37,090 nt of DNA from Eubacterium sp. (GTDB lineage Bacteria > Bacillota > Clostridia > Lachnospirales > Lachnospiraceae): the NCBI GenBank assembly GCA_024684535.1, contig JAIKWQ010000083.1:1-37090 (forward strand), written 5' to 3'. A program made the position numbers and the translations under genes. The notes beneath the pieces are model-generated. The model was not told where the DNA came from. It was given only the letters and a program-made list of their open reading frames with translations, and ran no database searches. Positions 1-37,090 of the stretch are shown here, piece by piece. Every line of letters begins with the position of its first letter. The stretch's first letter is position 1.

Positions 1-6
1 TATAAT

Positions 7-828
7 TCAAAGTCTTGCAAGCTGCGAAAGCGCTTTATCCTTGATTATCACAACAAAATGTTCATTGAAATAATCCTGTGTGGCGTAGGTAAACGGTTCC
101 TCAAGACCGAACTCCGAGATAGTCGAGCACGCCGAATTGAATGCATGCTTACCGTTTCCACGATTCATCAGAAGATAATATTTATTCGATTTTGCATCTT
201 TCCAAATCGTATTTTTCCCTGTATACGAAGCAGTTACTTTGTGCGCTGCCTCGATAATCGGTTTGATCGATACAAACGAATACAGCTTCGTGCGCTCGTG
301 AATACCATCATTATTCTTATTTTTCTGAGATTTTTTGCTCGTTTTGCCGTTCGCAAGAGCTTCTGACAGGGGTATGAATTTGTCATCCTCTTCAGAACCA
401 TTTGTATTCTCAGTGTAGTTTTCTATGATATCCTGAAGCTGCTCAAAGCAGGATGTGAGTTCCTCGGTTAGGTTTGATTCCTGATCTACCACATCGCTGT
501 CGTTGTCGTAATCATCGTAATCCTCTTCATACTCATCATCTTCAATGTTGAAGTTGGGGAATCTCTCATCAAATTCCTGAGGATTGTCAACCTTGGTAAT
601 CATCAAAACAAGCGAGTCTCTCGAAGTCGGTATGGCTTCTATCATCAAAGGGATATCTTCTGCATCGAAGCCGAAATCTATGTTAGCCTGCTCCATCATA
701 TCACGAAAAAGCTCCTTTGCACGCTCTGATCCGTATGCCAGCTCGCTGATCTTGATATGTCTTTCAAGCAAATCATGCTTTGAAAGTGTACATTTGATCT
801 GGTTATCACTGATTCGTTCTATACGCAT
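7..828 (-). CDS. mecA: MecA-family adaptor protein (ClpC adaptor / negative regulator of competence)
   Basis: N-terminus MRIERISDNQIKCTLSKHDLLERHIKISELAYGSERAKELFRDMMEQA and the acidic linker followed by a C-terminal domain are MecA-like. Start moved from 846 to 828 because the first codons of the ORF (aaaggggg) look like the RBS for the internal ATG. Confidence 0.9.
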   Translation of the reverse strand: MRIERISDNQIKCTLSKHDLLERHIKISELAYGSERAKELFRDMMEQANIDFGFDAEDIPLMIEAIPTSRDSLVLMITKVDNPQEFDERFPNFNIEDDEYEEDYDDYDNDSDVVDQESNLTEELTSCFEQLQDIIENYTENTNGSEEDDKFIPLSEALANGKTSKKSQKNKNNDGIHERTKLYSFVSIKPIIEAAHKVTASYTGKNTIWKDAKSNKYYLLMNRGNGKHAFNSACSTISEFGLEEPFTYATQDYFNEHFVVIIKDKALSQLARL

Positions 829-880
829 AGATAAGCCCCCTTTCATACTGTATTATCAACTCTGCAAATTGATTACAGAA

Positions 881-909
881 AGTATATATTATATCGACGC
901 ATAAGTCAA
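881..909 (-). promoter_or_regulatory. Putative sigma-A promoter for mecA: TTGACT-N17-TATACT
   Basis: Minus strand: TTGACT TATGCGTCGATATAATA TATACT, about 50 nt upstream of the mecA ATG. Confidence 0.6.
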
Positions 910-911
910 TA

Positions 912-2387
912 CTAAAACTTTTCAATTGTCACCCACTGTCCCTCTGTTGCAGGAAAAGCAGTATACAAAAAGGCCGTAGATTCAGAAAAATCTTTATTAA
1001 ACGTCCCCAAAATCGGCATACTCAATGTCCCACTATAATTATTTTCATTTTTGGTAAAAAAGTATAATTCATCCGAACTATAAAGTGCTAAACATCCAGC
1101 CATCCACATTTTCGGTGTTTCACTGTTATTCATTGAGTATGTTTGCGAAAGCGGTTTAATATTATGAACAATATTACGTCCAAGAATCGGCTGCATAGTC
1201 AACCTCAACGGAAGCGAATTATAAAACTCCATTGCCGTTGCATTATAGGGATCAACATTCAATCTAAAACTATGTCCTGATTCAGTAGTAACAAGCATCG
1301 TTGGTCCCGAATAAACCGGCTTCGGTGTTGCCGTAGGAATCGGTGTCTCTGTAGGCGCTGCAGTAGGCGTTGCCGTCGGAGTCGCCGTAGCTCCCGTAGG
1401 CGTTGGCGTCGGCGTCCATCCCTGAGGTGTCGCAGTCGGCGTCGGTGTAGGAGTCCAATCGGCCGGCGTAGGCGATGGTGTCCATCCATCAGGTGTTGCC
1501 GTAGGTGTAGCTGTCGGCGTAGGCGAAACTGTCGGTGTAGCGGTTGGTGTAGCGGTAGGCGCTGCCGTCGGCAGGACATTTTTCACGATCGTTATCGATA
1601 CTCCTGTCGCGCCAAGCGCATCCTTAAGCTCCGAAGCATTGCTCACCTTTCCGAGCATCGTGTATGCATATCCGGTGTTGTATGTCTCGTAGCAAAGCTC
1701 ATATCTATTCATGCCGTACAGCATGAGGTCTCCGCTTTCCAAGGTTCCCGGTCTGTATTCATCCGGATCAAATATAATCTCTGAATCACTGACGGTTTTT
1801 GAATGTCCGTCAAGGTCCGTCATCGTAAGTGTCTTCGGAAGCGCATCATAGAGTTGCTTTCCACTCTCATTGTCAACGATAGTCAGATCGAACCTTCTTG
1901 CAGGTTCCGCCGTCGATGTTCCGATAGTAGTTCCGGTCATAGTTCCGTTGACTATCAGATACGCTTTCATAACTCCCGACTTAGGAGTAGGCGAAGGCGT
2001 TGGCGTCGTCGTATCACCGGGCACTTTTATCTTTACCCAGCTTTTGAGTTTCGTTGTTTTTTTATTTTTCTTTATCTTTACGGTTACATTTATCTTGGTA
2101 GTGCCTTTTCTCTTTGCCTTGATATATCCGTATTTTGATACCGTAGCTACTTTGGTTTTCGACGATTTAAACGTAGTCGTAATCGTTCCGGACGCTTTTG
2201 ATATACGAACATTTAACTGTCTGTTCTTGCCTTTTTTCAGTGTATATGTTTTTTTTGTATAATCCTTGTTCGTTATGATAAGCTTTACCTTCGGCTTGGT
2301 CGCGGTAAATCCCGATGAGGTCGAAACCAGTCCCATAATCAGACTGACCACAAGCAGCATTGCCAGTTTTCTGTATTTGTATCTCAT
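912..2387 (-). CDS. Secreted protein: signal peptide, Big_2-type Ig-like domain, cyclophilin-like domain, Thr/Pro-rich linker, second diverged cyclophilin-like domain
   Basis: Hydrophobic N-terminal leader; Ig-like stretch 'TTTFKSSKTKVATVSKYGYIKAKRKGTTKINVTVKIK'; 'YDALPKTLTMTDLDG...ESGDLMLYGMNRYELCYETYNTGYAYTMLGKV' resembles the cyclophilin-like fold family; TPTATPTA linker. RBS ggagg upstream of ATG. Confidence 0.75.
   Translation of the reverse strand: MRYKYRKLAMLLVVSLIMGLVSTSSGFTATKPKVKLIITNKDYTKKTYTLKKGKNRQLNVRISKASGTITTTFKSSKTKVATVSKYGYIKAKRKGTTKINVTVKIKKNKKTTKLKSWVKIKVPGDTTTPTPSPTPKSGVMKAYLIVNGTMTGTTIGTSTAEPARRFDLTIVDNESGKQLYDALPKTLTMTDLDGHSKTVSDSEIIFDPDEYRPGTLESGDLMLYGMNRYELCYETYNTGYAYTMLGKVSNASELKDALGATGVSITIVKNVLPTAAPTATPTATPTVSPTPTATPTATPDGWTPSPTPADWTPTPTPTATPQGWTPTPTPTGATATPTATPTAAPTETPIPTATPKPVYSGPTMLVTTESGHSFRLNVDPYNATAMEFYNSLPLRLTMQPILGRNIVHNIKPLSQTYSMNNSETPKMWMAGCLALYSSDELYFFTKNENNYSGTLSMPILGTFNKDFSESTAFLYTAFPATEGQWVTIEKF
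1325..1575 (-). repeat. Low-complexity repeat encoding a Thr-Pro-Ala linker (TPTATPTA...)
   Basis: Plus strand shows repeated gtaggcgt/gccgtcgg units; translated linker 'PTAAPTATPTATPTVSPTPTATPTATPDGWTPSPTPADWTPTPTPTATPQGWTPTPTPTGATATPTATPTAAPTETPIPTATPKP'. Confidence 0.85.
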
Positions 2388-2499
2388 ATATCACAACCTC
2401 CTGCAATGCAGTGGAATAATTTATACTATAATATAATTATATATCGACCTTATGTCATAATTGTTTTAGTCGAAGACAATTTACATTTACAGAAAAATA

Positions 2500-4428
2500 T
2501 CATACCGCTGATTTGTCAAACCAGTACACAAGCTCTTCTATGGGAATCGGCTTCGAATACTTGAATCCCTGAAGGTAGTTTGCGTTCATTTTTATACATT
2601 TTTCTTCATCTTCATCCGTCTCAATTCCCTCGTAGAGCACTGCATAATTCATAGCCGAGAACATACGTGCAAGGTAAGTGATCATTTTTTCCGATTTCTG
2701 ATCCTCGCCACTGGCTATCACGAGTGAACGGTCAAATTTGATCGTATCAAACGGAAGCTCGAGTATTCTCTCAAAGTTTGAGTACCCAGTTCCGAAATCA
2801 TCCAGATAAAACTTAATTCCGTTGTCTCTGAGCAAATCAATAGTGTTTTTCACTATGTTGAAGTCTTTTTCATTCTGACTCTCTGTAATCTCAATGGCAA
2901 CCTTTTCATGCGGAATTCCGACATCATCTATAACCTTGTTTATATCACTTATGAAGTTCGGATCACGCACTTCCTTTACGGCAAAATTCACCGATATTCT
3001 CTGCACTACATAACCTTCTTCAAGCATTCTTTTTATCTGAACACAGGTTTTGTGAAGGATGATCAGACTCAATCTGTGTATGAAGCCGTACTCCTCAGCA
3101 AGGGGGATGAATTTATACGGCAAAACCCTTCCAATCTTCGGTAGTGAAAGCCTCATCAGCGCTTCTGCTGTATCGTATTTTTTTGTAGTTATATTCAAAA
3201 CCGGCTGTGTATACACTTCTACTCTCGGATCATCCAGAAAATCGCTTTTTGCGATATCCTTCAACTGCAGGAGAATATAATTCATCTCCCTGAAATTCTC
3301 CAAATCTTTTTCGTCAATGAAATGAATGCTGTTTTCATGCATCCCCTCCTCAACGAACCTCATCAGTCTCACATAGTCGTGATTCTCAGTCACATCGGAA
3401 ACCGTCTCCAGACACACTATTTTGCAATCATACGAAACCGAAGAATAATGAGCGTCGAAATCTGCTTCAATACTCTGAATAGCCTTCTCATAATTCGGAT
3501 TTTTCTTCGGGTTAAGAGACAGCGCAATTCGTCCGTTTGAAAGTTGGAACAACGTCGCCCCTTTGAAACTGGCATATGAAAAATCCCGAAGCATCTCTAT
3601 CATCTCTCTGGGATAGTTTTTGCTCTCGCTCTCAAACTCATGCATAAACAGGCTGATGATAACTCTTTTTTCATTTTTATGGTTTTCCAAAAATGTAACG
3701 AGATCTTCAAAAGCGCCCACGCCCACAGCGCCGAGCTCTATATCGTACGGATTTGAATGGATAAGATAAAACAGTGTGATAGCAGGGAACAAAAATGCTG
3801 CTGATGTAAACGAAGTCTGACCGTGCATTCCCTGTATGGAAATCAGCAAAAAAGAAACGACATAAGTTCCGATTATTCCAAACAGAATCTGTTTTGCAAG
3901 CCGAGCTCTGTATCTGATCAGCAGAAACAGTATGATTCCGACGAAAAATACATAGCCGACGGAAAAAATATTGAAACCTTCGTATACCTTTCCGCTGTCT
4001 TCAATTCTGAAACCGAATCCTAATACCGTACCCAAAACATCGTAGACTGTTCCGCCGATAAATCCCGCAGCAGCAATCACTACATATCTTTTGTCCGTTT
4101 TCGGATTCAGATTGAGCGGCTCCATGACGTAAATGATATACAAAAACAGGTTTGAGAAAAGGAAAAAATGATACAGTGCTCTGAGCACATAGGTATAGAT
4201 ATTTACCGAATCATCAATATTATTGAGGAGAATATGGTATCCCATATCGGTTACTGCAGCAAGTATGAGTGACAAAATCATCAACTGGAAAATCCTGAAG
4301 TTCTTCGTTCTGACAATATAAGCCGCCTGCATAAGCACAACTATAACCAGACACAAGCCCATAACAAGAACATCGCCTACAGGCGTATAGTTGTGATAAT
4401 AAGTTATTGCTGACTCTACGTTATCCAT
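2500..4428 (-). CDS. Membrane EAL-domain c-di-GMP phosphodiesterase with degenerate GGDEF-like middle domain
   Basis: Multiple N-terminal TM helices; EAL signatures 'AEALMRL', 'VNFA', 'EITES', 'DDFGTGYSN', 'IKFDRSL', 'YEGIET', 'LQGF'. Start placed at 4428 (RBS aggagggg-aatt-ATG). Confidence 0.9.
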   Translation of the reverse strand: MDNVESAITYYHNYTPVGDVLVMGLCLVIVVLMQAAYIVRTKNFRIFQLMILSLILAAVTDMGYHILLNNIDDSVNIYTYVLRALYHFFLFSNLFLYIIYVMEPLNLNPKTDKRYVVIAAAGFIGGTVYDVLGTVLGFGFRIEDSGKVYEGFNIFSVGYVFFVGIILFLLIRYRARLAKQILFGIIGTYVVSFLLISIQGMHGQTSFTSAAFLFPAITLFYLIHSNPYDIELGAVGVGAFEDLVTFLENHKNEKRVIISLFMHEFESESKNYPREMIEMLRDFSYASFKGATLFQLSNGRIALSLNPKKNPNYEKAIQSIEADFDAHYSSVSYDCKIVCLETVSDVTENHDYVRLMRFVEEGMHENSIHFIDEKDLENFREMNYILLQLKDIAKSDFLDDPRVEVYTQPVLNITTKKYDTAEALMRLSLPKIGRVLPYKFIPLAEEYGFIHRLSLIILHKTCVQIKRMLEEGYVVQRISVNFAVKEVRDPNFISDINKVIDDVGIPHEKVAIEITESQNEKDFNIVKNTIDLLRDNGIKFYLDDFGTGYSNFERILELPFDTIKFDRSLVIASGEDQKSEKMITYLARMFSAMNYAVLYEGIETDEDEEKCIKMNANYLQGFKYSKPIPIEELVYWFDKSAV

Positions 4429-4469
4429 AATTCCCCTCCTGCTGTCTAACCGGTTGTCAAAAAGCGGAT

Positions 4470-5207
4470 TCACCCCTCATACATGACTCGAACCTCTTCA
4501 GTATACTCCCCTTTTTCATCATACACTATCAATGGTCTTTCAACCGTCATCCCGGGTTTTCCATCATATATCCCGCAGATATATACCAGATTCGGCTCAC
4601 TGTTCGCGTTCGGACATACAAGCCTCATCCTTTTTGGTTCCAAACGGTATTTATGCATTTTTTCTATGATTTCCGCAAGTCTGAACGGTCTGTGTACCAA
4701 ATAAAACCGTTTTCCCGGGCGGATCAGTTTTGATGCTGTTTCTATCACATCCTCAAGTGAACAGTAAACCTCATGTCTTGCTATCGCTTTTTGATCGGTC
4801 GGATTTATCAATCCGCCTTCTTCACTTAAGTAGGGCGGATTGCAGGTAATCACATCTGCGCACCTGGCCCCGTATATCTGCACTGCATTTTTCACATCAC
4901 CACAGGTTATGTCGACTCTGTCTTCGAGATGATTGTAGGCAACACTTCTTTTTGCCAAATCAGCAACATCTTCCTGTATTTCAAGTCCTTTGAAAAATTT
5001 TCCTTCCGTTCTGGCCTGCATAAGTATCGGTATAACTCCGTTACCTGTACACAAATCTATGCATTCGTCATTTTCTCTGACTTCAGCAAATGCGCTGAGC
5101 AACACCGCGTCTATCCCGAAACAAAACCAGTCAGGGCGCTGAATCAGCATCAAACCATCTCTTTGAAGATCGTCAAGTCTTTCGCCCTCTCTCAAAATAT
5201 CAGTCAT
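4470..5207 (-). CDS. TrmN6/YabB-like SAM-dependent methyltransferase (tRNA1(Val) adenine N6-methyltransferase family)
   Basis: 'DLCTGNGVIPILMQART' SAM-binding motif and 'VITCNPPYLSEEGG' NPPY motif; located next to the PSP1 gene as in the B. subtilis yaaT-yabA-yabB region. Start at internal ATG 5207 (MTDILREGERLDDLQ). Confidence 0.82.
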   Translation of the reverse strand: MTDILREGERLDDLQRDGLMLIQRPDWFCFGIDAVLLSAFAEVRENDECIDLCTGNGVIPILMQARTEGKFFKGLEIQEDVADLAKRSVAYNHLEDRVDITCGDVKNAVQIYGARCADVITCNPPYLSEEGGLINPTDQKAIARHEVYCSLEDVIETASKLIRPGKRFYLVHRPFRLAEIIEKMHKYRLEPKRMRLVCPNANSEPNLVYICGIYDGKPGMTVERPLIVYDEKGEYTEEVRVMYEG

Positions 5208-6111
5208 TAAGCTTGGATTTTCCCTCTTTTTTGTCCATTTCCTCAAGCTTTTTGATTTCGTTCTCGTGTTTGTCATTAATTCTCTCGGCAGGTCCACGTT
5301 TTTTGAACTTGATTTCAGCTACATCATACTCGCGAACTTCTTTGTCATCATCTCCGAGATCAACAACCACACGAACTTTCTGCTTGAGCACACCGACGCT
5401 GATAACCTCTCCGCGAAGTCCATCCGGCGTATCCACATACGCGCCCACATTCGGCAAATGTGAGTTCAGTTCCTCATAAGCTTCTTCCTCATTTTTCAGA
5501 CAGCACATCAGCCTTCCGCACACACCTGAAATCTTGCTCGGATTCAGCGACAGACTCTGCTCTTTGGCCATTTTTATGGAAACCGGCGCAAACTCGGAAA
5601 GATAGCTGTGGCAGCACAACGTCCTTCCGCAGATTCCGATTCCTCCGCATATTTTTGTCTCGTCCCTGACTCCTATCTGCCTGAGTTCTATCCTCGTTCT
5701 GAACACTCCCGCAAGATCTTTAACCAGTTCACGAAAGTCTACTCTGCCATCCGCAGTGAAATAGAACAGAAGCTTGTTTCTGTCAAATGTATACTCTGCA
5801 GCAATAAGTTTCATTTCGAGCTCGTGCTTTGCAATTTTCTGTTTGCAGATACCGAACGCTTCTTTTTCCTTTTCTCGGTTTGACGCTTCGGTCTTCTCGT
5901 CATCTTCGGTTGCTATACGGATAATTCCCTCTATTTCATCCGGAAGCTTTTCCTCTTTCATTTCGGTGTTCGGCAGGATTACCGTTCCCATTTCCATGCC
6001 CTTTGCAGTATTTACAATCACGTGCTGGCCTCTGACCAGGTTAAGTTTGCCCGGTTTATAGTAGTGCACCCTTCCGGCCTGACGGAATCTGACTCCGACT
6101 ACAATTTTCAT
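5200..6111 (-). CDS. ricT: PSP1-domain protein, RicT/YaaT family
   Basis: 'IVVGVRFRQAGRVHYYKPG', 'RTRIELRQIGVRDETKICGGIGICGRTLCCHSYLSEFAPVSIKMAKEQSLSLNPSKISGVCGRLMCCLKNE' with the family's Cys-rich cluster. Confidence 0.92.
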   Translation of the reverse strand: MKIVVGVRFRQAGRVHYYKPGKLNLVRGQHVIVNTAKGMEMGTVILPNTEMKEEKLPDEIEGIIRIATEDDEKTEASNREKEKEAFGICKQKIAKHELEMKLIAAEYTFDRNKLLFYFTADGRVDFRELVKDLAGVFRTRIELRQIGVRDETKICGGIGICGRTLCCHSYLSEFAPVSIKMAKEQSLSLNPSKISGVCGRLMCCLKNEEEAYEELNSHLPNVGAYVDTPDGLRGEVISVGVLKQKVRVVVDLGDDDKEVREYDVAEIKFKKRGPAERINDKHENEIKKLEEMDKKEGKSKLND

Positions 6112-6142
6112 TATCTTGTTTCTCCTAAAAATATTTTCTTTT

Positions 6143-7135
6143 TCAGTCCTTCATAGCCATAAACATCAGCTCAAGCGTGATATCTATGTCAACATTTGCC
6201 TTTATCCTGACTTTCGCCTTGTCAAAAGAACCTATGATTTCCTCGATTTTCTCATAGCTTCTCCTGCTCGCCTCTATCGATATTGCCTGAGATTCTCCCT
6301 GAAAAATGAGCTGATTCAGGTTTTTGGTCGCTTTGAAGATGAGTACATCCCTAAACCAGAGCATCATCAAGTCAATATAATCCCTGAGTTCTTCTTTTTT
6401 GGTTCCCAACGAATGAATCAAGTCAACCATATCCGAAACTTCGTATCTGTCACAGTTTTTCAATATCTCGAGTATTTTGTTCTTTCTGTTGACAAAATCA
6501 TCCGACGCATCAGAATACCTGATGGCTTTTCCTATATTTCCCTGCGCAAACGCGGCGCTCTCTTTCGCGATATAATCCGGAACTCCGCACTGCGTCACCA
6601 AAAATTCTTCGATAGTTACAGAGCTGAGCGGATGAAACTCCAACGTCAGACATCTGGACTGAACAGTCGGAAGGAGCTCTGAAATATTGCTTGTCAGCAT
6701 TATGATAACTCCGTACTCCGGCGGTTCTTCTATGGTCTTGAGCAGAGCATTTTGAGTTTCCTCGTTCATCCTCTCCGCGTCCTGAATGATATAGACCTTG
6801 AACGGTGATGAATACGGTTTGATATCCATCGTACCGATAACCTGTTCTCTGATCTCATCAATTCCATAGTCAGGCTTCGCGTGCTGAACCCAGATAACAT
6901 CCGGCTGTGTGCCCGCTTCAACCTGCCTGCATGAGATACACTCTTTACAAGGCTTCTCGTGTCCTCTGTCATCCTGGCAATTCAGCGCTGCAGCAAATGT
7001 TTTCGCAAACGTTTCCTTGCCTACGCCGACATCACCATCAAAAATATAGGCATGAAAGGGCTGCTTTTTTTTGACAGCCTCAGTCAGATGTTCTTTTATC
7101 TGTTCATGTCCTACAATCTCCGAAAATGCAAACAT
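6143..7135 (-). CDS. holB: DNA polymerase III subunit delta'
   Basis: 'VGHEQIKEHLTEAVKKKQPFHAYIFDGDVGVGKETFAKTFAAALNC', zinc-binding 'CKECISCRQ', 'LLKTIEEPPEYGVIIMLTSN'. Confidence 0.92.
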   Translation of the reverse strand: MFAFSEIVGHEQIKEHLTEAVKKKQPFHAYIFDGDVGVGKETFAKTFAAALNCQDDRGHEKPCKECISCRQVEAGTQPDVIWVQHAKPDYGIDEIREQVIGTMDIKPYSSPFKVYIIQDAERMNEETQNALLKTIEEPPEYGVIIMLTSNISELLPTVQSRCLTLEFHPLSSVTIEEFLVTQCGVPDYIAKESAAFAQGNIGKAIRYSDASDDFVNRKNKILEILKNCDRYEVSDMVDLIHSLGTKKEELRDYIDLMMLWFRDVLIFKATKNLNQLIFQGESQAISIEASRRSYEKIEEIIGSFDKAKVRIKANVDIDITLELMFMAMKD

Positions 7136-7145
7136 ACATATCCTC

Positions 7146-7598
7146 CTATGTCACTATATCAAGCAACAACCCTCTGATCTCATCAACCTTGTCAAGTATA
7201 GCTATCGCATCTTTTTCGTCTTTTATCAGTTCTCCCGCAAGCTCGTCGAGCGCGGCATCAACTTTTTTTATCATTCCGTATACTCTGTGCCTTCCCCTGC
7301 GATCGAGGAAGTTCTCTCTGGAGAATTTATGAGAACGGTTTACTACTTCATTCAGGAATTCCTTGATGAGCGTGCGATAATGCTTCATATCGCGGATGTC
7401 CATTTTTTTGCCCAAAGCTTTTCCCTGCATGGTAATCTCTTTCATCAGACCATCAAGTCTTTCGGCAAGTCCGTCTTCTTCGATTTTGCTCATAAGCGTG
7501 AACTTGAAATCCTCGCCCGAAGACTCGGCCTGTTTGGTCTCAGCTGTCTGAGTTACCTGCTGGATCTGGTCGACCCTTATGCCATCCACCTCACTCAC
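7146..7598 (-). CDS. YaaR family (DUF327) protein
   Basis: Small helical protein '[42 protein letters not shown]' directly upstream of holB, matching yaaR-holB synteny; probable GTG start. Confidence 0.8.
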
Positions 7599-7638
7599 CT
7601 CCGTATCCTAATCCAAAACCACAGAATACATCTATAAT

Positions 7639-7667
7639 AGTATACCATGTCTAAACATTTTTCGCAA
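7639..7667 (-). promoter_or_regulatory. Putative promoter upstream of yaaR: TTGCGA-N17-TATACT (extended TGn)
   Basis: Minus strand TTGCGA AAAATGTTTAGACATGG TATACT; weak -35 overlaps the 3' end of the upstream gene. Confidence 0.35.
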
Positions 7668-8235
7668 GTATCTTGTCTATTTCCGCAAGCGCAGTTTCCA
7701 TATCAAGATTTATAATTTCTTCAGCGACTCCGGCTTCTTTCAACTTCTCTTCCGAAAAATCGTCTTCATCTGCCAGATATCTGCGACAAACCTCAGCAAC
7801 ACAGGGCGTTTCCTCTTTCTTCTCACGATTCAGTGACCTCTCCAGCCGCACAACATCAGGAACTGTGACATACACAGGAACCACTATCTCATCGCCGTAG
7901 TACTCCCTGATCTTGTTGTATCCCTCAAGAGTCGTTATCATAGCATAGGGTTCGGTACTGTTTTTCATTTCCTCATCTTCAGCCGTAAAATAATACCAAG
8001 GCCCTTTCACAGTTAGATAACACCTGGTTTCGATAACCATTCCGGCTGCTTCCATTTTTTTCTTGTTCTCTTCATCCGTAAAATGATATTCGTCTCCGTC
8101 TTTTTCCCCTTCACGAATCGGTCTGGTGGTGTATGTTACCACTGTTTTCAATTCAGGATGTCGCTCAAGCGTTTTCGCAAACAGAGTATCCTTGCCAACT
8201 GCGCTCTTTCCCATAAAAATAAACAGCTTTTTCAT
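7651..8235 (-). CDS. Guanylate kinase-like P-loop nucleotide kinase
   Basis: P-loop 'FMGKSAVGKDT'; 'VTYTTRPIREGEKDGDEYHFTDE' matches the guanylate-kinase GMP-binding signature; start ATG abuts the stop of the upstream ORF. Confidence 0.75.
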   Translation of the reverse strand: MKKLFIFMGKSAVGKDTLFAKTLERHPELKTVVTYTTRPIREGEKDGDEYHFTDEENKKKMEAAGMVIETRCYLTVKGPWYYFTAEDEEMKNSTEPYAMITTLEGYNKIREYYGDEIVVPVYVTVPDVVRLERSLNREKKEETPCVAEVCRRYLADEDDFSEEKLKEAGVAEEIINLDMETALAEIDKILAKNV

Positions 8236-9378
8236 CTATTTCTCCATTCCTTTGAGTATATTTTTCAGTCTCATCAGATTTTCCTCACCGTCTGCCGGCG
8301 AAGTCATCAAAACCACATAATCATCCTTGACAAGTTCGGGCTCGCATCCCTTTTCTCTGAGTTTTCCTGCTATCTCATCACCCAAATCACCGTACTTGCC
8401 CGCTTCAAGAACGATCTTCGACGGGTCTCTGTCTTTCGTCCCGACCAGATCGCACTCCGCGTAGATTTCTGCGAGTTTACAGTCGTATGCGTCAAAGGTT
8501 GAAATCCCTTTGGTTTTCTGCCACTCCATGCATATATCAATCGAGCTCATAAGCACATATGACGGTGAACTTGTCGTAAAAATATCATGACAGTGCGCAA
8601 GTTTTTCATCTGATACTCTGTCAGAGCACCTGTGTAAAAGCGCCGTCTGCGTAAGCGACGGCAAAGTCTTGTGCAGGCTCTCTATCACCAGGTCAGCGCC
8701 CTGTTTCGTCGCAGGCTCCGGCCAATCAAGTTTACATTTTTCTGAAGTTTTTGACATTTTTTCAGCGCAGGTCTTTTGCGCCAATGTCAGATGCGCCCCA
8801 TGCGCTTCATCAACAATAAGCGGAATGTCATATGCGTGAACTATATCGGCTATACCTCTGATATCACTTACAACTCCCTCGTATGTTGGCGATGTGATAA
8901 ACACTGCCGACGGCTTTTCATTTTTGTCTGACAGTTCTTTTAATAGTCGCTCAACTTCATTCGGATTAACCTGTCCCGGCATCTGCACATTTTTCTCATC
9001 GTCGTATGAGTTCCGTTTCAGCAAGTGGCGACGTAACCCCAAAAGCTCCACCGCGTGGTCAACAGATCTGTGGCAGGTATCATCCGTAAGTATATGTGCT
9101 CCGTAATCGCAGGTCGCAGCTATCGATGACAGATTCCCTGATGTTGAACCGTTCACCAGAAGATATGTTTTTTTTGTTCCATAGTAATCCGCACAATCAT
9201 CCATCAGGTCTTTTATGATCCCCTGTGGTTTGAACAGATCATCCATACCTCTGATTTCGGTGATATCAAACGAATACGGGTTCTCCATACGAAACCCCCG
9301 GTTCCTTTTGTGGCCCGGCATATGCATAGGCAGGATATCCTCGCCTGAATATTTGATAAGCTTATCGTATAATCTCAT
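8236..9378 (-). CDS. Orn/Lys/Arg decarboxylase-family PLP enzyme (YaaO-like, short form)
   Basis: 'MHMPGHKRNRGF', 'DDLFKPQGIIKD', 'LVNGSTSGNLSSI', 'VDEAHGAHL', PLP-Lys motif 'ESLHKTLPSLTQTA'. Confidence 0.85.
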   Translation of the reverse strand: MRLYDKLIKYSGEDILPMHMPGHKRNRGFRMENPYSFDITEIRGMDDLFKPQGIIKDLMDDCADYYGTKKTYLLVNGSTSGNLSSIAATCDYGAHILTDDTCHRSVDHAVELLGLRRHLLKRNSYDDEKNVQMPGQVNPNEVERLLKELSDKNEKPSAVFITSPTYEGVVSDIRGIADIVHAYDIPLIVDEAHGAHLTLAQKTCAEKMSKTSEKCKLDWPEPATKQGADLVIESLHKTLPSLTQTALLHRCSDRVSDEKLAHCHDIFTTSSPSYVLMSSIDICMEWQKTKGISTFDAYDCKLAEIYAECDLVGTKDRDPSKIVLEAGKYGDLGDEIAGKLREKGCEPELVKDDYVVLMTSPADGEENLMRLKNILKGMEK

Positions 9379-9390
9379 ACTTTGTATCCT

Positions 9391-9425
9391 TAAAAAACAA
9401 GCTGCCCGGCTAACCCGGACAGCTT
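9391..9425 (-). terminator. Rho-independent terminator-like hairpin
   Basis: Minus strand AAGCTGTCCGG-GTTAG-CCGGGCAGCTT (11-bp stem with one T-G wobble) followed by GTTTTTTA. Confidence 0.85.
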
Positions 9426-9480
9426 ATGTTCTCGCTTTATTTAATAAAACTCTATAATCAGCGCATCCTTAACACTCATA

Positions 9481-9981
9481 TCATCTGAAACGATAGATTC
9501 TCTCATATGATCTGAAAAGATCATCGATATCTCCACGACTGAGCCCCTCGATAGTTGCGGTGAATGCTCCTGTCACAAGTCCCATGATAAGTCCGATAAG
9601 ACCAAGCGACGCTCCGACTATACCAAGTATAAAGGCTGCAGTTGTAAGTCCGGTACCAACGCCCTTTTTCTTGTCATTGAGCGCCATGATAAACGCTGCA
9701 ATACCAAGTCCTATGGAAATCAGTGAAGTACATCCGCAACAGCATACGCAGGATACAATACCCATTACAAATGCTGCGATAGTAACTCCTGTGCTCTTCT
9801 GTCCCTGTGGCTGCGGCTGTCCATACTGCGCATTCATCTGAGGCGCAGGCTGAATCGTAGGCTGAGGTGCAGGTGCAGGTTCCGGTGTCGGCGCTGCCTG
9901 AGCTGCCTCTATCGGCTCACCACATCCGCGACAGAACTTAGCTCCGTCTTCGTTCTCTGTTCCACATTTTTTACAAAACAT
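9481..9981 (-). CDS. Zinc-ribbon (CxxC...CxxC) small membrane protein, DUF4190-like TM region
   Basis: 'MFCKKCGTENEDGAKFCRGCGEP', Pro/Gln-rich linker, two hydrophobic segments 'GVTIAAFVMGIVSCVCCCGCTSLISIGLGIAAFIMAL...TTAAFILGIVGASLGLIGLIMGLV'. Confidence 0.8.
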   Translation of the reverse strand: MFCKKCGTENEDGAKFCRGCGEPIEAAQAAPTPEPAPAPQPTIQPAPQMNAQYGQPQPQGQKSTGVTIAAFVMGIVSCVCCCGCTSLISIGLGIAAFIMALNDKKKGVGTGLTTAAFILGIVGASLGLIGLIMGLVTGAFTATIEGLSRGDIDDLFRSYERIYRFR

Positions 9982-10030
9982 ATATAAACCCTCTCTCTTT
10001 TTTTATATGAAAATTTACGGTTACTTTTCT

Positions 10031-10058
10031 ATTTTATCATAAATTCACGATTTGTCAA
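10031..10058 (-). promoter_or_regulatory. Putative sigma-A promoter: TTGACA-N16-TAAAAT
   Basis: Minus strand TTGACA AATCGTGAATTTATGA TAAAAT upstream of the zinc-ribbon gene. Confidence 0.65.
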
Positions 10059-10075
10059 TGCTGTCATTGTTTTTT

Positions 10076-11473
10076 TCAAGCCAGTCCACCCAAATCTCTC
10101 ACGTGCTTAATTCCCACCAGTTTCACACCGTCAAGTTTCAAATTGCCTCCTTTTATCACAGCCTCTTTGTTGCTCTCAGGCAAAACCACCGTTTTATAGC
10201 CTGTTTTCACAGCTTCAGCAACTCTTCTTTCTGCCTGTGAAACCGCTCGAACCTCGCCCACAAGACCTACCTCGCCGAAAAATATGGTATCTGACGCAAA
10301 TGCTTTTCCGGTGTGACTTGAGATCAATGCTGCTACCAACGCAAGATCAAGCGCAGGTTCAGAAACCTTCATCCCTCCGGCGACATTTACATAAGCATCA
10401 CAATCACCGAGCGGGAGGCCTATACGTTTTTCAAGCACGGCCATAAGCAGGTTCACTCGATTATGATCTGTACCAACCGCCGTTCTTCTGGGAACCGGAA
10501 AACTCGTTCTGCACACAAGCGCCTGGACCTCTATCAGAAATCCCCTCGTGCCCTCCATAGCACAAACCACTACGGATCCCGCTTCGTCTTCAAGCCTCCC
10601 CTGCATCATATACGCAGAAGGATCGGGAACCTCAACAAGTCCACAGTTTTGCATCTCGAAAACTCCGACTTCGTTGGTCGAGCCGAAACGATTTTTCACC
10701 CCACGCAGCAGACGGTACATCGCTGTTTTGTCACCCTCGAAATACAAAACCACATCCACCATATGCTCAAGCATTCTCGGTCCTGCCACATTTCCTTCTT
10801 TTGTCACGTGACCTACTATAAAAATGGTTATATTCCTGCTCTTTGCCAGCTGAAGGAGCGTACCTGTAACTTCCTTTACCTGACTTATGGAGCCCGGAGC
10901 AGCATCAACGCTTTCCTCGTAGACCGTCTGTATGGAATCAACTACCAACACTACAGGCTGAACTTCCTCAACCGCCCTGATAATCTCTCCCATCGCAGTC
11001 TCAGAAAAAAGCAGCATTTCATCGCCGAAATCTCCGATTCTGTCCGCGCGCATTTTTATCTGACGCTCCGATTCCTCACCGGATACGTACAATGTCCTGA
11101 TTCCTTTTTTCGAAAGAAGTCTGACTGTCTGCAAAAGAAGTGTAGATTTACCGATTCCCGGATCTCCTCCGACCAGAACAAGCGACCCCGGAACCAAGCC
11201 GCCGCCCAAAACCCTGTCAAACTCATCAAGTCCTACCGGGATTCTCTCATCATCAGATGTTTTTACATCAGATATATTGAGCGGTTTTTTCGCCTGCTGA
11301 ACGCCTGCCGCCTTCAGTCTTGAGTACGTAACCGCCTTTGATTTAAGCTTTGCCGCCTGTCCTGCCGGCGCCTCAACAAGTGTATTCCACGCTTTGCATC
11401 CGGGACACTGCCCCTGCCATTTTGTAACTTCAGTCCCACATTCCCTGCAAAAAAACAGCTGTTTTTCCTTCAT
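10076..11473 (-). CDS. radA: DNA repair protein RadA (Sms)
   Basis: 'FFCRECGTEVTKWQGQCPGCKAWNT' zinc motif, Walker A 'GGDPGIGKST', 'KNRFGSTNEVGVFEM' motif, C-terminal Lon-protease-like domain. Confidence 0.97.
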   Translation of the reverse strand: MKEKQLFFCRECGTEVTKWQGQCPGCKAWNTLVEAPAGQAAKLKSKAVTYSRLKAAGVQQAKKPLNISDVKTSDDERIPVGLDEFDRVLGGGLVPGSLVLVGGDPGIGKSTLLLQTVRLLSKKGIRTLYVSGEESERQIKMRADRIGDFGDEMLLFSETAMGEIIRAVEEVQPVVLVVDSIQTVYEESVDAAPGSISQVKEVTGTLLQLAKSRNITIFIVGHVTKEGNVAGPRMLEHMVDVVLYFEGDKTAMYRLLRGVKNRFGSTNEVGVFEMQNCGLVEVPDPSAYMMQGRLEDEAGSVVVCAMEGTRGFLIEVQALVCRTSFPVPRRTAVGTDHNRVNLLMAVLEKRIGLPLGDCDAYVNVAGGMKVSEPALDLALVAALISSHTGKAFASDTIFFGEVGLVGEVRAVSQAERRVAEAVKTGYKTVVLPESNKEAVIKGGNLKLDGVKLVGIKHVRDLGGLA

Positions 11474-14169
11474 CGGCCATCACCTATAATATCTTTCTCT
11501 ACAAATACAAGGCTGAAAGAATTCAAACCGCAGTTAATAGCAACAGCAGTTGATGCTTCCTGAAAAATAACCCGATCGAATCCACCCCTGTCATCAATTC
11601 TATCCTGTATCCACTGCATATCTTCCGGATTCAATCCGACGTGATTAACTATCAAAAGTTTCCTGTCAATCGACGACAAATCTCTGAGCGCGGACTTGAT
11701 ATATTTTTTCCATGCTCTTCTCTTGCTTCCGATATAAAGCTTGTGAATCCTCATTTTATTTTTTCTTAATTCCACAACAGGCCTGAGGCTTAAGGATTTG
11801 ACGACATTATATGTACTCTTTCTGATTTGGCCCGCTACAGCCAGCTGCTCAAGCGAACCGACCAAATACTGAGATTTAATCTTCTTTTTCAGATTATCAA
11901 GTTCCTGAATGATTTTTTCAGGCCCGTCACCGGCACTCGCCATCTCACATGCTTTGATAACCAAAAGTCCTGCTGCACCGCCAAAGTGTTCACTGTCATA
12001 TACAGTTACGTTCTCAAACGTCTTTGACGCCTCTACCGCTGCAGGATAACTGGACTTTTTGACTCCGGATGCCAGCGAAATATGAATGATATTTCTCGTA
12101 TCACGAAGATTATCCGCGAAAAATGACTCAAACCTCTCCGGCTCTATAGGTCTTACCGTTGTGGGTTTATTCAATTCAAACATGTAATCAAGAATTCCAT
12201 ATGAGTTTATATCTATCATATCGCGGAAAAGACCGTCTTTTGTGTCGATTCTTACAGGAATGATAGGAATATTGTATTTTCTTTCAAATTCTTTCGGGAT
12301 CGATGATACACTATCTGTTGTAATAGTAACCACTGATCGCATCCTGTGCTCATCTCTCCATAGTTTACTCTTATCTTTTATATCCTCTTTCTCATCTGCA
12401 ATAGTGACAATATTTCTCGGGAGCTGCTTCAACAGTTCTTCCTCAAGCGCTCTTCCGCTAACAGGCTTAACCACATATCCGTCAAAGCCCTCTCTCGCAT
12501 ACAGAGCCGCATTGTCACCTCCGGCATTTGCAGTCAGAACAACCACTTTTGAATCTTTGCACATTCCACCTGTCTGAGTCCTGATTCTGTGGAAGCACTC
12601 GATTCCGTCCATTCCCGGCATCTTGTGGTCCATAAATATCACATGAAACTCATTTTCAAGCGTTTTTTCAAGCGCTTCTTCTCCGTTCGATACCGTAGTC
12701 ACCTGGACTCTGGTTTCCCTGAGAAGTTTTGCTACAACCATAAGGTTTGCCGGTGTATCATCTACCACCAACACCTTCGCTTCAGGCGCTGTGAAGCTTG
12801 ACCTGTAACGGGTCTGTGAAACGCTGACATGTTTTTCATCAAGATCTATCTCTCCAACCTTCTCTTCACCTGATTTTTTCTGAGGTATCTCGATAATGAA
12901 AGTTGAACCCTTCGTGTAAACACTGTTTACAGTTATTTTTCCTCCCATCATATCCACAAACTGCTTAACTATGGACAGTCCGAGACCGGTACCCTCTATC
13001 ATATTATTCTTATCTTCGTCTATTCGCTTAAACGCATCAAAAAGCACCGGGATACTCTCTTTATGTATTCCTATTCCGGTATCCGTTACGGTAAATATAG
13101 TATTTACCGTATCTGCATCCAGCTCCTCACAATGAACGGTAAGTGTGACAGACCCCTGTTTGGTATACTTAACAGCGTTGTTCAGGACGTTGATAAGAAT
13201 CTGCTCCATTCTCATCTGATCTCCTATCATTTCTCTGGGAAGCTCAGGTGATATATCCACTATAAACTTCAGATTCTTTTCTTTTGCACGAACAAGAATC
13301 ATCCTTGCAACATCCGCAACCATATCCTTTGTAAAATAAGGACTGTTCACAAGCTCCATCTGCCCGGACTGGAATTTGGACATATCCAGAATATCATTGA
13401 TCAGATGCAAAAGCATCTTGCCCGCAGCCTGTATGTTTTCAGCATCTTCATTGATTTCATCCGAAGCATTTTCACGAAGAATCATCTCATTCAGACCGAT
13501 TATAGTATTAATCGGTGTTCTGATTTCATGGCTCATGCTTGAGAAAAATCTGTTTTGCGCCTTGTTCAGTTCATCGATTTCATTTTTCTGATTTTTGGCC
13601 GTTTCATTCTCTTTGCGGTACAAAACAGTCTGAAGAGTGATCATCAGAATCAATATGAAGCAAACCAGGAAAAATGAAGCGAGCGAATCCTGAAATGCTG
13701 TCTCCTCCGTATGCGGAAGCGTAAGCGCAGGATAGTTTGCGTAGAGATAGTATATTACACCAACCACAACAGCCTCGCAAGAAAGGAAAATAATTCTTGG
13801 CTTTCCTCTCAAACACAAACTGATATACATGGCATCAAATACATTCCAGATAGCAGCGCCTCCATGTATCGCGCCGCTGGTGAAAAAATTGACCGGCAAA
13901 AATATAAAAACAAGAATAAATGCGACAACATACGAAACGGCAATGATATGATTCGTCTTGAACCCTATGATTGTGAGGGCGAGAAAAACAACAAAGGAAA
14001 TGCCGCAAACCACAACCGACTCGAGATTTTCTCCGATAATCGGTCCACAGATTCCGGCCAGAAAAATGCCGAAAAGAGCGATTACCGCAAGGAACATAAA
14101 CAATCTTTCCCTGATATCGATATCGCTGTTTCCCAGATATCTTCTGATTTTTCTGTATGTTTCCTTCAT
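11470..14169 (-). CDS. Membrane hybrid histidine kinase (HisKA-HATPase-REC) with C-terminal DegV/FakB-like domain
   Basis: N-terminal TM helices; 'SSMSHEIRTPINTIIGL' (H214); 'NVLNNAVKYT'; 'DTGIGI'; 'GTGLGLSIVKQF'; REC 'VLVVDDTPANLMVVAKLL...IFMDHKMPGMDG' (D514); residues ~612-893 DegV-like 'VVTITTDSVSSIPKEFERKYNIPIIPVRI...ISLASGVKKSSYPAAVEA...VTVYDSEHFGGAAGLLVIKACEMASAG...SLEQLAVAGQIRKSTYNVVKSLSLRPVVELRKNKM'. Stop overlaps radA start (ATGA). Confidence 0.92.
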   Translation of the reverse strand: MKETYRKIRRYLGNSDIDIRERLFMFLAVIALFGIFLAGICGPIIGENLESVVVCGISFVVFLALTIIGFKTNHIIAVSYVVAFILVFIFLPVNFFTSGAIHGGAAIWNVFDAMYISLCLRGKPRIIFLSCEAVVVGVIYYLYANYPALTLPHTEETAFQDSLASFFLVCFILILMITLQTVLYRKENETAKNQKNEIDELNKAQNRFFSSMSHEIRTPINTIIGLNEMILRENASDEINEDAENIQAAGKMLLHLINDILDMSKFQSGQMELVNSPYFTKDMVADVARMILVRAKEKNLKFIVDISPELPREMIGDQMRMEQILINVLNNAVKYTKQGSVTLTVHCEELDADTVNTIFTVTDTGIGIHKESIPVLFDAFKRIDEDKNNMIEGTGLGLSIVKQFVDMMGGKITVNSVYTKGSTFIIEIPQKKSGEEKVGEIDLDEKHVSVSQTRYRSSFTAPEAKVLVVDDTPANLMVVAKLLRETRVQVTTVSNGEEALEKTLENEFHVIFMDHKMPGMDGIECFHRIRTQTGGMCKDSKVVVLTANAGGDNAALYAREGFDGYVVKPVSGRALEEELLKQLPRNIVTIADEKEDIKDKSKLWRDEHRMRSVVTITTDSVSSIPKEFERKYNIPIIPVRIDTKDGLFRDMIDINSYGILDYMFELNKPTTVRPIEPERFESFFADNLRDTRNIIHISLASGVKKSSYPAAVEASKTFENVTVYDSEHFGGAAGLLVIKACEMASAGDGPEKIIQELDNLKKKIKSQYLVGSLEQLAVAGQIRKSTYNVVKSLSLRPVVELRKNKMRIHKLYIGSKRRAWKKYIKSALRDLSSIDRKLLIVNHVGLNPEDMQWIQDRIDDRGGFDRVIFQEASTAVAINCGLNSFSLVFVEKDIIGDGR

Positions 14170-14184
14170 ATGTGCTCCTCTCTG

Positions 14185-16734
14185 TTACTTAAGCACGCTT
14201 CTTATCGCTCCGGTAACAAAAGCAAACTTCTCCATGACAGAATCATGTTTTCTCTTTATCTCGTCAATCCTACCTTCTTTTGCATCACCCTCAAGTTCGA
14301 GCGCAAGATCAGAAAGCTCATTTGCGCCTATCATTCTTGATGTGCCTTTAAGCGCATGGATTTTTATTTCATACGCTGCTAAATCTTCGTCTTTCAGCGC
14401 ATTTTCAAGAATTTCCGTCGACTTGGACGCATCCTCCATATAATCACCCAGAATCGCTTTGTAGAGTTCCTCGTCACCCTGACAATACTCAAGTCCCTGA
14501 TCAATATCGATTCCGTAGCGCAAAAGCCTGGTAAATGAATTAGCCTGTTTTATTGAGTTGGTGTTTTCAGTCTCCTCCGGATCATTTTTCCTGATATCGG
14601 CAAGTATGCTGTCGACAGACTTCCCGGAATTCACATCTGTTTTTTCATATTTTTTCCATTCAATATTCTTGTCTTCTTTCGGTAACTCATAAGCTATCAT
14701 TGTCGGTGACAGAAGGTCTCTCAACACTCTCTCGAGCACAAACGCCTCTATCGGCTTTCCGATAAACGCATCAAATCCCTCTTTCATAAACATCTCACGC
14801 GCCGTACTGATAGTGTTCGCAGTAAGCGCAACTATCGGGGTATCGCCGTTTCTGCCCGAGAGATCCTCACGGATTTTTTTCATAGCTTCGACACCGTCCA
14901 TAACAGGCATCATGTGGTCCATAAATACTATGTCATATCTCTCTCTGCGACACATATCTATGGCTGTATGACCGGAATCAGCGGTCTGTGTCTCGATCCC
15001 GTATCTGGAGAGAATTCCTTTCGCCACAACAAGGTTAAGCGGCTCATCATCAACAACCAGCACCTTGACACCCCAGCAGTACATACGCCTTCCGGCCGCC
15101 ATCTGGTCTCCGCTTGAATTTATTGCCGATATGATCGGGAAGCAGTAGAGTGGTTTCTCGAAGAACCTGACGTGCGAATTCGGTGGAAGCTTGTATCCCC
15201 TGTCCGCGGTTATGTATACAGGAATCTTTTTCGCAACTTCTTCCATGTACTCTATATCTGTTTCATACTCTTTCATTCCTATGAAGATATGAGATATATA
15301 TGTAGTATCTATAACCTTTTTCAAGTTCTCCATACTGTCGACACCATGAAGCGCAACACCCATTCCCTTCACGACATTGGTAATCATAGAATTGTAGAAT
15401 TCGCGCACTTCCGGAACAGGATACTTTCCAAAGTAGAAAAATGCCCCGAGACTGACTTTCTCACGATTCTTGACTGACATACAGCTTGAGGCATCAACAA
15501 CTTTTTGCGGTAAACAAACGTGAACATTTGTACCTTTGCCGGGTTCTGATTCCATAGTTAAAAATCCGTTCAACGCAAGCACGAAACCTTTCACGATAAA
15601 CAGACCGAGTCCGAGTCCCCCATGCTCTCTGTTTCTGCCGGAATTGGTCTGATAGAAACCGTAGAATATATCTCGCTTTTCCTTATCATTGAGTCCCATT
15701 CCGGTATCATTTACATCTATGCACAAGTTCACTCCGTACTTGGTTTCCTGAGACGTAATCCGCACATACACGCCACCTTCATCAGTGTACTTGAGACCGT
15801 TGATTATCAGATGGCGGATAATCCTTTTCAATTTGTAAACATCTGAATTCATAACAGCCGGAATCGACGGATCCACATCCAGAACAAGCTCAAGTCTCGG
15901 TGTGATAAATGGCCTGAGCTCAGCCACCACATCGCTTAAGAGCGAAGAAATCATATAGTTTTCGGGAGTCAGAGCCATGACATCTCTGTCAAGTTCGGTG
16001 AAGTTTAGGATATCGCTCATCTGATCTGCAACTCTTCGTCCCGCATCCTGGACAGCCAGCAGATCCTGGCGGTTTTTCTCATTTGTTTCCCTATCAAGAC
16101 AAACCTCCGTCAATCCGATAACAGCATTAACCGGGGTGCGTATCTCGTGAGAGGCATTTGCCAGAAAGTCATCAAGGCGTCTGGTCACACCGTAAAGATC
16201 TTCAATCTCAGAAGATGTTTCTTTGACTATTCTATCCCATTTTCTGATGATAGCGCAAGAGGTTCCACCTATAACAATAATCATTACCGAATGCAGAATG
16301 ACGCGAGCTACGGTTTCACTATTTATCGCACCATTTTCGATAATATACATAGTTATGGAATACCCTGCGGTAACAAAATATGTGGTCATAGCGACGTAAA
16401 TAACGCCTCTCATCGCCGTCACTGCCGAAACCGCTATGATAACTGCCATAATTACAGCCAGATCAACATAACTTGACTTGTGAATTCCGTAGAAGAAAAA
16501 TTCCAACATAGTAACTGCCGTACATATCCAGATTCTTCCCTTCGGTGGGATTTTCCCCTGAATATGCAAGCCCCATGAAACAGCGACTCCCAACACAATA
16601 GGCACCAAAACCCAGAGCTCCCACGACTGCGTGAACGCAGCAACAATCGTGATAGCTGAGAAAATTGTGTATCCGATAAGAATTATCAGATGTGCGTGTT
16701 GAAAGAATCTGTTTTCTTTTTTGGTATTTTTCAT
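14185..16734 (-). CDS. Membrane hybrid histidine kinase: HisKA-HATPase-degenerate REC-REC-Hpt
   Basis: 'LANASHEIRTPVNAVIGL' (H196), 'HLIINGLKYTDEGG', 'NDTGMGL', 'GGLGLGLFIVKGF', REC 'VLVVDDEPLNLVVAKGIL...IVFMDHMMPVMDG...GKPI', Hpt 'KIHALKGTSRMIGANEL'. Confidence 0.93.
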   Translation of the reverse strand: MKNTKKENRFFQHAHLIILIGYTIFSAITIVAAFTQSWELWVLVPIVLGVAVSWGLHIQGKIPPKGRIWICTAVTMLEFFFYGIHKSSYVDLAVIMAVIIAVSAVTAMRGVIYVAMTTYFVTAGYSITMYIIENGAINSETVARVILHSVMIIVIGGTSCAIIRKWDRIVKETSSEIEDLYGVTRRLDDFLANASHEIRTPVNAVIGLTEVCLDRETNEKNRQDLLAVQDAGRRVADQMSDILNFTELDRDVMALTPENYMISSLLSDVVAELRPFITPRLELVLDVDPSIPAVMNSDVYKLKRIIRHLIINGLKYTDEGGVYVRITSQETKYGVNLCIDVNDTGMGLNDKEKRDIFYGFYQTNSGRNREHGGLGLGLFIVKGFVLALNGFLTMESEPGKGTNVHVCLPQKVVDASSCMSVKNREKVSLGAFFYFGKYPVPEVREFYNSMITNVVKGMGVALHGVDSMENLKKVIDTTYISHIFIGMKEYETDIEYMEEVAKKIPVYITADRGYKLPPNSHVRFFEKPLYCFPIISAINSSGDQMAAGRRMYCWGVKVLVVDDEPLNLVVAKGILSRYGIETQTADSGHTAIDMCRRERYDIVFMDHMMPVMDGVEAMKKIREDLSGRNGDTPIVALTANTISTAREMFMKEGFDAFIGKPIEAFVLERVLRDLLSPTMIAYELPKEDKNIEWKKYEKTDVNSGKSVDSILADIRKNDPEETENTNSIKQANSFTRLLRYGIDIDQGLEYCQGDEELYKAILGDYMEDASKSTEILENALKDEDLAAYEIKIHALKGTSRMIGANELSDLALELEGDAKEGRIDEIKRKHDSVMEKFAFVTGAIRSVLK

Positions 16735-16752
16735 ATGTCTCCTCTGAAAAAA

Positions 16753-18219
16753 TCACTGACCGTTTTTTTGTCTGAATTCTTCTTTCATTTTTTTCTTGTT
16801 TTCATACATCTTTGCATCTGCTCTCTTGAATACATCCTCAACTGTAGCATCATTATTTTTGTCATATAGAGCAAATCCCAACGCCGCAGACACCTTTTCC
16901 CATGGTTCATAAACCTGACTTTCCTGTCTGTGCTCAATTGATTCGGCAAACTTGCGAGATATAAGATTTATATTTCTGTAATCAGTGTTCTCAAGAATCA
17001 CCGCAAACTCATCTCCGCCCACCCTGTAAACAGGCGAATGCTTGAAATGGTTGCATATGATAGAAGCAATAGTGTTAATAGAAACATCACCCTTGTCGTG
17101 ACCATAGGTATCATTGATACGCTTCAGATCATTTAAATCTATAATAACAATTCCAAATTGCGCAAGATTTTTGGTGATACTATCCGAAAGCCTGATAGTA
17201 TCCCGCTCATACGCACGTTTGTTGCGCAATCCTGTCTGCGGATCTTTCGTAGCCATCTGAGTCATTTCCTGAGCTTCTTCTCTGGATTGCATCAACTGTT
17301 CTCTGGTCTTCACAAGGTTTGTTATGTATCTGTTCAAATCCTTCTCCATCTGTTTCATGGAGTCTGATAGTTCTCTGATCTCATCTCTTGATGACACAAC
17401 AACATCCGAGAACCTGGTGTTCTCAGCTTTATTTTCAGCATTGCAATACTCTTCAGCAGCGCTTGAAAGTCTTTTGATAGGTTTAACGATAAATCTGTTT
17501 ACAAGAAGGAATCCGATGATGCATATGACAACAGTCAGTGCCAGGAATGAGATAAGCGTCAGGTAAAAATAACTCTTCTGCTCACCTCTGACATCATTCA
17601 TCGATATGTCTAAACACGCATAACATATAACTTCGTCATTTTCTCCATACACAGGAACACCGGCCGTCAAAAGCCAGCCATACTCTTCTGTGTCCGTAAT
17701 ATACGGAGGATAGCCTCTTGCAGGATTTGTGAGAGACTCCTTGTTGACATCATATACCGGATCAAAACATCCCGGCGGACACGCATCTTCCACTGCAGCA
17801 TCCACCAGATAAATGGCATTTTTAGTCGGTACATCTATATAAACCAAATACATACAATCAACGTCTGTTTCATTCTGAACAGGCGTCAGGGTATCCAAGA
17901 TCTGCGTAAACTCAGGCATTTTTTTGACTTCGTCAAATCTTTCTATATACTCGTCAAATTCGGGACTACCCCACTCCTCGCTTCCTACCTTTTCATCTGT
18001 AGTACTGTATATGAGTTTGATCTTATCACGTACAGCTTTCGCAGCTACAGGATCCACCATATGTGATATGGCAGTTGCCAACTGTCTGGCATTATCCTTG
18101 TAGTTATTATCTATGGTATCATTAATTATACGGCTGCTCACAAAAAGACCCATGCTGCTCATAAGCAGCGCGAAAACAACGATCATTATGATTGCTTTTG
18201 TGCGTAGCGAAAATCTCAT
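16753..18219 (-). CDS. Membrane diguanylate cyclase: extracytoplasmic Cache-like sensor, HAMP, GGDEF
   Basis: Two TM helices flanking an extracytoplasmic region; HAMP-like 'NRFIVKPIKRLSSAAEEY'; 'DPQTGLRNKRAYERD'; 'YRVGGDEFAVILENTD'. RBS ggagg-N7-ATG. Confidence 0.92.
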   Translation of the reverse strand: MRFSLRTKAIIMIVVFALLMSSMGLFVSSRIINDTIDNNYKDNARQLATAISHMVDPVAAKAVRDKIKLIYSTTDEKVGSEEWGSPEFDEYIERFDEVKKMPEFTQILDTLTPVQNETDVDCMYLVYIDVPTKNAIYLVDAAVEDACPPGCFDPVYDVNKESLTNPARGYPPYITDTEEYGWLLTAGVPVYGENDEVICYACLDISMNDVRGEQKSYFYLTLISFLALTVVICIIGFLLVNRFIVKPIKRLSSAAEEYCNAENKAENTRFSDVVVSSRDEIRELSDSMKQMEKDLNRYITNLVKTREQLMQSREEAQEMTQMATKDPQTGLRNKRAYERDTIRLSDSITKNLAQFGIVIIDLNDLKRINDTYGHDKGDVSINTIASIICNHFKHSPVYRVGGDEFAVILENTDYRNINLISRKFAESIEHRQESQVYEPWEKVSAALGFALYDKNNDATVEDVFKRADAKMYENKKKMKEEFRQKNGQ

Positions 18220-18254
18220 ATAACTACCTCCGAAAGGTATTTGACGTACATTTT

Positions 18255-18283
18255 ATTATATCATTTTTTACTGAAGAATACAA
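18255..18283 (-). promoter_or_regulatory. Putative sigma-A promoter for the GGDEF-HK-HK/DegV-radA operon: TTGTAT-N17-TATAAT
   Basis: Minus strand TTGTAT TCTTCAGTAAAAAATGA TATAAT, with RBS/ATG about 35 nt downstream of the -10. Confidence 0.6.
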
Positions 18284-18286
18284 CAA

Positions 18287-20362
18287 TTATTTGTTCCTGC
18301 GCGTCATCAAGCTTCCAAGAATAAATCCTATGACAAGCGTCACGATACCGACAATAATCATACCGCCATAGTTGTTTCCTCCGAAAACCGTCCCTAAGAA
18401 CGAAGCCTTTTTCCCGTCATTAAACACCGGTTGAATTACCGAGTTTCTCGAACCTGCTTTTTCAGTAAACTCCGTTGATGACCCAAGTGACTTGCCTGAT
18501 TTGGACTGCCATTCGACGAAGTCACTTTTATTTTCATCCGGTATAATAAGTTTGATTTCGTAACCATCGGGCGCAAAAATAACCCTGACATCATCGTTGG
18601 TCGCGTGATACATAATCGTGTTTTTTTCATCCATTTCAAGAGTAAATAGATATATCTGACTCTGTCCGTAGCTGACTTCCGGATCAGAACAGTATGTCAT
18701 GCTTTTTCCTTTAAACTTCGCAACTATCTCGCCATTTTTATTTTTGACCTCACCGGCCACGCGGTCAGGATTTCCTACGGTAACACCTGTATCAAGTCTG
18801 CTATCCGTAATTTTTGATGCTCCTTCATAGAAACTGTCACTCTTTTTTATAAGTTCAAAAAGACTGTCTCCCACGTGCGGCGCAACAAGTGTTTTGATGT
18901 TTAACATGATTGTTCCGAGCGCGCGTAAACACATATTATCATCTTTATCTGTAGAATAATCCGCATGCAATATATCAAGCGCAAGATGCACGATTGTTTT
19001 TTTATTTGCTTTGAGCGTTTCATAACTTGTTGCAGTGAGCGTATCCTTGAGCGGCTTGTCCACCAGACTCCAAAGGCTGTCATAAAAATCATCTATTTCT
19101 TTCTGCTTACTGAAGTGTTTGTTTATCCCATCTTTCAAACACATCAAAAGATTAAATGCAATTGATACAACTTCTTTATTCTCCTTCAAGCTCTTTTTCA
19201 GTTTGGTTTCAAGAGTTTTTATCTGTTCTTTTGAAAGAGACGTTACAATTCCAACAACATTTGCAATAGCATTCTGCGCGGTAGTCTCCTCTATCTTCTT
19301 CTCCGCGTAGGATGCTCTGTCCGGGAATACCTTTTTAAATAATGTCTCAAAATACCCAAGGAAATCCTTTGTTTCATCGGATGCTCCCTCCACTTTCTTA
19401 TACGCGAGGATTGGATTCTTTTTCAACAGTGCATTCTCAACCGTCGCAGAAAGGTTTAAATATTTCTGATCAATTTTGTATGAATCTTTGATTGTCTCAA
19501 CCACTCCATAGTGTCCAAACCCGAGATAAGAAGGCACAAACCATGGAATAGGATCAGATGAGCTCTCCACACAATGAATATTATTATACTTTCCAAAAAG
19601 CTTTTCTGTTCCACAAATTCTTGGTGCCTCAAAACAGTATGCAAAAACCTTTGACTCCGTCATAGCCAAACCACTGACATCCTTTGCTACAAGCTCAGCA
19701 ACAGCTGCGCTCCTGGAGTAACCCGTAACCCAAAAGACAATATTTTTCTCATCTCTAAGATATGTTTGCACATAGTTCCCCGCAGTCGAAAGCACCTTGT
19801 TTGCGCTTGATTTGAAACCTTCCGCATCACCTGAGCTTCCTACCAGGAAGTTGTTTTCCCACTCTGCTTCGTATCCCAAACCGCGTATAGCTATGGGGAC
19901 GATAACCTTGTCACCGACCTTTTTGTGCGCGATTGCAAAAGCAATTGAATCTGATGTCGGCCTGCTCATATAATCCTTATTTACCGAAATATCAGTGTAA
20001 CCGGTATCCGTAAGTAGTTGTCTCACTCCAAGCGATTTTTCCGTATAATCCTTATCTCCGCCTCTATGAAGATTGCCTGCCGACAAAGCAAGACACAAAG
20101 ACATCGACGCCAGATGTTCATCATACTTTCCCGGATCTCCGTCAAAATATCCGTCACTGTAGAAAAATTGATCATATATGTCCTTGTTTTTATTATACGA
20201 AGGATACAAAAATTTTCCCGTAATTACAGACGAGTTTCCAACCTTTGTTTCCTCCGTGATCGCAGCATTTGCCGTACCGGCTATAAATCCCACCGGCATA
20301 GATAATGCGATAACAAGAAGCATAAAAATGCTCCATAACCTTTTAAATAATCTATTTTTCAT
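18287..20362 (-). CDS. Secreted, C-terminally membrane-anchored lipase class 3-like alpha/beta hydrolase
   Basis: Signal peptide; 'VFWVTGYSRSAAVAELVAKDVSG' nucleophile-elbow-like GxSxS; C-terminal 'GGMIIVGIVTLVIGFILGSLMTRRNK' TM anchor. Confidence 0.7.
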   Translation of the reverse strand: MKNRLFKRLWSIFMLLVIALSMPVGFIAGTANAAITEETKVGNSSVITGKFLYPSYNKNKDIYDQFFYSDGYFDGDPGKYDEHLASMSLCLALSAGNLHRGGDKDYTEKSLGVRQLLTDTGYTDISVNKDYMSRPTSDSIAFAIAHKKVGDKVIVPIAIRGLGYEAEWENNFLVGSSGDAEGFKSSANKVLSTAGNYVQTYLRDEKNIVFWVTGYSRSAAVAELVAKDVSGLAMTESKVFAYCFEAPRICGTEKLFGKYNNIHCVESSSDPIPWFVPSYLGFGHYGVVETIKDSYKIDQKYLNLSATVENALLKKNPILAYKKVEGASDETKDFLGYFETLFKKVFPDRASYAEKKIEETTAQNAIANVVGIVTSLSKEQIKTLETKLKKSLKENKEVVSIAFNLLMCLKDGINKHFSKQKEIDDFYDSLWSLVDKPLKDTLTATSYETLKANKKTIVHLALDILHADYSTDKDDNMCLRALGTIMLNIKTLVAPHVGDSLFELIKKSDSFYEGASKITDSRLDTGVTVGNPDRVAGEVKNKNGEIVAKFKGKSMTYCSDPEVSYGQSQIYLFTLEMDEKNTIMYHATNDDVRVIFAPDGYEIKLIIPDENKSDFVEWQSKSGKSLGSSTEFTEKAGSRNSVIQPVFNDGKKASFLGTVFGGNNYGGMIIVGIVTLVIGFILGSLMTRRNK

Positions 20363-20402
20363 CCCCTAAGCCTCCTTCATCTGAATAGTTGTCGTTTTCC
20401 AA

Positions 20403-21824
20403 TCATTGCGTAACAACCGATCTCGGCTGACCGTCAAGCCACGCTCTGATACTTTCTGCCACGTCACTTACGAGCCTTTTCCTGGCTTCAAGCGGAGCCC
20501 ACGCCATATGCGGTGTGAGTACAAGTTTTTCCTTTCCGTCATCTCCACTATGATTTTCCATATATTTCATAAGCGGACTGTCTGCGGGAAGCGGTTCTTT
20601 TTCATAGACATCCAATGCCGCACCTGCAATAAGTCCGTCTTCAATCGCCCTTACCAAATCCCCTTCCACAACGATCGGACCTCTACCGAGATTCAAAAAT
20701 ACACCGCCGGGCTTACATTTTTTAAATGCTTTATAATTCATAAGCCCACGCGTTTTTTCGTTCAAAGGCGCGTGACAGGAAATCACATCGCTTGTTGCCA
20801 AAAGTCTCTCGAAATCCAACTGTTTGTACGGCACATCATATGTGGAACCACTTGCGGAATAATAAACTACATCCATACCGAAAGCTGTTGCGACTTCCGC
20901 CACCCGACGCCCTATGGCACCGAGTCCTATGATTCCGAATCTTTTTCCGTTTAATTCGTGAAACTCTCTCCCCATATGCGTAAATGATTCCTGCGAAGAG
21001 TATTCGCCTGAATTTACATAGTTACTGTAATATCCAATCTTTTCCCAGAGGGACAAAAGCAATGCAAACGTATGCTGAACCACCGCTTCCGTCGAATACC
21101 CTCTTGAATTGGTAACTGTTATTCCTCGCGAAGTACAGTAATCTATATCGATATTGTTGTATCCCGTTGCAGCCTCGCAAATAAGTTTGATATTCTGCGC
21201 ATCTTTCATCACGCTCTCATCGATGATGCATTTGTTCGGCACAACTATAGTAGCATTTTTAATCCTCTCCGCAACTTTATCCTGCGGAGTATGGTCATAT
21301 GTTTTCAAATCTCCGAATTCGGAAAGCTCTTCAAAACTTACTCCGGCTGCATCCGCTTCCAAAACGACTATGGACATTTTTCCGACGGATGACGTATGTT
21401 TTTTCAGCTCACGACACAGATACTCATATCTGAGTTTTTTCTCTTCCTTGCTGAAATGGACCTCCCTGAACTGTTCAGGATTGTCCTCATACGACAGGAC
21501 TTCGTCTCCAAACTGTTCACTGGTCAGATCAAACACGTGACCGTCGACACAGTTGTAGCAATGATAATTCCCACCGGGTCTTAAGACTCCGTAAACTTCA
21601 CCGCCAAATATATCCTGTACCAGAAAAGCTGTCACTGAGCACTGGCCCAGCGTGATGTTTTCCTCACTCCACTCGGATCTGAGTCTCGGTGCGCATGAAT
21701 ACTCACACCAGATATTCAAAAGCACATCATATAGATCCTGCGGGGTAGCTATACCGGGATATTCATCGGAAACAGGAGGAACTGTCGCATCCTCCCATCC
21801 ATAAAACTTGTAAGTCTTTGACAT
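20403..21824 (-). CDS. YunG-like domain fused to D-isomer-specific 2-hydroxyacid dehydrogenase
   Basis: Residues 1-~144: 'LGQCSVTAFLVQDIFGGEVYGVLRPGGNYHCYNCVDGHVFDLTSEQF' (YunG-like). Residues ~150-473: 'GIIGLGAIGRRVAEVATAFGMDVVYY', 'LNLGRGPIVVEGDLVRAI', 'DVYEKEPLP', 'LTPHMAWAP' (dehydrogenase NAD motif, Arg/Glu/His catalytic residues). Confidence 0.88.
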   Translation of the reverse strand: MSKTYKFYGWEDATVPPVSDEYPGIATPQDLYDVLLNIWCEYSCAPRLRSEWSEENITLGQCSVTAFLVQDIFGGEVYGVLRPGGNYHCYNCVDGHVFDLTSEQFGDEVLSYEDNPEQFREVHFSKEEKKLRYEYLCRELKKHTSSVGKMSIVVLEADAAGVSFEELSEFGDLKTYDHTPQDKVAERIKNATIVVPNKCIIDESVMKDAQNIKLICEAATGYNNIDIDYCTSRGITVTNSRGYSTEAVVQHTFALLLSLWEKIGYYSNYVNSGEYSSQESFTHMGREFHELNGKRFGIIGLGAIGRRVAEVATAFGMDVVYYSASGSTYDVPYKQLDFERLLATSDVISCHAPLNEKTRGLMNYKAFKKCKPGGVFLNLGRGPIVVEGDLVRAIEDGLIAGAALDVYEKEPLPADSPLMKYMENHSGDDGKEKLVLTPHMAWAPLEARKRLVSDVAESIRAWLDGQPRSVVTQ

Positions 21825-21856
21825 TTTTTGTAGTCCTTTGTATGATTCCTTTGGTC

Positions 21857-21890
21857 AAAAAATCACCGGCGTGGTGAACCGGTGATTTTT
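21857..21890 (-). terminator. Rho-independent terminator-like hairpin
   Basis: Minus strand AAAAATCACCGG-TTCACCACG-CCGGTGATTTTTT, perfect 12-bp stem with U-tract (near-symmetrical, could act bidirectionally). Confidence 0.85.
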
Positions 21891-21909
21891 ATTTGTTGTT
21901 TGAAAAACA

Positions 21910-22323
21910 TCAGAGCTTCGAGATGTGTACTGACGACTTCACTCCTGAATCAAGCTCTATACTTGCGCTGAGCTTTCCTCCGAGATTAGTCTTGATACTT
22001 CCGGCAGACTTACCGTCCACCTCGAGCTCGTAGAGGGTGTCCTCATCCAATTCAACTGTAAATGACAGATCTCCGGGCGCCTCAACATCGAATGAAAGAT
22101 CATTTTTGTCACCTTTGAAATTTGTTACTGCAGACCCCGGTACTGATTCATACACCATAGAGCCATTGCGCTCAAGTCTGGTAATTTCTTTGAAGGTTTT
22201 GATCTTGTAAGTTGCGCCATCGTACGGAAAATCAGACTTTTTTGTCTTACTGTCCAATTCGTAGTTACCGAAGCTCAGAGAGCCGTCACCTTCCTCGCGG
22301 ATGAGTTCTTCTACTACACTCAT
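21910..22323 (-). CDS. Small uncharacterised soluble beta-rich protein
   Basis: 137-aa ORF with strong RBS (aaggagg) and own promoter; 'MSVVEELIREEGDGSLSFGNYELDSKTKKSDFPYDGATYKIKTFKEITRLERNG'. No signal peptide seen. Confidence 0.75.
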   Translation of the reverse strand: MSVVEELIREEGDGSLSFGNYELDSKTKKSDFPYDGATYKIKTFKEITRLERNGSMVYESVPGSAVTNFKGDKNDLSFDVEAPGDLSFTVELDEDTLYELEVDGKSAGSIKTNLGGKLSASIELDSGVKSSVHISKL

Positions 22324-22342
22324 ATGTGTCCTCCTTAAATAT

Positions 22343-22360
22343 GCGGCGATAAATCACCGC
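22343..22360 (-). promoter_or_regulatory. 5'UTR hairpin of the small beta-rich protein gene
   Basis: Minus strand GCGGTGA-TTTA-TCGCCGC, located between the predicted start site and the RBS. Confidence 0.5.
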
Positions 22361-22381
22361 CACGATAAATGTCCTGGTATC

Positions 22382-22410
22382 ATTATACAACATCCTTTTC
22401 GATTTATCAA
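22382..22410 (-). promoter_or_regulatory. Putative sigma-A promoter: TTGATA-N17-TATAAT
   Basis: Minus strand TTGATA AATCGAAAAGGATGTTG TATAAT, immediately downstream of the mntP stop. Confidence 0.75.
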
Positions 22411-22417
22411 ATGATTT

Positions 22418-22990
22418 TCAAAAAAATGTGATAGTAATTATCCCAAGGTGCTCAAGTAGAATTTTCAGACCAATCAGAATCAGAATTATCCCTCCTGCCA
22501 TCTCCGCTTTCGACTTAAACTTGGCGCCAAATATGCTTCCGACCCATATGCCTATTCCGGACAGAACAAAGGTTATGATTGCTATAAGTCCTGCAGACGG
22601 CAGGATGCTCACTTCCAAAAACGCAAAGGTCACTCCAACGGCCAACGCGTCTATGCTGGTTGCTATGGCAAGCAGCAGCATAGTTTTGAATCCGAAATCG
22701 TCATTTTGTTCCTCGTCTTTTCCATACGCTTCGTGAATCATACTGATTCCTATCAACAGAAGTAGAACAAACGCTATCCAGTGATCTATGCTTTCTATCA
22801 ATGATTTGAAATTCACGCCGAGCAGCCAACCTATGATTGGCATCAATCCCTGAAACCCTCCGAAGTAGATTCCTGCAAGGAGCACATGCTTTAGTTTTAT
22901 TTTTTCGACGCTCAATCCTTTGCATATGGATACCGCAAAGGCATCCATGCTGAGACCCACAGCTATCAAGCATAGCTCTAAAACAGACAT
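22418..22990 (-). CDS. mntP: MntP-family manganese efflux pump
   Basis: Two internal repeat motifs '[15 protein letters not shown]' and '[16 protein letters not shown]', six hydrophobic segments, 190 aa. Confidence 0.92.
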
Positions 22991-23019
22991 TGTTTTCCCA
23001 ATCCTTTTTCAAAATAGTT

Positions 23020-23937
23020 TCAATCAAGTTTGATTCCGGCAAATGCGCTTGCGATTGTTCCTCCGTCATCTTCGTCGTGGTACTCAAGCGAATCATCTTC
23101 TTCATCATCAAGTTCCGGCGCCGCCATCTCGACAGCCTGCTTCATACTGAGCTTGATTTTCCCTTCTTCTACTGAAAGGATTTTCACTTTCACTCTGTCA
23201 CCGTACTTGACAACTTCTTTCGGTGATTTCAAAAATTTATCCGTTATTTCTGAAATATGCACAAGCCCGGTCAACTCGTCGCCTATGTCGACAAAACAAC
23301 CGTAAGGCTCTATTCTTACAACTTCGCCTTCGGTGATATAGCCTTTTTGCAAAGCGTTTATTTTTTTATCGTGTCTGGCAGCAGCAAGTTCTCTTTCAAC
23401 TTCCTTTGCCGAGAGAACAAGTTTATTTTTTTCTTCATCACATGTGATCACAACCACGTGAAGCTTCCTTCCGACGTACGGTTCCACGTCTTCGACATAT
23501 TCAAGCGCGAGTTGAGAGGCAGGAATGAACGCGCGCTGTCCTTCCACGTATGCTATCACGCCTCCGTTTACCGACGATTGCACTTTAACACTAAACACCT
23601 CGTGGTTATCCATAGCTTCTTTGAGCTTTTTCCATGCATCCTCCCTGACCGCTTCTTTTCGGGACAAAAGCACTCGCCCCTGACCGTCATCACTATCTAG
23701 AACTACGGCTGTTATGGCATCTCCGGTTCTAAGCTCATCCATTGCGTGAAAACTCGGATCATCACTGTATTCATCAGGGTAGATGACACCTTGCGAAAAA
23801 GTGTGAAGGTCCACCATGACTTCTTCTTCCTCGACGCTGATTATGGTTCCATGTATGATGTCACCTTCCTTGAATTTTCTCAATGAGGCATTTATTTCAT
23901 CCTCAAAATCTGCCATTGTTTCCATAGTTTCGCTCAT
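23020..23937 (-). CDS. S1 RNA-binding domain protein (ribosomal protein S1-like, about 3 S1 repeats)
   Basis: 'FKEGDIIHGTIISVEEEEVMVDLHTFSQGVIYPDEYS', 'FIPASQLALEYVEDVEPYVGRKLHVVVITCDEEKNKLVLSAKEV', 'GYITEGEVVRIEPYGCFVDIGDELTGLVHISEI'. Start at 23937 (ggaggggg-tt-ATG). Confidence 0.9.
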   Translation of the reverse strand: MSETMETMADFEDEINASLRKFKEGDIIHGTIISVEEEEVMVDLHTFSQGVIYPDEYSDDPSFHAMDELRTGDAITAVVLDSDDGQGRVLLSRKEAVREDAWKKLKEAMDNHEVFSVKVQSSVNGGVIAYVEGQRAFIPASQLALEYVEDVEPYVGRKLHVVVITCDEEKNKLVLSAKEVERELAAARHDKKINALQKGYITEGEVVRIEPYGCFVDIGDELTGLVHISEITDKFLKSPKEVVKYGDRVKVKILSVEEGKIKLSMKQAVEMAAPELDDEEDDSLEYHDEDDGGTIASAFAGIKLD

Positions 23938-23959
23938 AACCCCCTCCAATTATTTCAGA

Positions 23960-24430
23960 TTATATTTCAGCCTCCATCGCATAATAATAAGGCTTCATTC
24001 CGCATTTTTCATAGAATCTTTTTGCGCTTTGATTGCACTCCCATACGTGAAGTGTAACTCTGTCAAATGCATTTACTTTCGCATAATGTATCACTTCGTC
24101 ATACAATTCTTTTGCAAGTCCTTGCCCGCGCAAACTCTCATCCAGACAGATATCATCGATATACAATTCCGTATTATCTACGAGATTATTTTTGCCGAGA
24201 ATTCTTTTTATACAGCAAAACGCGTATCCCTGAACAACATCAGAGTCGTCCGTTCCGACAAAAACAGGCGTCGTCGGATCACATAGTATTTCCTCAAGCT
24301 GTTCTTCATTATACTTTGTTTTATCGTGTATAAATAAATCCGGCCGCCCATCGGCATGGACATTATTTACCTGCTTTAATAATTCAAGAATTCTCGGAAT
24401 ATCTTTTGCTTCTCCTCTTCTGATAATCAT
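23960..24430 (-). CDS. GNAT-family N-acetyltransferase
   Basis: 'MIIRRGEAKDIPRILELLKQV', 'LYIDDICLDESLRGQGLAKELYDEVIHYAK', 'WECNQSAKRFYEKCGMKPYYYAME'. TAATG overlap with upstream NUDIX gene. Confidence 0.9.
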   Translation of the reverse strand: MIIRRGEAKDIPRILELLKQVNNVHADGRPDLFIHDKTKYNEEQLEEILCDPTTPVFVGTDDSDVVQGYAFCCIKRILGKNNLVDNTELYIDDICLDESLRGQGLAKELYDEVIHYAKVNAFDRVTLHVWECNQSAKRFYEKCGMKPYYYAMEAEI

Positions 24431-24888
24431 TACTCCTCCACCGATGAAACAAGCTTGTTTCCCTCATATACTAATTTTAGAGAAAAGAACTCTTTTCCCT
24501 CAAGAAGCCACTTTAAAAAAATGCGATCTCCCTCCCAGAGATTTAGTTCCATAAGTTTATCTTTATCAACCCACTTCAGTTCTCCCTCATCACACTCAGA
24601 AAGCTCTCCTGTGAAGTCATCTGCTGTATACAAAAACATGTATTCAGTTTCCCACTCGTCTGAAATAAACGTGATGATTCCCCTCATTTTGTAGGATGTC
24701 AGGGTAAGCCCTGTTTCTTCTTTCACCTCCCTGAGCAGGCACTCTTCAGGCGATTCATTTTTCAAAAAATGTCCCCCCACGCCTATCCACTTTCCATGAT
24801 TTATATCCACGTCTTTTTTTACGCGGTGGAGCATGAGATATTTGTTATCTTTCTCGATATAACACAGTGTAGTTAATGATGATTTCAT
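24430..24888 (-). CDS. NUDIX hydrolase (MutT-like)
   Basis: Nudix box 'GHFLKNESPEECLLREVKEETGLTL'. Confidence 0.93.
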   Translation of the reverse strand: MKSSLTTLCYIEKDNKYLMLHRVKKDVDINHGKWIGVGGHFLKNESPEECLLREVKEETGLTLTSYKMRGIITFISDEWETEYMFLYTADDFTGELSECDEGELKWVDKDKLMELNLWEGDRIFLKWLLEGKEFFSLKLVYEGNKLVSSVEE

Positions 24889-24890
24889 AA

Positions 24891-25553
24891 TTATTTTTTC
24901 TCTATTTCTAATACCAGTTCACTCAGTTTTTTCGCCAGCACTTCATGCGCCTCAGGATCAAGATGAAGCGAATCAGTTTCTGAAGGTTTTATGTACTTGG
25001 CCGCATCAAAAAAAATGCGCCCATACTCATCTGCTACTCTGCGATACTCCGTTGGGAATTGCCTTGATCTTTCTATGGCATTTTCCAGAAAGCATCCATA
25101 GAAAACAGAGTGAGTTATTCCCTCGCCAATCTCAGGCGGTGAAACAAGGATAATCTCGGGTACATACCCCTGCTTTTCTCTTGTGAACTCAATGATTGTT
25201 TTTGCAAGCACTCCGGTCCTGTCAGCAATTTCAGCTGCACTCGCATGAAATACCTCTTTTAAATCATTGCTGCCCAGCATAAGTATCACGACATCAACCG
25301 GTTTATGCGAATTCAGACAAGGTTTCAGATAATCAAGGCCGTTTTTCCAACCCTCCAGCGGGTCGTCATAAATAGTGGTTCTTCCGTTGCAGCCTTCCTC
25401 TATCACACGATAGTTATCCCCCAAAAGCATCGCAAGACGTGAAGTCCACCTGACACCCTCAGGATATCTAAGTCCCGTTCTCGGGTCAAATCCATAGGTG
25501 TTGGAATCGCCATAGCATAGAACGTTAATTATTTCATTTTTTTGAGACATCAT
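24891..25553 (-). CDS. SGNH/GDSL-family hydrolase
   Basis: 'LCYGDSNTYGFDPRTG', 'EEGCNGRTT', 'LGSNDLKE', 'DSLHLDPEAH'. Start near 25553/25550 ([11 protein letters not shown]), overlapping the clpC 3' end; upstream extension of the ORF rejected. Confidence 0.88.
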   Translation of the reverse strand: MMSQKNEIINVLCYGDSNTYGFDPRTGLRYPEGVRWTSRLAMLLGDNYRVIEEGCNGRTTIYDDPLEGWKNGLDYLKPCLNSHKPVDVVILMLGSNDLKEVFHASAAEIADRTGVLAKTIIEFTREKQGYVPEIILVSPPEIGEGITHSVFYGCFLENAIERSRQFPTEYRRVADEYGRIFFDAAKYIKPSETDSLHLDPEAHEVLAKKLSELVLEIEKK

Positions 25554-28002
25554 TCCTCTCCAGTTCAACCTTCTTCCCAACAACCTTGGTAAATATCGCC
25601 TCGCCCCGGTGGATTTCGCCCGCAATCATACTCTCTGCAATCACGTCTTCCACCTCTCGCTGCAATGCGCGTCTGATAGGTCTTGCGCCGTAGTCTTTGT
25701 CAAAGCCTTTTTTCGCAACGAAATCTATCACATCGTCTGTGACAGTGAGAGAAATATCCGTCTGGTCTTTGACTCTGGTCTCAAGATTCTTCGCAAGTAT
25801 TCCTGTGATATCGTGGATATTTTCCTCCGAAAGCATATGAAATACTATCATCTCATCCACGCGGTTTATAAACTCAGGTTTGAAGATATGACGAACTTCT
25901 TCCATCACACCCTCTTTCATTTTTTTGTGGTCTTCTTCAGGCGTTGACGACGCTCCGAAGCCAAGATTTTTCGGAGAAATAATTCTGTTTGCTCCGGCAT
26001 TTGAAGTCATAATTATAATAGTATTTTTGAAGTCTACTTTTCTGCCATGTGAATCCGTAATATGTCCGTCTTCAAGCACCTGCAAAAGCATGTTGAACAC
26101 ATCCGGATGCGCTTTTTCTATCTCATCAAATAGTATTACTGAGTACGGTTTGTTTCTGACTTTCTCACTCAGCTGACCGCCCTCATCATATCCGACATAT
26201 CCAGGCGGCGATCCGATCATTTTTGATACACTTGCTTTTTCCATATATTCGGACATATCAATTCTGATCATATCCTTTTCCGAACCGAATACAGCCTCCG
26301 CAAGAGCCTTCGTAAGCTCTGTCTTTCCAACTCCCGTCGGACCCAAGAATAAAAATGAACCGATAGGTCTTTTCGGGTCTTTCATCCCCACGCGTCCTCT
26401 TCTGATTGCACGCGAAACAGCACTCACTGCCTCGTCCTGTCCAACCACGCGTTCATGAAGTATGCTCTCAAGTTTTTTCAGTCTTTCAAGCTCTGCTTCT
26501 TCAAGCTGCGAAACAGGTATATGGGTTCTTCTTGATACTACTTCAGCAACCTGTTTTTCGTATATCACTCGCTCTGCTTTTTTTGATTTTTTCTTAAGCT
26601 TATTTCTCTCTTTTTCAAGTTTTTCATCGTTTTCTTTTTCATGCTCACCGATTTCTATGGCAAGTTCTATATCGCCGTCTATCAGTGCCTGTTCCTTCTG
26701 CGCGTAGAGTTCAGCTTCTTTTTCCTCAAGCCCTTTCAGTTCATCGCTTTTTTTGATCACAGCCTGAAGATGAAATCTGGCCGCTGCCTCATCAAGCAGA
26801 TCTATCGCCTTGTCAGGTTGATATCTGTCATTGATATATCTGGTTGAAAATCTCACTGCGGCATCTATAGCTTCATCACTTATAGTTACCTCATGATAGT
26901 CTTCATAGAGTTTTCTCAGACCTTTCAGAATCTCTATGGTGTGCGCCTGCGTGGGTTCCTCTACCATAACTGACTGGAACCTTCTCTCGAGCGCAGCATC
27001 TTTCTCTATATGTTTTCTGTACTCCTCGGTTGTAGTAGCACCGATAACCTTGATCTCACCTCTTGCAAGAACAGGCTTCAGAATATTGGCAGCATCAAGT
27101 GATCCCTCTGCTCCACCTGCTCCTATCACCGTATGTAGCTCATCGATAAACAGAAGCACATTTCCGTCTTCTTTTGCTTCACTCAACGCTCTTTTAATCC
27201 TCTCCTCAAACTCGCCCCTGTACTTTGTCCCCGCAACCATTGCAGACAAATCAAGCGCAAGCACCTTTTTGCCCATCAAGCTTTCAGGTACTTCCTCTCC
27301 TACAATCCTTGTTGCAAGTTCCTCAGCTATAGCTGTTTTTCCAACTCCGGGTTCACCAATCAGACATGGGTTATTTTTGGTACGACGACTGAGGATTTCT
27401 ATCACGCTCTCAACCTCATCTTCGCGCCCTATAACGGGGTCTATTTTTCCTTCTCTCGCAAGTTGATTTAAGTCTCTCGCAAACTGGTCAAGCACCGGTG
27501 TCTGTGTGCTTTTCTTTTTGTACTTGGTACGTGTGGCAATCAGCTCATTTTTCGCCTGCGCGGGATCCATACCAAGCGTTGTCACGATATCCATATAGAT
27601 TTTTTGGATATTTGCGCCTGAGCTCAAAAGAATTTTGTATGCAACAGTGTTTATGTCCTTGAGAACTGCCATCAGCAGATGCTCGGTTCCGACTTCTTTC
27701 TCACCGAGCGCCTCCGCCTGCTTTCCTGCCGCAAGTATCGTCTCTTCGAGCTTCGGCGAAAGCGTGCTCTCCGCAGTGTCCATAAGCGCTGTATCAGCTC
27801 TGCCTATATAAGTCTCTATCTCATACCGGATGTCCTCTTTCTGAAGTTTATTCTCCTTCAGGATGGTCTGTGCCATCCCCGGCGCCGCACAGAGTCCGTA
27901 AAGCAGGTGCTCAGTCCCAATAACGGGATTCCCCATCTTCGCCGCGAATTTCGCCGCTTTCGTAATCACCTTCTCCGCTTCCGGTGTCATCTTTTTCCTC
28001 AT
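25534..28002 (-). CDS. clpC: ATP-dependent Clp protease ATP-binding subunit ClpC
   Basis: Two Clp_N repeats ('[11 protein letters not shown]', '[11 protein letters not shown]'), two AAA+ domains ('[15 protein letters not shown]', '[20 protein letters not shown]'), UVR-like coiled region between them. Start at 28002 (ggagg-ACTTGT-ATG). Confidence 0.96.
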
Positions 28003-29047
28003 ACAAGTCCTCCATCTCCTCGTAAGATTCAAGTTCTTTTCTCATTCTTCTCACGAGAACTACTAATGATATACAAAAAATACTGAGTATTACTATCAAA
28101 ATATATAATAAGATACTGTAACCACTTTTGCCGTCTTTGTCAAGGTTTTTATTCACGTCGACAGCCGTAGGACTTACGGCAATTGTCTCGATTTCATCCT
28201 GCGTTCCTTCCTGATTTCTGACAACATAGAATTTATATGTTCTTTTGTCTCCATTTTCTGCTGTGACGGTGAGCTTAACAACATTCTCACCAAAACTCAA
28301 ATCTCTGTTTCCGCTTATGCTTGCTCGCGCCTTCTTGCTCGCGAGAATATAATCTATAAAAAATGTTTCTGTATCGGGCGATACGGTTACTTCGTATTCC
28401 TTGATTCCGGAATTAAATTCAGGTGTCATGCTTATTGCATTTGTACGTATATCTTTGACTTTATTACTCTTGCTTAATTCTTTTTTTTCACCCGGCTCAA
28501 TTCCCGTCTGCTGATCCGATGGAACCACATCTCCTCCATCAGCACTTTTCTTTCCAATCTCAACTTCTATCTTGTCTGTGCTTAGTGATATTGGCTGTCC
28601 GTCGGGAGTAAGCACGTTTGCACCCTGCCTGATAAAAATGCTTCCTGTTCCCTCTTTTTTTGCAAAAAACTGCAAAGAGTATGTCCTAGTCATCGGCGAA
28701 TCAGTTGTGCCTGCTGAGTTAATATGCACTCCTCCGGTTTCTTTTGCAGCCTTCGTCCCGCCTTCCATAAACTTAAAAATATCCGTATTGAAGTCCACAT
28801 AGAAATCTGTATCACCAACACCCGAACCTGATGAGACGCGACATACGACCGTGAAAAAATCCCCCTTCGCATATATTGTCTCACTGGTTTCAAGCGCAAT
28901 CCTTCCGCCTGCGGCCTGTGCTTTTTTCACCGGGCCGACCGCAACCACAGACAGTGTTGAAATTATAAGTGCAAGTGCAAAAACAAGGACCGCGAACGAT
29001 CCCCGTTTTTTATTATTTATTATACTGTTTTTCTTCATAACAATCAT
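27911..29047 (-). CDS. Secreted cohesin-like / cadherin-like beta-sandwich surface protein with C-terminal TM anchor
   Basis: Signal peptide; cohesin-like 'GRIALETSETIYAKGDFFTVVCRVSSGSGVGDTDFYVDFNTDIFKFMEGG'; cadherin-like 'VKDIRTNAISMTPEFNSGIKEYEVTVSPDTETFFIDYILASKKARASISG'; TM 'YSILLYILIVILSIFCISLVVLVRRMRKE'; acidic tail. Confidence 0.75.
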   Translation of the reverse strand: MIVMKKNSIINNKKRGSFAVLVFALALIISTLSVVAVGPVKKAQAAGGRIALETSETIYAKGDFFTVVCRVSSGSGVGDTDFYVDFNTDIFKFMEGGTKAAKETGGVHINSAGTTDSPMTRTYSLQFFAKKEGTGSIFIRQGANVLTPDGQPISLSTDKIEVEIGKKSADGGDVVPSDQQTGIEPGEKKELSKSNKVKDIRTNAISMTPEFNSGIKEYEVTVSPDTETFFIDYILASKKARASISGNRDLSFGENVVKLTVTAENGDKRTYKFYVVRNQEGTQDEIETIAVSPTAVDVNKNLDKDGKSGYSILLYILIVILSIFCISLVVLVRRMRKELESYEEMEDLYEEKDDTGSGEGDYESGEIRGEDGESRYWD

Positions 29048-29080
29048 AAATCCCGACGTTTATACGACGGTTTCCTCCCC

Positions 29081-30700
29081 TTATTTTGGCGCCTTACAGT
29101 TTGATTTCGGCATACTTTTGTAAACAGGTATGGAAAATACCAATGGTGTTTTTTTGAGAAGTCCGGCTTCTTCATATGCTTTTTTAACCTTCTGTGCCTC
29201 AGATGTTGCACCTTCAACATTTGTCATATATTGATGATCATATGTCTGATACGGAGTCACATCAAACTTCTCAAGGTATATGGTATTTTGTCCATTTTTT
29301 ATATATCCTTTGGCAATATAAGTTGCTCCGCCTATTATCGATCTGTACGGATCAGTCCAAGGTCTCATATATGTTTTTTCGGTACTTGATGCCCACTTCA
29401 AACCGTTTTCCATAGGGTTCTTTCCACTGTAGGCTCCTATATTGTAAAAATTATATATTCCCGGATAGTTTTTATTTTTCCCTGTTACTGCTCCGCTTGT
29501 TGTGGTCGCGCTGGTTACGACTTCCTGTTTAACTCTTGATGCCAGGTGAAGCGGACTAACCCCTGACTCTTTTGCTGCCTCCATAAAAGCTTTTGAATAT
29601 TTCATTTTTGAAGTCTTTTTCGTGGATGGGTTCACATACTTGAACTTTTTGTTTGCAAATGGGGTGTTCGATAATATCTTCGCCACCGTGTCTTCTTTCT
29701 GATATTCTTTTTTGTATTCCAAAAGCTCAAACTGGAATATAGTCCTCTCGTTTAAGAAATTTCGCGGATCCATATAGTACGCAACCGCTTTTTCCGAAGC
29801 AGCAACCCAGTTTGTTCCGTCAAGGATTTTCCAAGTTTTGGTTTTCGAATCATAGGCTCCTTTTTCTTTTGACTTCCACGCAGCTGACTTACCCTTGGAA
29901 ACCATGTTTACACCTACTTTGCTTTCTGCTTTCAACGCGGTTTTCCACTTGATTCCTGTGTTGTATATCTTGAATTCCCAGAACGGGTAATCCTTGTGCA
30001 ATACCCTCAGATACGGTTTATAGCTGTCAGGCACCCCTTCTTTTGTCATCGCCTCCTCAAACTCAGCTTCAGTGAGAGGATACACTTTTACTTTTCTTGC
30101 TTTTTTTGCAAGCTTAACATACTTCGGAGATATATATCCCTGAGTAGCTTTTTTGTTGAATTTAAAACTTATCAGATACCACTTGACAGTACCGACATAT
30201 TTTTCTGCGATTATATTTACTTTTGTTCCGTTTTTTACTGTAACTTTTGTTTTGCCCTGTTTAACCTTGGTGGCTGCTTCCGCTTCCACGCGAAGCGTTT
30301 TTGTTGTAGAAACATTGAAAATCTTTGCTGTAGTCGAGGTTTCAAGTTTGAAATCAACAACAGAACTTTTCACATAAGCCTTGACTGTTTTTTTATTGTT
30401 TAAAAATGAAATCTTGAACCATTTTTTATTATCTTTTGTTTTCTCACCTATAACAGTTATTTCAGTTGCTTTTGCCAATGTTATTTTTTTCTTTGATACT
30501 TCTTTTTCAGTGGTGAGATCCGAATTATAAATCTTAGTTTTTTTGCATAAAACAGCAGGAACGGATATGGGGTCATACACTGTTTCAGTACGATATGTTT
30601 TTGAAGCAGCTTCGGATTTCGGAGCAGATACAGCAGGTGTGAGATTAACAGCCATGGCAAAAACCATCATAATAGTAATCGCTTTTCTGACTCTTCTCAT
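29081..30700 (-). CDS. Secreted SH3-like plus GH73-type endo-beta-N-acetylglucosaminidase (autolysin-like)
   Basis: Signal peptide; two SH3b-like repeats ('KITLAKATEITVIGEKTKDNKKWFKISF', 'KVTVKNGTKVNIIAEKYVGTVKWYLISF'); 'FMEAAKESGVSPLHLASRVKQEV...YPGIYNFYNIGAYSGKNPMENGLKWAS' catalytic-domain-like. Start likely at the third Met (30700) given aggaaagg spacing. Confidence 0.82.
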   Translation of the reverse strand: MRRVRKAITIMMVFAMAVNLTPAVSAPKSEAASKTYRTETVYDPISVPAVLCKKTKIYNSDLTTEKEVSKKKITLAKATEITVIGEKTKDNKKWFKISFLNNKKTVKAYVKSSVVDFKLETSTTAKIFNVSTTKTLRVEAEAATKVKQGKTKVTVKNGTKVNIIAEKYVGTVKWYLISFKFNKKATQGYISPKYVKLAKKARKVKVYPLTEAEFEEAMTKEGVPDSYKPYLRVLHKDYPFWEFKIYNTGIKWKTALKAESKVGVNMVSKGKSAAWKSKEKGAYDSKTKTWKILDGTNWVAASEKAVAYYMDPRNFLNERTIFQFELLEYKKEYQKEDTVAKILSNTPFANKKFKYVNPSTKKTSKMKYSKAFMEAAKESGVSPLHLASRVKQEVVTSATTTSGAVTGKNKNYPGIYNFYNIGAYSGKNPMENGLKWASSTEKTYMRPWTDPYRSIIGGATYIAKGYIKNGQNTIYLEKFDVTPYQTYDHQYMTNVEGATSEAQKVKKAYEEAGLLKKTPLVFSIPVYKSMPKSNCKAPK

Positions 30701-30737
30701 AACCATCATCCTTTCCTAAAAATGTTGAAACCCGTAA

Positions 30738-33700
30738 CTACAATTCAACTTCTTTGCCGATTGAAAATGAATATAGTTTACTGCTTATGACAGGTTTTTT
30801 CAGCGACTTTTCAAGCACTTCTTTGTATAATTTCATCTGGACCGCATAGTGCTCTCGAAGTTTATCCTCCTCACCGACATCAATCCTGTCGGTTTTGTAA
30901 TCCATCAAAACGACACCGTCATCAGTCTCAAAATATCCATCAATAATCCCCTGAATAAGTATCGGTTTTTCATCATCCGTATCAGGATATATCTCTGATG
31001 CAGGCTTATACATCGTAAACGCCTGCTCTCTGTGCAACTTACCTTCGGTATACGCCTGCTTCATATCCTGACCGAGTTCGGAACAAAAAAATGTCAACAA
31101 CCTGTCGGTGCGAAGGTATTTTTTTTCTTCTTCCAAAAGCTTTCCCTGACTCACCAGATCATCTATGCATTTTTCTATATCCTCTTTCGTGTCCGTATGC
31201 TCAAAATCTATATAGGCCATCACCTGATGCCAAACCGTTCCATATGCCGCGCCGGATACTTCCGCCTCTTCCTGTTTCACGAATCGTGGAACCGGAATCT
31301 CATCAGGCTCTATTGCCTTGACAAAATCCATACCTTCCTCAGTCTCTGCTAAGGCCGCTCTCTTCACCTCAGATACGGATATCTTGGCAGGCAGAGTGTC
31401 CCGAACTTCAGCCTTCGCCGAAGCCATCTTCTTCAAAAGCTCCACGACAGTTTCATTATAAGGAGCAGATGTGTCAAAAATGTTGTTTTTTTCTATAGAA
31501 GTAGAACTGTTTTGTTTCGAGGTTCTTCCTGCTTCTGCATAGTGTTTTTCATTCCATTTGAATCCACGCTCATACTGCACCGCATTATTCAACATATCAA
31601 AATACGTTTTCACCGAGTATCTCGAATAATAATCGATATTTCTGTCGGCCGGAAACTCTTTGAAACTTCCCGATATGATAATTTTTTCCTCTGCCCTCGT
31701 AAGCGCCACATACAGAAGCCTGAGTGCCTCTCCCTTGTCCTCAAGCGCCAGTCTGTCTTTGATCAGATTCATAAATATGGTTTTCTTTTTGATTCCGTTT
31801 TCCGTATCATCCGCAAATGTCGCTATACCAAGCTCCGGATCAGTCACAAATCTGTCTCCGTCATCTTTGAACGCTTCCCCCGTCGTTCCTACGAGCACTA
31901 TGACAGGGAACTCGAGGCCTTTGCTTTTGTGTATGGTCATCAGCTGAACAACGTCATCGTTTTCAGACAGCGTCGAGACCTCACCCAAATCAAAATCAAT
32001 CTCTTTTATCTTTTCGAATGATCTCACGAATTCGTGAATTCCCATATGCCCGGCCCTGTCAAAGCTTATCGCCTGTTGCATCAGGTAATCAAGATTCGCA
32101 CACCTTCTGTCACCGTCCTTTGCGAGCGCAAAATAATTCCTGATTCCGGTTTTTTCATATATTGCCTCCAGGAGCTCGGTTGCAGATGAAGCTCCTTCCA
32201 TCTCTCGAAAGTCATCAATCATTTCCAAGAGATTTCCAATCTCCGGTTCTTCTCTGCCTGCTATCAACGCATCATACAAATCGCCTTTTTTGTGATTTGC
32301 TCTGACCGATGAAAGCTTCTCCTCCGATATACCAAACATCGGACCAAGCGCAACTGCGGCAAGCGGTATGTCCTGTCTGGGGTTATCTATTACCGAAAGT
32401 ATATCTGTCATAAGACTTATCTCTCTCGATGTATAGAATCCCTGTGACAGCACCGTATGAAAAGGAACTCCCTCGTTTCTGAAAGCCTCCGCGTATATAT
32501 CTGCCTTGTTTTTTACGCTCCTTGCAAGAATCACTATATCCGAATACTTAACGCGCCTTTTTTCGCCTTTTTCAAGAAAAAATGGTTCGTCGCCCTCAAC
32601 CATATTTTTTATCTTCTTTGCTATATGCGACGCTTCGAGATAAGTCTTGTCGCTTCCTGTTATATCGGATATGACAAATTCAACATCCACATCATCTCTT
32701 TTGTCTATATAAGTATCTTCAAAAGGATCGTCGTATTTTTCATAGTCACCACCGGGATTTAAGCAGGCATCTTCATCGTATTCTATGCCACCGATATCAG
32801 CATGCATAATTTCCTCAAAAATGTCATTTACGTGCATAAGCACCGCCGGTCTGCTTCGGAAGTTTTTATTCAAATCTATTCTTCTGTGTTTCGCATCCTC
32901 TCCCGTTCCGAATGTTTCCATCTTGTGCTCAAAAAGTTCAGGACAGGCACCTCTGAACCTGTAAATACTCTGCTTGACATCTCCAACCATAAATCTGTTT
33001 TTGGAACCGCAAAACCAAGGATAATCCGCATCATCTTCAGCATCGGAAACAGCCCACAATATAGTATCCTGAACTCTGTTTGAATCCTGATACTCATCTA
33101 TCATTATCTCATCAAATTGATGTGACAACTCTATCGCAGCTTCAGATCTGATTTTTCGACCTGTTTCCTCATCCGTATCAAAAAGAATTTTCAGCGCGAA
33201 CTGTTCCAGGTCATTGTAGTCCATAATCCCGGCTTCAGACTTGGCCTGACTGAATTCTTCCATAAATCTTTTCGTGAGTCTGAGAAGTGTATGACAGCTG
33301 CGTGCCATAACCTGTCGGTCTTTTTCGCTTTCCTCCAACTCCTGGAAGAAGAACAGGTCTTTGTCAGTGGTAAATCTTTCCACCAGCGGATGAATGTCTT
33401 TCCAATACTCAAGCATATCTTCATTTTTCGGGGGAGTTTTCTGTATTCCCGACAAATCGACATTATCTAATTTATTTTTTATGCTGTTATATGCTTCGAT
33501 ATAACCTGTTGCTTTGCCAGATGCATTCATATATGTATCAGAAATCGTCACGCATAAATACTCCAGATTATCCAAAACAGCTATATATTTTTCAGGCATA
33601 TTTTTTAACTCACGTTTTTTCAATTCGCGAATCTGTTCAAGCATACCCTGTGCCATATCTGCCTCTCGTTTTACAATCAAACGAATATACATCGAGTCCT

Positions 33701-34328
33701 CTGACAGAGGCGTATCAAGCATACTCTCCCAGCTGTCAAAAACAAGCTCTGAAAAAGGTTCTGCTATAATTTTTTTGTATATTTTTAATATCCAGTCTTC
33801 CAGCGCCGCATCGTTTTTTATCAGTGCTCGCATAGAAGCAATTCCGGTAAATCCTTCCTCGGCTTTCGCGTACTCATCCTCCAACATTTTTTCCATGACC
33901 TGATTTTTCAACATCGTGAGTTCATAGTCGTCCCCAAGCTTCAGCGACGGATCTATGCCTATTCTGTGAAAATATTGTCCGATGATAAAACTGCAAAAAC
34001 TATGCACCGTAGATATATTTGCCGATGTCAGATACTTAAGTTGCTCTCTCAATCTATCACATTTTTCTTTTGAATAATCTCCACTGTTTATCGCATTTTC
34101 TATTCTCTCTCTGATCTTTCCCTTCATATGCTCTGCAGCAGCTTTTGTAAAAGTTACAACTACAAATCGGTCTATATCTATGGGATTTTTTTCATCAATC
34201 ATTCTCTGAAAAATGCGCTCGACCAAAACAGCTGTTTTTCCGGAACCCGCAGCAGCAGACACCAGGATTTCACAGTCTCTGGAGTTGATTATTTTCTTCT
34301 GATCATCTGACCATTTTATCTCAGCCAT
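30738..34328 (-). CDS. addA: ATP-dependent helicase/nuclease subunit A (AddA)
   Basis: 'WSDDQKKIINSRDCEILVSAAAGSGKTAVLVERI', 'DEYQDSNRVQD', 'TIHKSKGLEFPVIVLVG', nuclease 'IIDGYFETDDGVVLMDYKTDRI'. Start at 34328 overlapping the addB stop. Confidence 0.97.
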   Translation of the reverse strand: MAEIKWSDDQKKIINSRDCEILVSAAAGSGKTAVLVERIFQRMIDEKNPIDIDRFVVVTFTKAAAEHMKGKIRERIENAINSGDYSKEKCDRLREQLKYLTSANISTVHSFCSFIIGQYFHRIGIDPSLKLGDDYELTMLKNQVMEKMLEDEYAKAEEGFTGIASMRALIKNDAALEDWILKIYKKIIAEPFSELVFDSWESMLDTPLSEDSMYIRLIVKREADMAQGMLEQIRELKKRELKNMPEKYIAVLDNLEYLCVTISDTYMNASGKATGYIEAYNSIKNKLDNVDLSGIQKTPPKNEDMLEYWKDIHPLVERFTTDKDLFFFQELEESEKDRQVMARSCHTLLRLTKRFMEEFSQAKSEAGIMDYNDLEQFALKILFDTDEETGRKIRSEAAIELSHQFDEIMIDEYQDSNRVQDTILWAVSDAEDDADYPWFCGSKNRFMVGDVKQSIYRFRGACPELFEHKMETFGTGEDAKHRRIDLNKNFRSRPAVLMHVNDIFEEIMHADIGGIEYDEDACLNPGGDYEKYDDPFEDTYIDKRDDVDVEFVISDITGSDKTYLEASHIAKKIKNMVEGDEPFFLEKGEKRRVKYSDIVILARSVKNKADIYAEAFRNEGVPFHTVLSQGFYTSREISLMTDILSVIDNPRQDIPLAAVALGPMFGISEEKLSSVRANHKKGDLYDALIAGREEPEIGNLLEMIDDFREMEGASSATELLEAIYEKTGIRNYFALAKDGDRRCANLDYLMQQAISFDRAGHMGIHEFVRSFEKIKEIDFDLGEVSTLSENDDVVQLMTIHKSKGLEFPVIVLVGTTGEAFKDDGDRFVTDPELGIATFADDTENGIKKKTIFMNLIKDRLALEDKGEALRLLYVALTRAEEKIIISGSFKEFPADRNIDYYSRYSVKTYFDMLNNAVQYERGFKWNEKHYAEAGRTSKQNSSTSIEKNNIFDTSAPYNETVVELLKKMASAKAEVRDTLPAKISVSEVKRAALAETEEGMDFVKAIEPDEIPVPRFVKQEEAEVSGAAYGTVWHQVMAYIDFEHTDTKEDIEKCIDDLVSQGKLLEEEKKYLRTDRLLTFFCSELGQDMKQAYTEGKLHREQAFTMYKPASEIYPDTDDEKPILIQGIIDGYFETDDGVVLMDYKTDRIDVGEEDKLREHYAVQMKLYKEVLEKSLKKPVISSKLYSFSIGKEVEL

Positions 34329-37090
34329 TTTCATCCTCCAGTCTTTCCAAAACCTTTTTGTCGTTCAAGCTCTCTGTATATACCGACGCCTCAGCACAAG
34401 CACGTTTATCAATTCCACACACTCCGGCGAAAACACAGTACTTACAATGTGCATCCCCTCTTCCGTAGATAGAAGGCCTTGCACATATTTTTCCTGCATA
34501 AATCTGTTCTCCGTCTTTTTTTAAATTCGCTTCCGTACGGTCCATCAACATTTCAAACTGCTTTGTTGTGATTGCGCTTGACCATCCTGCGTGAAGATTA
34601 CCGTTTTTTGTTTTCACCGCAGGAATAACAACTGATTTCGGGTTGTCTACGCTCAAATCTTTGTCCAGTTTTTCTACTATATGAACATCGGAATTTATAT
34701 ACCCTGTCTGCTTGAATCCTTCGCTTTCCTTTCTTTGCAAAATCCCCGGTTCGTCTATTCCCGGAGCCCAGGTTGTCTCATTTTCATCAACCGCAAAATA
34801 CAGCATCGCAGCAGGAACACTTTCTTTGCCTGCCATCTTCAAAGCTGCTTTCATATATGTTATCAACTGCAGCCTGAATCCCTGATATATTTCTCCCAAT
34901 GAAACCTTTTTTTCACTGCTTTTATAGTCAATTATTTTGATATATTTTTCATCCGCTTCACATATATCAACCCTGTCAATACGGCCATGAATTTTCATTT
35001 TTTTGTCGCCGGCTAAGTTTATAACCATATCATCTTTTTCGTCATCACCCGGAAAAGCAAGTTCCGAGTACTTCTGATCAAACTCTCCGGCAATCATCTG
35101 TTTTTGCAAATATTTAAGTGAATCACCGTATATTTTTTTCATTTTTTTGATCATATACGATGTTCGTTTGTCTTTGTGATATATTTCGTTTTTGTAACCT
35201 GATATAACCTCGTCCATCGTCTCGTCAGCAAGCTTATCCATAGATTCTTTGTCTATGTCCTGCCACCTTAGTTTTCTTTCAGCCAGCTTATCCGTAAATA
35301 TCTCCAGACAGTTATGAAAAATAGTCCCCCTGTCCCTCGTATCGGGAGTATATTTTTCTCTTTCCGACAGCTTAAGTCCATACTCCAAATAATGTGCGTA
35401 CGGGCACGCCACAAACCTCTCAAACCTCGATACGCTCGCATACAAAAGATCACCGTACAAAACGCTTGCCGCTTTCGAACTGATACTTGAATCCCTCTTG
35501 TCAAGCGCCGGATAAGAGTTTATTTTTTCGAAAAGAACAGGATTTGATTCACTATAATATTTTGCAATACCATTTCGCATTTCATCTGTTTCTTTCAAAG
35601 CAATGCCACGCAAAAGAGTGTTTATACCCATATCGGTTCCGAGTACAGCCTCGATACTGTCATCCGCATCATCATCTGTTATTATTATATCTTTGAACAT
35701 ATGTCTGATTCGGTTTATCAAATAGGACTCTCTGGCTGCATTCAGGTCAGAATCTGTTTTTGAAAAAGTCAGATGAAGTTTTATCTCGGGTTTTGTTATA
35801 AGCATATAAATATAGAATTGTTCTCTGGTATACAACTCATCTGCAGACGGTGCAAGCACCGTTCCTGTCTGCTCTATTTCTTTTCTCTCACGAAGTGTAA
35901 GTATGCCTTTGCTTCCTGTTGTTTTCGGAAAAATATTATCATTGTTTCCAAGCAGGAACAAATGCCTGATTTTGCTCAATCTGCTCCTTTGCAAATCACC
36001 TACCAAAACAGCATCGTCAGACGGCGGAACAAATCCCATAACTCCCTCTGACATACCCGCCTTCAAAACCTGGGCATACTCTCTGATTGACATTGTTTCA
36101 TCTCCGATCAGACTTACCAGGTCATCAAACACATTGATTATCGAGGGATATAATTTTTTATATTCTTTTGCAAATAGTATCTTGCCATCCGATTCATATT
36201 TTTCAGATATATCCAGAAGCTTTTCATAAGCGTTTTCGGAGGCTAAAAAATCGTATAGAATTCTTGTGTATTCTTCCGCAGTTTTTCTGCTTTCCAAAAG
36301 TTTTGCAGCCGTACCTGAAACTGCATCGTAAAACTTCTCACGATATGAATTAATTTCTTCCAACGGCAGCCTGAAATCATCGATATTATATGTCCATTCT
36401 TCAGCAAATGCAGTCAGACCTCTTCTACCGCTTCCCAACATATAGTTTTCCAAAAGGTCAACCTCCGCCGGCATAAGCGGCGATAATACACACCGAAGAA
36501 ATCTGATACAACTATCCATATCAAATCCGCTTATACACATATCCAAAAACGCCCTGATGTACTCAGAAAGCGGGTTCGCGCCGAGACTTTTTTTATGATC
36601 CGGAAAATACCTGATCCCCATATCCTCAAAACTTCTGATGATATACGGCTCATAAGTTTCCACGTCTCCAAGCACAACCGCTATATCACCGTAGTTTTCA
36701 CCATTTCTGACAAGTCTTGCAATCTCACGCGCCACGTACTGAGCTTCTTTTTTCGGCGAAGCACACATCCTGATTTCTATTGCTTCATCCACATTCCCTT
36801 CATAGGTTTTTGCATCATAATCAAAAATGTTCCGCTCGAGATAATCAAGAACCTTGTTATCCGTCAATCTGTAGGAACATTTTTCTTCACCGGATCCGAC
36901 AAATACAGGTTCCGATGCATCCACTCCGGCTTCATCAGCACAGTCAAAAAGCTTTTTCAATGTAGTATTGCTGAGTTCAAAAACATCTTTTCTTCTGCCG
37001 TTATTTCCTACATCATCCCGGTCGGTTGTCACCGTCACATATACATCATCGCAAGTCTTCATCATCTCTTTCAAGAGTTCGTACTGCGCA
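34321..37090 (-). CDS. addB: ATP-dependent helicase/deoxyribonuclease subunit B (AddB), 5'-truncated by the window edge
   Basis: Frame stays open to 37090; nuclease motif 'IDRVDI...IIDYKSSEKKVSLGEIYQGFRLQLITY'; Fe-S cysteines 'FVACPYAHYLEYGL' and 'CKYCVFAGVCGID'; directly upstream of addA. Confidence 0.95.
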   Translation of the reverse strand, partial: AQYELLKEMMKTCDDVYVTVTTDRDDVGNNGRRKDVFELSNTTLKKLFDCADEAGVDASEPVFVGSGEEKCSYRLTDNKVLDYLERNIFDYDAKTYEGNVDEAIEIRMCASPKKEAQYVAREIARLVRNGENYGDIAVVLGDVETYEPYIIRSFEDMGIRYFPDHKKSLGANPLSEYIRAFLDMCISGFDMDSCIRFLRCVLSPLMPAEVDLLENYMLGSGRRGLTAFAEEWTYNIDDFRLPLEEINSYREKFYDAVSGTAAKLLESRKTAEEYTRILYDFLASENAYEKLLDISEKYESDGKILFAKEYKKLYPSIINVFDDLVSLIGDETMSIREYAQVLKAGMSEGVMGFVPPSDDAVLVGDLQRSRLSKIRHLFLLGNNDNIFPKTTGSKGILTLRERKEIEQTGTVLAPSADELYTREQFYIYMLITKPEIKLHLTFSKTDSDLNAARESYLINRIRHMFKDIIITDDDADDSIEAVLGTDMGINTLLRGIALKETDEMRNGIAKYYSESNPVLFEKINSYPALDKRDSSISSKAASVLYGDLLYASVSRFERFVACPYAHYLEYGLKLSEREKYTPDTRDRGTIFHNCLEIFTDKLAERKLRWQDIDKESMDKLADETMDEVISGYKNEIYHKDKRTSYMIKKMKKIYGDSLKYLQKQMIAGEFDQKYSELAFPGDDEKDDMVINLAGDKKMKIHGRIDRVDICEADEKYIKIIDYKSSEKKVSLGEIYQGFRLQLITYMKAALKMAGKESVPAAMLYFAVDENETTWAPGIDEPGILQRKESEGFKQTGYINSDVHIVEKLDKDLSVDNPKSVVIPAVKTKNGNLHAGWSSAITTKQFEMLMDRTEANLKKDGEQIYAGKICARPSIYGRGDAHCKYCVFAGVCGIDKRACAEASVYTESLNDKKVLERLEDENG

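Follow-up and report, generated by a model that had tools for sequence, protein, structure and literature searches.

DegV proteins, FakB among them, are fatty-acid carriers that serve phospholipid synthesis. What, then, is a complete DegV domain doing at the end of a hybrid histidine kinase? The question is raised by a gene of 899 aa (positions 11470..14169) in a 37,090-nucleotide stretch of DNA from Eubacterium sp., the whole of which we call the window; all features described here lie on its minus strand. The best explanation of the data collected below is that the DegV fold has been repurposed and is predicted to act as a cytoplasmic subunit for ligand sensing or docking within a phosphorelay of two kinases, one that commonly appears to control c-di-GMP.

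The open reading frame runs unbroken from an ATG at 14169 to a stop at 11470. It encodes an N-terminal membrane region (residues 1–190; 13600..14169), a HisKA domain with phospho-acceptor H214 (residues 204–269; 13363..13560; Pfam 6.3e-18), an HATPase_c domain (residues 316–431; 12877..13224; Pfam 2.6e-28), a receiver, REC, with D470/D471, D514, T546 and K568 (Response_reg, residues 466–578; 12436..12774; Pfam 5e-23), and the DegV domain (residues 614–892; 11494..12330; Pfam E=3.6e-37). Hydropathy analysis revealed five hydrophobic helices in the membrane region, compared with four to six in homologues, and no large extracytoplasmic domain. The N, G1 and G2 boxes of HATPase_c are conserved in the homologue alignment, and H214, D471, D514 and K568 are each present in 48/48 homologues; the protein thus carries the HisKA histidine, the ATP-binding boxes and the receiver aspartate and lysine that characterize a hybrid histidine kinase. 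It shares its HisKA-HATPase-REC core with TorS, BarA and LuxQ, which gave the best NCBIfam scores, all below the model cut-offs, and differs from them in its C-terminal DegV domain and its obligate paired kinase.

An earlier note on this DNA had read the same order of domains in one uninterrupted frame, with H214 and D514 correctly positioned and a complete C-terminal DegV domain at 11491–12336. The ORF call and the Pfam matches agree with that reading, and two unusual motifs that it quoted are indeed present in the sequence. It had also considered a stop or frameshift between REC and DegV, of which we found none. The source genome is a 191-contig assembly, so an assembly or frameshift artefact deserved consideration; nevertheless, full-length in-frame homologues sharing 33–49% identity are widespread in many other genera of the same family, and the same architecture occurs three times in the source genome. 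These homologues refute the artefact reading, whose probability we regard as practically nil.

The assignment to the DegV superfamily is based on both profile and fold. The Pfam match (PF02645) spans profile positions 2–280 of 280 with 128.7 bits against a cut-off of 27, and the NCBIfam model TIGR00762 scored 137.9 bits against a cut-off of 99.7. Searching PDB sequences with the window protein recovered DegV proteins, FakB1 among them (best E=9.3e-18). The domain was also modelled with AlphaFold from a 48-sequence alignment, giving a pLDDT of 92 and a pTM of 0.89, and the best matches of the model in a Foldseek search of PDB structures were DegV/FakB entries, with TM of 0.80–0.90 (TMt 0.84–0.90). 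The domain search and the structural comparison proposed in the earlier note as checks both returned DegV, and the model shows the domain with the FakB fold.

The residues that FakB uses for its function tell a different story. In FakB1, Thr62, Ser95, Ser171 and His270 hold the fatty-acid carboxylate; Arg173 of FakB is required for Fak catalysis, and Arg205 is the key contact to FakA and also contacts the membrane (PMC8892158; PMC9136124). Our reference for FakB1 numbering was chain 6mh9_A, an A121I mutant whose numbering differs by one from the published scheme. At the positions of His270, Arg173, Ser95 and Arg205, the window domain has N879, Q781, K704 and I813. The carboxylate network of Thr62, Ser95 and His270 is therefore broken in the window, with Ser95 replaced by lysine and His270 by asparagine; in the Thr62 column MAFFT places V and phmmer T, so that this residue varies with the alignment. 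The same trend holds across the fused domains: position 270 is asparagine in 42/49 to 43/50, Arg173 is kept in only 16/49 and Ser95 in only 15/49, position 205 usually carries F, I, V, L or M across 49 domains, and polar residues prevail where FakB1 has its membrane-inserting Trp180. By comparison, general stand-alone DegVs of the same order retain H270 (28/29), S95 (28/29), R173 (29/29) and R or K at 205 (29/29). Even the 18 stand-alone proteins nearest to the fused set keep S95 (18/18), R173 (17/18), R205 (16/18) and H270 (16/18); this group includes an unfused signalling DegV (L110, described below) and a FakA-type fusion (L126), and these two proteins account for the deviations at 205 and 270.

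These losses bear directly on the possibility that the domain acts as a FakB, handing acyl chains to FakA under kinase control. The fold is that of FakB, and the source genome, in which the earlier note had suggested looking for fakA, does contain one FakA and one PlsX-type gene. However, a DegV of canonical type is encoded separately in this genome (L001), Ser95 and His270 are gone from the window copy, and Arg173 and the charge at 205, both universal among the general stand-alone proteins, are mostly missing from the fused ones. On these residue losses we rejected FakB-like delivery to FakA, and we consider this reading strongly disfavoured and very improbable. Of the earlier proposal that a lipid- or fatty-acid-binding module is tied to a phosphorelay, the complete DegV fold within a phosphorelay stands, but the FakB-like acyl carrier falls with its carboxylate-holding and FakA-contact residues; the accompanying suspicion, drawn from the two motifs, that ligand or partner differ from those of FakB was well founded. 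A "DegV family" annotation is thus no proof of fatty-acid kinase function.

What the fused domains have kept are the segments that form the tunnel. The segments that correspond to the FakB tunnel roof (27–62, 164–185 and 264–273) have lengths of 35, 22 and 10 in the window domain, and every fused member examined retains the tunnel-forming segments with little or no shortening. The altered sites also share a new pattern throughout the fused clade, namely Asn270 and Gly206. Compared with S. aureus FakB1 (5uto) and B. subtilis DegV (3fys), the fused domain has the fold (TM 0.78–0.90) and the tunnel segments in common, but it lacks the His270/Ser95 head-group residues, Arg173 and Arg205, and it sits in a signalling operon. 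The C-terminal motif reads NCGLNSF in the window versus NCGPGTF in relatives, and is more degenerate here even in comparison with the nearest relative (L036). The window copy may therefore bind its ligand poorly or not at all, and may be a weak example of its class.

The gene belongs to a pair. Upstream of it, 15 bp away in the window, lies a second hybrid kinase of 849 aa (14185..16734), composed, according to Pfam and comparison, of TM, HisKA, HATPase, a pseudo-receiver-like segment, REC and Hpt; in relatives the two genes usually overlap by 1 bp. A hybrid kinase of this second family is found directly upstream of the DegV gene in 44/44 loci with upstream sequence (35/35, with L038 separately confirmed, and 9/9 further loci); at L100 two separate genes encode it. 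In the window's pair, the sole Hpt is that of the partner (14281..14454; Pfam), whose motif reads IHALKG. Elsewhere the Hpt changes place: if missing from the partner, it forms the C-terminus of the DegV protein (L099, L107/L023 and L108) or is supplied by a separate gene, downstream at L105 and upstream at L145, and L135 has two candidate Hpts in one locus. The Hpt domains all have the phospho-accepting histidine (39/39). A pair of kinases grouped around an Hpt whose position varies is an unusual arrangement.

Distances between partner kinase cores track those between DegV domains (r=0.72, 0/2000 permutations), and the corresponding value for the DegV protein's own kinase core is r=0.37; the correlation with the partner may partly be due to shared descent. 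Since several relatives' DegV proteins are missing their own HK-REC part, the system has three constant parts, namely partner kinase, DegV domain and an Hpt. The earlier single-protein view was right in tying DegV to a phosphorelay, but it missed that the unit is a two-gene kinase module with an Hpt step.

Between its HATPase and REC domains, the partner contains a conserved segment of ~145 aa (15064..15501). Its AlphaFold model (AF2 pLDDT 83) had receivers among many of its best Foldseek matches (E 0.003–0.04), while hhalign detected no sequence-level match to REC (probability 0.2%). We thus rejected a pseudo-receiver assignment by sequence; the receiver likeness comes from the predicted fold alone. 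ShkA and other hybrid kinases have a pseudo-receiver between CA and REC (PMC7010744). The partner segment occupies the same place and is receiver-like in the model, but differs from the ShkA type in lacking the sequence-level match.

Loci in which the DegV protein is split clarify how the module may have arisen. At four of them (L110, L139, L140 and L141), an HK-REC-Hpt protein is encoded ahead of a stand-alone DegV, a soluble protein of ~290 aa that has Asn270, and three of the four continue with a REC-GGDEF regulator. At two others (L137 and L143), HK-REC is followed by a DegV-Hpt protein without a kinase. The unfused DegV and DegV-Hpt forms are always found beside the second-family kinase. 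Two stand-alone DegVs beside RR-HK operons (L118 and L122) retain the FakB residues and were left out of the membership. In a DegV tree built by a quick method, with SH-aLRT support only, the signalling DegVs are set apart from the canonical ones (100), and the fused clade (99) contains the DegV-Hpt forms but none of the four split DegVs. The position of the split proteins suggests that DegV was recruited as a separate protein before its fusion to a kinase. Read most simply, DegV first joined the system as a subunit of its own, was fused once to a second HK-REC, and afterwards gained Hpt or lost HK-REC in places. The comparative data thus yield a stepwise route from carrier to unfused signalling subunit to fused kinase.

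The split forms also help in weighing two further readings. If DegV were an output domain, the phosphorylated neighbouring REC would control uptake or release of lipid by it, and its location C-terminal of REC in the fused form is the usual place for an output. Yet the DegV protein has no REC in the four loci with a stand-alone DegV, a relay domain follows DegV in the HK-REC-DegV-Hpt proteins, and Trp180 and Arg205, the membrane contacts, have largely been replaced in the fused set; we consider an output role unlikely. The strongest competitor is a role in scaffolding or docking, in which DegV would have kept the fold but lost ligand binding, and would bring together the partner kinase, the REC of its own protein and the Hpt. 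The loss of catalytic and head-group residues, the direct DegV-Hpt fusions and the obligatory adjacency to the partner kinase are all consistent with this idea. Against it, the tunnel-forming segments have been kept, and the lost sites converge on shared residues, unlike random decay. Moreover, FakA_C, a DegV-fold docking domain, has lost its tunnel segments (PMC9136124). We therefore regard a pure scaffold as possible but rather doubtful.

The regulators that adjoin the module point to its probable output. Response regulators of the types REC-HD_5, REC-GGDEF, REC-GGDEF-REC, REC-GGDEF-REC-HD_5 or REC-SpoIIE are common beside it. The HHE-DG-GYP motifs of the REC-HD_5 neighbours are intact, including the one at the source genome's C188 copy, as are the GGDEF motifs. 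At the window locus, no REC-bearing output gene is adjacent; the neighbour is a membrane HAMP-GGDEF protein without REC (16753..18219; Pfam and motif check), encoded 18 bp upstream of the partner kinase and with an intact VGGDEF motif. It is likely to be the c-di-GMP component at this locus. On the other side, radA (10076..11473; Pfam and neighbourhood comparison) overlaps the DegV gene by 4 bp. It adjoins the DegV gene at the window locus only and lies outside the conserved module; radA and a class-3 lipase were rejected as functional partners, as they are not conserved beside other copies.

We thus propose, with a probability of about 0.58, that the DegV kinase is half of a two-kinase phosphorelay in which DegV is a putative ligand sensor that sets the state of the partner and its Hpt toward a c-di-GMP or PP2C-type regulator. 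The domain would bind a ligand other than FakA-bound fatty acid, probably a lipid or another amphipathic molecule, and would, as a sensor subunit, determine how far the partner kinase and the Hpt are phosphorylated. The Hpt would then hand phosphate to a response regulator that controls c-di-GMP or is of the PP2C type, and would receive a further membrane input through the fused HK-REC. The soluble ~290-aa DegVs of the split forms, together with the intact HD-GYP and GGDEF regulators, make ligand and output directly testable.

A known system offers a parallel. RpfC is a five-TM HK-REC-Hpt kinase that senses a fatty acid (PMC5391125). Like RpfC/RpfG, which serves quorum sensing by the fatty acid DSF, relatives of the module and the source genome's C188 copy have a multi-TM HK-REC-Hpt protein beside a REC-HD-GYP protein, whereas the window has the HAMP-GGDEF protein instead. 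RpfC senses DSF by an N-terminal segment of 22 residues, in contrast to the two kinases and DegV domain here, and we treat the resemblance as an analogy, with no claim of membership. More tentatively, the module could represent a new class of intracellular receptors for lipids or lipid-like molecules, in which a DegV stripped of its FakB functions was recruited into an RpfC-like operon, was later fused, and takes part in a c-di-GMP-setting relay, possibly in fatty-acid-type cell-cell signalling. If true, Lachnospiraceae-type gut bacteria would have a two-kinase relay that senses lipids.

A search of the open-licence PMC literature found no account of the HK-REC-DegV architecture. This DegV type is carried by 66 of the 378 sampled genomes of the family (58/334 genera; threshold E<=1e-84), making the DegV/FakB fold an obligate phosphorelay part in these members of a gut- and rumen-associated family. 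In a 349-genome sample of the phylum, fused-length frames at E<=1e-75 were confined to the window's own family; fusions were also found in a second family of the order (G446) and in a further family of the class (G584 and G658). The source genome itself encodes three fusions (C24, C188 and C112), and an additional DegV lies at the edge of one of its contigs (C47). Named homologue records come from Lachnospiraceae, Butyrivibrio, Eubacterium and unclassified Clostridia, several of them described as rumen or gut bacteria.

TM-HK-REC paralogues with the same layout as the fused protein, lacking its DegV domain, are encoded at four of the loci compared (L130:7642-9435, L131:6973-8826, L132:6297-8072, and L133:6905-8671), and at these loci no partner kinase adjoins them. 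The fused frame is broken at two others: the DegV domain and HK-REC are not in one reading frame at L138:5184-7851, and the DegV domain of L144 is interrupted by a stop. This frame difference and stop may reflect sequencing error or decay.

Partner kinases of one subgroup terminate, after the Hpt domain, in acidic tails in which short motifs resembling 'MEF.PE' or 'LEFAPE' recur (L038:173-2917, L042:4330-7179, L043:1536-4490, and L050:4330-7227). The adjoining regulator in L042, as well as in L040 and L048, is a REC-SpoIIE protein.

At L126:5243-7015, Pfam identified DAK2, the FakA middle domain, and DegV in one 591-aa protein, and the DegV domain thus occupies the place of FakA_C, the docking domain of FakA; it too carries Asn at position 270 (the FakB1 His270 column). 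Stand-alone DegV proteins with the canonical FakB residues were observed in operons with aminopeptidase P, an OmpR-type response regulator, and a histidine kinase (L118:5452-9584 and L122:5102-9340).

Upstream of the module in the window, a class-3 lipase-like protein with a signal-like N terminus and a C-terminal hydrophobic anchor (18287-20362) is encoded immediately upstream of the GGDEF gene (16753-18219); the lipase-like gene's adjacency to the module is not kept at other module copies. A further single ORF (20403-21824) fuses an N-terminal YunG domain to a 2-hydroxyacid dehydrogenase.
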